From assembly GCF_003854935.1 (NCBI RefSeq), contig NZ_CP033969.1, forward strand, positions 1,302,001-1,366,000: a stretch of 64,000 bases of DNA, read 5' to 3'. The notes beneath the pieces are model-generated. The model saw only the letters and a program-made list of their open reading frames with translations, was not told the DNA's origin and searched no databases. How positions within the stretch are numbered: position 1 is the stretch's first letter; each line of letters begins with the position of its first letter. The translations under genes and the position numbers were made by a program. Positions 1-64,000 of the stretch are shown one piece after another. The DNA is from Cupriavidus pauculus (GTDB lineage Bacteria; Pseudomonadota; Gammaproteobacteria; Burkholderiales; Burkholderiaceae).

Positions 1-1
1 C

Positions 2-886
2 CACGGCTCGATGGCCGAGTACGAGGCGGCCAAGGCGCTGCTGTTCCAGTGGGACGGGCTGCGCGCGGCCGTGATCAACCGCGACGATGCGATGGGCACC
101 CGGCTGCTGGCCGGCAACGCCGCCGCCGTCAGCGCGCCGCAGGTCATCGAATACGGCATCGACGGCAAGGCCGGCGCCACCACGGCCCGTGGCCAGTGGC
201 TGCGGGCGACCGACGTGCGCGCCACGGCGTCGGGCACGGCGTTCCGCGTCGATGGCAGCTTCGGCAGCGCCGACGTGGCCACGCCGATGATCGGCACCTT
301 CAACGTCAGCAACCTGCTGGCCGTGCTGGGTGCCGCGCTGGCCCAGGGCGTGGCCTGGGATGCCGCGATTGCCGCGCTGCGCACGCTGGCGCCGGTCGAC
401 GGCCGCATGGAACTGTTCGGCGGCCACGATGCGCCGCTGGCCGTGGTCGACTACGCCCACACGCCCGACGCGCTGGCGCAGACGCTGGCCGCGCTGCGCC
501 CGGTGGCCGACGCCCGCCAGGGCCGGCTCTGGTGCGTGTTCGGCTGCGGCGGCGACCGCGACGCCACCAAGCGCCCGCTGATGGGCGGCGTGGCCGAGCG
601 GCTGGCCGACGAGGTGGTGCTGACCAGCGACAACCCGCGCAGCGAGGACCCGCTCGACATCCTCGAACAGATTGCCGACGGCATGCAGGACCGCAGCCGC
701 GCGCGGCTGATCGAGGACCGCGCCGCCGCGATCCTGCAGGCGATCCGGCACGCCGCCCCGGCCGACGTGGTGCTCGTGGCCGGCAAGGGCCATGAAGCCA
801 CGCAGGAGATCCAGGGCCGCAAGCGGCCGTTCTCCGACCGCGAACATGTGCGCCTGACCCTGGGCACGCGGGGAGTATCGGCATGA
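2..886 (+). CDS. murE: MurE, UDP-MurNAc-tripeptide synthetase (5'-truncated by the window)
   Basis: This is the C-terminal part of UDP-N-acetylmuramoyl-L-alanyl-D-glutamate--2,6-diaminopimelate ligase, a cytoplasmic ATP-dependent enzyme that adds the third residue of the peptidoglycan stem peptide. The frame is open from base 2, so the start and the P-loop lie outside the window. The central and C-terminal Mur ligase domains are visible, with the DNPRSEDP motif; DNPR is the signature of ligases selecting meso-diaminopimelate over lysine. The stop codon overlaps the murF start (ATGA), showing one transcript and probable translational coupling. The identification is secure; only the missing N-terminus limits it. 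Confidence 0.95.
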   Translation, partial: HGSMAEYEAAKALLFQWDGLRAAVINRDDAMGTRLLAGNAAAVSAPQVIEYGIDGKAGATTARGQWLRATDVRATASGTAFRVDGSFGSADVATPMIGTFNVSNLLAVLGAALAQGVAWDAAIAALRTLAPVDGRMELFGGHDAPLAVVDYAHTPDALAQTLAALRPVADARQGRLWCVFGCGGDRDATKRPLMGGVAERLADEVVLTSDNPRSEDPLDILEQIADGMQDRSRARLIEDRAAAILQAIRHAAPADVVLVAGKGHEATQEIQGRKRPFSDREHVRLTLGTRGVSA

Positions 887-2283
887 ATGGAACCCCGATG
901 ACGACTTTGCAGCAAGCCGCCGGCTGGATGGCCGGCGCGCGTATTTCAGACGATGCCGCGCGTGCGTTCTCGCGCGTGCATACCGACAGCCGCACCGTGC
1001 AGCCCGGCGACCTGTTCGTGGCGCTCAAGGGCGAGCGCTTCGACGCGCACGACTTCCTGGCCGATGTGGTGGCGCGCGGCGCCGCCGCCGTGCTGGTGAG
1101 CCGCGACCCGGGCGTCGACGTGCCCGCGCTGGTGGTGCCCGACACGCGCATCGGCCTGGGCGAGCTGGCCGCCGGCTGGCGCCGCCAATTCACGCCGCCC
1201 ACGGTGGCCGTGACCGGCAGCAACGGCAAGACCACGGTCAAGGAAATGATCGCGGCCATCTTTGCGGCGGCCGTCGGCGAGGCCGACAGGCTGGCAACCG
1301 GCGGCAACCTGAACAACGACATCGGCCTGCCGCTGACCGTGCTGCGCCTGCGCGCGCACCACCGGCTGGCCGTGCTGGAACTGGGCATGAACCACCCGGG
1401 CGAGACGGTCTACCTGGCCGGCATCGCCCAGCCCACCGTGGCCGTGATCACCAACGCCCAGCGCGAGCACCAGGAGTTCATGGTCAGCGTGGAGGCGGTG
1501 GCGCACGAGCACGCCAGCGCCATCGCGGCCCTGCCGGCTGACGGCGTGGCCGTGTTTCCGGTGGATGCCGAGAGCGGCGGCGAGCACGCGGCAATCTGGC
1601 GCCAGGCGGCCGGCAGGCGGCGCGTGCTGGCGTTCGGCACCGACGCGTCGGCCGACGTGCGGGCCAGCGTGTCGGTCCAGGCAGGCGTGCAGGTCATGCA
1701 TGTGGTGGCGGAGGACAAGGCGTTCGACTTGCGCCTGCCGCTGCTGGGCGCCCACAACGTGCGCAACGCGCTGGCCGCCACGGCCTGCGCACTGGCCGCC
1801 GGCGTGGCGGTCGATGCCATCCAGCGCGGCATTGCCGGCTTCGCGGCCGTGAAGGGCCGGCTGCAGGTCAAGCACACGCCGGCCGGGACCGTGGTGATCG
1901 ACGATACGTACAACGCGAATCCGGACTCGATGCGCGCCGCCATCGACGTGCTGGCCGGCTTTGCCGCGCCGCGCGTGCTGGTGATCGGCGACATGGGCGA
2001 GGTGGGCGACCAGGGCCCGGCATTCCATCGGGAAATCGGCGCCTATGCGCGCGAGCGCGGCATCGAGACGCTCTGGGCCACCGGCGAACTGGCCAATCAC
2101 GCGGTGCAGGCGTACGGCGCCGCGGGCCGGCATTTCGCCACGGCGGATGCGCTGGCGCAGGCGCTGCAGGCAGACGGGGAGGGTGTGGTGGCCGGTGCGG
2201 CCGCCGTGCTCGTGAAGGGATCGCGCTTCATGCGCATGGAACGGATGGTCGACGCGCTGGTCGCATCACCTTCCGCTCATTAA
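883..2283 (+). CDS. murF: MurF, UDP-MurNAc-pentapeptide synthetase
   Basis: MurF ligates D-alanyl-D-alanine to UDP-MurNAc-tripeptide, completing the cytoplasmic pentapeptide precursor. The 466-residue protein has the family's usual length. The ATP-binding loop TGSNGKTT lies at residues 111-118, followed by the central ligase motifs (GGNLNNDIGLP, ELGMNHPGE) and a C-terminal ligase domain containing DDTYNANPDSM. The start ATG overlaps the murE stop by four bases. Its D-Ala-D-Ala substrate is made by DdlB, encoded further down the same operon. Confidence 0.97.
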   Translation: MNGTPMTTLQQAAGWMAGARISDDAARAFSRVHTDSRTVQPGDLFVALKGERFDAHDFLADVVARGAAAVLVSRDPGVDVPALVVPDTRIGLGELAAGWRRQFTPPTVAVTGSNGKTTVKEMIAAIFAAAVGEADRLATGGNLNNDIGLPLTVLRLRAHHRLAVLELGMNHPGETVYLAGIAQPTVAVITNAQREHQEFMVSVEAVAHEHASAIAALPADGVAVFPVDAESGGEHAAIWRQAAGRRRVLAFGTDASADVRASVSVQAGVQVMHVVAEDKAFDLRLPLLGAHNVRNALAATACALAAGVAVDAIQRGIAGFAAVKGRLQVKHTPAGTVVIDDTYNANPDSMRAAIDVLAGFAAPRVLVIGDMGEVGDQGPAFHREIGAYARERGIETLWATGELANHAVQAYGAAGRHFATADALAQALQADGEGVVAGAAAVLVKGSRFMRMERMVDALVASPSAH

Positions 2284-2295
2284 GAAAGAAAGACG

Positions 2296-3465
2296 ATGTT
2301 ATTGGCTCTGGCCCAGTGGCTGCAAAACGATTACAGCTTCCTGCGGGTCGTCAACTACCTGACCTTCCGCGCGGTGATGGCCAACCTCACCGCGCTGGTA
2401 ATCGGCCTGGGCTTCGGGCCGTGGGTCATCCGCCGGCTGACCGAGCTGAAGATCGGCCAGGCCGTGCGCACCATCGGCCCGCAGACGCACCTGGTGAAGT
2501 CCGGCACGCCGACGATGGGCGGCGTGCTGGTGCTGATCTCGATCTGCGTGTCGACGCTGCTCTGGAGCGACTGGGGCAACCGCTTCATCTGGGTGGTGCT
2601 GCTGGTGACGATCGGCTACGGCGCCGTGGGCTGGGTGGATGACTACCGCAAGGTCGTTTATCGCGACCCGCGCGGCATGTCGAGCCGCGAGAAGTTCTTC
2701 TGGCAGACGCTGATCGGGCTGGTGGCCGCGGTCTACCTGGCGTTTTCGGTGTCCGAGGCCAGCAACGTGCGCGTCTGGAGCCTGTTCCTGGGCTGGATCG
2801 AAGGCGGCATGTTTGCCGACGTGCCGTACAAGATGAACCTGATCGTCCCGTTCTTCAAGGAGATCAGCTACCCGCTGGGCGTGACCGGCTTCATCGTGCT
2901 GACGTACCTGGTGATCGTCGGCTCCAGCAACGCGGTGAACCTGACCGACGGGCTGGACGGCCTGGTGATCATGCCCGTGGTGCTGGTGGGCGGCGCGCTG
3001 GGCGTGTTCGCGTACGTGATGGGCAATGCGGTCTACAGCAAGTACCTGCTGTTCCCGCACATCCCGGGCGCGGGCGAGCTGCTGATCTTCTGCTCGGCGA
3101 TGGCCGGGGCGGGGCTGGCGTTCCTGTGGTTCAACGCGCACCCGGCGCGGGTGTTCATGGGCGACGTGGGCGCGCTGGCGCTGGGCGGCGCGCTGGGCAC
3201 CATCGCCGTGATCGTGCGCCAGGAAATCGTGCTGTTCGTGATGGGCGGCATCTTCGTGGTGGAAACGCTGTCGGTGATGCTGCAGGTGACGTGGTTCAAG
3301 TTCACCAAGAAGCGGTTTGGCGAGGGCCGGCGGCTGTTCCGCATGGCGCCGCTGCACCACCATTTCGAGCTGGGCGGCTGGAAGGAAACCCAGGTCACCG
3401 TGCGGTTCTGGATCATCACCATGTTGCTGGTGCTGATCGGCTTGTCGACGCTGAAGCTGCGCTGA
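2296..3465 (+). CDS. mraY: MraY, phospho-MurNAc-pentapeptide translocase
   Basis: MraY is an integral membrane enzyme that moves phospho-MurNAc-pentapeptide from UDP onto undecaprenyl phosphate, forming lipid I. The 389-residue product is strongly hydrophobic, with about ten membrane segments. It carries the family's catalytic signatures: VDDYRKV on a cytoplasmic loop, NLTDGLDGL, and the C-terminal HHHFE stretch. It begins 12 bases after murF, preceded by an AAGAAAGA purine run. Length and motifs match the bacterial family throughout. Confidence 0.97.
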
Positions 3466-3522
3466 CGCGGCGCTGATGCGGCGGAAATCTCTCTCTACGG
3501 ACTGAAAAGGCAGGAAATCGAA

Positions 3523-5034
3523 GTGTTCGGCGTGTTGCAGAAACCTCATGTGCTGGTACTTGGCCTCGGCGAATCGGGGCTGGCCATGGCACGCTGGTGC
3601 GGCCTGAACGGCTGCCGCGTGCGCGTGGCCGACACCCGCGAGGCGCCCGCCAACCTGGCCTTCCTGCAGGCCGAACTCCCGTCGGCCCAGTTCGTCGGCG
3701 GCCCGTTCGCGGATGCCCTGCTCGACGGCATCGGCCTGGTGGCGATCAGCCCGGGACTGTCGCCGCTGGATCCCGCCACGCAGGCGCTGCTGGACGCCGC
3801 CCAGGCGCGCGGCATTCCGGTCTGGGGAGAGATCGAACTGTTCGCGCAGGCACTGGGCTACCTGGAAGCCACGTCCGGCTACGCGCCGAAGGTGCTGGCG
3901 ATCACCGGCACCAACGGCAAGACCACCACCACCGCGCTGACCGGCCGCCTGATCGAGCGGGCGGGCAAGACCGTGGGCGTGGCCGGCAACATCAGCCCGT
4001 CGGCGCTGGACAAGCTCTCGGCATGCATTGCCAGCGCCACGCTGCCCGATGTCTGGGTGCTCGAACTGTCGAGCTTCCAGCTGGCCTACACATTCTCGTT
4101 GGCGCCGCACGCGGCGACTGTGCTGAACCTCACACAGGATCACCTGGACTGGCACGGCTCGATGGAGGCCTACGCGGCCGCCAAGGCGCGCATCTTCGGC
4201 CCGGCCGGCAAGGGCTGCGTGCAGGTGCTGAACCGCCAGGACCGCCTGACGATGGACATGGCCCGCCCGGGCACCGCGCTGGTCACCTTCGGCACAGACC
4301 TGCCCGAGACGGTGGGCAGCTACGGCGTGCTTCGCGACGGCGGCATGCCGTGGCTGATCCTGGCCGAGCCCGACCACGAGGCCGAAGCCGACCAGAAGCC
4401 GCGCCGCCGCAAGAAGGACGACACGCCCGAGGCCGCCCTGCCGGTGCGCCACAAGCGGCTGATGCCGGCCGATGCGCTGCACATCCGCGGCATGCACAAC
4501 GCCACCAACGCCATGGCGGCGCTGGCGCTGTGCCGGGCGATCGACCTGCCGCTGAACGCGCTGCTGCACGGCCTGCGCGAGTATCGCGGCGAGCCGCACC
4601 GCGTGGAATGGGTGGCGACGATCGACGACGTCGAGTACTTCGACGACAGCAAGGGCACCAACGTCGGCGCCACGGTGGCGGCGCTGAACGGGCTGGACAA
4701 GCGCGTGGTGCTGATCGCCGGGGGCGAGGGCAAGGGCCAGGACTTCTCGCCGCTGGCCGCGCCCGTGGCCCAGTACGCGCGCGCCGTGGTGCTGATCGGC
4801 AAGGACGCCGGCGAGATCCGCGCGGCGCTGGCCGACACCGGCACGCAGATCGTTGACGCCGACTCGCTGGAAGCCGCCGTCGAGGCCGCCGCGCGGCTGG
4901 CCGAGGGCGGCGACGTGGTCCTGCTGTCGCCGGCGTGCGCCAGCCTGGACATGTTCCGCAACTACGTCCACCGCGCGCAGGTGTTCCGCGGCGCGGTGGA
5001 AGAACTGGCGCTGTCCCGGGGGATCATGCCATGA
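3523..5034 (+). CDS. murD: MurD, UDP-MurNAc-L-alanine--D-glutamate ligase
   Basis: MurD adds D-glutamate to UDP-MurNAc-L-alanine in the cytoplasm. The start is GTG at 3523, behind an AAAGGCAGGA ribosome site; no ATG fits better. The P-loop TGTNGKTT is at residues 128-135, with ELSSFQL and DHLDWHG following. At 503 residues it is longer than typical MurD (about 440-460). The extra length includes a charged, Lys/Arg/Asp-rich insertion near residues 284-308, which looks like a surface loop. Its stop overlaps the ftsW start (ATGA). Confidence 0.96.
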
Positions 5035-6272
5035 GCGACACGCAGGTCAAGCGCAGCGGATTCATCGGCGCCACCATCGGCAGCGCCTGGGGCGGCCTGC
5101 GCGACGCGGTGTCGGGCGTCAAGCCCACGCGCTCGCGGATGATGGAGTACGACCAGCCGCTGCTGTGGGTGGCGATCGTGCTGCTGACGTTCGGCCTGGT
5201 GATGGTCTACTCGGCGTCGATCGCGCTGCCGGACTCTCCGCGCTACGCCAACTACCGCGAGGCCCACTTCCTGGTGCGGCACGCGTTCGCGCTGTTCATC
5301 GGGCTGTCGATGGGGCTGGTGGCGTTCCAGATCCCGGTGAAGGTCTGGGACAAGTACGCACCCAAGCTGTTCATCGTCGCGCTGGTGCTGCTGGTGCTGG
5401 TGCTGGTGCCGTTCGTGGGCAAGGGCGTGAACGGCGCGCGGCGCTGGATTCCGCTGGGCATCATGAACTTCCAGCCGTCGGAGCTGATGAAGCTGGCCGT
5501 GGTGCTGTACGCGGCCAACTACACGGTGCGCAAGCAGGAATGGATGCAGACCGTCTCCAAGGGCTTCCTGCCGATGGGCGTGGCCGTGGTGGTGGTGGGC
5601 ATGCTGCTGCTGCTGGAGCCGGACATGGGCGCGTTCCTGGTGATCGCGGCAGTGGCGATGGGCATCCTGTTCCTGGGCGGCATCAACGGCAAGCTGTTCG
5701 CGGGGCTGGTGGGCGTGGCGGTGGGGGCGTTCGGGCTGCTGATCACGGCGTCGCCGTGGCGCCGCGAGCGGATCTTCGCCTACCTGAACCCGTGGGAAGA
5801 AAGCAACGCGCTGGGCAAGGCGTACCAGCTCACGCACTCGCTGATCGCGTTCGGGCGCGGCGAATGGACCGGCGTGGGCCTGGGCGGCAGCATCGAGAAG
5901 CTGCACTACCTGCCCGAGGCGCATACCGACTTCATCCTGGCCGTGATCGGCGAGGAATTCGGCTTCGTCGGCGTGCTGGTCATGATCGTGCTGTTCTACT
6001 GGCTGGTGCGCCGCTGCTTCAACATCGGCCGCACGGCGCTGCAGCTCGACCGCACGTTCGCCGGGCTGGTGGCCAAGGGCATGGGCGTCTGGATCGGCTG
6101 GCAGACCTTCATCAACATGGGCGTGAACCTGGGCCTGCTGCCGACCAAGGGGCTGACGCTGCCGCTGGTGAGCTACGGCGGCTCGGGCATCCTGATGAAC
6201 TGCGTGGCGCTGGCCATCGTGCTGCGGATCGACTACGAGAACCGGGTGCTGATGCGCGGGGGCAAGGTATGA
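5031..6272 (+). CDS. ftsW: FtsW, septal peptidoglycan glycosyltransferase (SEDS family)
   Basis: FtsW is a multi-spanning membrane protein of the SEDS family that polymerises lipid II at the division septum with its partner FtsI. I chose ATG 5031, which overlaps the murD stop, over an upstream in-frame codon inside murD. The 413-residue product has a 40-residue cytoplasmic N-terminus and then about ten membrane segments. Family motifs include GARRWIPLG, the periplasmic AHTDFI segment and [10 protein letters not shown] near the C-terminus. Its stop overlaps murG by four bases. Confidence 0.96.
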
Positions 6273-7336
6273 CCGACGGCCGCACCCTCCTCGTCATGGC
6301 GGGCGGCACCGGGGGCCACGTGTTCCCGGGGCTGGCCGTCGCGCACGCGCTGCGCGACGAGGGCTGGCGCGTGGTCTGGCTTGGCAACCGCACGGGCATG
6401 GAAGCCACGCTGGTGCCCAAGCACGACATCCCGATGGAATTCGTCCAGTTCGGCGGGCTGCGCGGCAAGGGCCTGCTGACCAAGTTCCTGCTGCCGCTGA
6501 ACCTGCTGCGCGCGTTCTGGCAGAGCCTGGGCGCGCTGCGCCGGGTCAAGCCGGACGTGGTGCTGGGCATGGGCGGCTACATCACGTTTCCGGCCGGGAT
6601 GATGGCGTCGCTGCTGGGCCGGCCGCTGGTGCTGCACGAGCAGAACTCCATCGCCGGCCTGACCAACAAGGTGCTGGCCAGGGTGGCGGACCGCGTGCTG
6701 TGCGCGTTCCCCGATGCGCTGCCGGACAGCGAGTGGACCGGCAACCCGGTGCGGGCCGAGCTGGCGTCGATTGCCGATCCGGCGTCGCGCTACGACGGCC
6801 GGACCGGCCCGCTGCGGATTCTCGTGGTGGGCGGCAGCCTGGGCGCCGCCGCGCTGAACGACGTCGTGCCGAAGGCGTTGGCGCTGCTGCCCGAGGCCAG
6901 CCGGCCGGTGGTGACGCACCAGGCCGGGGCAAAGCAGATCGACCAGCTTCGCGCGAACTACGCGGCAGCGGGCGTGGCCGGCGAGACCGTGCCATTCATC
7001 GACGACATGGCGGCGGCCTATGCCGACGCCGACCTGGTCATCTGCCGCGCGGGCGCGATGACGGTATCCGAGGTGGCGGCCGCCGGGGTGGCCGCGCTGT
7101 TCGTGCCGTTCCCGCACGCGGTGGACGACCACCAGACCACCAACGCCCAGTTCCTGTCGAAGCAGGGCGCGGCGTTGCTGGTGCAACAACATGCGTTGAA
7201 CGCGGAGGGCCTGGCGCAGACGCTGGCCAGCCTGGACCGCGGGCAACTGAAGGACATGGCGCGCGCTGCGCGCCACCTGGCGAAGCCGGACGCCACGCGG
7301 CGCGTGGCCGAAATCTGCCGCCAGATGGCAAGGTAA
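6269..7336 (+). CDS. murG: MurG, lipid II-forming GlcNAc transferase
   Basis: MurG is a membrane-associated GT-B glycosyltransferase that transfers GlcNAc from UDP-GlcNAc to lipid I, giving lipid II. The 355-residue product starts at ATG 6269, overlapping the ftsW stop (ATGA). The glycine-rich loop GGTGGH lies at residues 12-17, with [22 protein letters not shown] and the donor-binding [11 protein letters not shown] region following in the expected order. MraY, FtsW and MurG encoded together cover synthesis and polymerisation of the lipid-linked precursor. Confidence 0.97.
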
Positions 7337-7346
7337 ATCGAATTCA

Positions 7347-8762
7347 ATGAAGCATATCGTCAAGAACATCCACTTCGTAGGCATCGGCGGGGCCGGCATG
7401 AGCGGCATCGCCGAGGTCCTGCTGAACCTGGGCTACAAGGTCTCGGGCTCCGACATGGGCAGCAACGCCGCCACGCGGCGGCTGGCCTCGCTGGGCGCCC
7501 GCGTCTGCCACGGCCATGACGCGGCCAACGTGGACGGTGCCAATGCCGTGGTGGTGTCCACCGCGGTGACCAACGACAACCCCGAGGTGCTGGCCGCCCG
7601 CGCGCGCCGCATCCCCGTGGTGCCGCGCGCCGTGATGCTGGCCGAGCTGATGCGGCTCAAGCAGGGCGTCGCCATTGCCGGCACGCACGGCAAGACCACC
7701 ACGACCAGCCTGGTGGCGTCGGTGCTGGCCGAGGGCGGGCTGGACCCGACCTTCGTGATCGGCGGCCGGCTGAATTCGGCTGGCGCCAACGCCCGGCTGG
7801 GCACCGGCGACTTCATCGTGGCCGAGGCCGACGAGTCGGACGCGTCGTTCCTGAACCTGTTTCCGGTGATGGAGGTCATCACCAACATCGACGCCGACCA
7901 CATGGACACCTACGGGCACGACTTCGCCCGGCTCAAGCAGGCGTTCGTGGAGTTCACCCAGCGGCTGCCGTTCTACGGCATTGCCGTGCTGTGCGTCGAT
8001 GATCCGAACGTGCGCGAGATCATGCCGTTCGTCTCCAAGCCCGTGGTGCGCTACGGCTTTGCCGAGGACGCCCAGATCCGCGCGATCAATGCGCGCGCCG
8101 TGGACGGCCAGATGCATTTCACGGTGCTGCGCCAGTTGAACGGCCACGCCGAGCCGCCGCTGGACGTGGTGCTGAACCTGCCCGGCCTGCACAACGTGCA
8201 GAACGCGCTGGCCGCCATTGCCATCGCGACCGAGCTGGAAGTGCCGGACGCCGCCATCGTCAAGGCGCTGCGCGAATTCCACGGCGTGGGCCGCCGCTTC
8301 CAGCGCTACGGCGAGGTGGCCACGCCCGACGGCGCCGGCACCTTCACGCTGGTGGACGACTACGGCCACCACCCGGTGGAGATGGCCGCGACGCTGGCCG
8401 CCGCGCGCGGCGCGTTTCCGGACCGCCGGCTGGTGCTGGCGTTCCAGCCGCACCGCTTCACGCGGACGCGCGACTGTTTCGAGGATTTCGTGAAGGTGCT
8501 GGGCACCGTGGACGCGCTGCTGCTGGCCGAGGTCTACGCGGCCGGCGAGGCGCCGATCGTGGCCGCCGACGGCCGCGCGCTGACCCGCGCGCTGCGCGTG
8601 GCCAACAAGGTGGAACCCGTTTTCGTGGAGCAGATCGAGGACATGCCCCAGTCGATCCTGAATGCCGTGCGGCCTGGCGATGTGGTCGTGACGATGGGCG
8701 CCGGCACGATTGGCGCCGTCCCGGGACAACTGGTGTCGCACCAGGCAGGAGGCCAGCAATGA
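7347..8762 (+). CDS. murC: MurC, UDP-MurNAc--L-alanine ligase
   Basis: MurC adds the first amino acid, L-alanine, to UDP-MurNAc in the cytoplasm. The 471-residue protein has an N-terminal Rossmann domain with [14 protein letters not shown] and SGSD, the P-loop GTHGKTTT beginning at residue 112, [10 protein letters not shown], and a C-terminal domain with DDYGHHPVE. It begins 10 bases after murG and its last codons overlap the start of ddlB. The spacing supports one operon. Confidence 0.97.
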
Positions 8763-9742
8763 GCTTCGTCGCCCATCCCAATATCGATCCGAAGTCGTTG
8801 GGCAAGGTTGGCGTGCTGCTGGGCGGCAAGTCGGCCGAGCGCGAGATCTCGCTGATGTCCGGCAACGGCGTGCTGGCGGCGCTGAAGGCGCGCGGCGTGG
8901 ACGCGCACGGCTTCGACCCGGCGCTGCAGTCCGTGGCCGATCTGGCCGCGGCAAGGTTCGACCGCGTGTTCATCGCGCTGCACGGCCGCTACGGCGAGGA
9001 CGGCACGATGCAGGGCCTGCTGGAGCAGCTTGGCCTGCCCTACACGGGCAGCGGCGTGCTGGCATCGGCCATGGCCATGGACAAGCAGGCCACCAAGCGG
9101 CTCTGGATGACGCACGGGCTGGCCACGCCGCGCTTTGCCATGCTGCATGCGGATACCGATTTCGACGCCGTGGTGCGTGACCTGGGCCTGCCGCTGATCG
9201 TCAAGCCGGCGCGCGAGGGGTCGTCGATCGGCCTGACCAAGGTGACCGAGGCCGGCCAGATGCGCGACGCGTTCGCGCGCGCCGCCGGGCTGGACGCCGA
9301 CGTGATTGCCGAGGAATTCATCGACGGCGACGAGCTGACCTGCCCCGTGGTGGGCGAGGGCGCCACGGCCGAGGCGCTGCCGGTCATCAAGATTGTGGCG
9401 CCCGAGTCGAACTACGACTATCAAAATAAGTACTTTACTGACGATACCCAATACCTGTGCCCCTCGACGCTGCCTGACGCGCTGGAGCGTGAAGTCCGCG
9501 CGCTGGCCGTGGAGGCGTTCCGCGTACTGGGTTGCCGAGGCTGGGCCCGCGCCGACGTGATGCTGACGCGCGCCGGCAAGCCGTACCTGCTCGAAATGAA
9601 CACCTCGCCCGGCATGACCGGCCATTCGCTCGTGCCGATGGCGGCGCGCGCGCAGGGCATCAGCTACGAGGATTTCGTGATGCAGGTGCTGGCCGCCGCG
9701 ACGCTGGACCTGCATCCGAACGAGCACTGGAAACCCGAGTAA
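8759..9742 (+). CDS. ddlB: DdlB, D-alanine--D-alanine ligase
   Basis: This ATP-grasp enzyme joins two D-alanines to make the dipeptide used by MurF. The 327-residue product shows [16 protein letters not shown], the [10 protein letters not shown] substrate motif, the ATP-grasp loop [11 protein letters not shown] and the C-terminal [14 protein letters not shown] metal- and substrate-binding region. It starts at ATG 8759 overlapping murC. Its position between murC and ftsQ is the standard place for the ddlB paralogue. Confidence 0.96.
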
Positions 9743-9797
9743 TCCGACCAACCCGCCTCACCGCGACCCGAACCGGCTGACCGCCCGACCTACGACC

Positions 9798-10709
9798 ATG
9801 TGGCACAACGCGCGCCTGCTCAACCTGATCGCCTCAGCGCTCTATGCGCTGGTGGCGCTCATGGCGCTTGGCGCCGGCCTGCTGTGGCTGGCGCAGCGGC
9901 CCGTTTTCGCCATCACGCACGTGGAGCTGACTTCCACGGACGGCAGCCAGCTGCGCCACGTGAACGCGCCGAGCGTGCGGGCCAACGCGCTGAACAAGCT
10001 GTCGGGCAATTTCTTCACGCTCGACCTGAACGCCGCGCGCCAGGCGTTCGAATCGGTGCCATGGGTGCGCCATGCCAGCGTGCGGCGCGAATGGCCGAAC
10101 GGGCTGGCCGTGCAGGTGGAAGAGCACGAGGCGCTGGGCACCTGGGGCGGCACGGACAGCGGGCGGCTGATCAACACCTATGGCGAGGTGTTCGTCGCCA
10201 ACACGGCCGAGGCCGAGGAAGACGCCCAGTTGCTGGCGCTGGACGGCCCGCCGGACAGCGAGGAAGACGTGGTCGCCAAGCTGGAAACGATGCGCGAGTG
10301 GTTCAGGCCGATCCAGGCCGAGCCGCTGGCGGTGGCGCTGTCCGGCCGCTATGCGTGGCGGGCGCGGCTGTCGAACGGGATGGTGATCGAGTTCGGCCGC
10401 GAGCAGAACGACGAGGACCGCGGTGCCATGGAGGCGCGGGTCAAGCGCTTCGTGGCGTCGTGGCCGCAGCTGACGCAGCAGTGGGGCAAGCAGATCGAAT
10501 ACGCCGACCTGCGCTACCCCAACGGTTTTGCGATCCGCACGGCGAACGTGCGCTTCCTGACCGAGGATCAGGCGAAGGCCGCGGCCAAGGCGGCGGCCAA
10601 GGAAGCAACGAAGGCGGCGGCAACGGGTGCCGCCCAGGCGGCTTCGGCCGGCCACTCCAACAACAATCCGACGCGACTCAAGAGTAAGAACGCGGAGAAA
10701 ACTCGATGA
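9798..10709 (+). CDS. ftsQ: FtsQ, divisome bitopic membrane protein
   Basis: FtsQ bridges cytoplasmic and periplasmic division proteins with FtsB and FtsL. The 303-residue protein has a short cytoplasmic head, one membrane segment (about residues 10-32), a POTRA-type domain and a FtsQ domain containing NFFTLDLNAARQAFESVPW and VRREWPN. The last 45 residues are an Ala/Lys-rich, probably disordered tail. There is no obvious Shine-Dalgarno before ATG 9798, which lies 55 bases after ddlB. Its stop overlaps ftsA. Confidence 0.93.
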   Translation: MWHNARLLNLIASALYALVALMALGAGLLWLAQRPVFAITHVELTSTDGSQLRHVNAPSVRANALNKLSGNFFTLDLNAARQAFESVPWVRHASVRREWPNGLAVQVEEHEALGTWGGTDSGRLINTYGEVFVANTAEAEEDAQLLALDGPPDSEEDVVAKLETMREWFRPIQAEPLAVALSGRYAWRARLSNGMVIEFGREQNDEDRGAMEARVKRFVASWPQLTQQWGKQIEYADLRYPNGFAIRTANVRFLTEDQAKAAAKAAAKEATKAAATGAAQAASAGHSNNNPTRLKSKNAEKTR

Positions 10710-11938
10710 GCAAGGAATACAAGGACCTTCTGGTCGGTCTCGACATCGGCACCTCGAAGGTGGCGGCCGTGGTGGCGGAACTGCGCCCCGACGGCAGCTA
10801 CGAGGTCATCGGGATGGGCCAGTCAGAGTCCAAGGGTTTGAAGAAGGGGGTCGTGGTCAACATCGAGGCCACCGTGCAGTCCATCCAGCGCGCGCTGGAG
10901 GAGGCCGAGCTGATGGCCGACTGCAAGATCGCCGAGGTGTTCACGGGCATCGCCGGCAGCCATATCCGCAGCTTCAACTCCAGCGGCATGGTGGCGATCA
11001 AGGACAAGGAGGTCACGCAGACGGACGTGGCCCGCGTGATCGAGACGGCCAAGGCGGTCAACATCCCGACCGACCAGCAGATCCTGCACATCCTGACGCA
11101 GGAATTCATCATCGACGGCCAGGAAGACGTGCGCGAGCCCATCGGCATGAGCGGCATCCGGCTGGAGGTGAAGGTGCACATCGTGACCGGCGCGGTCAGC
11201 GCGGCGCAGAACATCGTCAAGTGCGTGCGCCGCTGCGGGCTGGAGGTGCACGACCTGATCCTGCAGCCGCTGGCGTCGAGCCTGGCCGTGCTGACCGAGG
11301 ACGAGAAGGAACTGGGCGTGGTGCTGGTGGACATTGGCGGCGGCACCACCGACATCGCCATCTTCAGCGAAGGCGCGATCCGCCACACGGCCGTGATCCC
11401 CATCGCCGGCGACCAGATCACCAACGACATTGCCATGGCGCTGCGCACCCCGACGCCCGACGCCGAGGACATCAAGATGCAGTACGGCATTGCCAAGCAG
11501 GCGATTGCCGACCCGGAAGACATGATCGAGGTGCCCGGCGTGGGCGACCGCGGCACGCGCACGCTGAGCCGCCAGGCGCTGGCCGCCGTGATCGAGCCGC
11601 GCATCGAGGAGCTGTACTCGCTGGTGCACCAGGTGGTGCGCGAATCCGGCTACGAGGAGCTGCTGTCGTCGGGCGTGGTGATCACGGGCGGCACGGCGAT
11701 GATGCCGGGCATGGTCGAGCTGGGCGAGGACATCTTCCTGAAGCCGGTGCGCGTGGGCGTGCCCGAGTATCGCGGCAACCTGCACGAGGTGGTGAAGAGC
11801 CCGCGCTATTCCACCGTGATGGGCCTGCTGCAGGAAGGCTGCGTGCAGCGGATGCGCGGCCGCAAGGTGGCGGTGCAGAGCGGACAGGTCAAGCAGGTGT
11901 GGACACGCATGAAGGAATGGTTTGTTGGCAACTTCTGA
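10706..11938 (+). CDS. ftsA: FtsA, actin-like Z-ring membrane anchor
   Basis: FtsA is an actin-fold ATPase that tethers FtsZ to the membrane and recruits later divisome proteins. The 410-residue protein has the phosphate-binding GLDIGTSKV near the N-terminus, the SHIRSFNSSG region, the second phosphate loop VDIGGGTTDIA and the adenosine motif ITGGTAMMPG. The C-terminus WTRMKEWFVGNF forms the expected amphipathic membrane-targeting helix. It overlaps ftsQ by four bases and precedes ftsZ by about 200 bases. Confidence 0.97.
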   Translation: MSKEYKDLLVGLDIGTSKVAAVVAELRPDGSYEVIGMGQSESKGLKKGVVVNIEATVQSIQRALEEAELMADCKIAEVFTGIAGSHIRSFNSSGMVAIKDKEVTQTDVARVIETAKAVNIPTDQQILHILTQEFIIDGQEDVREPIGMSGIRLEVKVHIVTGAVSAAQNIVKCVRRCGLEVHDLILQPLASSLAVLTEDEKELGVVLVDIGGGTTDIAIFSEGAIRHTAVIPIAGDQITNDIAMALRTPTPDAEDIKMQYGIAKQAIADPEDMIEVPGVGDRGTRTLSRQALAAVIEPRIEELYSLVHQVVRESGYEELLSSGVVITGGTAMMPGMVELGEDIFLKPVRVGVPEYRGNLHEVVKSPRYSTVMGLLQEGCVQRMRGRKVAVQSGQVKQVWTRMKEWFVGNF

Positions 11939-12135
11939 GCCGCAAGCGTGTCAGGAAATTCTTAAGTGCAACGCGCCTGTTGCAGTCAGCGGATCGGCGC
12001 GTGGCACGTTGAGCAGGATCAGGCAGTTTTTCAGCAGTATTGGCGAGTAGTTCTTTGATGGTTTCTTGTTCAGGAACCAAGGGTTGCGGCGGGGAGGCCG
12101 CAGCGTTTGGGGACTGATTTTTCTCGGAGGCAGTG

Positions 12136-13326
12136 ATGGACTTTGACATGATCGAAACGGAGATTCAGGACGGCACCATCATCAAGGTGGTGGGCGTGGG
12201 CGGCGCGGGCGGCAATGCCGTGCAGCACATGATCAGCCGTGGTGTGCAGGGCGTGGAATTCATTTGCATGAATACCGATGCCCAGGCGCTCAAGCGTTCC
12301 ACGGCGTCGCGCGTCCTGCAGCTCGGCAACACCGGCCTGGGCGCCGGTGCCAAGCCCGAAGTGGGCCGCAACTGCGCCGAATCGGCGCGGGAGCAGATTG
12401 CCGACGCGCTGCGCGGCGCCCACATGGTCTTCATCACTGCCGGCATGGGCGGCGGTACCGGTACCGGTGCCGCGCCGATCGTGGCGCAGGTGGCCAAGGA
12501 AATGGGCATCCTGACCGTGGGCGTGGTCAGCAAGCCGTTCGACTTCGAAGGCGCACGCCGCGCCAAGGTGGCCGAACATGGCTCGGGCGAACTGGAAGCG
12601 TCGGTGGACTCGCTGATCGTTGTGCTCAACGAGAAGCTGTTCGAGGTGATGGGCGACGACGCCGAGATGGACAAGTGCTTCCAGTGCGCCGACGACGTGC
12701 TGCACAACGCCGTGGCCGGCATCGCCGAGATCATCAATGTCGACGGTCTGGTGAACGTCGACTTCGAGGACGTGAAGACGGTGATGGGCGAGCAGGGCAA
12801 GGCCATGATGGGCACGGCGACCGTGTCCGGCGTGGACCGCGCCCGCCTGGCCGCCGAGCAGGCCGTGGCGAGCCCGCTGCTGGAAGGCGTGGACCTGTCC
12901 GGCGCGCGCGGCGTGCTGGTCAACATCACGGCCAGCCGCTCGCTGAAGCTGTCGGAAACCAAGGAAGTCATGAACACGATCCGCAGCTACGCCGCGGAAG
13001 ACGCGACCGTGATCTTCGGTACGGTGTACGACGACTCGATGGGCGACGCGCTGCGCGTGACCGTGGTGGCGACGGGCCTGGGCCGTTCGGCCAAGAAGCA
13101 GCAGCCGATGACGCTGCTGAAGACCGGCACGGACAACATCCCGGTGCAGATGATGGCCGGCCTGACCGCCGCGCCGGCACATGCCTCGCCCGACTACAGC
13201 AACCTGGACACCCCGGCGGTGTGGCGCAGCTCGCGTGAGTCGGCATCGGCCCACGTCGCGGCGCTGCAGGAAAAGGGCGTGGACACGTACGACATCCCGG
13301 CCTTCCTGCGCAAGCAGGCAGACTGA
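12136..13326 (+). CDS. ftsZ: FtsZ, tubulin-like cell division GTPase
   Basis: FtsZ polymerises into the cytokinetic Z-ring. I place the start at ATG 12136, six bases after the first G of a GGAGG site (12126-12130); a GTG directly before it (12133) is in frame but is spaced less well. The 396-residue product has the tubulin GTP signature GGGTGTG at residues 105-111, the T7 loop region NVDFEDVKTVM, a linker, and the conserved C-terminal peptide YDIPAFLRKQAD that binds FtsA. The 197-bp gap after ftsA probably holds an additional ftsZ promoter, though no clear hexamers stand out. Confidence 0.96.
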   Translation: MDFDMIETEIQDGTIIKVVGVGGAGGNAVQHMISRGVQGVEFICMNTDAQALKRSTASRVLQLGNTGLGAGAKPEVGRNCAESAREQIADALRGAHMVFITAGMGGGTGTGAAPIVAQVAKEMGILTVGVVSKPFDFEGARRAKVAEHGSGELEASVDSLIVVLNEKLFEVMGDDAEMDKCFQCADDVLHNAVAGIAEIINVDGLVNVDFEDVKTVMGEQGKAMMGTATVSGVDRARLAAEQAVASPLLEGVDLSGARGVLVNITASRSLKLSETKEVMNTIRSYAAEDATVIFGTVYDDSMGDALRVTVVATGLGRSAKKQQPMTLLKTGTDNIPVQMMAGLTAAPAHASPDYSNLDTPAVWRSSRESASAHVAALQEKGVDTYDIPAFLRKQAD

Positions 13327-13575
13327 GTTGGGCTCCGGCGGGGCGGCGGCTGCGGCCGTGCGCCTGGCAGGTTGTCCGAAGTCCGTCACGCATCGCCTGG
13401 GCGCTCCCTATCCGCCCGGCGATTGCCTGGACTGACGTCGCCCGTCAGCGCGCACGGCGAATAGCTGCCGCGCCATGCCGCATGTCGTCCGTCGCATCCC
13501 GTTGCCGGGCAGGCAGGCCATCGGCCGCCTCCCCGGACTGGTTTCCCGCCCTCCCGGCGGCGGGATGTCTCCGCC

Positions 13576-13606
13576 CGCGCGGCGCGTTCCCGTAACGCGC
13601 CGCGCG
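13576..13606. repeat. Perfect 13-bp GC-rich hairpin downstream of ftsZ
   Basis: The arms 13576-13588 and 13594-13606 are exact reverse complements (CGCGCGGCGCGTT and its complement) around a 5-nt loop CCCGT. It lies about 250 bases after the ftsZ stop. There is no clean T-run after it on either strand, so it is either a weak terminator or a 3'-end stabilising or processing structure. Confidence 0.6.
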
Positions 13607-13690
13607 GCGTTTCGACCGTACAAGGTATGCCCGCTGCACACGCATGGCCGCACGGCCTGTCGCGACCCCATTCCGCGACGGCATTCGGTC

Positions 13691-13696
13691 TATGAT
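13691..13696 (+). promoter_or_regulatory. Possible -10 element for the peroxiredoxin gene
   Basis: TATGAT lies 35 bases before the start codon at 13732. The best -35 at correct spacing (CCATTC at 13668-13673) is poor, so this is a candidate only. Confidence 0.3.
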
Positions 13697-13731
13697 GCAG
13701 GCAGGTTTCTCCCCCCTGAAGGACAATTCCC

Positions 13732-14238
13732 ATGATCGCCGTTGGCCAGCGCGTCCCCGACGCCACGTTGTACGAGTTCTTCGAGACCGAGACCGGCGGC
13801 TGCGCGCTCGGTCCTAATGCGTTTCCGGTGGCCGAACTGGTCAAGGGCAAGAAGATCGTGGTGTTCGGGCTGCCCGGCGCGTTCACGCCGACCTGCTCGG
13901 CCAAGCATGTGCCCGGTTTCGTCCAGTTGAACGATGACCTGCGCGCCGCCGGCGTGGACGAAGTGTGGTGCCACTCGGTCAACGACGCATTCGTGATGGG
14001 CGCTTGGGGCCGCGAGCAGAATGCCGGCGGCAAGGTCCGCATGATGGCCGATGGCGCCGGCGAATGGGCGCGCGCGCTGGGCCTGGACCAGGACCTGAGC
14101 CAGCGCGGTCTGGGTGTGCGCGCCAAGCGCTACGCGATGGTGATCGACGACGGCGTGGTGACGCACCTGTCGGTCGAGGCGCCCGGCGAGTTCAAGGTCA
14201 GCAGCGCCGAAGCCGTGCTCCAGGCGTTGCGTGGCTGA
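13732..14238 (+). CDS. Peroxiredoxin, Prx5/AhpC-TSA family
   Basis: This is a thiol peroxidase reducing hydrogen peroxide and organic hydroperoxides in the cytoplasm. The 168-residue protein has the Prx5 active-site motif PGAFTPTCSAKHVPGF, with the peroxidatic cysteine at residue 55. No fused glutaredoxin domain is present, so reduction must come from a separate thiol partner. A GAAGGA ribosome site precedes ATG 13732. It stands alone between ftsZ and lpxC, a position I recall from related genomes. Confidence 0.92.
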   Translation: MIAVGQRVPDATLYEFFETETGGCALGPNAFPVAELVKGKKIVVFGLPGAFTPTCSAKHVPGFVQLNDDLRAAGVDEVWCHSVNDAFVMGAWGREQNAGGKVRMMADGAGEWARALGLDQDLSQRGLGVRAKRYAMVIDDGVVTHLSVEAPGEFKVSSAEAVLQALRG

Positions 14239-14348
14239 CACGAACCGTGTCAGGAAAAGTGATTTATTAGGCTTTTCATTAACAATGCATAACACCCGGA
14301 CACAAAGTGGTGCAGCGCAATACACTGACTGGTGGTAGCATCGCGTTA

Positions 14349-14378
14349 TTGGAAATTTTGCCTAATAGCTTTTAATAA
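14349..14378 (+). promoter_or_regulatory. Candidate lpxC promoter
   Basis: An AT-rich stretch unlike the GC-rich surroundings contains TTGGAA (14349-14354) and TAATAA (14373-14378) 18 bases apart, ending 15 bases before the lpxC start. The composition and spacing suggest a sigma70-type promoter serving lpxC alone. Confidence 0.5.
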
Positions 14379-14392
14379 TAGTTGAGGCCGTC

Positions 14393-15310
14393 ATGCTCAA
14401 ACAGCGCACTATCAAATCCGTGGTGAAGACGGTCGGCATCGGTTTGCACTCGGGTCGCAAGGTGACGCTGTCGCTGAGGCCGGCCCCCGCCGATGCCGGC
14501 ATCGTGTTCACGCGCGTCGACCTGCCCGAGCCGGTGGAGATTCCGGTGGCCGCCGGCGCCATTGGCGACACGCGACTCGCCTCGGTCCTGCAGAAGAACG
14601 GCGCGCGCGTGTCGACGGTCGAGCATCTGATGTCGGCCTGCGCCGGCCTGGGCATCGACAATCTCTATGTGGACGTCGACGCCGAGGAAATCCCGATCAT
14701 GGATGGCAGCGCGGCATCGTTCGTGTTCCTGCTGCAGTCGGCCGGGATCGAGGAACAGCCGGCCGCCAAGCGGTTCATCCGCGTCAAGAAAGCCGTGGAG
14801 GTGCGCGAGGGCGACAAGCTGGCGCGGCTGGAGCCGTTCTTCGGCTTCAAGCTGGCGTTCACCATCGATTTCCGGCATCCGGCCGTCGACAAGACCGGCC
14901 AGACGTTCTCGATCGACTTTGCCGATACCAGCTACGTCCGCGAGATTGCCCGTGCCCGCACGTTCGGCTTTGCCCACGAGGTGGAGGCGCTGCGCGAGAT
15001 GGGCCTGGCCCGCGGCGGCAGCCTGGACAACGCGATCGTGCTCGACGAGCACCGCATGCTGAACAACGAGGAACTGCGCTACGGCGACGAGTTCGTGCGC
15101 CACAAGATCCTCGACGCGATCGGTGACCTGTACGTGGTTGGCCATCCGCTGATTGGCGCGTACATCGCCAACAAGTCGGGCCACGGCCTGAACAACCAGC
15201 TCCTGCGCGCGCTGCTGGCCGACCAGGAAGCCTACGAGATCGTGACCTTCGACAAGGTCGAGGAAGCGCCAGTGGCCTTCCTGCCGCAGGCCCAGCCGGC
15301 CTTCGCCTGA
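14393..15310 (+). CDS. lpxC: LpxC, UDP-3-O-acyl-GlcNAc deacetylase
   Basis: LpxC is the zinc-dependent deacetylase that commits UDP-acyl-GlcNAc to lipid A synthesis. The 305-residue protein has zinc and catalytic motifs in the expected places: VEHLMSA with His78, and [10 protein letters not shown] with His237 and Asp241. It starts at ATG 14393 after a GAGG site five bases upstream. A strong intrinsic terminator follows, so the gene appears to be a single transcription unit. Confidence 0.97.
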
Positions 15311-15336
15311 TCTGCCCCTGGCGACTGCGCCAGATC

Positions 15337-15367
15337 AAAACCCCCGTTCGCAAGAGCGGGGGTTTTT
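15337..15367. terminator. Bidirectional intrinsic terminator after lpxC
   Basis: Arms 15337-15349 and 15354-15366 form a 13-bp stem (core CCCCCG/CGGGGG, one G-T wobble) closed by a GCAA tetraloop, with A-runs on the left and T-runs on the right. It lies between the convergent lpxC and the minus-strand membrane protein gene and can serve both. Confidence 0.9.
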
Positions 15368-15381
15368 GTTTGGGGCATGCG

Positions 15382-16086
15382 TTACGCGGCCACGGGCACC
15401 GGCGGCTTGGGGCCGGCCACGGCCAGTACGATCCCCAGGGCGACGCCGAGCAGCGCGGCAAACAGGATCTGGGAGTCGGGCGGCAGCAGGAACGTCAGGG
15501 TGTGGGCCGGAATCCAGAACAGCGGGATGGTCTTCTTGATGACGAAGCCCCACTGGGTCTGCCAGTCGAGCGCCTTGAGGTGGTCCGCAACGGCGATCGG
15601 CCGGCACAGCGCCCGCAGGCCGCCCCGATGGCGGGCGATATGCATGTCGGTGACCTTGTGCGCGGTCATCATCACCGGCGAGAACGTCAGGTTCATCAGC
15701 GTGCTGATGACCAGCGCGCCGGCCAGTTTCAGCGCCGTGAACTCGCCGGCCATGGCCGCGACCACGCCGTCCAGGCCCAGGTACTCCGCAAAGTAGGGCG
15801 CGCCGACGGCGAAGACCTTGAACGCCATGCTGATGAACAGGCCAAGAATCCCCCAGACGACGATCCTGGGCACGATGCCGAAGTGCCGCCCCGGATAGTG
15901 GCCGGTCCGTATGCGCTGCCCGATGACCTCGCCCAGCGTCGCCAGGAAGCCGAACTTGAAGAACGCCATCACCATGCCGTGCTCCGCATTGACGGTCTTG
16001 TAGGCCGCCAGCCAGTCGGGGAACACCGCGAACGGCACCAGCACCAGGCAGAGCAGCGCGGCCAGCGCAAGGTCCTGAAGTTTCAT
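15382..16086 (-). CDS. Multi-pass membrane protein, possibly Mpv17-like
   Basis: The 234-residue product has a signal-anchor-like N-terminus and about five hydrophobic segments. I do not recognise it with certainty. The order of a GEVIGQRI segment, a tryptophan-containing middle span, the NLTFSPVMM helix and a late WIPAHTLTFLLP span is reminiscent of the Mpv17/PMP22 family, but this is memory-based and weak. It starts 13 bases after the amidohydrolase stop on the same strand, so the two are probably co-transcribed; the operon ends at the shared terminator. No function is claimed. Confidence 0.7.
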   Translation of the reverse strand: MKLQDLALAALLCLVLVPFAVFPDWLAAYKTVNAEHGMVMAFFKFGFLATLGEVIGQRIRTGHYPGRHFGIVPRIVVWGILGLFISMAFKVFAVGAPYFAEYLGLDGVVAAMAGEFTALKLAGALVISTLMNLTFSPVMMTAHKVTDMHIARHRGGLRALCRPIAVADHLKALDWQTQWGFVIKKTIPLFWIPAHTLTFLLPPDSQILFAALLGVALGIVLAVAGPKPPVPVAA

Positions 16087-16099
16087 CGCCGGGCGCCGG

Positions 16100-17272
16100 T
16101 CACTTCAGGTAGCGCTCGGTGAGCGCGCACCAGTAGGCGGCGGCTGGCACCAGGCACTTGTCGTTGAAGTCGTAGCCGGGGTTGTGGACCATGCAGTAGC
16201 CGGGCTGGTCGCCGCTGCCGATGATCATGTAGCTGCCGTTGGGGTGGGCTTCCAGCATGAAGGCGAAGTCCTCGCTGCCGGGCAGTTGCGGGGCGTCGGT
16301 GTGCACCTTGTCGGCGCCGAACAACTCGCGCGCCACCTGGGCCGCGAACTCGGTGGCCTCGCCGCCGTTGACCAGTACCGGGCTGCCGTTGACGTGCGTG
16401 ACCTCGGCGGTGGCGCCGAAGCTCTGCGCCTGCAGTTGCGCGACTTCGCCAATCCGCTTGAGCAGCAGCGTCCGGACGTCGGGGTGGAGCGAGCGGACAC
16501 TGAGTTTCATCAGCGCCTTGCTGTTGATGATGTTGGGCGCCTCGCCCGACTGGATGCTGCCGATGGTGATTACCGCCGCCTCGAACGGCGATACATTGCG
16601 CGAAACAATGCTCTGCAGCGCCGTGCCGATATGGCACGCGACCAGCGTGGCATCGATTGCCTTCTCGGGGATCGCGCCGTGGCCGCCGACGCCCTGGATT
16701 TCGATGTGCAGCGTGTCCGACGACGCCATGAACGCGCCCGGCCGGAAGTAGAACTCGCACTCCTTGAAGCCGGGCATGTTGTGCATGGCGAAGATCGCAT
16801 CGCACGGGAAGCGCTCGAACAGGCCGTCGTTGACCATGACCTTGCCGCCGTACAGCAATTCCTCGGCCGGCTGGAAGATCAAGTTCAGCGTGCCGTCGAA
16901 ATTGCGCGTCCTGGCCAGGTACTCGGCGGCGCAGAGCAGGATGGCGGTGTGGCCGTCGTGGCCGCAGCCGTGGAATTTGCCGGGCACCGTGCTGCTCCAC
17001 GCCTTGTGGCTGGCCTCCATGATCGGCAGCGCGTCCATGTCGGCGCGGATGCCCAGCCGCTTGCCGCCGCTGCCGACCTTCAGGGTGCCCACCACCCCGG
17101 TCTTGGCCAGGCCGCGATGCACGTCGTAGCCCCAGCCTTCGAGCAGCCGGGCCACCAGGTCGCTGGTGCGGGTTTCCTCGAACCCGATTTCCGGGTGCTG
17201 GTGGATCTCGTGCCGGATCTGGACGAACTTGTCCTCGGTCTCGGCGATGGCATTCAGCATGCGTTGGTACAT
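16100..17272 (-). CDS. M20D-family amidohydrolase (HipO/AbgB-like)
   Basis: This is a metal-dependent amidohydrolase of the M20 family, which releases acyl or amino acid groups from N-acyl amino acids such as hippurate. The start is ATG at 17272 with an AAAGGAGAAG ribosome site; an upstream in-frame start would add 17 residues without a site. The 390-residue product shows HEIHQHPEIGFEE, RADMDALPI, the metal-binding HGCGHDGHT (from residue 101), HNMPG and the dimerisation domain. The substrate cannot be read from sequence. Confidence 0.9.
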   Translation of the reverse strand: MYQRMLNAIAETEDKFVQIRHEIHQHPEIGFEETRTSDLVARLLEGWGYDVHRGLAKTGVVGTLKVGSGGKRLGIRADMDALPIMEASHKAWSSTVPGKFHGCGHDGHTAILLCAAEYLARTRNFDGTLNLIFQPAEELLYGGKVMVNDGLFERFPCDAIFAMHNMPGFKECEFYFRPGAFMASSDTLHIEIQGVGGHGAIPEKAIDATLVACHIGTALQSIVSRNVSPFEAAVITIGSIQSGEAPNIINSKALMKLSVRSLHPDVRTLLLKRIGEVAQLQAQSFGATAEVTHVNGSPVLVNGGEATEFAAQVARELFGADKVHTDAPQLPGSEDFAFMLEAHPNGSYMIIGSGDQPGYCMVHNPGYDFNDKCLVPAAAYWCALTERYLK

Positions 17273-17413
17273 GGCGCTTCTCCTTTGATCGGTGCAAAGG
17301 GCCGTGAGCACGACCGAATCCATTCTATGGGCCGGGAAGACGCATCAAATTGCCCGGCGTCATGGTTTGGCCGACGACGGGCGAGAGGGAAGGATCAGCG
17401 GGGGGAGGCGGGT

Positions 17414-17917
17414 TCAGCGGTGGCGCGCCAGCAACGCGCGGACGGCGTCTTTCAGCGGCGAGTCGTCGAGGTCGCGCGCGAGCGCGTCCATGCTTTGCAG
17501 GCCGGCCGGCGGCAGATTCTGCGTGCGCGGCTTGCGCTCGACCGGCCCGGTGTCCCAGTCCGCGCGGCCCACCTCGGGCTGCACGCGCACCCGGATCGCC
17601 GTCACCTGCGAGCCGCGTTGCTGCAGCCGGGCGAGCAGGGTGGGCACCACCTGCCGGACCCGCGCGGCGGCCGCACCGTGGGCTGCCAGCAACAGCAGCG
17701 TCTGCTCGGCCTGCGGCCCGCGGTTGTCGGTCTTGACGCCGGCCACCGCGATGCCGCCGCGCAAGGCGGGCGGCAGCAGCGCAAAGACTTCCGCTTCCAG
17801 CGACGCCAGCTCCCGCGCCGTCCGCATCAGGGACGATACGGGCCCGGACTTGGCCAGCCAGTCGTTCAGCGGCTTGGCATTGGGCGTCTGGAGGGCGTGG
17901 TGGGTGAACATGCGCAT
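17414..17917 (-). CDS. DciA-like protein (DUF721 family)
   Basis: The 167-residue product resembles the DUF721/DciA group, which loads the replicative helicase DnaB in bacteria lacking DnaC. Seen here are a basic N-terminal region followed by a compact domain (about residues 20-115) ending in TAIRVRVQPEV, then a polar tail. It is divergent from secA, where DUF721 genes commonly sit in betaproteobacteria. Family placement rests on this position and general resemblance; the tail is not informative. Confidence 0.7.
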   Translation of the reverse strand: MRMFTHHALQTPNAKPLNDWLAKSGPVSSLMRTARELASLEAEVFALLPPALRGGIAVAGVKTDNRGPQAEQTLLLLAAHGAAAARVRQVVPTLLARLQQRGSQVTAIRVRVQPEVGRADWDTGPVERKPRTQNLPPAGLQSMDALARDLDDSPLKDAVRALLARHR

Positions 17918-18238
17918 GCGCGCATTCTATCGCGCAATCCCGGCCGGACACGGGCGGAAATGCGCGGCTGCCCGCCCGGCCGCGTGTGCGTGATGTGCCA
18001 CTGGGAGGGCGCCGTCCCGGCCGGCCGGAACATTGCGGTGGCCGCGCCAGTCCCAACCTGCTGGACGGGTCGCCGACGCGTTCGCGCCCGGCTGTCGGTC
18101 CGTGCAGAATCTGCGCCTGCCACAGGCCCGGTCAGGACTTCGGCACATGATAAACTCGGCGTTTTGCGCCAATCTACCCATTGCCCGCGCGGATCTGGCC
18201 GGACGTACGCCGGACTGCGGGGCAGGTGAAAGCACTCG
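17918..18238. promoter_or_regulatory. Divergent dciA/secA intergenic region
   Basis: These 321 bases must carry promoters for both flanking genes. A TGATAAACT stretch at 18148-18156 is the best -10-like element for secA, but no good -35 pairs with it. No RNA gene or repeat was recognised. There is no SecM-like arrest peptide gene before secA. Confidence 0.45.
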
Positions 18239-21028
<2,790 letters not shown>

Positions 21029-21058
21029 GCCCGCCGCGCGCCCCGCAGTGATAGAGAG

Positions 21059-21094
21059 ACATGCCCGCTTGAGTCCGTGCTCAAGCGGGCATGT
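21059..21094 (+). terminator. Perfect 15-bp hairpin after secA
   Basis: Arms 21059-21073 and 21080-21094 are exact reverse complements around a TCCGTG loop. The T-tract is weak (TGTTCGTC), so termination may be partial and allow read-through into argJ. The right arm covers an alternative in-frame argJ ATG at 21091, which argues against its use as a start. Confidence 0.7.
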
Positions 21095-21129
21095 TCGTCA
21101 GAAGCATCGAAGATTTTGAGGAAACGCAC

Positions 21130-22356
21130 ATGCCCGTGAACTTGCCCCTGCCGCTGGCAGAGAACCTGAAATCCGTCGCTGGTGTCGAGCTCGGCTGGGC
21201 CGAGGGTGGCATCCGCAAGGCCAATCGCAAGGACGTGCTGGTGGTGAAGCTGGCCGAGGGCAGCACGGTTGCGGGCGTGTTCACGCGCAACCGCTTCTGC
21301 GCCGCGCCGGTGCAGGTGTGCCGCGAGCATCTGGCCGCGGGCGCCGGCATCCGCGCGCTGGTGGTCAACACGGGCAACGCCAACGCCGGTACCGGCGAGC
21401 CGGGCCTGGCCGCCGCGCGCGCCACGTGCAACGCCGTGGCCAGCCTGTTCGCGATTGGCGCGAACCAGGTGCTGCCGTTCTCGACCGGCGTGATCCTGGA
21501 ACAACTGCCGCTGGACCGCCTGACCGCCGCGCTGACGCCGGCCATCGCCAACCTGCGCACCGACAACTGGCTGGCTGCCGCCGAGGCGATCATGACCACC
21601 GACACGCAGCCCAAGGCGGCGTCGCGCACGGTCCAGATCGACGGCAAGACCGTGACGATGTCCGGCATCAGCAAGGGCGCCGGCATGATCCGCCCGAACA
21701 TGGCGACGATGCTGGGCTTCATCGCCATGGACGCAGCCGTGCCGCAGCCGGTGCTGCAGCAGCTGGTGACGCACGCGGCCGACCACTCGTTCAACAGCAT
21801 CACCATTGATGGCGATACGTCGACCAATGACTCGTTCGTGCTGATCGCGTCCGGCCAGGCCGGCGTGACCGTGGACCGCACCGACGGCCCGGCCTTCCAG
21901 GCGCTGCGCGACGCCGTGACGTCGCTGGCCCAGGAACTGGCCCAGATGATCGTGCGCGACGGCGAGGGCGCCACCAAGCTGATGACGATCCGCGTGGAAG
22001 GCGGCAAGGACGTGGCCGAGTGCCGCCAGATCGCCTATGCCGTGGCCCATTCGCCGCTGGTCAAGACCGCGTTCTACGCGTCGGACCCCAACCTGGGCCG
22101 TATCCTGGCCGCCGTAGGCTATGCCGGCGTGGATGACCTGGACGTGGGCGGCGTGAACCTCTGGCTCGACGACGTGCTGGTGGCCCGCAACGGCGGCCGC
22201 AACCCCGAGTACCGCGAGGAAGACGGCCAGCGCGTGATGAAGCAGGCCGAGATCACGGTGCGCATCGCGCTGGGCCGCGGTCAGGCCGAGGCCACGGTGT
22301 GGACCTGCGACCTGTCCCACGACTACGTGTCGATCAACGCCGACTACCGTTCCTAA
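21130..22356 (+). CDS. argJ: ArgJ, ornithine/glutamate N-acetyltransferase
   Basis: ArgJ transfers acetyl from N-acetylornithine to glutamate, recycling the acetyl group in arginine synthesis. Many ArgJ proteins also use acetyl-CoA. I chose ATG 21130 with the GAGGAAA site; the upstream ATG 21091 lies inside the secA hairpin. The 408-residue precursor contains [16 protein letters not shown], where the family is cleaved autocatalytically before a threonine (Thr193 here) to make two subunits. [15 protein letters not shown] follows as expected. Confidence 0.96.
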
Positions 22357-22394
22357 GCCGACCCTTTTCGTTTTCGCCCTGGAAGAAGCGCCCC

Positions 22395-23285
22395 ATGTCC
22401 GACCTCGCCGCCCGCCTCGATGGCTTCCTCGCCCGCCTTGAACAATGGCTGCCGCCCGAACTGACCGATGCGGACTGGCAGGAGGCGGTGGCGTTTCGCT
22501 GGCGCAAGCGGCAGAGCCTGTTCGGCAACATCGGCTACTTGCAGGCCATCCGCCAGCTGCCGCCGATCCATCTGGACGACCTCAAGAACATCGACCGCCA
22601 GAAAGACGCCATCGTGGCCAACACGCGCCAGTTCGTGAACCGCCTGCCGGCCAACAACGTGCTGCTGACCGGCGCGCGCGGCACCGGCAAGTCGTCGCTG
22701 ATCAAGGCGTGCCTGAACGAGTACGTGCAGCACGGCCTGCGGCTGGTGGAGGTGGACAAGGACGACCTGGGCGACCTGGGCGACATCGTCGAGAAGCTGG
22801 CGTCGCGTCCCGAGCGTTTTGTGATCTTCTGCGACGACCTGTCGTTCGAGGAGGGCGAGTCGGGCTACAAGTCGCTGAAGTCGGCGCTGGACGGCTCGGT
22901 GGCCGCGCAGTCGGACAACGTGCTGATCTACGCCACGTCGAACCGCCGCCACCTGCTGCCCGAGTACATGAAGGACAACGAGACCTACCAGCACACGGCC
23001 GATGGCGAGATCCATCCGGGCGAGGTGGTGGAGGAGAAAATCTCGCTGTCCGAGCGGTTCGGGCTCTGGCTGTCGTTCTATCCCCCGAAGCAGGACGAGT
23101 ACCTGGCCATCGTCGGCCACTGGCTGTCGCACTTTGGCTGCACGCCGGCCGACATCGAGGCGGCCCGTGGCGATGCGCTGGTCTGGGCGCTGGAGCGCGG
23201 CTCGCGCTCGGGCCGCGTGGCGTGGCAGTTTGCGCGCGACTGGGGCGGCAAGCACGGCAAGCCGTTCGTGGCGGACAAGGCGTAA
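22395..23285 (+). CDS. DUF815-family P-loop ATPase
   Basis: This is a predicted AAA-type ATPase of the DUF815 family; its cellular role is not established. The 296-residue product has Walker A GARGTGKSS at residues 93-101, a Walker B-like FVIFCDDLSFEEGE, and a sensor-like YATSNRRHLLPEYM. ATG 22395 follows a GGAAGAAGCG site. It lies 38 bases after argJ and directly before mutT, a pairing familiar from other betaproteobacteria, which suggests an operon. Confidence 0.88.
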   Translation: MSDLAARLDGFLARLEQWLPPELTDADWQEAVAFRWRKRQSLFGNIGYLQAIRQLPPIHLDDLKNIDRQKDAIVANTRQFVNRLPANNVLLTGARGTGKSSLIKACLNEYVQHGLRLVEVDKDDLGDLGDIVEKLASRPERFVIFCDDLSFEEGESGYKSLKSALDGSVAAQSDNVLIYATSNRRHLLPEYMKDNETYQHTADGEIHPGEVVEEKISLSERFGLWLSFYPPKQDEYLAIVGHWLSHFGCTPADIEAARGDALVWALERGSRSGRVAWQFARDWGGKHGKPFVADKA

Positions 23286-23291
23286 GCGGGC

Positions 23292-23735
23292 ATGACGGGA
23301 CACGCGGAAACCGTGACGACGCCCGACGGGCAGACGCGCAAGGTCACCGAGGTGGCCGTGGGCGTGATGATCCAGCCCGACGGCCGCTTCCTGCTGGCGC
23401 AGCGGCCGGCCGGCAAGCCGTACGAAGGCTACTGGGAATTCCCGGGCGGCAAGCTGGAACCCGGCGAGACCGTGGAGGCCGCGCTGGCGCGCGAGCTGCA
23501 CGAGGAACTGGGGCTCGACATCGTGCGCAGCGAGCGCTGGCACACCCTGGAACACGATTATCCGCACGCCTATGTGCGGCTGTATTTCTGCAAGATCACC
23601 GACTGGCGCGGCGAGCCGGTTGGCCGGGAGGGGCAGGCGTTTGCCTGGCAGGCCGTGCCCGTGGACGTTGGGCCGTTACTGCCGGCCACCATCCCGGTGG
23701 TCGACTGGCTGGCGGAAGAGTCCCGCCACCGCTGA
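23292..23735 (+). CDS. mutT: MutT-type Nudix hydrolase (8-oxo-dGTP diphosphatase)
   Basis: The 147-residue protein is a Nudix hydrolase that most likely cleans oxidised dGTP from the nucleotide pool. The Nudix box spans about residues 53-75, beginning GKLEPGET and ending RELHEELGL, with all catalytic glutamates. Upstream QRPAGKPYEGYWEFPGG matches MutT proteins. It starts six bases after the DUF815 gene and is followed by a terminator. Substrate choice is inferred from overall resemblance and context. Confidence 0.88.
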   Translation: MTGHAETVTTPDGQTRKVTEVAVGVMIQPDGRFLLAQRPAGKPYEGYWEFPGGKLEPGETVEAALARELHEELGLDIVRSERWHTLEHDYPHAYVRLYFCKITDWRGEPVGREGQAFAWQAVPVDVGPLLPATIPVVDWLAEESRHR

Positions 23736-23750
23736 CTACGCAGATAATTC

Positions 23751-23777
23751 ATGCCCGGCCACAAGCCGGGCATTTTC
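23751..23777 (+). terminator. Intrinsic terminator after mutT
   Basis: ATGCCCGGC (23751-23759) pairs with GCCGGGCAT (23765-23773) around a CACAA loop, followed by a short T-run. It closes the argJ-DUF815-mutT unit, and the next gene starts 34 bases later. Confidence 0.8.
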
Positions 23778-23810
23778 GTTGACCATCCACAAGACGAATC
23801 AGGAGGCTTC

Positions 23811-25841
23811 ATGCAACGTGTCGATCGTATCGATGACGCGGTCTCGCTGCCCGAACTGACACTGCGCGGCATCATCCTCGGTGCGCTGATCACCGTGGTG
23901 TTCACCGCGTCCAACATCTACCTGGGCCTGAAGGTGGGGCTCACGTTCTCGTCGGCCATCCCGGCCGCCGTGATATCGATGGCCGTGCTGCGGCTGTTTC
24001 CGCACGCCAACATCCTTGAAAACAACATGGTGCAGACGCAGGCTTCGGCCGCGGGCACCCTGTCGTCGATCATCTTCATCCTGCCCGGGCTGGTCATGCT
24101 GGGCCACTGGCAGGGCTTTCCGTTCTGGCAGACGCTGGCCATCTGCGCGGCCGGCGGCATGCTGGGCGTGATCTTCAGCATCCCGCTGCGCCACGCCATG
24201 GTGGTGCAGAGCGACCTGCCGTATCCCGAAGGCGTGGCCGCGGCTGAAATCCTGCGCGTGGGCAGCGCCAGCCAGGCCGCGGGCGGCCGGCAGCAGGGCA
24301 CCGGGCTGGCGGACCTGATGGCCGGCGGCGTGGCGGCGGGGCTGTTCAGCTTTGCGGCGGGCGGGCTGCGCGTGCTGGCTGAGGGCGCCAATGCGTGGCT
24401 GGCGGCGGGCGCGTCGGTCGTCCGGCTGTCGATGGGGTTCTCGCTGGCGCTGGTGGGTGCCGGCTACCTGGTCGGCATCGTCGGCGGGCTGGCGATGCTG
24501 CTGGGGCTGGTGCTGACGTGGGGCGTGGCGGTGCCGTGGCTGACGGCCATCACGCCGATGCCGGCCGGCGCCACGCTGCAGAGCTTTGGCACGTCGATCT
24601 GGAGCACGCAGGCGCGCTTTATCGGCGCCGGGACGATCGGCATCGCGGCGATCTGGACGCTCGGCACGCTGTTCAAGCCGATGGTGGAGGGCGTGCGCGC
24701 GTCGATGGGCGCGCTGCGCGGCGGCGCGGCGGCCAACGGCGGCCAGGTGCCGCGCACGCAGCGCGACATGCCGGCGGTGTGGATCGGCATCGTGACGCTG
24801 GTGCTGCTGGCGGTGCTGGCCGTCACGTTCGGCTACTTCCTTGCCCCCGCGCCGCTGGACCGCGCCGCGATGTGGAAGCTGGTGGCCTGCGCGGTGCTGT
24901 TCGCGTTCGTGTTCGGATTCCTGGTGGCGGCGGCCTGCGGCTACATGGCCGGCCTGGTCGGCTCGTCGGCCAGCCCGATCTCGGGCATCGGCATCATCGC
25001 GGTCATCCTGGTGTCGCTGCTCATCCTGGGCCTGGGCACGCTGGACGGGCTGCTGGACACGCCCGAGGGCGGCAAGTTCGCGATTGCGCTGGCCATCTTC
25101 ACCACCTCGGCCGTGGTGGCCGTGGCGTCGATCTCGAACGACAACCTGCAGGACCTGAAGACCGGCTGGCTGGTGGGTGCCACGCCGTGGCGCCAGCAGG
25201 TGGCGCTGCTGATCGGCTGCGCCGTGGGGGCCGCCGTGATCCCGCCCGTGCTGGAGCTGCTGTACCACGCGTACGGCTTCGCGGGCGCGCTGCCGCGGGC
25301 GGACATGGACCCGAACGCCGCGCTGGCCGCGCCGCAGGCGACGCTGATGACGGCCATCGCCACCGGCATTTTCACGCATCAGCTCAACTGGACGATGATC
25401 CTGATCGGCGTGGGGCTGGGCGTGGTGCTGATCGCCATCGACGAAATGCTGCGGCGGCGCGGCGGCACGGCGCGGCTGCCCGTGCTGGCCGTGGGCATCG
25501 GCATCTACCTGCCGCCGACGATCAGCTCGGCGCTGGTGGTGGGCGCGGTGCTGGCCTGGGCGTTGAACCGCGCGCAGCGGCGCCGGGCAGAGGCGCGCGG
25601 CGACGATGTGCAGGCCGTGCTGGCGCACGCCGAGCGGCGCGGCACGCTGCTGGCGTCGGGGCTGATCGTCGGCGAGAGCCTGGTGGGCGTGGCGCTGGCG
25701 GCCATGATCGGGCTGTCCGGCAAGGAAGCCCCGCTGGCGCTGGTGGGCGAAGGGTTTGCCGTCACGGCGCAGTGGCTTGGGCTTGCGGCGTTCGTGCTGG
25801 TCTGCGCGGGGTTCTGGCGGCGGGTGATGGCGGCCCGCTGA
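23811..25841 (+). CDS. OPT/YSL-family oligopeptide transporter
   Basis: This is an inner-membrane symporter of the OPT superfamily, whose members move small peptides or metal chelates. ATG 23811 follows a strong AGGAGG site; an earlier in-frame codon at 23751 lies inside the mutT terminator. The 676-residue protein is almost wholly hydrophobic with about 14-16 membrane segments. It begins with the family's TLRGIILGALITVVFTASNIYLGLK region (split here only by length) and contains DLPYPEG and ISNDNLQDLKTG. The natural substrate is unknown. Confidence 0.9.
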   Translation: MQRVDRIDDAVSLPELTLRGIILGALITVVFTASNIYLGLKVGLTFSSAIPAAVISMAVLRLFPHANILENNMVQTQASAAGTLSSIIFILPGLVMLGHWQGFPFWQTLAICAAGGMLGVIFSIPLRHAMVVQSDLPYPEGVAAAEILRVGSASQAAGGRQQGTGLADLMAGGVAAGLFSFAAGGLRVLAEGANAWLAAGASVVRLSMGFSLALVGAGYLVGIVGGLAMLLGLVLTWGVAVPWLTAITPMPAGATLQSFGTSIWSTQARFIGAGTIGIAAIWTLGTLFKPMVEGVRASMGALRGGAAANGGQVPRTQRDMPAVWIGIVTLVLLAVLAVTFGYFLAPAPLDRAAMWKLVACAVLFAFVFGFLVAAACGYMAGLVGSSASPISGIGIIAVILVSLLILGLGTLDGLLDTPEGGKFAIALAIFTTSAVVAVASISNDNLQDLKTGWLVGATPWRQQVALLIGCAVGAAVIPPVLELLYHAYGFAGALPRADMDPNAALAAPQATLMTAIATGIFTHQLNWTMILIGVGLGVVLIAIDEMLRRRGGTARLPVLAVGIGIYLPPTISSALVVGAVLAWALNRAQRRRAEARGDDVQAVLAHAERRGTLLASGLIVGESLVGVALAAMIGLSGKEAPLALVGEGFAVTAQWLGLAAFVLVCAGFWRRVMAAR

Positions 25842-25898
25842 GCGTCGCGCCGGCTGCCACGCGGGTAGCGGCCGGCCAGGGCCAGGGCGGCCCGGGGG

Positions 25899-26087
25899 TC
25901 AGTCGTCCGGGTCCTCGGGCAGCTCGGGCGTCGAATCGCCGGGCTTGCCGCCGATCACGTATTTCTCGGACGCCCATGCGCCCAGGTCGATCTGCTTGCA
26001 GCGATCGGAGCAGAACGGGCGGAACTTGTTTTCCGGCACCCAGGCAACATCCTTGCCGCAGGTGGGACATTTGACGACGGCTGGCAT
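25899..26087 (-). CDS. yacG: YacG, zinc-ribbon DNA gyrase inhibitor
   Basis: YacG is a tiny zinc protein reported to inhibit DNA gyrase in Escherichia coli. The 62-residue product has the four zinc cysteines at 7, 10, 26 and 30 (CPTCG and FCSDRC), followed by [13 protein letters not shown] and an acidic tail. The start is ATG 26087, just inside the gap after zapD. The order coaE-zapD-yacG is the same as in enterobacteria. Confidence 0.93.
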
Positions 26088-26098
26088 CGTGGTGAACT

Positions 26099-26857
26099 TC
26101 AGAAATTGCAGAGCTTGAGCAGGAACGGGATGTCCGCATCGACGGACCGCGGCCGCATGTCGCCGTCCTGCTGGGTAAAGCGCACCCAGAGCATGTACTT
26201 GTTGGCGCTCATTTCCGGGATGAAGGCCAGCAGCGACTCGTCCAGGTAGACCTGCATCAACTGGTAGCTGCGGCCGGACAGCATCTGCTGATAGCTGCCG
26301 CCCGTGGCGATGACCTTGCCGCTCTGGCCCGACTCGCGCAGCAGGCGCAGCACGATGGTGGCGCCCATGCGCAGCGACGCCAGCGGGCGCGCCCACTTCA
26401 GGATATCGGCGCGGCGGTCCTCGGCGGGACGGTGTTGCCACGCGAAATAGGCGGGCAGGTCGAACTCGCAGGTGCCGCCCGGAATGATCGCGCGGCTGCG
26501 GATGCTGGTGAGCCACTCGTTGTCGGTCAGCAACTGGCCGGCCTTGCCCACGGTCTGGTTCAGCGCCGCGATGCCCTGTTCGATCTCGGAAATGACGCTG
26601 ACCAGCGCGTCCTGGTCGATCTGCGGGTTGGCCCGCAGCGGCGCCAGAGCCTGGCGCTGGCGCTCCAGTTCCTTGATCAGGTCAGTCTTGAGGTCGGCGC
26701 GGCCAGCCACGTCGATGATCTCGAAGATCGTCGTGATGGCAACGTGGTGCTGCAGCGGATGTTCCTGCCCAAGGAAATAATCCAGCCGATCGAACAGGTC
26801 TTCCAGGCGCAGGAGCGTCCTGATGCGTTCGTTGAAAGGATATTCGTACAGGATCAA
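26099..26857 (-). CDS. zapD: ZapD, Z-ring-associated cell division factor
   Basis: ZapD cross-links FtsZ filaments and stabilises the Z-ring. The 252-residue product matches the family from its first residues ([21 protein letters not shown]) through [17 protein letters not shown] to the C-terminus. The only start fitting this conserved N-terminus is TTG at 26857; no ATG or GTG is available in frame nearby, and the ribosome site (GGATA) is weak. Translation may therefore be modest. It sits between coaE and yacG, linking this block functionally with ftsZ. Confidence 0.93.
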
Positions 26858-27080
26858 GTCGGTATCCGTGCTGCGCGCCGAATGGCGGTGGTTTCAGTCG
26901 AGGGCGCCCGCAGGCCAGCCGGTGCCGCCGCGCACGCTTGAGGGAGGTCCGAGGCGGCGCAAAGGCCGTCAGCCGTCACTTGGCGCGCCATCTCCGGCAT
27001 GTTTCAGCGCATTCTATGCGAGTCGGCGCCCGAGGACAAATCGAATGTTCCCAAGGTGGCCCGTAACAAACGTGGCCGGG

Positions 27081-27695
27081 CTACGCGCTGGCCGACAGCG
27101 ACCGGTACAGCGTGTCGAGCCGCGCCACCTGCGGTGCCAGAGCTTCGGGCGGGCCGTCGTTGTCGACCACGTCGTCGGCCACGGCCAGCCGCGCCGCACG
27201 CGTGGCCTGCCGGTTCATGATGGCCTGTACCTGTTCGCGCGTGAACCCGTTGCGGGCCATGACGCGCGCCACCTGCGTCTCTTCCTGGCAGTCCACCACC
27301 AGCACGCGGCCCACCCGCGCGCGCCACGTGCCCGATTCCACCAGCAGCGGCACCACGTAGATCAGGTACGGATGCTGGCCGGCCGCCCGGACCGCGGCGG
27401 CGCGCGACGCGGTGAGCTGGCGGATCAGCGGATGGGTGATGGCTTCGAGCCGGGCCTTGGCGGATGGGTCCGAGAACACCAGCGCGCGCATGGCGTCGCG
27501 GTCCATCGCGCCGTCGGCGCGCAGGCAGCGCGGGCCAAAGGCTTCCACCAGCGGTGCGATGGCCAGGCCGCCGGGCGCAGTGATCTCGTGGGCGAGCAGG
27601 TCGGTATCGATCAGTGCGGCGCCGCGGGCGGCAAACAGGTCCGCGACGCGCGTCTTGCCGGAGCCGATGCCGCCGGTCAGGCCGATTTCCAGCAT
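27081..27695 (-). CDS. coaE: CoaE, dephospho-CoA kinase
   Basis: CoaE phosphorylates the ribose of dephospho-CoA, the last step of coenzyme A synthesis. The 204-residue protein begins [15 protein letters not shown], with the P-loop at residues 8-15, and carries [10 protein letters not shown] and the VPLLVESG lid region. ATG 27695 is used; a further upstream in-frame start adds 11 unrelated residues. It follows pilD in the same direction, and a 222-bp gap separates it from zapD. Confidence 0.95.
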
Positions 27696-27758
27696 GGAGC
27701 GAAATCCTTCGGTGGGGATGGCGCCCACGATACCAGCTTTGCGGGCGCCGGCTGGCCG

Positions 27759-28652
27759 CTACAGGCCGGCCAGCAGGTCCAGCGGCAGCAGGTCGCGCCC
27801 GAGGAACAGCACGACCAGCCCCGCGCCGGCAATGTACGGCCCGTACGGGAACGGCGTCTCCCGGCCCTTGCGCTGGACCAGCAGCATCAGCCCGCCAATC
27901 ACGGCGCCGACGATGGACGACGTCAGGATCAGCGCCGGCAGCGCCTGCCAGCCAAACCACGCGCCCAGCGCCGCCATCAGCTTGAAGTCGCCGTGACCCA
28001 TGCCGTCGTGGCCACGGACCAGCGCGTAGACCAGGTTGACCAGCCAGAGCACCAGGTAGCCGGCCGCCGCGCCGATCACGGCGTCCGCCAGCGGCGCGAA
28101 GTAGCCCTGCAGGTTCAGCAGCAGGCCCAGCCACAGCAGCGGCAGCGTGATCTGGTCCGGCAGCAGCATCGTGTCGGCATCGATCATGAACAGCGCCACC
28201 ACGGCCCAGACCATGACGATGGCCGCCAGCGCCTGCACCGACGGCCCGAAGTGCCAGGCCGCCAGCGCGGTGAGGACGCCCGTCACCGCCTCCACCAGCG
28301 GATAGCGGACGCTGATCGGCGCCTTGCACGCCGAGCACTTGCCGCGCAGGAACAGCCAGCTCACGACCGGCACGTTCTCCCACGCCGCGATCTTGTGCCC
28401 GCAATGCGGGCAGGCCGAGCGCGGCACCATCAGGTTGTACCGGTCGGGGTGCGGCAGCGGCTCGCCGCGCACCTCCGCGATGTAGTTGGCTTCCTCGCGA
28501 TCCATCATCCGGGGCAGGCGATGGATCACCACGTTGAGAAAACTCCCAACCAGCAGGCCGAGCAGGCCGGCCACCGCGATCAGGAAGACTGGCGGCCAGG
28601 CCGCCAGCGATGCCAGCGTGGCGACGCCACCCGGGCCAAATGCAGCTTGCAT
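27759..28652 (-). CDS. pilD: PilD, type IV prepilin peptidase/N-methyltransferase
   Basis: PilD cleaves the leader of prepilins and pseudopilins and methylates the new N-terminus. The 297-residue inner-membrane protein has the cytoplasmic zinc loop with CPHC (81-84) and CSAC (106-109), and the two catalytic aspartates in IDADTMLLPDQ and GHGDFKLMAALG. About seven membrane segments follow. It lies 27 bases after pilC in the pilBCD order. Confidence 0.96.
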   Translation of the reverse strand: MQAAFGPGGVATLASLAAWPPVFLIAVAGLLGLLVGSFLNVVIHRLPRMMDREEANYIAEVRGEPLPHPDRYNLMVPRSACPHCGHKIAAWENVPVVSWLFLRGKCSACKAPISVRYPLVEAVTGVLTALAAWHFGPSVQALAAIVMVWAVVALFMIDADTMLLPDQITLPLLWLGLLLNLQGYFAPLADAVIGAAAGYLVLWLVNLVYALVRGHDGMGHGDFKLMAALGAWFGWQALPALILTSSIVGAVIGGLMLLVQRKGRETPFPYGPYIAGAGLVVLFLGRDLLPLDLLAGL

Positions 28653-28679
28653 TGCGTTACACCTGTCGTTGCGCCGTCC

Positions 28680-29945
28680 TCAGACCACCTGGCCCAGCTT
28701 GAAGATCGGCAGGTACATGGCCACGACCATGCCACCGATCAGCACCCCGAGGATGACGATGATCAGCGGCTCGATCAGGCTGGAGATGGCCGCCACGGCG
28801 TCGTCCACCTCGCGCTCGTAGAACTCGGCCACCTTCAGCAGCATGTTGTCCAGCGCGCCCGATTCCTCGCCGATCTGCGTCATCTGCAGCACCATGTTGT
28901 CGAACACGTGCGTGGCCTGCATGGCGTTGGTCAGGCTGGTACCGATCCGCACGGCCTGTTCGATCTCGCGCGTGGCATCGTAGTAAATCCAGTTGCCGGC
29001 CGCGCCCGCCACCGATTCCATCGACTCCACCAGCGGCGTGCCGGCCGCGAACATCGTGGCCAGCGTGCGGGTCCAGCGGGCCACCACGGCCTTGCGGAAC
29101 AGGCTGCCGAAGATCGGCATCTTGAGCAGCGCCTTGTCGTGCCAGCGCTGCACCTTTTCCGATGTCTTGCGCGCCCGGAAGTAGCCGATGATCGACAGGA
29201 TCGGCCCCCCGACGATCAGGTACCAGTACTCGACGAAGAAGTCCGAGATGCCGATCACCACCTGGGTCGGGGCGGGCAGGGCGGCGCCAAAGCTGGAGAA
29301 CACGCCCTTGAATGCCGGAATCACGAACAGCATCAGCACCACGGTTACCGCGAACGCCACGGTCAGCACGGCGATCGGGTAGATCATCGCGGACTTGATC
29401 TGACTTTTCAGCGCGATGCTCTTTTCCATGTACAGCGACAGCCGCTCCAGCAGCGCATCGAGGATACCGCCCTGTTCGCCGGCGTCGATGAGGTTGCAGT
29501 AGAGCGTGTCGAAGTACCGGGGTTGCCGGCGGAACGCCTGCGCCATGCTGCTGCCGGACTCGATGTCGAAGCGGATGTCGTTCAGCAGCTGCGTGAAATT
29601 CGGGTTGGCATGGCCGCGCGCGATGATGTCGATCGACTGCAGCAGCGGAATGCCCGCCTTGAGCATCGTCGAGAGCTGGCGCGTGAAGTACGCGATGTCC
29701 TTCTCGGTGATCTTCTTGCCGCGCGCCGCCTTGCGCTTCTTCATCTTGACGACGGTCAGCCCCTGCTTGCGCAGGGTGGCGGTCACCTCGGCCTGGCTCT
29801 CGGCCCGCTGCTCGCCCTTGAAGCCCTTGCCCTTGCGGTCCTTGGCTTCCCATTCGAAGATGTACTGCGTGGGCGCCTTTCGCCCTGTCTTGGCCCGTGA
29901 CGGCGCTGCCGTCCGGGCGCCCGCCGCTGGTGCGCGCGTCGCCAT
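28680..29945 (-). CDS. pilC: PilC, type IV pilus inner-membrane platform protein
   Basis: PilC is the polytopic platform on which the PilB and PilT motors act during pilus extension and retraction. The 421-residue product has two repeated T2SSF domains (roughly residues 88-210 and 290-415), each with the FTRQL/WTRTL-type start, and about three membrane segments. The first 25 residues are Ala/Arg-rich and probably disordered. It lies between pilB and pilD, 128 bases after pilB. Confidence 0.96.
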   Translation of the reverse strand: MATRAPAAGARTAAPSRAKTGRKAPTQYIFEWEAKDRKGKGFKGEQRAESQAEVTATLRKQGLTVVKMKKRKAARGKKITEKDIAYFTRQLSTMLKAGIPLLQSIDIIARGHANPNFTQLLNDIRFDIESGSSMAQAFRRQPRYFDTLYCNLIDAGEQGGILDALLERLSLYMEKSIALKSQIKSAMIYPIAVLTVAFAVTVVLMLFVIPAFKGVFSSFGAALPAPTQVVIGISDFFVEYWYLIVGGPILSIIGYFRARKTSEKVQRWHDKALLKMPIFGSLFRKAVVARWTRTLATMFAAGTPLVESMESVAGAAGNWIYYDATREIEQAVRIGTSLTNAMQATHVFDNMVLQMTQIGEESGALDNMLLKVAEFYEREVDDAVAAISSLIEPLIIVILGVLIGGMVVAMYLPIFKLGQVV

Positions 29946-30073
29946 GATATGACCCCCGATGTCTTGCTATTGCTATTGTTTTGCGGCGCCGCACCGGGTG
30001 CGTGCGCCATGTGCGCGGCCTGCCCAACGCAAGGACTGCCCGGCCGCGCGCCCGGCTGTCCCGTTCCAACCCG

Positions 30074-31795
<1,722 letters not shown>

Positions 31796-32041
31796 GGCGA
31801 AATACGGTGCAAGGGGCGCAGGCTGCCGAAGGCTGGTGGGAAAACGGCGGGCGGCGCGGTTGACTGCGGCGGGACGGCACAGGCCGGAGCTCCCGGATCG
31901 GGGCAGTTTGCCGCCGGGGTCACTTTTTGTAAAGCCAGCCCGCGCGCGCGTTGGCGTTTGCGCGACACGGCTGCAACCCTACTTGCGCGGGGGGAGGGGA
32001 ATGGCGTGGGAACGGGCGCGCGCGACGGCGGCCGGAAAGCA
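31796..32041. other. Upstream region of pilB
   Basis: This gap between the tRNA terminator and pilB should hold the pilB promoter on the minus strand. A TTTACA element is present on the minus strand near 31935, but no convincing -10 partner was seen, and no clear sigma54 -24/-12 pair was found. Confidence 0.35.
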
Positions 32042-32071
32042 AAAAAGCCGCACATGACTGTGCGGCTTTTT
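32042..32071 (-). terminator. Intrinsic terminator downstream of tRNA-Pro
   Basis: A perfect 13-bp stem (AAAAAGCCGCACA at 32042-32054 with its complement at 32059-32071) closes on a TGAC tetraloop. On the minus strand it ends in six T residues. It lies 41 bases beyond the tRNA 3' end. Confidence 0.9.
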
Positions 32072-32112
32072 GCTGATACTGGCGATGTCCGGCGGTGCCG
32101 TGCATCGAAATC

Positions 32113-32189
32113 TGGTCGGGGTGAGAGGATTCGAACCTCCGGCCTCTACGTCCCGAACGTAGCGCTCTACCAGGCTAAGCTACACCCCG
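32113..32189 (-). tRNA. tRNA-Pro (anticodon CGG)
   Basis: The minus strand folds into a complete cloverleaf of 77 nt. The acceptor stem CGGGGTG pairs with CACCCCG, the discriminator is A, and CCA is encoded. The anticodon stem CTACG/CGTAG encloses the loop TTCGGGA, giving anticodon CGG, which reads the proline codon CCG, a frequent codon in this GC-rich genome. The T-arm contains GGTTCGAATCC. Confidence 0.97.
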
Positions 32190-32306
32190 ATTTCTGTTGC
32201 TTCCTTTGCCGTGCCGACGGTGCGTTGTCAGCAGCAAAGAACAAAATTCTAGCGGCGTTTCCTGAGGTTGGCAAGCGCCTTTCTCAAGAAAATCGACCGA
32301 TCGCCG

Positions 32307-33284
32307 TCAGCTCTGGCGCTGGAGCGAGAACGCGCACAGTTCGATCAGCGTGCTCTTGAGCGGCGAATCGGGGAATTGCATCGCGGCGCGCTCGGCGGCC
32401 TCGGCCTCGTGGCGGGCGGCGGCGAACGTCACCTCCAGCGCGCCGCTGGCGTGGATGGCCGAGAACACGGCATCGAAGTGCTCGGTGCCGCCCTGCACGA
32501 TGGCGTCGCGCGCCAGTTCGCGCTGCTCGGCCGTGCCGTGCTCCAGCAGGTGCAGCAGCGGCAGGGTGGGCTTGCCTTCGCGCAGGTCGTCGCCGGCGTT
32601 CTTGCCCATCTGCTCGGCGCTGGCCGTGTAGTCGAGCATGTCGTCGATGAGCTGGAACGCGGTGCCGATGCGCCGGCCGTACTCGGCGGCGGCTTCCTCC
32701 ATCGCGGCGTCCGCGCCGGCCAGCACGGCGCCCAGCTGGGCCGATGCCTCGAACAGCTTGGCGGTCTTGTAGCGGATGACCTGCAGGTAGCGCTCGACGG
32801 TGACGTCCGGGTCGTGCATGTTCAGCAGCTGCAGCACCTCGCCCTCGGCAATCACGTTCGTGGCGTTGGAGAGAATCTCCATGATGCGCATGCTGCCGGC
32901 GTCCACCATCATCTGGAAGGCGCGCGAGTACAGGAAGTCGCCCACCAGCACGCTGGCGGCGTTGCCGAACACGGCGTTGGCCGTCTGGCGGCCGCGGCGC
33001 AGTTCCGATTCGTCGACCACGTCGTCGTGCAGCAGCGTGGCGGTGTGGATGAATTCGACCACGGCGGCCAGCTCGTGGTGGCGGTGGCCCTCGTAGCCGA
33101 ACGCGCGGGCCGACAGCAGCAGGATCACCGGGCGCAGGCGCTTGCCGCCCGCGCTGATGATGTATTCGCCGATCTGCTCGACCAGCGGGACTTCCGACGA
33201 CAGGCGCCGGCGGATGACGGCGTCAACGGCGCGCATGTCGGCAGCGACCGGGGCAAGCAAGGCAGTGGCGGAAGACTGGGACAA
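32307..33284 (-). CDS. ispB: IspB, octaprenyl/polyprenyl diphosphate synthase
   Basis: IspB elongates farnesyl diphosphate to the long side chain of ubiquinone. The 325-residue protein has the first Asp-rich motif LLHDDVVDESELRRG (Asp87, Asp88, Asp91), the second QLIDDMLDY, and GGKRLRP near residue 47. The start fitting the conserved N-terminus is TTG at 33284, with an SD-like GGTGA a few bases before it. Normally this gene lies directly divergent from rplU; here a group II intron intervenes and ends about 17 bases before the start codon. Confidence 0.94.
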   Translation of the reverse strand: MSQSSATALLAPVAADMRAVDAVIRRRLSSEVPLVEQIGEYIISAGGKRLRPVILLLSARAFGYEGHRHHELAAVVEFIHTATLLHDDVVDESELRRGRQTANAVFGNAASVLVGDFLYSRAFQMMVDAGSMRIMEILSNATNVIAEGEVLQLLNMHDPDVTVERYLQVIRYKTAKLFEASAQLGAVLAGADAAMEEAAAEYGRRIGTAFQLIDDMLDYTASAEQMGKNAGDDLREGKPTLPLLHLLEHGTAEQRELARDAIVQGGTEHFDAVFSAIHASGALEVTFAAARHEAEAAERAAMQFPDSPLKSTLIELCAFSLQRQS

Positions 33285-33300
33285 GATGAGATCACCGTTT

Positions 33301-33343
33301 CGGGAGGGTAGGAGGAGCCCATTGCTAGACCCCTCCCCCCTAA
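33301..33343 (-). ncRNA. Group II intron domain VI
   Basis: Directly after domain V on the minus strand, a G-rich arm (GGGGGGAGGGG) pairs with CTCCTCCTACCCTCCC around an AGCAAT-containing loop. An unpaired A in CCTACCC is the likely lariat branch point. Confidence 0.7.
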
Positions 33344-33377
33344 GAACCGTACGTGCGAGTTTCCCCGCATACGGCTC
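33344..33377 (-). ncRNA. Group II intron catalytic domain V
   Basis: A 34-nt hairpin on the minus strand begins GAGCCGTATG, has a GGGGAAACTC-type tetraloop section, and ends CGTACGGTTC. The AGC catalytic triad is at positions 2-4 and a two-nucleotide bulge is present. This is the most conserved piece of group II ribozymes and fixes the element's identity and orientation. Confidence 0.93.
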
Positions 33378-33399
33378 AAGCCTCTACAAAATGTATGAG

Positions 33400-35100
33400 T
33401 TATTCAAACACCGGCTTCACTGCGACTCTTCCGTAGTGATGAACCTGGACATGGCAGTCGGGATGTACCAGTACACGATTGCTTAGAGCGTCGGACCCAC
33501 CTACTACTCTGGGTTCGATGTGATGGTCATGCCACCCGGTCTCTTTGCTTATCGCGCTGTGACACACCGCGCACAAGCCTCGCTGGGACATGAACAGCTT
33601 TGCCCACTGCTTCCGGTACGCCATGCTTTCTGCCATGCGTTCCTGTCGCAGCGTTTCGCCATACATTTCCTGCGCTGGGTCGAAAGGGTTGTAGTCCCCC
33701 CGCACCTTCTTGTGCCTCCGGATTGGCGTACTCGGGATCGAATACAGTCCTTTCCAGTAGCGTTCGCCAGCCTTGTTCACTTCCGTGGAACCGAACACCC
33801 AATTCCGATCATCGATTGATGCGAAATATTTCTTTCGCACCCAGTCAACTTTCTTTCTTCGATGTCGCCGTTTTGCCCACCGCCACAGAGCCCTAAAAAT
33901 CAGGTGCTCCATTCTGGTGAACGTCGCCTTCGCAACCACTGGGCTGTGATACTGCGCCCAGCCCCTAAGCATCGGGTTCAGCGTTTGGACTAGGTCCGCC
34001 TGCTTTCGCCCGCTGTGAGCACTGATGACCTCCTTCACCTTGCAATAAAACGTTTGTGCGTTCTTCTTGCTCGGTTTGATGAGCAGGGTTCCCGAGTACT
34101 TCCGGAAATTCCACCCAAGGAAGTCAAAGCCTTCAGCGATGTTGACGATTCGCGTTTTCTCCGTGGACAGCGAAAGCCCCCTTGTTGCTAGGAACTGTTC
34201 CACCCACGGCTTCACTTCGTTTTCTAGGACTTCCGGCGTGTAGCCGGTGATCACGAAGTCATCCGCATACCGTACGACATTCACTTTCAACTTCTTAGTA
34301 TTGGTTACTCCCAGCTTTGCCCGTAGGGACTCGACCAGTTGTTGTTCCAACCCATTCAGTGCCACGTTAGCCAAGGTCGGGGAAATGATGCCCCCCTGTG
34401 GTGTTCCAGCGTCGGTCGCCTGAAACTGGCCTTGAAATACCACGCCAGCTTTCAACCACTTCCGCAGGATTGCTTTGTCCATAGGGACATTGCGTTCCAG
34501 CCAGTCGTGGCTGATATGGTCGAAACACCCTTTGATATCCGCTTCTAGGATCCATTGGGCCGAAGCCTTTCTGGATAAGTTGACGAATAGCTGGGACATG
34601 GCATCCGCCGTGGATCGATTGATCCGGAACCCATAGGAGTTCGGATCGCTCGTCCCTTCGGACACTGGTTCCAGCGCCAGCAGATACAACGCCTGCATGG
34701 CTCTGTCCAACATGGTCGGAATACCCAGAGGGCGTTCCTTCCCGTTGGCTTTGGGGATAAAGACCCGCCGTAATGGCATGGGCCGATACCCCCGGCGCTT
34801 CAACCGCCCAATGGCTTCCCATCGGGCTTCAGGCGATTTCCACTTTTCGCGGTCGACTCCTGCCGTCCGCGCACCTTGGTTCATCGCCACTCGCCTTACC
34901 GCCGATGCTTTGGCGGAAAACGAGCGGGTCAGGGATCGTTGCAGGGCTTTCACCCGGCGCCAATCCCCTTCCTGTGTTGCCTTCGCAATTCGAATCTGCA
35001 TTGCCCGAACATTCCGATCAACGCGGCGCCAATTGATGTCGCCCCATCGTTGCGGGATGCCGGAGGGCGCAGATTCATCCTCTCGGATCAATGCTTCCAT
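33400..35100 (-). CDS. ltrA: Group II intron reverse transcriptase/maturase with HNH endonuclease
   Basis: This is the intron-encoded protein that helps the intron fold and splice and copies it into new DNA sites. The 566-residue product has an N-terminal RT0-type region, the reverse transcriptase core with AGTPQGGIISP (about 231-241) and the active site YADD at residues 278-281, a maturase X domain, and a C-terminal HNH endonuclease with CxxC at 510/513, HH at 526-527 and H546/C549. All key residues are intact and the frame is open, so the protein looks functional. ATG 35100 follows an AGGAGAG site. Confidence 0.95.
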   Translation of the reverse strand: MEALIREDESAPSGIPQRWGDINWRRVDRNVRAMQIRIAKATQEGDWRRVKALQRSLTRSFSAKASAVRRVAMNQGARTAGVDREKWKSPEARWEAIGRLKRRGYRPMPLRRVFIPKANGKERPLGIPTMLDRAMQALYLLALEPVSEGTSDPNSYGFRINRSTADAMSQLFVNLSRKASAQWILEADIKGCFDHISHDWLERNVPMDKAILRKWLKAGVVFQGQFQATDAGTPQGGIISPTLANVALNGLEQQLVESLRAKLGVTNTKKLKVNVVRYADDFVITGYTPEVLENEVKPWVEQFLATRGLSLSTEKTRIVNIAEGFDFLGWNFRKYSGTLLIKPSKKNAQTFYCKVKEVISAHSGRKQADLVQTLNPMLRGWAQYHSPVVAKATFTRMEHLIFRALWRWAKRRHRRKKVDWVRKKYFASIDDRNWVFGSTEVNKAGERYWKGLYSIPSTPIRRHKKVRGDYNPFDPAQEMYGETLRQERMAESMAYRKQWAKLFMSQRGLCAVCHSAISKETGWHDHHIEPRVVGGSDALSNRVLVHPDCHVQVHHYGRVAVKPVFE

Positions 35101-35142
35101 GCTGCTCTCCTATCTTGAGGACTTCCCCAAACAGCAGAGACA

Positions 35143-35176
35143 ACATGCCCCCTTGGGGGCATGTCACCCCCCAAGG
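35143..35176 (-). promoter_or_regulatory. Mutually exclusive hairpins before the intron protein start
   Basis: Two stems share sequence. ACATGCCCC/GGGGCATGT (35143-35151 with 35156-35164) and CCTTGGGGG/CCCCCAAGG (35151-35159 with 35168-35176) cannot form together. They lie 40-75 nt before the start codon, where group II introns often place a domain IV structure that the maturase binds to control its own translation. Confidence 0.5.
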
Positions 35177-35877
35177 GAAGAAAATTAAACAAGCGAGTTC
35201 AGTCAGCCGCCTTGCGACGAAAGACCAGTTGGAAGTCTGCTCGCTTTCGCGTGGGATGATGTTTCAATCCCTATCCGGACCATTACAGCCTGGCGTTCGC
35301 TTTCTCCAACCTCCCATACCCGCACAGCCAACAGCGTTCCTTACGGTTCGCCTGCCTGAGTCAAACTGCACTCCGGCAGCCATACGGGCTTACCACGTTC
35401 CCTGCGCATTACACGACTGGGTTAGGGCCTGCCTCTCCGCCGGTGGTCATACTAGCGACGTGTCCCGAGTTTTGAGCGGGGCATCCGACCACGTACCTTT
35501 TGGTTAGTGCCTATCAGCAGCTTTGGCACCGCAATCCTTACGACGTTTATCAGCAGTTCACTGCGTTACCCATACCAGCCAGCCCGCACCTCGACCCCTT
35601 TGCTGCTTGGAGCCTTTACATCCCCGCCTCACGGCATGGACGCACCCTTACGGGGGCAGCGTTGTCAGAAGAGCTTCACACCCCACCGTTACCAGTGACG
35701 CATGTCTCCCTAGGCTACTGCTAGTCGCATAGCAGGTTCTCTATCGAGGCACCCTCGCGGGTGTATTCGACCGAACCATAACGCGCAGAGCTATACGCTC
35801 CGGGAAACCTCACTTCATTACTTCGGTGCCTCCGTGCTGGCAGGCGCTTGACAACAGACGGGCTCTTACGAGCGCAT

Positions 35878-36355
35878 GGCCTGTGTCCCAAAGAACGTAG
35901 CGCCGACCCTATTGGGTCGGCTTAAATGCTATGTAGCGAACACGCAGCGAAACTGCCGCTGCATGTCCACCCGCACCCTCCGGGGAGAGCGCGTACTGCA
36001 AAGACACCTGCCCAAAGGCAAGCGTCCCCGCCTTTGGGCAATGGCTGGAAATCCATCCAGCAAATAGCAAGCTGCGATTTAGCCGATACGCTGGCCTTGC
36101 CGCAACACATGGACTCGCTCCAGCCTTGCGGCTGGGCTTGTCAAAGCAAGAAATGGTTGAGATTGGACGGTTCAGGCCGAGGCTTTCCCCTTGTCTCAAC
36201 GAAAGGTCGATGCTCCTTACGTTGGAGCTACCCGGACACGAGTGTGCGTGTCGCACCAAAACCGGTGGATTATATGCGATGCGCATGTACCATGGCCGAA
36301 GCCTGCATCGCGGTGGAAGGGAATGTCAGGAGGGCGCGCCGCGCCGTGCCGCACC
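35878..36355. other. Hairpin-rich segment of unknown origin between intron and rplU region
   Basis: No recognised gene lies here. Three compact inverted repeats are visible: 35902-35921 (GCCGACCC, TATT loop), 36010-36039 (GCCCAAAGGC, 10-nt loop) and 36121-36134 (CAGCC, TTGC loop). A minus-strand frame of 125 codons (35909-36286) is open and Cys-poor, but it has no family resemblance I trust. Composition is intermediate between the intron and the chromosome. It may be a remnant of another mobile element or a dispersed repeat that the intron targeted. Confidence 0.45.
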
Positions 36356-36361
36356 TATAAT
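36356..36361 (+). promoter_or_regulatory. -10 element TATAAT of the small membrane-peptide gene
   Basis: A perfect TATAAT ends six bases before the ATG at 36368, so transcription would start at or next to the start codon. No -35 hexamer is visible at 16-18 bases. Confidence 0.5.
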
Positions 36362-36367
36362 GCCGCC

Positions 36368-36466
36368 ATGGACAAGCCCCAAGCCTCACGACGGCATGTC
36401 CGCCGCACCGCCTGGTGGGTGGCGTTTGCTGCCCTGGCCGGGTTCCTGCTGGCCGACCTGACCTGA
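36368..36466 (+). CDS. Small predicted single-span membrane peptide, probably leaderless
   Basis: A 32-codon frame encodes a basic N-terminus ([13 protein letters not shown]) followed by a hydrophobic span rich in Trp, Ala, Leu and Phe and a short LADLT end, a typical N-in single-pass layout. It has no ribosome site; the TATAAT immediately upstream would give an mRNA starting at the ATG. A GC-rich hairpin follows (36494-36520). I do not recognise the peptide. Its place upstream of rplU is either chance or a small conserved gene. Confidence 0.5.
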
Positions 36467-36493
36467 CGCCTCGCGTGCTCCACGAAGTGCGCC

Positions 36494-36520
36494 GCCCGCC
36501 GCAGCCATCGCCCGGCGGGC
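36494..36520 (+). terminator. Possible terminator after the small gene
   Basis: GCCCGCCG (36494-36501) pairs with CGGCGGGC (36513-36520) around an 11-nt loop, followed by a T-rich stretch that also contains the rplU -35 element. Confidence 0.5.
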
Positions 36521-36536
36521 TATCTCGTTGTTTTCT

Positions 36537-36565
36537 TTGCGCTTTTCCGTAAACCGGTCTATAAT
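36537..36565 (+). promoter_or_regulatory. rplU-rpmA promoter
   Basis: TTGCGC (36537-36542) and a perfect TATAAT (36560-36565) are exactly 17 bases apart. This is the best sigma70-type promoter in the window and would give a leader of about 110 nt before rplU. Confidence 0.8.
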
Positions 36566-36683
36566 CGCCGGTTCCTTCGGTTGCGTTTCACGCGCAAACC
36601 GTCTGCGGCGCACGAAACGGCGCCGGCTCCGGGGCTCCCCGGGGCAGCATTCATCGTTTCAATCAACATCGAGAGGTTCGACA

Positions 36684-36995
36684 ATGTACGCGGTCGTAAA
36701 AACCGGCGGCAAGCAATACAAGGTTGCTGCTGGCGAAAAACTGAAAGTAGAACAGATACCGGCTGACATTGGCGCAGAAATCACGCTGGACCAGGTGCTC
36801 GCAGTGGGCGCTGGCGACCAAATCAAGTTTGGTACGCCGCTGGTGAGCGGGGCTTCCGTCAAGGCTACCGTTATCGCCCAGGGTCGTCACGACAAGGTGA
36901 AGATCTTCAAGATGCGCCGTCGCAAGCACTACCAGAAGCGTCAGGGCCATCGTCAGAATTACACCGAACTGCGTATCGAAGCCATCGTGGCCTGA
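36684..36995 (+). CDS. rplU: Ribosomal protein bL21
   Basis: bL21 is a 50S subunit protein that binds 23S rRNA and needs bL20 for assembly. The 103-residue product starts [17 protein letters not shown] and ends with the basic [21 protein letters not shown] region, matching the family along its full length. ATG 36684 has a GAGAGG site seven bases away. It is followed 51 bases later by rpmA in the usual L21-L27 operon. Confidence 0.98.
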
Positions 36996-37046
36996 GCTCC
37001 GGCTCGGACACCCGTTTCATCGCACTAGGTCAACTGGAGTTAAGAC

Positions 37047-37307
37047 ATGGCACAGAAAAAAGGCGGCGGTTCCACGCGGAACGGCCGTGATTCGGAATCG
37101 AAGCGTCTGGGCGTGAAGGTGTACGGTGGCCAGGCCATCAACGCCGGCGGCATCATCGTCCGTCAACGCGGCACCCGCGTGCACGCTGGTGACAACGTCG
37201 GCGTGGGCAAGGATCACACCCTGTTCGCGCTGGTGGACGGCCACGTGCAGTTCGCCGTCAAGGGCCCTGCCAAGAAGCAGCAAGTCAGCGTCGTTCCGGC
37301 GGCCTGA
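37047..37307 (+). CDS. rpmA: Ribosomal protein bL27
   Basis: bL27 reaches the peptidyl transferase centre of the 50S subunit with its flexible N-terminus. The 86-residue protein begins [16 protein letters not shown] and shows [22 protein letters not shown]. The N-terminus starts directly with the mature-type sequence, so no leader-removing protease is needed. A terminator follows, separating rplU-rpmA from obgE at least in part. Confidence 0.98.
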
Positions 37308-37325
37308 TACAGCCTTTGCAGCACG

Positions 37326-37360
37326 AAAGGCCCCGCAGCACATGCGGGGCTTTTTCTTTT
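37326..37360 (+). terminator. Intrinsic terminator after rpmA
   Basis: AAAGGCCCCGCA (37326-37337) pairs with TGCGGGGCTTTT (37343-37354) with one wobble and a 5-nt loop, followed by TTTTTCTTTT. Confidence 0.9.
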
Positions 37361-37372
37361 GTGGCGCGATAG

Positions 37373-38527
<1,155 letters not shown>

Positions 38528-38577
38528 GCTGCCCGGCTCCCCTACAACAACCACGGCTCGGAGACAGGAACCCCGCC

Positions 38578-39696
38578 ATGCAATCGGTCATCGCGCAGGC
38601 TAAACGTATCGTCGTCAAAGTGGGCTCCAGCCTGGTCACCAACGACGGCAAAGGGCTGGACCACGACGCCATCGCGCGCTGGGCGGCCCAGATCGCCAAG
38701 CTGCGCGGCACGGGCAAGGAGGTGGTGCTGGTCAGCTCGGGCGCCATCGCCGAGGGCATGCAGCGGCTGGGCTGGGCGCGCCGGCCGAAGGAAATCCACG
38801 AACTCCAGGCCGCGGCGGCGGTGGGCCAGATGGGCCTGGCGCAGGTCTACGAGAGCCAGTTCGGCCGCTACGGCATCCGCACCGCGCAGGTGCTGCTGAC
38901 CCACGCCGACCTGGCCGACCGCGAGCGCTACCTCAATGCGCGGTCCACGCTGCTGACGCTGCTGTCGCTGGGCGTGGTGCCGATCATTAACGAGAACGAC
39001 ACCGTGGTCACCGACGAAATCAAGTTCGGCGACAACGACACGCTGGGCGCCCTGGTCACGAACCTGATCGAAGGCGACGCGCTGGTGATCCTGACCGACC
39101 AGCGCGGCCTGTACACGGCCGATCCGCGCAAGGACCCGAACGCCGAGTTCGTGCACGAGGCGCTGGCCGGTACGCCCGAGCTGGAGGCGATGGCGGGCGG
39201 CGCGGGCACGTCCATCGGCCGCGGTGGCATGCTGACCAAGATCCTGGCGGCCAAGCGGGCGGCCAAGTCCGGCGCGCACACGACGATCGCGTCGGGCCGC
39301 GAGGCCGACGTGCTGGGCCGGCTGGCCGCCGGCGAGGCCATCGGCACCCAGTTGCTGGCGCCCACCGGGCGGCTCACGGCCCGCAAGCAATGGATGGCCG
39401 ACCACCTGCAACTGCGCGGCCGCGTGGTGATCGATGCCGGCGCGGTGGAAAAGCTGACGGGCGGCGGCAAGTCGCTGCTGCCGATTGGCGTGACCGAGGT
39501 GCAGGGCGAATTCGCGCGCGGCGAGGTGGTGGCCTGCGTCGATACCGCCGGGCGCGAGGTCGCGCGCGGCATCACCAACTATTCGAGCGCGGAGGCGCGG
39601 CTCATCGCCCGCAAGCCGTCGTCGGAAATCGAATCGGTGCTGGGCCACCTGAACGAGCCCGAGCTGATTCACCGCGACAACCTCGTACTGGTCTGA
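38578..39696 (+). CDS. proB: ProB, glutamate 5-kinase
   Basis: ProB phosphorylates glutamate as the first step of proline synthesis. The 372-residue protein has the amino acid kinase fold with [25 protein letters not shown] and [17 protein letters not shown], and a C-terminal PUA domain from about residue 280. ATG 38578 follows obgE by 50 bases. A strong terminator comes right after the stop. Confidence 0.97.
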
Positions 39697-39712
39697 TACC
39701 GGCCCGCGCAAG

Positions 39713-39748
39713 AAAAAACGGCGAGTCCCGCAGGGGGCTCGCCGTTTT
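39713..39748 (+). terminator. Intrinsic terminator after proB
   Basis: AAAACGGCGAG (39715-39725) pairs with CTCGCCGTTTT (39738-39748), and inner CCC/GGG pairs extend the stem. It lies between convergent proB and the CNP1-like gene and has A/T flanks on both sides, so it can act in both directions. Confidence 0.9.
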
Positions 39749-39770
39749 GCGTTGGGGCGCCAGGATCGGT

Positions 39771-40349
39771 TCAGCGGCTCGGCGCGTACGCCTTCAGGTC
39801 TCGGATGATCTGTTCCGGCTTGCCCGCCACGGTGCGGCCTTCGCAGAAGTAATCGGTCGCCAGCGTCGCCGCGTAGGCGTTGCGGGCGCGGTTCTGCATC
39901 CGGATCCACATGTCGCGCGACTCGCCCAGGTTCGGCACCCAGGCCGTGGCGCCCTTGGGCAGCGTGGCGTAGATGCGACGCTCGAAGGCGTCGCAGCGCA
40001 GGCCCTCGTAGCTGACGTTGCGGCCGCCGCCGGCGCTGGTGATGACCACCGTGTAGCGCACCACGCGGTCGACGCCGACCGAGATCGACTTCGGATCCAC
40101 GGCAAAGCGGAAGTCCGACGAATCGTTGACCGAGAACGGAATCAGGTCCTCGTCGCGCGGCAGGGCGGGCAGGGCCGCCTCGGCCTCCTTGAACGGCCGG
40201 TCCTCGAACGGGTTCAGGAAGCCGCTGTCGGCCGCCTTTTCCTCTTCCTCGGGCAAGCCCTTGGCCGTGGTCTTGCAGCCGGCAAGCGCCAGGCACGCCG
40301 CTGCCAGCAACAGGCCGGAGCACAGGCTCCGGCCGCTGAAACTAGTCAT
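39771..40349 (-). CDS. CNP1-like family lipoprotein
   Basis: The 192-residue product resembles the CNP1-like family of betaproteobacterial envelope proteins, whose role is not known. The N-terminus is a lipoprotein signal with the lipobox LAGC (cysteine about residue 26). After an acidic linker comes one domain with [27 protein letters not shown] and an expected second cysteine in ATDYFCEGR. Its ATG overlaps the rppH stop by four bases, so the two are translationally coupled. Confidence 0.82.
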
Positions 40350-41026
40350 CCATGACTCCGGTTGGTGGTCGCCGGCGAATCCGGCGTAAGAGAAGATTCC
40401 TGCGCACTGGCCGCGCCGCCGCTGGCCACGGGCCCGGCCGAGGCGGTGGCCTCGATGGCCGGCATGCCCGCCGCCTGCCTGGCCGGCCGCGCGCCGTCGC
40501 CGTGCCGGGCGTGCCCGACGTGGTGGTGCCCGTAGGGGCTCAGTGGCACGCGGGCGCGGTTCAGGAAGCGCGACAGCTCGGTCAGCGCCAACTGGTAGAC
40601 CTCGCGCTTGAACTCGATGACGGCGTCGAGCGGCACCCAGTATTCGCTCCAGCGCCAGGCGTCGAATTCGGGATGGTCCGATGCGCGCAGGTGGATGTCG
40701 CAGTCGCGGCAAACCATGCGCAGCAGGAACCAGATCTGCTTCTGGCCCTTGTAATGGCCGCGGATCTCGCGGCGGATGAACTTGTCCGGCACCTCATAAC
40801 GCAGCCAGTCGCGCGTGCGACCGACAATCCTGACATGCTCCGGAAGCAGGCCGACTTCTTCTTGCAACTCCCGATACATGGCCTGTTCCGGCGTCTCGCC
40901 GTACTTGATGCCACCTTGCGGAAACTGCCAGGAGTGTTCGCCGATTCGCTTGCCCCAGAAAACCTCGTTACGTGCGTTGATGAGGATGATGCCGACGTTC
41001 GGGCGAAAGCCTTCACGATCGAGCAT
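40346..41026 (-). CDS. rppH: RppH, RNA pyrophosphohydrolase
   Basis: RppH removes pyrophosphate from the 5' end of transcripts and starts RNase E-dependent decay. The 226-residue protein begins [17 protein letters not shown] and has the Nudix box near residues 39-60 ([11 protein letters not shown], ending RELQEEVGL), with the RNA-binding [10 protein letters not shown] and FKREVY segments following. The last 55 residues form a His/Ala/Ser-rich tail not found in shorter homologues. It is divergent from proS. Confidence 0.95.
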
Positions 41027-41058
41027 GACTGCACCTCGAATCCTTTAGAATTACGTCG

Positions 41059-41064
41059 ATTATA
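41059..41064 (-). promoter_or_regulatory. -10 element for rppH
   Basis: On the minus strand a perfect TATAAT lies 32 bases before the rppH start, predicting a leader of about 26 nt. The -35 at normal spacing (CAGGCC) is poor. The proS promoter must lie in the same 196-bp divergent interval but was not identified. Confidence 0.5.
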
Positions 41065-41222
41065 AGGGATGCGCGCGCAACGGCCTGACCCCGGGAATGC
41101 TGGTTTTCCCGAGCAGATGGGCAGTTTCAGGCGCGTCTCCCCGGAACCGGAAGCCCTTTGCCGCCGGCCGGCGGCGCGGCCGCCGACGGCCCGCCACGAC
41201 CCGCATCACGAGAAACCAACGG

Positions 41223-42944
41223 ATGAAAGCCTCGCATTTCTTCATTTCCACCCTCAAGGAAGCCCCCGCCGACGCGGAAATCGTGTCGCACAAACTGATG
41301 ATGCGGGCCGGCATGATCCGCAAGCTGGGCGCCGGCATCTACAGCTACATGCCGGTGGGCCTGCGCGTGATCCGCAAGGTGGAGAACATCGTTCGCGAGG
41401 AAATGAACCGCGCCGGCGCCGTGGAACTGCTGATGCCGGTGGTCCAGCCGGCCGAGCTGTGGCAGGAAACCGGCCGCTGGGACAAGATGGGCCCGGAACT
41501 GCTGCGCCTGAAAGACCGCCACGAGCGCGACTTTGCCGTCCAGCCGACGTCCGAGGAAGTGGTCACGGACATCGCCCGGTCCGAAATCCGCAGCTACAAG
41601 CAGCTGCCGGTCAATTTCTACCAGATCCAGACCAAATTCCGCGACGAGCGCCGGCCCCGCTTCGGCATCATGCGCGGCCGCGAGTTCACGATGAAGGACG
41701 CCTACTCGTTCGACCGTGACGTGGACGGCCTGAAGGTGTCGTACCAGAGCATGTACGACGCCTACGTGCGCATCTTCCAGCGGTTCGGCCTGCAGTTCCG
41801 CGCCGTGGCGGCCGACAACGGCGCCATCGGCGGGTCCGGCTCGCACGAATTTCACGTGATCGCGGAGACCGGCGAGGACGCCATCGTCTACTGCCCGACG
41901 TCCGACTACGCCGCGAACATGGAAGCCGCCGAGGCCCTGCCGCTGGCCGCCGCGCGGCCCGCGCCGGCCGAGGACCTGACGAAGACGTCGACGCCCGGCA
42001 AGGCCAAGTGCGAGCACGTGGCCGAATTCCTCGGCATGCCGCTGGCCCGGACGGTCAAGTCGATCGTGCTGGCCACCGACGGCGACGCCGGCGTGCAGAT
42101 CTGGCTGCTGCTGATCCGCGGCGACCACGAGCTGAACGAGGTCAAGGCGTCGAAGGTGCCCGGCCTGGCCGAATTCCGATTCGCCACCGAGACCGAGATC
42201 GTCGACACGTTCGGCTCGCCCCCGGGCTACCTGGGCCCCATCGGCACGAAGAAGCCGGTCAAGGTGGTGGCGGACCGTACTGTCGCCAACATGGCCGATT
42301 TTTGCTGCGGCGCCAACGAGCGCGACTACCACTACACCGGCGTGAACTGGGGCCGCGACCTGCCCGAGCCGGTGGTGGCCGACCTGCGCAATGTCGTGGC
42401 CGGCGATGCCTCGCCGGACGGCAAGGGCACGCTGGAAATCTGCCGCGGCATCGAGGTGGGCCACGTGTTCATGCTCGGCACCCGCTATTCGGAGTCGATG
42501 AACGCCGTGTTCCTGGACGAAAACGGCAAGACCCAGCCGATGCAGATGGGCTGCTATGGCATCGGCGTCACGCGCATCCTGGGCGCCGCCATCGAGCAGA
42601 ACTATGACGAGCGCGGCATCATCTGGCCGGCGGCGATTGCGCCGTTCGCCGTGGTGGTCTGCCCGGTCGGCTACGACCGCAACGAGGCCGTGAAGGCCGA
42701 GGCCGACCGCATCCATGCCGAACTGCTGGCCGCTGGCGTGGACGTGATCCTGGACGACCGTGGCGAGCGCCCGGGCGTGATGTTTGCCGACTGGGAACTG
42801 ATCGGCGTGCCGCACCGCGTGGTGGTGGGCGACCGCGGCCTGAAGGAAGGCAAGGTCGAGTACCAGGGCCGCCGCGACGCCCAGGCCACCCCGGTGGCCG
42901 TGGCCGACGTGGTGGCGCACGTGCGCGGCCTGCTGGCAAGCTGA
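41223..42944 (+). CDS. proS: ProS, prolyl-tRNA synthetase (bacterial type)
   Basis: ProS charges tRNA-Pro, including the CGG isoacceptor encoded in this window. The 573-residue length and the central editing (INS) insertion, about residues 225-400, define the bacterial type. Class II motifs are visible: motif 1 around [16 protein letters not shown], motif 2 [26 protein letters not shown], and motif 3 [20 protein letters not shown] 41223 starts at the conserved [15 protein letters not shown]; upstream in-frame codons encode low-complexity residues. Confidence 0.97.
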
Positions 42945-42967
42945 CCGCCACCCCGAGCCGACGCGCC

Positions 42968-43726
42968 ATGCCCGCCCAGCTTCTCCCCATCCGCCGCCCC
43001 CTGGCTGCCCTGGCCGCCGGCCTGCTGTGTGCCGTGCTGGCCACGGCGGCGCATGCCGGTGCGCAGAAGGAAGAGGCGCTGGCCGATTCCGTGCGCGGCG
43101 CGCTGGCCGCGGCCATCGCCGACAACCGGCCGGTCCGGCCGGTGTTTGCGTCGGGCGCCGAGCGGCTCGGCTACCTGAAATGGCTGGGCGAGATGTCGCG
43201 CCGGCTGGAAGCGCGGCTGCCTGACCCGCAGACGCGCGTGGAACTGATCGAAACCGTCTATTACGAAGCCAAGCGCGCCGGGCTGGAACCGTCGCTGGTG
43301 CTGGGCCTGGTACAGGTGGAAAGCGGCTTCCGCAAGTACGCGATCAGCTCGGCCGATGCGCGCGGGCTGATGCAGGTGATGCCGTTCTGGGTGCGAACCA
43401 TCGGCGACGGCGACACGCGCAAGCTGTTCCACCTGCAGAGCAACCTGCGGTACGGCTGCACGATCCTGCGCCACTACCTCGATCGCGAGAACGGCGACCT
43501 GTACCTGGCGCTGGGCCGCTACAACGGCAGCCGGGGCCGGGCCGAGTACCCGAACGCGGTGCTGGGCGCCTGGAAGCGCTGGCAGTATTCCGAGGCCACG
43601 GTGACGATTGCGGGCGATCCGGACGGCGCCGTGCCGGCCGCCACCGCGCCGGCGCGCCGCACGCTGCCGCCGGAGTCTCCGGCGCGCAACCCGTTTTCGC
43701 CGCAGCGGCTGACCAATCCGTCATGA
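42968..43726 (+). CDS. Lytic transglycosylase, SLT family
   Basis: This is a periplasmic muramidase-like enzyme that cleaves peptidoglycan to 1,6-anhydro-muropeptides. The 252-residue product has a signal peptide ending AHA after about residue 30 and a single SLT domain. The catalytic glutamate is Glu118 in LVQVESGFRKYAISS, followed by ARGLMQVMPFW and ALGRYNGSRG. The C-terminal 40 residues are Pro/Ala-rich. It lies 23 bases after proS and overlaps the next gene by four bases. Confidence 0.93.
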   Translation: MPAQLLPIRRPLAALAAGLLCAVLATAAHAGAQKEEALADSVRGALAAAIADNRPVRPVFASGAERLGYLKWLGEMSRRLEARLPDPQTRVELIETVYYEAKRAGLEPSLVLGLVQVESGFRKYAISSADARGLMQVMPFWVRTIGDGDTRKLFHLQSNLRYGCTILRHYLDRENGDLYLALGRYNGSRGRAEYPNAVLGAWKRWQYSEATVTIAGDPDGAVPAATAPARRTLPPESPARNPFSPQRLTNPS

Positions 43727-44634
43727 CCCGAGAATCCCGCGCGGGCTATCGCGCGACGTCCCCCGAGCTGGAGCAATGGCTGGCGCGGCATATCGAACAG
43801 GGTTTCGATGCCGAGGCGCTGGTGCTGTCGATGCTGCGCTCGGGCTACGACGCCACGTTTGCCCGCGATACCGTCAACGCGGCCCTGGGCCATCGCGCCC
43901 CGGCGCGGCAGGCCCCGGCGCCCGCGCCGACCGGCCCGCGCGGCGTGCCCCAGCCGCCGGCGGCCGCCCCGGCCGAGACCCAGACGCCCACCGGCCGCAA
44001 CGCGTTCCACCACGACGGCCGCGACGTGCCGATCCTGTTCGCGCTGGAAGCGCCGCGCATCCTGCTGCTGCAGAACCTGCTGGACGGCACCGAGTGCGAC
44101 GCGCTGATCTCGCTAGCGCGCGACCGCCTGCACCGCTCGCCGGTGGTCAATCCCGATACCGGCGACGAGAACCTGATCGACGCCCGCACGAGCATGGGCG
44201 CGATGTTCCAGGTGGGCGAGCACGCGCTGATCCAGCGCATCGAGGCGCGCATCGCGGCCATCACGGGTTTGCCGGTCGACCACGGCGAAGGGCTGCAGAT
44301 CCTGAACTACAAGCCCGGCGGCGAATACCAGCCGCATTTCGACTTCTTCAATCCGAACCGCGCCGGCGAGGCGCGCCAGCTCCGCGTGGGCGGCCAGCGC
44401 GTGGCAACGCTGGTGATCTACCTGAACAGCCCGCCCTCGGGCGGCGCCACGGCGTTCCCAAAGCTGGGCCTCGAAGTGGCACCGGTCAAGGGCAACGCGG
44501 TGTTCTTCCGCTACAAGCAGGCCGATGGCACGCTGGACGAGCGCACGCTGCACGCCGGCCTGCCCGTGGAATCGGGCGAGAAGTGGATCGCCACCAAGTG
44601 GCTGCGCGAGCATCCCTACCGCAGCCAGGTCTGA
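43723..44634 (+). CDS. 2OG-Fe(II) oxygenase, prolyl 4-hydroxylase-like
   Basis: This is a predicted iron- and 2-oxoglutarate-dependent dioxygenase. The 303-residue protein has an N-terminal helical region (1-60), a Pro/Ala linker, and a catalytic double-stranded beta-helix from about residue 105. The metal ligands are His205 and Asp207 in PHFDFFN and His277 in LHAGLPV, with Lys287 as the 2-oxoglutarate anchor. It has no signal peptide, so it should act in the cytoplasm. Its substrate is unknown; the four-base overlap with a transglycosylase gene is intriguing but not explained. Confidence 0.9.
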   Translation: MTRESRAGYRATSPELEQWLARHIEQGFDAEALVLSMLRSGYDATFARDTVNAALGHRAPARQAPAPAPTGPRGVPQPPAAAPAETQTPTGRNAFHHDGRDVPILFALEAPRILLLQNLLDGTECDALISLARDRLHRSPVVNPDTGDENLIDARTSMGAMFQVGEHALIQRIEARIAAITGLPVDHGEGLQILNYKPGGEYQPHFDFFNPNRAGEARQLRVGGQRVATLVIYLNSPPSGGATAFPKLGLEVAPVKGNAVFFRYKQADGTLDERTLHAGLPVESGEKWIATKWLREHPYRSQV

Positions 44635-44727
44635 TCGAACCCTTGGATAGCCGGCCCGCGCGCCGGCCCCGTCACCCGGTGTCTCCCTCCGGACGGCGGA
44701 CCCGTATCGGCGCTTTTCCTCTCAACT

Positions 44728-44737
44728 GTACCGGTAC
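44728..44737. promoter_or_regulatory. Palindromic operator candidate before the LysE gene
   Basis: GTACCGGTAC is a perfect 10-bp palindrome within an ACTGTACCGGTACTGT context, 55 bases before the start codon. Such CTGTACC/GGTAC-type sites are reminiscent of operators of GntR/MocR-type regulators next to LysE exporters, but no regulator gene is present here. Confidence 0.45.
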
Positions 44738-44791
44738 TGTATCGTGACGTGTCCCTAGACTGAGTGCCTGTTCCAGTCTTCGGAGTTCGCC

Positions 44792-45430
44792 ATGGCCCTG
44801 TCCGCCACGCCCCAACTTGCCGCCAGCACCAGCGTGCTGCTGGCGTACAGCGCCTTCCTGCTGGTGTCGTCGATCACGCCCGGCCCGAACAATACGATGC
44901 TGCTGGCGTCGGGTGTCAATTTCGGCCTGCGCCGTACCGTGCCGCACCTGCTCGGCATCTCGATCGGGATGGTGGTGATGATCACGGTGGTCGGCCTCGG
45001 CCTGGGGTCGGTCTTCACGGCCCTGCCGTGGACGTGGAACGTGCTGCGCGTGGCCGCCACGGCCTACCTGGTCTGGCTGGCGTGGAAGCTGGCCACGGCC
45101 GGCGGCCTGCAGGACCGCGAGGTGAGCCGGCCGATGACGTTCCTGCGCGCGGCCGCGTTCCAGTGGGTCAATCCGAAGGCGTGGGTGATGGCGGTGGGGG
45201 CGTGCAGCGCCTATGTGCTGCATCCGAACATCTGGGTCAACGCGGCGCTGATGGCCGTGTTGTGCGGGATGGTGAACCTGCCGAGCATCACCACCTGGGC
45301 GGTGTTCGGCGCCGGCCTGCGCCGCTGGCTGGCCAATCCGCGCGTGCTGCGCGCGTTCAACGTGACGATGGCGCTGCTGCTGCTGGCATCGCTCTGGCCG
45401 ATCCTGGGCGCGGCCCCGCACGGCGGCTGA
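44792..45430 (+). CDS. LysE/RhtB-family amino acid exporter
   Basis: The 212-residue membrane protein belongs to the LysE/RhtB exporters, which expel amino acids and related metabolites. It has six predicted spans and the family signature SITPGPNNTMLLASGVNFG near the N-terminus, then QWVNPKAWVMA. The substrate cannot be inferred. It forms a single-gene unit with a palindromic site upstream and a GC-rich hairpin downstream. Confidence 0.9.
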   Translation: MALSATPQLAASTSVLLAYSAFLLVSSITPGPNNTMLLASGVNFGLRRTVPHLLGISIGMVVMITVVGLGLGSVFTALPWTWNVLRVAATAYLVWLAWKLATAGGLQDREVSRPMTFLRAAAFQWVNPKAWVMAVGACSAYVLHPNIWVNAALMAVLCGMVNLPSITTWAVFGAGLRRWLANPRVLRAFNVTMALLLLASLWPILGAAPHGG

Positions 45431-45452
45431 GCCGGGCAGGGCAGTGGTGGCG

Positions 45453-45472
45453 GGCGCCCGGAGCCGGGCGCC
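45453..45472. repeat. GC-rich hairpin between convergent lysE-like gene and hpt
   Basis: GGCGCCCG (45453-45460) pairs with CGGGCGCC (45465-45472) around GAGC. No T-run follows, so terminator function is uncertain. Confidence 0.5.
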
Positions 45473-45483
45473 GGCGCCGCGCG

Positions 45484-46026
45484 TCAGACCAGCGCGCGGA
45501 TGGCGCCGAGATTGCGCCAGTAGCCCTTGACGTCCATGCCGCAGCCAAAGACGTAGCGGTCCGGCACCTGGAAGCCGCAGAAGTCCGGGTGCATCGGCTT
45601 GGCCTTGGTCAGCGTCTTTTCGCACAGCACGGCGGCGTGGAATTCCTTGGCGCCCATGTCCATGATGCGCTCGCGGATGGCCGCCATGGTCTCGCCTTCG
45701 TCCAGGATGTCGTCCAGCACCAGCACCACGCGGTCCTTGACCGATTCGCGCGGGGCCACACGCCATTGCATCTCGCCGCCCACGGTCTTGTTGTTGTAGC
45801 GCGAGAGGTGGATGTAGTCGAATTCCAGCGGGAACTGCAGCTTGGGCAGCAGCATGCCCGTGAACACCACGGCGCCACCCATCACGGAAAGCACCAGCGG
45901 AAAGGCGTCGCCCATGCTCGCCGTGATGTCGCTGGCCATGCGGTCCAGCGAGTCCTGCACCTCCTGGGCGCTGACGATTTCCTCGGAGCTGGCCCAGAGT
46001 TCGCGGGCCTGTTCGGCGGTCATCAT
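45484..46026 (-). CDS. hpt: Hypoxanthine(-guanine) phosphoribosyltransferase
   Basis: This purine salvage enzyme converts hypoxanthine and/or guanine to nucleotides with PRPP. The 180-residue protein contains the PRPP-binding motif VLVLDDILDEGET at residues 101-113 and the catalytic-loop region FDYIHLSRYNNKTVGG. Two adjacent ATG codons are possible starts; the difference is one residue. It lies 54 bases downstream of ffh on the same strand. Base preference between hypoxanthine and guanine cannot be decided from sequence. Confidence 0.9.
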   Translation of the reverse strand: MMTAEQARELWASSEEIVSAQEVQDSLDRMASDITASMGDAFPLVLSVMGGAVVFTGMLLPKLQFPLEFDYIHLSRYNNKTVGGEMQWRVAPRESVKDRVVLVLDDILDEGETMAAIRERIMDMGAKEFHAAVLCEKTLTKAKPMHPDFCGFQVPDRYVFGCGMDVKGYWRNLGAIRALV

Positions 46027-46080
46027 GATCGGTGTGTCCTGTTACGTGTCTTTTTGCGGAAAGGGGCGGGAGCCGGCGGA

Positions 46081-47472
46081 TCAGCGGTTGAAGAGGCCCT
46101 TCATGCCGCCCTTCATGCCGCCCATCTGGCGCATCATCTTCATCATGCCGCCGCCCTTCAGCTTCTTCATCATGCCCTGCATCTGGTCGAACTGGTTCAG
46201 CAGGCGGTTCACCTCCTGCACCGGCACGCCGGCGCCGGCCGCGATGCGGCGCTTGCGGCTGGCCTTGATCAGCTCCGGCTTGGCGCGCTCGGCGGGGGTC
46301 ATGCTGTTGATGATGCCCTCCATGCGGCGCACCTGCTTTTCGGCCTGGTCCATGTTGGCGCCCTGCGCCTGCTGCGCGAACTGGGCCGGCAGCTTGTCGA
46401 CCAAGCTGCCCAGGCCGCCCATCTTCTTCATTTGGCCGATCTGGGCCTTGAAGTCTTCCAGGTCGAAGCCGCCGGTCTTCTTGATCTTCTTGGCCAGCTT
46501 CTCGGCCGCTTCCATGTCCACGCCGCGCTGGGCTTCCTCCACCAGCGCGAGGATGTCGCCCATGCCCAGGATACGCTGGGCCATGCGGTCGGGATAGAAC
46601 GGCTCCAGGCCGTCCAGCTTCTCGCCCACGCCCACGAACTTGATCGGGCGGCCCGTGATGTGGCGCACGGACAACGCGGCGCCGCCGCGCGCGTCGCCAT
46701 CGAGCTTGGTCAGCACCACGCCGGTCAGCGGCAGGGCGTCGTTGAACGCCTTGGCGGTGTTGACGGCGTCCTGGCCCAGCATGGCGTCGACCACGAACAG
46801 CGTCTCGGCGGGCTTGATCTCGGCGTGCAGCGCGGCAATCTCCTGCATCATCGCCTCGTCGATACCCAGCCGGCCGGCCGTGTCGACGATCAGCACGTCG
46901 TGGTAATGCTTGCGCGCCCAGTCCAGCGCGGCCCGGGCGATGTCCACGGGCTTCTGGTCAGGCTGCGACGGGAAGAAGTCCGCGCCCACCTGCTCGGACA
47001 CGGTCTTGAGCTGCGCGATGGCCGCGGGACGGTACACGTCGCACGACACGGTCAGCACCTTCTTCTTGCGGTTTTCCTTGAGCCACTTGGCCAGCTTGCC
47101 CGACGTGGTGGTCTTGCCCGCGCCCTGCAGGCCGGCCATCAGGATCACGGCGGGCGGCTGGACGTTCAGGTTCAGCTCGTTGACCTTGGCGTCGGCCACG
47201 GCGTCGTCGCCGCCGATGATGGCGGTCAGCTCGCGCTGCACCACGCCCACCAGCGCCTGGCCCGGCGTCAGGCTCGTGACGACTTCCTCGCCAAGCGCCT
47301 TTTCCTTGACGCGTGCGACAAATTCGCGCACCACGGGCAGCGCCACGTCGGCTTCGAGCATGGCAAGGCGCACTTCGCGCAGCATCTCGGCGGTGTTGGC
47401 CTCGGTCAGTCGGGCCTCGCCGCGCATGGTCTTGACGACCCGCGCCAGGCGTTGTGTGAGGTTATCCAGCAT
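46081..47472 (-). CDS. ffh: Ffh, signal recognition particle GTPase
   Basis: Ffh binds 4.5S RNA and signal sequences to deliver nascent membrane proteins to FtsY. The 463-residue protein has the N domain, the G domain with GLQGAGKT (114-121), DTAGRLGID and TKLDGDARGG, and a methionine-rich M domain ending in MMKMMRQMGGMKGG. I chose ATG 47472, which starts the conserved MLDNLTQRLARV; the extra 42 upstream codons have no similarity. It is divergent from the CcsA/YpjD-like gene, as in enterobacteria. Confidence 0.97.
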   Translation of the reverse strand: MLDNLTQRLARVVKTMRGEARLTEANTAEMLREVRLAMLEADVALPVVREFVARVKEKALGEEVVTSLTPGQALVGVVQRELTAIIGGDDAVADAKVNELNLNVQPPAVILMAGLQGAGKTTTSGKLAKWLKENRKKKVLTVSCDVYRPAAIAQLKTVSEQVGADFFPSQPDQKPVDIARAALDWARKHYHDVLIVDTAGRLGIDEAMMQEIAALHAEIKPAETLFVVDAMLGQDAVNTAKAFNDALPLTGVVLTKLDGDARGGAALSVRHITGRPIKFVGVGEKLDGLEPFYPDRMAQRILGMGDILALVEEAQRGVDMEAAEKLAKKIKKTGGFDLEDFKAQIGQMKKMGGLGSLVDKLPAQFAQQAQGANMDQAEKQVRRMEGIINSMTPAERAKPELIKASRKRRIAAGAGVPVQEVNRLLNQFDQMQGMMKKLKGGGMMKMMRQMGGMKGGMKGLFNR

Positions 47473-47590
47473 GGCAGAAAAGGGAGAGGATTCGGCTTGG
47501 AATGCGGGGGCGCAGCCGGCATGTCGGGGGCGTTGTGGCGGGAATCCATCGCCAGAACCACCCGTGATGGCACTAAGGTAAACTGCGCAA

Positions 47591-48526
47591 ATGGCCATTG
47601 TACTGTATGCCTTGACGGCAATTCTCTACTGCGGCCTGGCCTTCCACGGCTGGGCGACGCGCAACCCGCAACTGGCGGCCGCCGGCGGGGCAGCGGTCGG
47701 GCCGCAGGGGCGCGCCGCGGCAATGGCCGTGCTGGTGCCCGCGCCGGTGCCGGGCGACGCGGCCGCCGGACAGCCGGCCTGGTGGCACGCGGCGGTGCTG
47801 GCCGCGCTGGTCAGCCACGGCGTGCTGCTGCACGAGACCATCTTCCCGTCTGACCACATGATGTTCGGCTTTGCCTTCGCGCTGTCGGCCATGCTGTGGC
47901 TGGGCGTGGGCATCTACTGGATCGAAAGCTTCTTCTTCTCGCTGGCCGGCCTGGGGCTGATCGTGTTCCCGGTGGCGATGCTGGCCAGCCTGATGCCGCT
48001 GGCGTTTCCGGGCGCGCAGATCCTGGGCTATGCCGCGCGGCCGCTGTTCAAGCTCCACTTCGTGATTGCCAACGTGGCCTACGGGCTGTTCACGCTGGCC
48101 GCGTTCCACGCCTTCCTGATGCTGCTGGCCGAGCGCCGGCTGCACGGCTTCAACCGGCCGGCCGCGGGCGAGCCGGCGTCCGGGCAGTGGCTGGGCCGCT
48201 GGCTGGACCTGCTGCCGCCGCTGCTGACGCTGGAAAAGCTGCTGTTCCGGCTGATCGCGGCCGGCTTTGTGCTGCTGACGCTGACCATCGCGTCGGGCTT
48301 CCTGTTCTCGGAGCAACTGTTCGCCCGCGCGTTCCGGGTGGACCACAAGACCGTGTTCGCCGTCATCTCCTGGGTGATGTTCGGCGGCATCCTGGTCGGC
48401 CGGCGCTTCCGGGGCTGGCGCGGGCGCACGGCGCTGCGCTGGGTCATCGCGTCGTTCGCCATCCTGCTGCTGGCCTATGTCGGCAGCCGCTTCGTCATCG
48501 AGGTGGTGCTGCACCGGATCACCTGA
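47591..48526 (+). CDS. ypjD: CcsA/YpjD-family membrane protein
   Basis: The 311-residue protein belongs to the CcsA/CcmC-like cytochrome assembly superfamily and lies next to ffh, as YpjD (CorE) does in E. coli. It has about eight membrane segments, with the longest conserved part KLHFVIANVAYGLFTLAAFHAFLML and a late DHKTVFAVISWVMFGGIL region. The YpjD group has been linked to a metal transport accessory role rather than to heme. It starts 118 bases from the ffh start on the opposite strand. Confidence 0.85.
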   Translation: MAIVLYALTAILYCGLAFHGWATRNPQLAAAGGAAVGPQGRAAAMAVLVPAPVPGDAAAGQPAWWHAAVLAALVSHGVLLHETIFPSDHMMFGFAFALSAMLWLGVGIYWIESFFFSLAGLGLIVFPVAMLASLMPLAFPGAQILGYAARPLFKLHFVIANVAYGLFTLAAFHAFLMLLAERRLHGFNRPAAGEPASGQWLGRWLDLLPPLLTLEKLLFRLIAAGFVLLTLTIASGFLFSEQLFARAFRVDHKTVFAVISWVMFGGILVGRRFRGWRGRTALRWVIASFAILLLAYVGSRFVIEVVLHRIT

Positions 48527-48562
48527 CCGGGCGCGCCGTCTTCTCTCGTACCGTTCCAATCC

Positions 48563-48835
48563 ATGGCAAGAATCTTCCTCCTGCTGGCTGTCGTGCTGGG
48601 CATCCTGTGGTGGCTGCGCGCGCGCGCCAGCGCGCAGCGGGGTGACGAGCAGGCCCAGGCGCAGGCGCGGCGCGAGGCCGCCCGGGCGGACGGCGCGGAC
48701 GGGTCGTCCGAGCCGATGGTCCAGTGCGCGCAATGCGGCGTGCACCTGCCGGGCAGCGACGCCATTGCCTGGCACGGCCTGCACTACTGCCGCCGCAGCC
48801 ATCTGCCCGATTCCGCCGGCGAGGGCGGCGCATGA
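48563..48835 (+). CDS. PP0621-like small membrane-anchored zinc-ribbon-type protein
   Basis: The 90-residue product has an N-terminal membrane anchor (about residues 3-20, LLLAVVLGILWWL), a charged linker and a compact C-terminal motif CAQCGVHLPGSDAI followed by HYC, which looks like a small metal-binding knuckle. It resembles the PP0621 family found before pilS genes. Its stop overlaps the pilS start by four bases, so they are coupled. Function unknown. Confidence 0.8.
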   Translation: MARIFLLLAVVLGILWWLRARASAQRGDEQAQAQARREAARADGADGSSEPMVQCAQCGVHLPGSDAIAWHGLHYCRRSHLPDSAGEGGA

Positions 48836-50907
48836 CGCGGCGGCCGTCGGCCTGGGCCAGGCTGAGCGGCTGGCACCTGCTTGCGGCGCTCTGGCGCCAG
48901 CCCGAGCCGCCCGACTTCCACTGGCGCCTGCTGCGCTACTTCTGCTGGACCCGCGCCGCCGTGGCGCTGCTGCTGCTGGGTTATGCCTGGCTGCCGCTGG
49001 AGCGCGGCAGCAGCGCCGTGTCGATGGTCGGCATCGCCACCAGCGCCCGCACCGCGGCGGCCATCCCCGTGGTGGTGCCGTATCTCTGCATCGCGCTGGC
49101 CACGCTGCTCGGCACGCTGTGGCGGCGCCACTTCCACCTGCGCGTGCGCGCCCAGGTCATCGTCGATCTGCTGCTGCTCGCCGCCATCTATCTGGTGCTC
49201 GGCGGCGCCGGCAGCCACGGCGAAGGGCTGGCGATGATCTTCCTGCTGCCCGCGCTGGAGGCCGGCGCGCTGACCAGCCTGCTGTTCGCGCTGTTCACGG
49301 CGGCCGTGTCGGCGATGCTGGTGATGTTCAACCCGTTTGCCCAGACGCTGCTGGCCCGCCAGGCCGACGCCAACCTGCTGGGATCGGGGCTGTTCGGGCT
49401 GGTCTTCATGATTGCCGCGCTGGTCATGTACACGCTGGCCAACCGCCAGATCGCCCAGGAGCAACTGGCGCTGGCCCGCGAGCAGGAACTGCGGCTGCAG
49501 CAGCTTGTGAACCGGCTGATGGTCAACGACATGCAGGACGGCGTGATGCTGGTGCGCGCCAACGGTGCCGTGGTGGCGGCCAACCCGGCCGCGTTCGTGC
49601 TGCTGGGCGTCCAGCCGCACGAGCGGATCAAGCAGGGCCAGGTGCGCGCCGGCGAGCGCGAGAACGTGCTGTTCGACCTGCGCCGCATCCCGCGGCTGCA
49701 GCCGCTGATGGAAATGCTGCGCGACTGGATTCATCGCAAGGACGACGTGCCGCGCATCCTGCAGTTGCTGCCGCTGCCATCGCGCCCGTCGGCCAGCCGC
49801 TCGCCGATGCTGCACACGCGGCTGCGGCTGCGCTTCGTGCTGCCGGGGCTGGCCGGGCTGCGGGCCACGCTGGGCGGTGTGTCCACGCTGGGCGGCGACA
49901 CGGCCGGCCTGCACGATATGTCGCCCGAGGGCGCGGCGCGGCTGCGGCTGGCCATCGCCCAGAACGAGGCCATGGCGTGGAGCCCCGAGGACGAGACGCT
50001 GCTGCGCAGCGAGATGCGCGACACGGTGCTGGTGCATATCGAAAGCTGGGAACGCATCGCCGAGCAGGTGCAGCAGGAAAAACTGGCCGCGATGGGCCGG
50101 CTGGTGGCCAGCGTGGCGCACCAGATCCGCAACCCGCTGGCCGCGATCAGCCAGGCCAACGAACTGCTGGCCGATTCGGGCGGCGGCGAGGGCAACATCG
50201 ACGCGCGGCTGCTACGGATCATCAGCGACAACGTGCGGCGGCTGGACCAGGTGGTGTCCGACGTGCTGCAGCTGTCGCGCCGGCCCAGGACCGACCAGAG
50301 CGCCGTGGACCTGGCGCAGGCGCTGCCCGAGATCGTCGACCGCTGGCGGCTGGAAATGCGCGCCCGCGCCGGCACCCGCGCCGAGGTCAACGCCAATGCG
50401 ATCCGCGTGACCGTGGACCTGCAGGGGCCGGTGATCTTCGACGTGGCGCAGCTGCAGCAGGTGCTGGGCAACCTGCTGGACAACGCCTGGCGCTACTGCA
50501 GCCGGCTGCCCGGCGCAATCCGCATGCTGGCCCACGCGCTGGACCAGCACCATGCGGAGCTGATCGTCTGGAACGACGGCGCCGAAGTGGCGCGCGACCA
50601 GCAGCGCAGCCTGTTCGAGCCGTTTTTCACCAGCAATCCGCAGGGCACGGGGCTGGGCCTGTTCATGGCGCGCGAGCTGTGCGGGGCCAATGACGCGCAG
50701 GTGCGCTACGGCGCCATCGTGCTGGACTCGCTGCTGGAGCGCACCGGCACGCTGGCCGGCGGGGCGCGCGATACACTGCCGGCCAAGGCGTTCGTGCTGA
50801 CGATGCGCCTGCAGGCGCCAGACGTGGTCGACGCGGCCATCGCCTCCCACCCCGCTACCGCCACTGCCGCCCCCGCCCGCACGCCGCCGCGCACCGCACA
50901 ACAATAA
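48832..50907 (+). CDS. pilS: PilS-type sensor histidine kinase
   Basis: This is the membrane sensor of the two-component system that typically controls pilin transcription. The 691-residue protein has several N-terminal membrane spans (about residues 30-210), a PAS-like region (about 235-300), and the kinase core with the phospho-accepting His430 in ASVAHQIRNPLAAIS, the N box NLLDNAWRYC and the G2 box GTGLGLFMAREL. ATG 48832 overlaps the preceding gene. pilA itself is not in this window. Confidence 0.92.
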   Translation: MTRRPSAWARLSGWHLLAALWRQPEPPDFHWRLLRYFCWTRAAVALLLLGYAWLPLERGSSAVSMVGIATSARTAAAIPVVVPYLCIALATLLGTLWRRHFHLRVRAQVIVDLLLLAAIYLVLGGAGSHGEGLAMIFLLPALEAGALTSLLFALFTAAVSAMLVMFNPFAQTLLARQADANLLGSGLFGLVFMIAALVMYTLANRQIAQEQLALAREQELRLQQLVNRLMVNDMQDGVMLVRANGAVVAANPAAFVLLGVQPHERIKQGQVRAGERENVLFDLRRIPRLQPLMEMLRDWIHRKDDVPRILQLLPLPSRPSASRSPMLHTRLRLRFVLPGLAGLRATLGGVSTLGGDTAGLHDMSPEGAARLRLAIAQNEAMAWSPEDETLLRSEMRDTVLVHIESWERIAEQVQQEKLAAMGRLVASVAHQIRNPLAAISQANELLADSGGGEGNIDARLLRIISDNVRRLDQVVSDVLQLSRRPRTDQSAVDLAQALPEIVDRWRLEMRARAGTRAEVNANAIRVTVDLQGPVIFDVAQLQQVLGNLLDNAWRYCSRLPGAIRMLAHALDQHHAELIVWNDGAEVARDQQRSLFEPFFTSNPQGTGLGLFMARELCGANDAQVRYGAIVLDSLLERTGTLAGGARDTLPAKAFVLTMRLQAPDVVDAAIASHPATATAAPARTPPRTAQQ

Positions 50908-50925
50908 CCGGACACCCACACCGCC

Positions 50926-52578
50926 ATGCCAGCCCGACCGCCCGCTCCCGATCCGATCCTCGTCATCGACGACGAGGCCGACCTGCGCGAGCTGCTGGAC
51001 ATCTCGCTGCGCCGCATGGGCCATGACGTGGTGATGGCTGGCTCGCTGGCCGAGGCGCGGCTGCGGCTGGCCGAGCGCCGTTACAGCCTGGTGCTGACCG
51101 ACATGCGGCTGGGTGACGGGCTGGGCATCGACATCGTGCGGCAGTTGTCGGCGTCGCCCGAACGCACGCCGGTGGCGGTGATCACGGCCTACGGCAGCGC
51201 CGACAACGCCGTGGACGCACTCAAGGCCGGTGCGTTCGACTACATCGCCAAGCCGGTGTCGCTGGACCAGCTGCGCACGCTGATCCTGAACGCGCTGGGG
51301 CGCCAGCAGCGCGCGCCGGTGGAGGGCGGGCAGGGCGCGGAGGCGTCGGAGCTGGCCGATCGCGCGGCGGGGCTGCTGCCGGGCGTGTCGGCGGCCATCA
51401 ACGAGGTGCGGCGATCGCTGTCGCGGCTGGCGCGCAGCATGGCGCCGGTGGTGATCAGTGGCGAATCGGGCAGCGGCAAGGAGCGCGCGGCGCGCGCCAT
51501 CCACGCCATCAGCGCGCGCTCGGCGCATCCGTTCGTCGCCGTGAACTGCGGCGCGATTCCCGAGACGCTGATGGAGGCCGAGTTCTTCGGCCACGTGAAG
51601 GGCGCCTTCACGGGCGCCGACGCCGAACGCGGCGGCTTCTTCCAGGCCGCCCATGGCGGCACGCTGATGCTGGACGAGGTGGCCGACCTGCCGCTGGCGA
51701 TGCAGGTCAAGCTGCTGCGCGCGCTGCAGGAACGCCGCGTGCGCAAGATCGGCGCCAGCAAGGAAGACAGCGTGGACGTGCGCGTGATGTGCGCCAGCCA
51801 CAAGGACCTGGCCGCGATGGTGGCGGCCGGATCGTTCCGGCAGGATCTTTATTACCGGCTCAACGTGCTGGAACTGCGCATGCCGACGCTGCGCGAGCGC
51901 GTGGAGGACGTGCCGGTGCTGGCCCACGCCATCCTGGAACACCTGGCCACGCGCTACGGCGACGCGCATCCGAAGCGGCTGTCGCGCGCGGCGCTGGAGC
52001 GGCTGACCGCCTACCCGTTCCCCGGCAACGTGCGGGAACTGGAAAACCTGCTCGAACGCGCCTATGCGTTCGCCGAGTCGGAAGAAATCGCCGTGGCCGA
52101 CCTGGGGCCGCTGGACGCCGGCATGGAACGCGCGACGCTCTGGCAGGCCGGTGCGCCGGCGCCGATGCTGGCGCCCGCGCCGGCTCAGGCCGGCTATCAC
52201 GCCTGGGGCGCCTCGGCCGGCTGGCCTGCGTCGACCGGCATGGCCGCGCCGGCCGCGCCGCCGCCCGAACTGGTGCCGGACCCGGCGCCGGGCGCCGCCG
52301 TGGCGCCCGACCCGCTGGCCACGGCGCTGGAAGACCTCGCGTTTCCGATCGACCTGCCCGCGCGGCTCGAAGCCGTGGAGCGCGAGCTGATCCTGCGCGC
52401 GTTGCGGCAGACCGGCTTCAACCGCACGGCCGCCGCGCCGCTGCTGGGGCTCAATTTCCGGCAGTTGCGCTACCGCATCCAGCAGCTCGGCATCCGCGAC
52501 GAGCGCGAGGGCCGCGAGGGGCAGGCCGCCACCGACGACGGCGAGCCGCTGCCCGAAGGCGAGGGACGCGATGCCTGA
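50926..52578 (+). CDS. pilR: PilR-type sigma54-dependent response regulator
   Basis: PilR activates sigma54 promoters after phosphorylation by PilS. The 550-residue protein has a receiver domain with the phospho-acceptor Asp59 in VLTDMRLG, an AAA+ domain with Walker A GESGSGKE (179-186), the sigma54-contact loop GAFTGA (226-231) and LDEVADLP, an Ala/Pro-rich linker (about 395-470) longer than usual, and a Fis-type helix-turn-helix with NRTAAAPLLGLNFRQLRYR. It starts 18 bases after pilS and overlaps ampD by 8 bases. Confidence 0.93.
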   Translation: MPARPPAPDPILVIDDEADLRELLDISLRRMGHDVVMAGSLAEARLRLAERRYSLVLTDMRLGDGLGIDIVRQLSASPERTPVAVITAYGSADNAVDALKAGAFDYIAKPVSLDQLRTLILNALGRQQRAPVEGGQGAEASELADRAAGLLPGVSAAINEVRRSLSRLARSMAPVVISGESGSGKERAARAIHAISARSAHPFVAVNCGAIPETLMEAEFFGHVKGAFTGADAERGGFFQAAHGGTLMLDEVADLPLAMQVKLLRALQERRVRKIGASKEDSVDVRVMCASHKDLAAMVAAGSFRQDLYYRLNVLELRMPTLRERVEDVPVLAHAILEHLATRYGDAHPKRLSRAALERLTAYPFPGNVRELENLLERAYAFAESEEIAVADLGPLDAGMERATLWQAGAPAPMLAPAPAQAGYHAWGASAGWPASTGMAAPAAPPPELVPDPAPGAAVAPDPLATALEDLAFPIDLPARLEAVERELILRALRQTGFNRTAAAPLLGLNFRQLRYRIQQLGIRDEREGREGQAATDDGEPLPEGEGRDA

Positions 52579-53185
52579 CACGGCCGGCGCGCCCGACGCC
52601 TTCCTGCCCGACGCCGACGGCTGGGTGCCGGCCGCGCGCCGCGTGTTGTCGCCGAACCACGACGCACGCCCGGACGGCGAGCCGGTGGACGTGGTGGTCA
52701 TCCATAACATCAGCCTGCCGCCCGGCCAGTTCGGCACGGGCGACATCGAGGCGTTCTTCCAGAACCGGCTCGACGTGGCGCGGCATCCGTTCTTCGAGAC
52801 GATCCGCGACGTGCGCGTGTCGGCACACTTCCTGATCGCCCGCGACGGCGAACTGGTGCAGTTCGTGCCATGCCGGCTGCGGGCGTGGCATGCGGGTCAG
52901 TCCGATTACTGCGGCCGGCCGCGCTGCAACGACTTCTCGATTGGCATCGAGATCGAAGGCGCCGATGACCAGCCGTTCACGCTGGCCCAGTACGACACGG
53001 CCGCCGCGCTGGTGGCGGGGCTGCGGGCGGCCTATCCGATCCGGGGCGTGGCCGGCCACAGCGACATCGCGCCGGGCCGCAAGACCGATCCGGGGCCCCA
53101 TTTCGACTGGGACCGTTTTGCCAGGCTGGCCGGACTGCCCGGCAGCCTGCTGCCCTACCGGCACCCCGGCGACGACCCCGACTAG
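52571..53185 (+). CDS. ampD: AmpD, 1,6-anhydro-N-acetylmuramyl-L-alanine amidase
   Basis: AmpD is a cytoplasmic zinc amidase that strips the peptide from anhydro-muropeptides during cell wall recycling and so keeps AmpR-regulated beta-lactamase low where present. The 204-residue product has zinc ligands His45 (VIHNIS), His163 and Asp173 (GHSDIAPGRKTDPG), the catalytic Lys171, and GIEIEG. The N-terminus is slightly longer than in enterobacteria. It overlaps pilR by 8 bases but is functionally tied to the lytic transglycosylase pathway. Confidence 0.95.
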   Translation: MPDTAGAPDAFLPDADGWVPAARRVLSPNHDARPDGEPVDVVVIHNISLPPGQFGTGDIEAFFQNRLDVARHPFFETIRDVRVSAHFLIARDGELVQFVPCRLRAWHAGQSDYCGRPRCNDFSIGIEIEGADDQPFTLAQYDTAAALVAGLRAAYPIRGVAGHSDIAPGRKTDPGPHFDWDRFARLAGLPGSLLPYRHPGDDPD

Positions 53186-53546
53186 GGATTTATCCCGGTG
53201 TTGCACAAACGCCGCACGCACCGTTTGCACCCGGAGTTATGCCGGAAGACCTTACGTGGCGCAGGGTGTCATCACGGTGAAAAATTGCGGTGCGGCGGCC
53301 CTCGCGCCGCATCATTCCGGCGCATTCGCCGCTACAATCGCGCCCCCGGCCGGACGCTGTCCGCCCGATTCCGGGGCGCCTATCGGTAATCCATTCCCAA
53401 TAAAAATTATTTCCGGATTGTGTGCGCCGCCGAACGTGACGGCGCCAAGCCTTGAGGCAGCGCGCTTTGCGGGAATGTGGCGCCGCCGCACCCGCCGGCG
53501 TGGACGCCGCCACGCACTTGTCAAGACTGGTCATTCGCTTTCGTTT

Positions 53547-53558
53547 CACTATACTTAG
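53547..53558 (+). promoter_or_regulatory. NrdR-like box 1 overlapping the -10 element
   Basis: CACTATACTTAG resembles the NrdR consensus (ACAC-WATAT-style) and contains the -10 hexamer TATACT at 53550-53555. A repressor bound here would block RNA polymerase. It starts exactly 31 bp before box 2. Confidence 0.6.
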
Positions 53559-53575
53559 GCCCAGTTTTGATCGGC

Positions 53576-53593
53576 ACCACAATATCTAGTGGT
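53576..53593 (+). promoter_or_regulatory. NrdR-like box 2
   Basis: An 18-bp imperfect palindrome with arms ACCAC/GTGGT and core AATATCTA contains CACAATATCTAG, the closest NrdR box in the window. The 31-bp offset from box 1 is about three helical turns, the arrangement known for NrdR operators. Confidence 0.7.
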
Positions 53594-53684
53594 GCTGCCG
53601 GGGAACCGGCCCGGAAGTGCAGCAGGCGCCGCCGCAGGATGCGACGTCTGGGCCAGGCAAGGCCACCGGGCCGGCGCAGTACCG

Positions 53685-53779
53685 AAAGTCCCTAGCAAAA
53701 TGTCCGTACGAGCAGTTTGGTTCGCATTTGGCAGCACCGGAATCAAGTGTCTTAGACAGCGCATTTTGCTAGGGACTTT
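53685..53779 (+). repeat. 18-bp perfect inverted repeat in the nrdA leader
   Basis: AAAGTCCCTAGCAAAATG (53685-53702) and its exact reverse complement (53762-53779) enclose 59 nt. The element ends 57 bases before the nrdA start. As RNA it would form a long stem closing a large loop; as DNA it has the layout of a tiny inverted-repeat element, though no target duplication is evident. Composition (about half AT) differs from the flanks. Confidence 0.8.
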
Positions 53780-53836
53780 GTCGTCTCAGTCGAAGAACTA
53801 CAGCACTCATTACAGGGTTAAAACCGGAGTTACCTC

Positions 53837-56782
53837 ATGCAAACGGCCCAAAACGAACAACAAACCACTGGCGTAACCGGCGCCACCGGCATTGGTGGCG
53901 CGGCAGCCGGCTCGCAGCAGGGCGCAGCCGCCGCAGGCGTTTCGTATCAGGACTACAAGCTGATCCGCCGCAATGGCGCCGTGGTGTCGTTCGAGCCGAA
54001 CAAGATCGCCGTGGCCATGACCAAGGCATTCTTGGCCGTGAACGGCGGACAGGGCGCGGCCTCGGCGCGCGTGCGCGAGATCGTGGAGCAACTGACCCAG
54101 GACGTGGTGCGCGCGCTGCTGCGCAGCCGCCCGAACGGCGGCACGTTCCATATCGAGGATGTGCAGGACCACGTGGAACTGGCGCTGATGCGCTCGGGCG
54201 AGCATGAGGTGGCCCGTGCCTACGTGCTGTACCGCGAGAAGCGCACCCAGGAGCGTGCGCAGGCCAACGCGCAGGCCGTGGCACGCGTGCAGGAATCCGG
54301 CGTGTCGTTCAACGTGACCGACAACGGCGCCTCGCGCCCGCTGGACCTGGTGGCGCTGCACGCGCTGATCGACAACGCCTGCAGCGGCCTGGGCAGCGCC
54401 GTGAGCGCCGAGCCGATCCTGAAGGAAACGCTCAAGAACCTGTACGACGGCGTGCCGATGACGCAGGTCTACGATTCGGCCATCCTGGCCGCGCGGACCC
54501 TGATCGAGAAGGACCCGGCCTACAGCCAGGTGACCGCCCGCATCCTGCTGCACACGATCCGCAAGGAGATCCTGGGCGCCGAGGTGACGCAGGCCGAGAT
54601 GTCGGCCAAGTACGCCGAGTACTTCCCGAAGTTCATCGCGCGCGGCATCGAGGCCGAACTGCTGGACGAGAAGCTGGCCACCTATGACCTGGCCCGCCTG
54701 GGCGCCGCGCTGGACGCGTCGCGCGACTTCCAGTTCAACTACCTGGGCCTGCAGACGCTGTACGACCGCTACTTCCTGCACGTGGACGAGCAGCGCATCG
54801 AGATGCCGCAGGCGTTCTTCATGCGCGTGGCCATGGGCCTGGCGCTGGAGGAAAAGGACCGCGAGGCCCGCGCCATCGAGTTCTACCAGCTCCTGTCGTC
54901 GTTCGACTTCATGTCGTCCACGCCGACGCTGTTCAACTCGGGCACGCGCCGCTCGCAGCTCTCGTCGTGCTACCTGACCACGGTCTCGGACGACCTGGAA
55001 GGCATCTACGAGGCGCTCAAGGAAAACGCGCTGCTGTCGAAGTTTGCCGGCGGCCTGGGCAACGACTGGACCAACGTGCGCGCGCTGGGCTCGCACATCA
55101 AGGGCACCAACGGCAAAAGCCAGGGCGTGGTGCCGTTCCTGAAGGTGGTCAACGACACGGCCGTGGCCGTGAACCAGGGCGGCAAGCGCAAGGGCGCGGT
55201 CTGCGCGTACCTGGAGACGTGGCACCTGGATATCGAGGAATTCCTGGAGCTGCGCAAGAACACCGGCGACGACCGCCGCCGCACCCACGACATGAACACG
55301 GCCAACTGGATCCCGGACCTGTTCATGAAGCGCGTGATGGAAAACGGCGAATGGACGCTGTTCTCGCCGTCCACCTGCCCGGACCTGCATGACAAGGTGG
55401 GCAAGGCCTTCGAGCAGGCGTACCTGGGCTACGAGGCCAAGGCCGCCAGCGGCGAGCTGAAGCTGTTCAAGAAGGTGCCGGCCATGCAGCTCTGGCGCAA
55501 GATGCTGGGCATGCTGTTCGAGACCGGCCACCCGTGGATCACGTTCAAGGACCCGTGCAACATCCGCAGCCCGCAGCAGCACGTGGGCGTGGTGCACAGC
55601 TCGAACCTGTGCACGGAAATCACGCTGAACACGAACGACAGCGAAATCGCCGTGTGCAACCTGGGTTCCGTGAACCTGGTGGCGCACCTGAAGCAGCAGG
55701 CCGACGGCACGCACGTGCTGGACCACGCCAAGCTGCAGAAGACCATCCGCACGGCGATGCGCATGCTCGACAACGTGATCGACATCAACTACTACGCGGT
55801 GGACAAGGCGCGCAATTCGAACCTGCGCCACCGCCCGGTGGGCATGGGCATCATGGGCTTCCAGGACTGCCTGCACGTGCTGCGCACGCCGTACGCCAGC
55901 GACGCCGCCGTGAAGTTTGCCGACACGTCGATGGAAGCGGTCTGCTACTACGCCTACCAGGCGTCGACCGAGCTGGCCGAGGAACGCGGGCGCTACAGCT
56001 CGTACGAGGGCTCGCTGTGGGATCGCGGCATCCTGCCGCAGGACTCGCTGAAGCTGCTGGCCGACGAGCGCGGCGGCTACCTGGACGTGGACCTGTCGTC
56101 GACGATGGACTGGGACAGCCTGCGCGCCCGCATCAAGCAGCACGGCATGCGCAACTCGAACTGCATCGCGATTGCCCCGACCGCCACGATCTCGAACATC
56201 ATCGGCGTGTCCGCCTGCATCGAGCCGACGTTCCAGAACCTGTACGTGAAGTCGAACCTGTCGGGCGAGTTCACGGTGGTGAACGACTACCTGGTGCGCG
56301 ACCTGAAGGCGCGCGGCCTGTGGGACGAGGTGATGGTTGCCGACCTGAAGTACTTTGACGGCTCGCTGGCCCGCATCGACCGCATCCCGCAAGACCTGCG
56401 CGACATCTACGCCACGGCGTTCGAGGTGGAGCCGACCTGGCTGGTGGAGGCCGCGAGCCGCCGCCAGAAGTGGATCGACCAGGCCCAGTCGCTGAACATC
56501 TACATGGCCGGCGCATCGGGCAAGAAGCTGGACGACACGTACAAGCTGGCCTGGCTGCGTGGCCTGAAGACGACGTACTACCTGCGCACGATGGCCGCCA
56601 CGCACGTGGAGAAGTCCACGGTCACGCGCGGTTCGCTGAACGCGGTGTCGTCGGGCGCCACCGGCGGCTCGGCCATCGACGCGGCAGCCGCGTCGGCCCC
56701 GGCCATGCCGGAAGCCGAAGGCGCGGTCTGCACGATGCGCCCGGGCGACCCCGGCTTCGACGAGTGCGAAGCCTGCCAGTAA
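53837..56782 (+). CDS. nrdA: NrdA, class I ribonucleotide reductase large subunit
   Basis: NrdA reduces ribonucleoside diphosphates to deoxyribonucleotides with NrdB. The 981-residue protein is longer than E. coli NrdA (761), mainly from N- and C-terminal extensions. An ATP-cone (about residues 35-130, with RRNGAVVSFEPNKI) predicts dATP feedback inhibition. Active-site residues include Cys378 (SSCYLTT), Cys592 and Glu594 (SNLCTEI) and Cys607 (AVCNLGS). The C-terminus ends DECEACQ, the swinging cysteine pair. GGAG at 53826 is the ribosome site. Confidence 0.96.
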   Translation: MQTAQNEQQTTGVTGATGIGGAAAGSQQGAAAAGVSYQDYKLIRRNGAVVSFEPNKIAVAMTKAFLAVNGGQGAASARVREIVEQLTQDVVRALLRSRPNGGTFHIEDVQDHVELALMRSGEHEVARAYVLYREKRTQERAQANAQAVARVQESGVSFNVTDNGASRPLDLVALHALIDNACSGLGSAVSAEPILKETLKNLYDGVPMTQVYDSAILAARTLIEKDPAYSQVTARILLHTIRKEILGAEVTQAEMSAKYAEYFPKFIARGIEAELLDEKLATYDLARLGAALDASRDFQFNYLGLQTLYDRYFLHVDEQRIEMPQAFFMRVAMGLALEEKDREARAIEFYQLLSSFDFMSSTPTLFNSGTRRSQLSSCYLTTVSDDLEGIYEALKENALLSKFAGGLGNDWTNVRALGSHIKGTNGKSQGVVPFLKVVNDTAVAVNQGGKRKGAVCAYLETWHLDIEEFLELRKNTGDDRRRTHDMNTANWIPDLFMKRVMENGEWTLFSPSTCPDLHDKVGKAFEQAYLGYEAKAASGELKLFKKVPAMQLWRKMLGMLFETGHPWITFKDPCNIRSPQQHVGVVHSSNLCTEITLNTNDSEIAVCNLGSVNLVAHLKQQADGTHVLDHAKLQKTIRTAMRMLDNVIDINYYAVDKARNSNLRHRPVGMGIMGFQDCLHVLRTPYASDAAVKFADTSMEAVCYYAYQASTELAEERGRYSSYEGSLWDRGILPQDSLKLLADERGGYLDVDLSSTMDWDSLRARIKQHGMRNSNCIAIAPTATISNIIGVSACIEPTFQNLYVKSNLSGEFTVVNDYLVRDLKARGLWDEVMVADLKYFDGSLARIDRIPQDLRDIYATAFEVEPTWLVEAASRRQKWIDQAQSLNIYMAGASGKKLDDTYKLAWLRGLKTTYYLRTMAATHVEKSTVTRGSLNAVSSGATGGSAIDAAAASAPAMPEAEGAVCTMRPGDPGFDECEACQ

Positions 56783-56808
56783 CACATTGCATCCCCCCTC
56801 GGACTGCT

Positions 56809-56835
56809 CCCCGTTCCCGCCATGCGGGCGCGGGG
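56809..56835 (+). repeat. Hairpin between nrdA and nrdB
   Basis: CCCCG and CCCGC (56809-56820) pair with GCGGG and CGGGG (56824-56835) around a CAT loop, with a TT/CG internal mismatch. It sits in the 131-bp gap between the subunit genes and may stabilise or attenuate the transcript. Confidence 0.45.
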
Positions 56836-56913
56836 CCGGGGGAGAGGGCCGGCGCATCGCTCGCCGACGCGCGGTGCCTGAGCCGCCCCTAATCGAATCT
56901 TGGAGAACACAAC

Positions 56914-58107
56914 ATGCTGAGCTGGGACGACGACGTTCAAGCCACCCCGCAGGCCCAGCCTGCCCTGCAACCCGCCATCCCGCCCGCGCCGGCCGCCACG
57001 GCTGACCAGATGGGCGTGCTGCCGCCAGCCGCCACGGCCCCGGCCGGCATCCTCGGCAACAACCCGAACGCCGCCGCCGCCCAGAGCACGCGCCGCGTGA
57101 ACGCCGCCGACAAGCGCGTGATCAACGGCGCCACCGACGTGAACCAGCTGGTGCCGTTCAAGTACAAGTGGGCGTGGGAAAAGTACCTGGCCGGCTGCGC
57201 CAACCACTGGATGCCGCAGGAAATCAACATGTCGCGCGACATCGCCCTGTGGAAGGACCCGAACGGGCTGACCGAGGACGAGCGCCGCATCATCAAGCGC
57301 AACCTGGGTTTCTTCGTGACGGCCGACTCGCTGGCCGCCAACAACATCGTGCTGGGCACCTACCGCCAGATCACGGCGCCCGAATGCCGCCAGTACCTGC
57401 TGCGCCAGGCGTTCGAGGAAGCCATCCACACGCACGCCTACCAGTACATCGTGGAGTCGCTGGGCCTGAACGAGGCCGAGATCTTCAACGCGTACCACGA
57501 GGTGCAGTCGATCCGCGACAAGGACGAGTTCCTGATCCCGTTCATCGACACCCTGACCGACCCGTCGTTCAAGACCGGCACGCCCGAGAACGACCAGAAG
57601 CTGCTGAAGAGCCTGATCGTCTTTGCCTGCATCATGGAAGGGCTGTTCTTCTACGTCGGCTTCACGCAGATCCTGGCGATGGGCCGCCAGAACAAGATGA
57701 CTGGCGCGGCCGAGCAGTACCAGTACATCCTGCGCGACGAGTCGCTGCACTGCAACTTCGGCATCGACCTGATCAACCAGATCAAGCTGGAAAACCCGCA
57801 CCTGTGGACGGCCGAGTTCAAGGCCGAGATCACCGAGCTGTTCAAGAAGGCCGTGGACCTGGAATACCGCTACGCCGAGGACACCATGCCGCGCGGCGTG
57901 CTGGGCCTGAACGCGCCGATGTTCAAGAGCTACCTGCGGTTCATCTGCAACCGTCGCTGCCAGCAGATCGGCCTGGACCAGCTGTTCCCGAACGAGGAAA
58001 ACCCGTTCCCGTGGATGAGCGAGATGATCGACCTGAAGAAGGAACGCAACTTCTTCGAAACGCGCGTGATCGAGTACCAGACCGGCGGCGCGCTGTCGTG
58101 GGACTGA
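56914..58107 (+). CDS. nrdB: NrdB, class I ribonucleotide reductase small subunit
   Basis: NrdB houses the diiron-tyrosyl radical used by NrdA. The 397-residue protein has a 65-residue Ala/Pro-rich N-terminal extension, then the ferritin-like core. Glu169, His172 and the likely radical Tyr176 lie in [10 protein letters not shown]; further ligands are in GLFFYVGF and DESLHCNFG. The C-terminus [17 protein letters not shown] supplies the NrdA-docking tail. ATG 56914 follows a TTGGAGAA site. A terminator closes the operon. Confidence 0.95.
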
Positions 58108-58205
58108 TCGGTCACCTGATCGAACCACGCGCTACGCGATGGAAGGGTCGGCTGCAGCGTAACAACGACAAGCATTGAACAGTCCAGGGCAGCCGGGACG
58201 GGTGT

Positions 58206-58247
58206 AACGGACATCGGGCGGGGAGCCCGGTGTCCGTTTTTCTTTTT
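58206..58247 (+). terminator. Intrinsic terminator after nrdB
   Basis: ACGGACATCGGGC (58207-58219) pairs with GCCCGGTGTCCGT (58225-58237) with one wobble, followed by TTTTCTTTTT. Confidence 0.9.
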
Positions 58248-58273
58248 GGGGCGGGAATGTGTGGAGGGGGGTT

Positions 58274-58295
58274 AAACCGTGCGTCTGCACGGTTT
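58274..58295 (+). promoter_or_regulatory. hipBA operator copy 1
   Basis: A 22-bp perfect inverted repeat, AAACCGTGC-GTCT-GCACGGTTT. It is followed by T-residues and could double as a weak terminator. First of four copies at 50-bp intervals. Confidence 0.65.
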
Positions 58296-58323
58296 TTTGT
58301 TGAAAAGTGGGTAACCGTCCCAT

Positions 58324-58345
58324 AAACCGTGCAATCAAACGGTTT
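58324..58345 (+). promoter_or_regulatory. hipBA operator copy 2
   Basis: A 22-bp site with arms AAACCGT and ACGGTTT and centre GCAATCAA. It begins exactly 50 bp after copy 1 and shares its first nine bases. Confidence 0.7.
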
Positions 58346-58373
58346 TTATGGTTTTATCGCGCGGAAGCCAATA

Positions 58374-58395
58374 AAACCATGCGATCAACTAGTTT
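58374..58395 (+). promoter_or_regulatory. hipBA operator copy 3
   Basis: A 22-bp site reading AAACCATGC-GATC-AACTAGTTT, again 50 bp on. It overlaps the candidate -35 region. Confidence 0.7.
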
Positions 58396-58418
58396 TTGTC
58401 GTTTCCCGGTGCTATCTT
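58390..58418 (+). promoter_or_regulatory. Candidate hipBA promoter
   Basis: TAGTTT (58390-58395) and TATCTT (58413-58418) are 17 bases apart, lying between operator copies 3 and 4, 41 bases before the antitoxin start. The hexamers are weak matches, consistent with a tightly repressed promoter. Confidence 0.4.
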
Positions 58419-58423
58419 GGTTG

Positions 58424-58445
58424 AAACTAGTAGATCGCACAGTCT
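58424..58445 (-). promoter_or_regulatory. hipBA operator copy 4 (inverted)
   Basis: Read on the minus strand this 22-bp site matches copy 3 at 18 of 22 positions, sharing TGCGATC and ACTAGTTT. It begins 50 bp after copy 3 and ends 13 bp before the antitoxin start codon. Confidence 0.7.
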
Positions 58446-58458
58446 GGCGCACCCCATC

Positions 58459-58803
58459 ATGCAATACACCCTCCAGCAAGCCTCGGACATCGGCGGCGTG
58501 ATTCGCGCCGCGCGCAAGACGGCCAACCTGCGCCAGGACGACGCCGCCGGCGCCGTGGGCGTCAGCGAATCGTTCATGGTCAAGGCCGAGCGGGGCGCGG
58601 AAACCGTCCAGTGGGGCAAGTTGTTCCAGATCCTGCAGGGCTTTGGCGTGCGGGTGACCGTCGACATCCCGGACACCGATCTCGACGCGCTTGCCGAACA
58701 ACTGGCCCGCGCCGAACGCCGGGCCGACGCCCGCCGGCAGCGCGCCCGGACCCGCGACGGCGACCCGCAGGCGCCAGCGTCCTCGACGGGAGAGACCGAA
58801 TGA
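58459..58803 (+). CDS. hipB: HipB-like antitoxin, XRE-type DNA-binding protein
   Basis: This is the likely antitoxin and autorepressor of the downstream HipA-type kinase. The 114-residue protein has a helix-turn-helix over about residues 13-65, with IRAARKTANLRQDDAAGAVG and VSESFMVKAERG as the recognition part, then FGVRVTVDIP and a charged C-terminal tail of about 35 residues. ATG 58459 lies directly after the operator array; an earlier in-frame start would lie within operator copy 4's upstream region. Its stop overlaps the hipA start. Confidence 0.88.
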   Translation: MQYTLQQASDIGGVIRAARKTANLRQDDAAGAVGVSESFMVKAERGAETVQWGKLFQILQGFGVRVTVDIPDTDLDALAEQLARAERRADARRQRARTRDGDPQAPASSTGETE

Positions 58804-60119
58804 CCGGGCGCGAACTGCTGGCATCGATCGACGGCAGCCTCGTCGGCACCCTGCGCGAGGACGGCAATCTCTGGAGTTTCGAGTACGCGCCATGGTGGAT
58901 GGCCGACGCGTCCGCGTTCATGCTGAGCCCCCACCTGCCGATGCAGGCCGGTCCGCAGGCCGACGGCGCCACCGAGCGCGCGGTCCAGTGGTATTTCGAC
59001 AATCTGCTGCCGGAAGAGGGCGCCCGGGCATTGCTGGCCCGCGACGCCGGGCTGCGCGACATCCACGACGCCTTCGCGCTGCTGGAATACTACGGACGCG
59101 AATCGGCGGGATCGCTGACGCTGCGCCGGCCGGACGACGTCGCGCCGCCCGACCACACGCTGCGGCCGCTCACCGACGCCGAACTCGATACGCGCATCCG
59201 CAACCTGCCGACCGTCCCGCTGACGCACGATGCACCCAAGAAGATGTCCCTGGCAGGCGCGCAGCACAAGCTGGCCGTGGTCCTGCGGGACGGCCAGTTG
59301 TTCGAGCCCAGCGGGCAGGCCGTGTCGACCCACATTCTCAAGCCCGACCATCCTCAGACGGACAACTATCCGTATTCGGTGATCAACGAGTGGTTCATCA
59401 TGCGGCTGGCGGGCCGGGTGGGACTGGATGTCCCCCAGGTCGAGCGTCGCTACGTGCCGGCGCCCGTGTACCTGATCCGCCGTTTCGACCGGGCCGTGTC
59501 CAATGGCGTGACGACGCGCCTGCACGCCATCGACGGCTGCCAGCTGCTGAACCTGTCGCCGGCCATGAAGTACTCGGCATGGTCGCTGGCGTCGCTGGCC
59601 CGGCTCGCCAACGCGTGCCGGGCGCCCGCCGCGGCGCGGCTGCGGATCTACCGCTGGCTGCTGTTCTGCATCCTGGTCGGCAATGGCGATTCGCACCTCA
59701 AGAACCTGAGCTTCCTGGTGGATCGCCAGGGCATCTCGCTGGCGCCGCACTACGACCTGTTGTCCGAGAGCGCCTACGAAACCCGTGCCTACAGCCCGCG
59801 CGAGCGCTGGCCGGACCTGGTCGAATTCACCAGCCCCATCGCGGGCGAGCGGCGCTATGCCGGGTTCACGCGCACGTTGCTGGTCGATGCCGGCCAGTCG
59901 CTGGGCCTGACGCGCCCCACGGCCACGCGCCAGGTCGACGACATGCTGCGGATGATCCCGGCGCACGCCGATGCGCTGCTGGCCGAGACCCTGGACGAGA
60001 ACGACCGGCTAGGCGCCGCGCGGCCCGAACTCCGCGCCACGTTTGCGGGTGAAGCGCGGCTGCTGCGCACCATCCGCCATGTGGTCATCGACGAAACCGT
60101 GGCGCGCCTGCTGGCCTGA
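58800..60119 (+). CDS. hipA: HipA-like serine/threonine kinase toxin
   Basis: HipA kinases phosphorylate targets such as glutamyl-tRNA synthetase and cause growth arrest. The 439-residue protein has the N-terminal couple-type domain and the HipA C-terminal kinase core. Ser150 in SLAGAQHKL corresponds by position to the regulatory serine, Lys181 (THILKPD) to the ATP lysine, and Asp297/Asn302 in GNGDSHLKN to the catalytic loop, with Asp319 in HYDLL for metal. All key residues are intact, so an active toxin is expected. The start overlaps hipB (ATGA). Confidence 0.92.
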   Translation: MTGRELLASIDGSLVGTLREDGNLWSFEYAPWWMADASAFMLSPHLPMQAGPQADGATERAVQWYFDNLLPEEGARALLARDAGLRDIHDAFALLEYYGRESAGSLTLRRPDDVAPPDHTLRPLTDAELDTRIRNLPTVPLTHDAPKKMSLAGAQHKLAVVLRDGQLFEPSGQAVSTHILKPDHPQTDNYPYSVINEWFIMRLAGRVGLDVPQVERRYVPAPVYLIRRFDRAVSNGVTTRLHAIDGCQLLNLSPAMKYSAWSLASLARLANACRAPAAARLRIYRWLLFCILVGNGDSHLKNLSFLVDRQGISLAPHYDLLSESAYETRAYSPRERWPDLVEFTSPIAGERRYAGFTRTLLVDAGQSLGLTRPTATRQVDDMLRMIPAHADALLAETLDENDRLGAARPELRATFAGEARLLRTIRHVVIDETVARLLA

Positions 60120-60138
60120 GCGCGCCACACCGGCCGGC

Positions 60139-61110
60139 TCAATCCGCCGTCGCTCCCGACCGCTTCACCACCGACGCCCACTTGCGGATCTCGCTGTCCA
60201 CGAACTTGCCGGTATCCGCCGGCGTCATCGGCATCGGTTCCGAGCCGCGGTCGGTGATGAACTTGCGCAGCTCCGGCGATTGCAGCGCCTTGACCGTTTC
60301 CGCGTTGAGCTGGCTGACGATGGCGGGCGGCGTGCCGGCCGGGGCCATCATCACGGCCCAGCCCAGGGCCTCGAAGCCCGGTACGCCCTGCTCGCGCACG
60401 GTGGGCACCGCCTGTAACTGCGGCACCCGCTGCGCCGTGGTCACGGCCAGCGGCACGGCCTTGCCGGACTGGATCAGCGGCATGGCGGCCGTCACGGAAT
60501 CCACCATCAGCGGCACCTGGTTGCCCAGGAAATCGGCCTGCGCCGGGCCGCTGCCCTTGTAGGGGATATGGACGATGAAGGTGCCGGTCTGCGCCTTGAG
60601 CATCTCGGCCGACAGGTGTTGCGTGCCGCCGATGCCCGCGCTGGCGTAGCTGTACTTGCCCGGCGCCGCCTTGGCCTTGGCGATCAGGTCGCGCAGCGAG
60701 CCGAAGCCCGACTGCGGCGTGGCCAGGAACACCAGCGGCACCGAGAACACGCCCGAGACCGGCGCGAAATCCTGGCGCGGATCGTAGTTGACCTTCTTGT
60801 AGAGCGTCTGGTTGATCGCCATCGCGCTGCCGGCCATGACCAGCGTGTAGCCGTCGGCGGCCGCCTTGGCGGCGACTTCCATGCCGATGTTGCCGCCGGC
60901 CCCGGCGCGATTCTCGACGACGATCGACTGGCCTAGCTGTTTGCCGAGTTTTTCGGCCAGCGCGCGGGCAAAGATGTCGGTGGCCTGGCCCGGCGGGAAG
61001 GGCACGATCAGCTTGATCGGCCGCTCGGGCCAGGCTGCGTGGGCGGTGCCGGCGGCGGCCAGCAGCAGCGTGGCCAGCGTCAGGCCGGCGTGGGGGCGCA
61101 AGAACTTCAA
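60139..61110 (-). CDS. Bug-family (TctC) periplasmic solute-binding protein
   Basis: This is a tripartite tricarboxylate transporter-type binding protein, a family greatly expanded in Burkholderiales. I favour TTG 61110, which follows a strong GAGGAG site and gives a normal signal peptide ending AHA before [17 protein letters not shown] far-upstream ATG at 61188 would add 26 polar residues. The 323-residue product shows [20 protein letters not shown] and [15 protein letters not shown]. No TctA/TctB membrane genes are nearby, so it is an orphan with unknown ligand. Confidence 0.92.
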
Positions 61111-61266
61111 GGGGGTCTCCTCAACTGTTTGGCGAAATGGCGACGTCTTTGTGCGTGGCGTCGTTCCCTGCGATTCTACGCGCGCCATTTTCAGAATCGG
61201 CTCAAAGACGGTGGGACGCCGAGTCCCTACGATCGACTGCGGACATCAACGAAGGAGAGCATTCCG

Positions 61267-62232
61267 ATGCGAGCGGTCGTACTGCAACAGATGGGCGAAG
61301 CCCCACGCTTCATGAGCTTCCGTGACCCCGAACCCCGTGCCGGCGAAGTGTTGGTGCGCGTGTGCGCCGCCGTGATCCGGCCGGCGGACCTGGCCATTGC
61401 GCGCGGCCTGCACGCGTGCATGCCGCTGGAACTGCCCTATGTCTGCGGCAGCGATGGCGTGGGCTACCTGGCGGACGGCCAGCGCGTCTACTTCCGCGCC
61501 GAGCGCAGTCCGTTTGGCGCGATGGCCGAGTTCGTGCCGGCGCACTGGACGGTGCCGGTGCCGGACGAGGTGGAGTCGGCCCCCGCGGCCGCGCTGGTCG
61601 GGCCGGCCGTGCAGGCGTGGCTGCCGCTGGCGGTGCGGGCCGATCTGGCGCCGGGTGAGACCGTGCTGATCCTGGGCGCGGCAGGGCTGGCGGCGCGCCT
61701 GGCCGTGCAGGCCGCACGGCTGCAGGGTGCGGCGCGCGTGATCGTGGTGGGCCACCGCATCGACCTGGCCCACGTGACCGGCGCCGATGCGATGGTCGAC
61801 CTGGCGCAGCCGCCCGCCACGCTGCAGCAGGCGTTCGCGGGCTTCGCGCTGGAAGGCATCGACGTGGTCGTGGATTTCCTGTGGGGCGAGGTGCTTGAGC
61901 TGCTGCTGGCGGCGCTGGTGCAGGCGGGCGGGCCGCCGGCGTCGGCGCGCGACCACGGCACGCGGATCGTGACGGTTGCCGACCGGCGCATGGCGCCGAG
62001 CGTGCTGATGGCGCCGTCGGCCCTGCGGGATTCCCGCGCCGTGGTGATGGGCTGCGGCCCCGCCAGCTATCCGCTCCCGGAAGACCTGAGGCTGCTCGTG
62101 GAGGACGTGCTGGGCTGCATGCGCGAGGGCCACCTGTCGGTCGACGCCGAGCAGATGGCCATGCAGGAGGTGGCCGCGGCGTGGCGGCGCGTGGGCGAGA
62201 CCGGCCAGCGCGTCGTGCTGACGCTGGAGTGA
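61267..62232 (+). CDS. MDR-type quinone oxidoreductase-like protein
   Basis: The 321-residue protein belongs to the medium-chain dehydrogenase/reductase superfamily in its zinc-free quinone oxidoreductase branch. It has a GroES-like N-terminal domain (VCGSDGVGYLADGQRV) and an NAD(P)-binding fold with LILGAAGLAARLAVQAARLQGAARVIVVG. The usual glycine motif reads GAAGLAA, a slight departure from AxxGxxG. ATG 61267 follows AAGGAGA. It is divergent from the Bug-family gene, and the substrate is unknown. Confidence 0.88.
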   Translation: MRAVVLQQMGEAPRFMSFRDPEPRAGEVLVRVCAAVIRPADLAIARGLHACMPLELPYVCGSDGVGYLADGQRVYFRAERSPFGAMAEFVPAHWTVPVPDEVESAPAAALVGPAVQAWLPLAVRADLAPGETVLILGAAGLAARLAVQAARLQGAARVIVVGHRIDLAHVTGADAMVDLAQPPATLQQAFAGFALEGIDVVVDFLWGEVLELLLAALVQAGGPPASARDHGTRIVTVADRRMAPSVLMAPSALRDSRAVVMGCGPASYPLPEDLRLLVEDVLGCMREGHLSVDAEQMAMQEVAAAWRRVGETGQRVVLTLE

Positions 62233-62236
62233 GCGC

Positions 62237-62266
62237 GGGCCGGGATCAGGCGGGCCGGGATCAGGC
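62237..62266. repeat. Two tandem 15-bp repeats
   Basis: The unit GGGCCGGGATCAGGC occurs twice in tandem (62237-62251 and 62252-62266) with degenerate further copies to about 62310, between the convergent oxidoreductase and rdgC genes. Confidence 0.8.
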
Positions 62267-62306
62267 GGGGCGGTGAGGCCGGGGTTGGGACCGGGGTCGG
62301 CCGGGG

Positions 62307-63242
62307 TCAGGCGGCCTTGCGCGGCGCGTCGGTGATGGCCGACTCGGTCTTGCGCTCGCCGCCCAGGGCGTCGGTCAGGTCGGTCAGCAGGCCGGCCAGT
62401 TCACCGGCCATCAGCGCGAAGTCGGCGTCGAAGCGCTCGTCCTCGTCGTGCAGCGTGGCGTCGGCCTGTTCCTTGATCACGTCCAGCGGATTCACGCGCT
62501 TGACGGCCAGGGCGTCGGTCAGCACGAAGGACACGCGGTCGTTCCACGTCATCGCCAGGCGCGTGCAGCGCTTGCCGGCGGCGATGTGGCGGCGCAGGTC
62601 CTCCGGGTCGAGCGGATGGCGGACGTAGCGCACGGTGGCCTTGCTCTCGCTGCTCGACTGCAGCTCGATCTCCTGGTCGACCGTAAAGCCGGCCGGGGCG
62701 GTATCGGTGGCCAGCCACTCGGTCATGGCGGCCACCGGCGACAGGTTGACCTGCAGGCCGACCACCGGCAGCGGGTCCAGCGCCTTGAACAGCATGCCGC
62801 GTACCTCGTCCGCCTTGGCGGTGCCGGCCGCGTCGATGGCAAGCCAGCCGTTCACGGGATCGATCCAGACGCGCGTGTCGCGGCGGATGCTGAAGGCGCG
62901 GGGGAGCAGTTCCTCGGTGACCTGCTCCTTCAGTTCCTTGAGCTGCTTGCGGCCGGGCTTGAAGCCCTGCTGCTCCTCGATCTCGGCGGCACGGGCCTTG
63001 GTGACCTGGTTGACCACGGTGGCGGGCAGCAGCTTCTTCTCGGTGCGCAGCACCAGCAGCATCTGGCGGTTCACGCAGTGCACGAGCTGGCCGTTGTCGC
63101 GCGGCGATGCCCAGCCCTGGGTTTGCATCTCAAGGCTGGTGCCGGGGTAGAACGCATGCTTGGCCAGGCTGGCCTCGACGTCTTCGGCGGAAAGCGTCCA
63201 CGGGGCGGAGAAACGATGAATCTGGAGATTCTTGAACCACAT
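62307..63242 (-). CDS. rdgC: RdgC, recombination-associated protein
   Basis: RdgC is a ring-shaped DNA-binding protein that restrains RecA-mediated exchange. The 311-residue product starts [15 protein letters not shown] and carries [32 protein letters not shown] and [16 protein letters not shown], matching the family throughout. It lies downstream of the SYLF lipoprotein gene on the same strand but behind its terminator, so it should have its own promoter in the 160-bp gap. Confidence 0.96.
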
Positions 63243-63317
63243 GAGAATTCGGCCTCGCGTACGGTTGGAATTGGCAAGGCACGCATTCTAACGGCTCGGG
63301 CGGCAGGTGGGCGGCCA

Positions 63318-63370
63318 AGAAAAAATGGCGTCCCGGATGCGGCATCGGAATGCCGCACCCGGGACGCCAT
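63318..63370 (-). terminator. Intrinsic terminator of the SYLF lipoprotein gene
   Basis: On the minus strand a 12-bp stem (ATGGCGTCCCGG with its complement), one mismatch and eight further pairs close on a 4-nt loop, followed by TTTTTTCTT. This is one of the longest stems in the window. Confidence 0.9.
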
Positions 63371-63404
63371 GTGGCGGTGGCCGGCGCGGTGGCCGGCCCG
63401 GCCG

Positions 63405-64000
63405 TCAGATGTCGAGCTTCGAGATCTTCGTGCCTTCCAGGCTCAGGCCGGCCATCACGCCGGCGTTGGTCATGGCAAAGCCGATGATCGGCTGCTGGGC
63501 CGTGTTGGTATCGATCTGGCCGTTCGCGCCGATGGTGGCCAGAGCCACCGTGGCGTCGGCGCCGACCTGCCAGCCGCTGCTGCGCACGAACTTGTCGTAG
63601 GCTTCCTGCGTCATGAACATCAGCACGAAGGCCTTGGACTGGGCGCCGATCTGCCAGCCGATGGAGCCGGAAATGGCACGGTAGTAGCCACGGTTGGCGC
63701 CGCCCGAACGCAGCACGCCGTCGCCATACTCGCCCCCGACGATAAAGCCGGCGGACAGCAGTTTCGGGAAAATCAGGATGCCCTTGGCTTTGGCGCCAAG
63801 GTCGCGCGCACCGCTGGCCGTCGCATACAGACGGTTCAGCGTATCGGTGGCGCCAGTATCGATCTCGCGACGCTTGGACGCGCTATCGCCAGAGTCCTTG
63901 GGACCGGTCACGCTGCAGCCCGTCAGCGACAGCGCGCCCAAAGAAAGACCAGTAAGGCCGACAAGCCCAGCACTGCCGGCGGACAGGAAGGTTCGACGTT
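63405..64000 (-). CDS. SYLF-domain lipoprotein with Tat-like signal (5' end outside the window)
   Basis: This is a secreted protein with a SYLF (Ysc84-type) lipid-binding domain, resembling the BPSL1445 lipoproteins of Burkholderia. The frame is open to the window edge; the last visible residues upstream read RRTFLSAGSAGLVGLTG and then a lipobox LTGC. A twin-arginine pair before a hydrophobic stretch and a lipobox indicates Tat export and lipid anchoring. The domain includes AKGILIFPKLLSAGFIVGGEYGDGVL and KAFVLMFMTQEAYDKF. The start codon lies just beyond base 64000. Confidence 0.88.
   Translation of the reverse strand, partial: RRTFLSAGSAGLVGLTGLSLGALSLTGCSVTGPKDSGDSASKRREIDTGATDTLNRLYATASGARDLGAKAKGILIFPKLLSAGFIVGGEYGDGVLRSGGANRGYYRAISGSIGWQIGAQSKAFVLMFMTQEAYDKFVRSSGWQVGADATVALATIGANGQIDTNTAQQPIIGFAMTNAGVMAGLSLEGTKISKLDI

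Follow-up and report, generated by a model that had tools for sequence, protein, structure and literature searches.

The window (the whole 64,000-nucleotide stretch of Cupriavidus pauculus DNA that was analysed) carries a HipBA type II toxin-antitoxin pair in the expected gene order: hipB lies directly 5' of hipA and the hipA start overlaps the hipB stop. The first gene, hipB (58459..58803, + strand), encodes a 114-aa XRE-type helix-turn-helix antitoxin/repressor, and hipA (58800..60119, + strand) encodes a 439-aa Ser/Thr kinase toxin. HTH_31 (29.6 bits, cut-off 27), HipA_C (158.9 bits) and Couple_hipA (67.3 bits) all exceed their Pfam cut-offs at this locus, and hipB scores 46.6 bits (E=2.5e-12) against the curated TIGR03070 model, under that model's cut-off of 71.65. 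The closest solved relatives of both proteins are chains of S. oneidensis HipBA, reportedly the subject of Wen et al. 2014: 4pu3_D for HipB (E=2e-5) and 4pu5/4pu3 for HipA (E=8e-31), followed for HipA by the E. coli protein (2wiu, E=4.7e-26). Alignment with the 4pu5/4pu3 chains places MSLAGAQHK opposite LSVAGVQPK and GNGDSHLKN opposite GNADAHGKN, so that both the serine of the Gly-rich loop and the Asp motif, whose Asp is catalytic, are present by alignment. In HipA, Ser150 is described as preceding the Gly-rich loop (available text of PMC10627512).

The 5' neighbour, outside the hipBA system, is nrdB, the ribonucleotide reductase small chain (56914..58107, + strand), which is followed by a terminator-like hairpin with a 14-pair stem and then a T tail (58206..58238, + strand). 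On the other side lies an open reading frame (60139-61188, - strand) for a putative periplasmic binding protein of the TctC/Bug type. Elsewhere in the genome are a second hipBA (G000:C3:98302; L099/L165), with an operator array stepping 27/27/27, and a third hipA-like gene (G000:C3:1590591; L235), at which the called sites, with steps of 81 and 258, do not make up a regular array.

Four related 22-bp sites, all imperfect palindromes, stand 5' of hipB with start-to-start steps of 50/50/50, as the first-pass annotation had read directly from the letters. They are operator 1 (58274..58295, AAACCGTGCGTCTGCACGGTTT), operator 2 (58324..58345, AAACCGTGCAATCAAACGGTTT), operator 3 (58374..58395, AAACCATGCGATCAACTAGTTT) and operator 4 (58424..58445, AAACTAGTAGATCGCACAGTCT), none assigned to a strand, with 9/11, 8/11, 7/11 and 6/11 arm positions pairing, respectively; the last ends 13 bp 5' of the hipB ATG. 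Several palindromic operator-like sites 5' of hipB are what multi-operator HipB autoregulation displays, and the four are probably HipB operators. The earlier description of an AAAC start and a TTT-type end, with the fourth copy inverted, held for the inversion (18/22 positions match when operator 4 is reversed against operator 3) and failed at the end of copy 4, which is TCT. A weight matrix built from the four sites returned the same four as its top hits in the 64 kb, at 27-33 bits with the next at 17.4, and a palindromic-array caller scored the region at 50.1, whereas the best of 1000 dinucleotide shuffles reached 29.8. Run with no spacing prior, the caller recovered the array (locus L044) with its 50/50/50 steps. 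Operators 1 and 2 also pass an intrinsic-terminator scan (9 and 7 pairs, each with a T tail, the second hairpin being the weaker) and might additionally terminate nrdB transcription.

The promoter that had been placed between copies 3 and 4 was not established. A sigma-70 scan of 58090-58480 gave no promoter-like match, and the sole candidate is a weak extended -10, TGC TATCTT (58410..58418, + strand), read by eye and missed by the scan. Among the 51 loci of the same HipB clade (described below) that were scored for a -10, the best sigma-70-like hexamer starts 2-5 bp 5' of the last operator core in 23 and lies elsewhere in 28. At five loci from the genus Cupriavidus (L034, L035, L036, L054 and L071) only a few bases separate the end of the last operator, for example GTCTTTGCAATCAAGGAGAT, from the start codon. 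This operator contains a Shine-Dalgarno-like AGGAG or GGGAG, and its left arm shares bases with a -10-like hexamer, TAAAAT or TAAAGT; a single last operator there could block promoter and ribosome site alike.

The 50-bp step is shared by relatives. We assembled 81 loci of the same HipB clade from genus, family and named-genome searches (the family search matched in 57 genomes, from which 30 loci were taken; the weaker matches L021-L033 were set aside) and collapsed them via identical stretches to 56, among which near-identical ones remain. In a self-match scan over lags of 23-150, the best lag was 49-51 in 40 of the 56, a multiple (98-101 or 148) in 13 and another value in 3, with p<=0.05 in 49/56; control stretches of the same loci had a best lag of 48-52 in 28/220, of which 19 were at 48, a codon multiple. 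The array caller found significant arrays in 52/56 loci and none in the remaining 4/56, and 120/128 steps measured 49-51 bp (25 of 49, 76 of 50 and 19 of 51 bp). Of the eight others, three come from the mis-registered L040, one is a double step (L067) and four lead to a distant extra site (L064, L068, L070 and L085). The hosts are Cupriavidus, Burkholderia, Caballeronia, Pseudomonas, Stappia and others; the named hosts with significant arrays include Burkholderia, Caballeronia, Paraburkholderia and Delftia, together with Pseudomonas, Stutzerimonas and Halopseudomonas of the Gammaproteobacteria and Stappia of the Alphaproteobacteria. Loss of the step in homologous loci had been proposed at the outset as grounds for abandoning the idea, and alignment of hipBA intergenic regions in relatives as the way to look for it; in the event, the repeats and their 49-51-bp step recurred while the letters diverged, and the window array sits within this 50-bp class.

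Two further Cupriavidus genomes (L005 and L006) likewise have hipBA after nrdB, with steps of 51/50/50 and 49/50/49. Compared among these two loci and that of the window, matching operators are 40-85% identical and matching spacers 31-50%. Across the clade loci, the last operator lies anywhere from a few bp to 87 bp from the start codon; small negative values trace to L040 and to L054, where the start was extrapolated. At one locus, L094 (Burkholderia sp. IMCC1007), the hipB frame stops early after about 50 matching residues, no array was called and a single operator-like site is left near the start, possibly a case of the array decaying along with hipB.

Within a locus, identity is 72% between neighbouring operators (120 pairs) and 34.6% between neighbouring spacers (69 pairs), where shuffling the spacers gives 33.4%. 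Since spacers of one locus are as unalike as shuffled ones, recent copying of a 50-bp unit does not account for the pitch. Within the 50-bp class, loci with more distant HipB sequences also have more distant operators (Mantel r=0.70, p=0.0005, n=52), whereas the spacers show no such relation (r=0.04, p=0.16); this is the pattern to be expected of operators that HipB reads. The 27-bp class (n=36) has an r of 0.43 for operators and 0.27 (p=0.0005) for spacers; because spacers there correlate with HipB distance too, the covariation in that class may partly reflect relatedness. A step that is kept while the spacers are unrelated, and operator letters rather than spacers that track HipB, make the 50-bp pitch look like something held by selection.

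We then placed the 50-bp class among the spacings of the phylum. The HipA N-terminal domain had a match in 119/398 genomes, and 130 hipA-linked loci were taken from among the matches listed, a set drawn up without the window's own hipA and some of the listed places. Significant arrays, judged against 20 shuffles per locus, were found in 96/130 of these loci and none in 34/130. Counting only steps of 20-60 bp (n=227), 104 measured 26-28 bp, 18 measured 29-31, 8 measured 32-37, 22 measured 38-41, 10 measured 42-48, 60 measured 49-51 and 3 measured 52-60. The steps from shuffled sequence (n=132) were spread more evenly, with 14, 11, 18, 12, 23, 9 and 31 in the same classes. The clusters at 26-28, 38-41 and 49-51 bp thus lie roughly one helical turn apart. 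The best periodicity was 11.3 bp, with R=0.63 where the null distribution has 0.32 at its 99.9% level, a period that exceeds the 10.5 bp of a helical turn; when HipB clusters of both sets were counted once each, R was 0.76 (68 clusters) and 0.69 (45 clusters). The fit is incomplete: the 29-31-bp steps (18/227) fall between register classes and the 46-47-bp middle steps of 40/46/40-type arrays (5/227) are out of register, so a single strict register does not cover all arrays.

Some arrays stand apart. L183, L188, L191, L216 and L223 are symmetric four-site arrays, from 40/46/40 to 42/46/42, that differ from the other classes (L183 has one further distant site), and L166 has at least eight operators in series at exact 27-bp steps, eight being where the caller stops. 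The caller also gives false positives: it passed 2/30 unrelated control regions (with steps of 53, and of 246 with 27) and 3/15 other TIGR03070-like helix-turn-helix matches in the same genome, where the steps were irregular.

HipB lineage and step class go together. A HipB tree of 112 rows, from which loci lacking a significant array or a class were omitted and in which 28/39 arrays were merged into the 27 class, requires 9 changes of step class, whereas shuffled labels require 48.5 on average; eleven loci (L246-L256) were assigned to the 50-bp class manually, L251 among them despite its call of 50/29/20. With just 69 columns and mostly weak support, the tree is to be read as a clustering and not as an exact history. 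The 38-39-bp arrays L197 and L226 (the latter with one 36-bp step) sit among 50-bp relatives, and the 38-39-bp array L121 and the 28/39-type arrays L141, L146 and L156 sit on the 27-28-bp side. Arrays of 38-39 bp inside both lineages are what a change by one helical turn would yield.

It seems likely, on balance, that the four sites are autoregulatory operators of hipBA and that their pitch is kept because neighbouring complexes make contact at a fixed distance and register. A HipB dimer, probably as HipA-HipB2-HipA, would occupy each palindrome; complexes 50 bp apart would touch one another, most likely via HipA, and in doing so would form a repressed higher-order complex in which the promoter is bent and wrapped, with repression relieved when HipB is degraded. 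Selection would then keep the 50-bp pitch, since such contact would require a set distance and rotational register, and other HipB lineages would use pitches of about 27-28 and 39-40 bp, about whole helical turns from 50. Occupancy, HipA contacts, wrapping, repression and helical register are what we infer from the observed sites, the conserved pitch, the unrelated spacers, the lineage-linked classes and the HipB-operator covariation.

The first-pass annotation had combined a HipB-operator role with the view that an exact 50-bp step sets successive dimers on rotated faces. The role and the step gained support, since 49-51 bp recurs and the operator letters track HipB; the notion of 50 bp as an odd, rotated-face value needs revising. 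With a turn of 10.5 bp, rotations of 240, 257 and 274 degrees follow for steps of 28, 39 and 50 bp, and 50 bp therefore fits better as a member of a spacing family in similar register. With the same helical repeat and the 70-degree bend reported for E. coli, a geometry calculation winds the 50-bp array into a left-handed superhelix, each turn of which takes about 3.4 operators; if the helical repeat is 11.0 bp instead, all three steps come to about 196 degrees and the path is zigzag-like. The wrapped repression complex is a proposal that hinges on the repeat and bend assumed. Whether a helical-register rule governs hipBA spacing throughout the Pseudomonadota, with lineage pitches whole turns apart, contacts in the same register and a left-handed wrap of the promoter, is to us an evenly balanced matter.

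Three other accounts of the sites fare poorly. Instead of operators, the palindromes could be hairpins that act in the RNA as intrinsic terminators or attenuators, and the scan result for copies 1 and 2 favours this; copies 3 and 4 fail the same scan, a stronger terminator-like hairpin already stands 3' of nrdB (58206-58238), termination gives no obvious reason for a constant start-to-start step of 50 bp and the operator letters track HipB sequence, so that we hold this account to be highly improbable, and terminators as the reading of the whole series were rejected on the failure of copies 3 and 4. Slightly less improbable, although still very doubtful on the sequence evidence, is that another regulator binds the sites: their position next to hipBA is partly a matter of construction, arrays having been sought only 5' of hipB or hipA, but the letters covary with HipB and the motif is restricted to this array in the genome. 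With a pattern derived from the four sites and up to 3 mismatches allowed, a search of the 6.18-Mb genome found the four at 0, 0, 1 and 2 mismatches and all remaining matches at 3 (the reversed control pattern gave 1+1 matches); no place outside the hipBA array lay within 2 mismatches, on which ground a trans-acting regulon was rejected as well. Least credible to us is a functionless remnant of the tandem duplication of a 50-bp unit. The 72% identity of neighbouring operators would suit it, but any duplication must be old, given that same-locus spacers are no closer than shuffled ones, and the length has stayed within 1 bp from Alpha- to Gammaproteobacteria while the start-codon distance drifted. 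Tandem duplication as a sufficient origin was rejected because the spacers of a locus are unrelated.

Steric packing is a more serious competitor, one that we regard as possible while inclining against it. In that account each lineage has its own HipA2B2 complex, and the pitch simply reflects the footprint, which is compact in the 27-28-bp lineages and longer in the 50-bp lineages; rotational register is irrelevant. HipB lineage does predict step class, the 29-31- and 46-47-bp steps misfit a strict register, and the structures offer two shapes: in the available text of PMC10627512, E. coli HipBA holds a closely packed HipA pair, whereas the kinases of HipBST are separated by a HipB dimer in a layout called reminiscent of S. 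oneidensis HipBA, to whose chains the window HipB and HipA are nearest. A 49-51-bp step was also found in 11/11 loci that a fragment of S. oneidensis HipA retrieved at 43-47% identity from one gammaproteobacterial family; no near-identical copy turned up in 118 genomes of one family and 369 of its class. On packing alone, however, one would not expect steps to be so scarce at 32-37 and 42-48 bp, or arrays of 38-39 bp to occur within the 50-bp lineages as well as the 27-bp ones.

Several known systems resemble the array in part. E. coli HipB is reported to bind four operators cooperatively, with a 70-degree bend of the operator (available text of PMC3376134; PMC3920265), and dimerization of HipA in operator complexes has been described (available text of PMC7029023). 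The E. coli operators O1-O4 (TATCCN8GGATA) are likewise four palindromes 5' of hipB, but in the one strain that we measured, which carries the published O1O2 sequence, the four TATCCN8GGATA sites step 28/39/28 bp, and this layout is absent from the window array, with its different letters (AAAC..GTTT sites) and 50/50/50 steps. In Legionella HipBST, the accessible text of PMC10653801 describes three evenly spaced operators (O1-O3), a spacing kept in nearly all species and HipB binding by EMSA to 50-bp fragments holding an operator; unlike the window, the system is tripartite, the site is 18 nt long and the inter-operator gaps are 53 bp, which would be a start-to-start step of 71 bp if gaps run edge to edge. 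The Caulobacter hipBA1 and hipBA2 loci resemble the window in having a series of inverted repeats, with three operator sites each (available text of PMC7029023; PMC8545095), at intervals that the authors called consistent with the E. coli higher-order complex (PMC7029023). For S. oneidensis HipBA, a DNA-bound structure exists (available text of PMC10627512). Outside the HipB family, NrdR boxes are also repressor sites with a spacing constraint, a spacer series having shown that whole helical turns are required, but the repressor is unrelated and there are only two boxes. For transcription factors whose spacers vary, in some cases with dependence on phase, the NrdR paper refers to Schumacher 2015 among others (available text of PMC12051234).

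Multi-operator repression of hipBA and even spacing in Legionella HipBST are thus already known from the published texts available to us, and the window array itself would be ordinary hipBA autoregulation; any novelty would lie in the conserved, quantised pitch. The 50-bp class and the turn-wise ladder appear to extend the known multi-operator repression. Our literature search, which covered few subscription papers and is therefore weak evidence of absence, found no description of either, and the register idea for E. coli may already have been stated in Schumacher 2015 or Wen 2014.

HipBA is the founding persistence system, and the operator-bound HipBA assembly has been described as keeping HipA inactive (available text of PMC3920265). 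A pitch that is constant within 1 bp despite drift in the letters would be a sequence-level readout of HipBA assembly in many bacteria, one that takes a structural model beyond the single species it came from and makes of it a testable rule, by which each HipB lineage should have its own allowed spacings. If the rule is true, spacing predicts which HipBA complexes assemble alike, and the arrays offer a simple route to hipBA promoters and HipB specificities in unannotated genomes.
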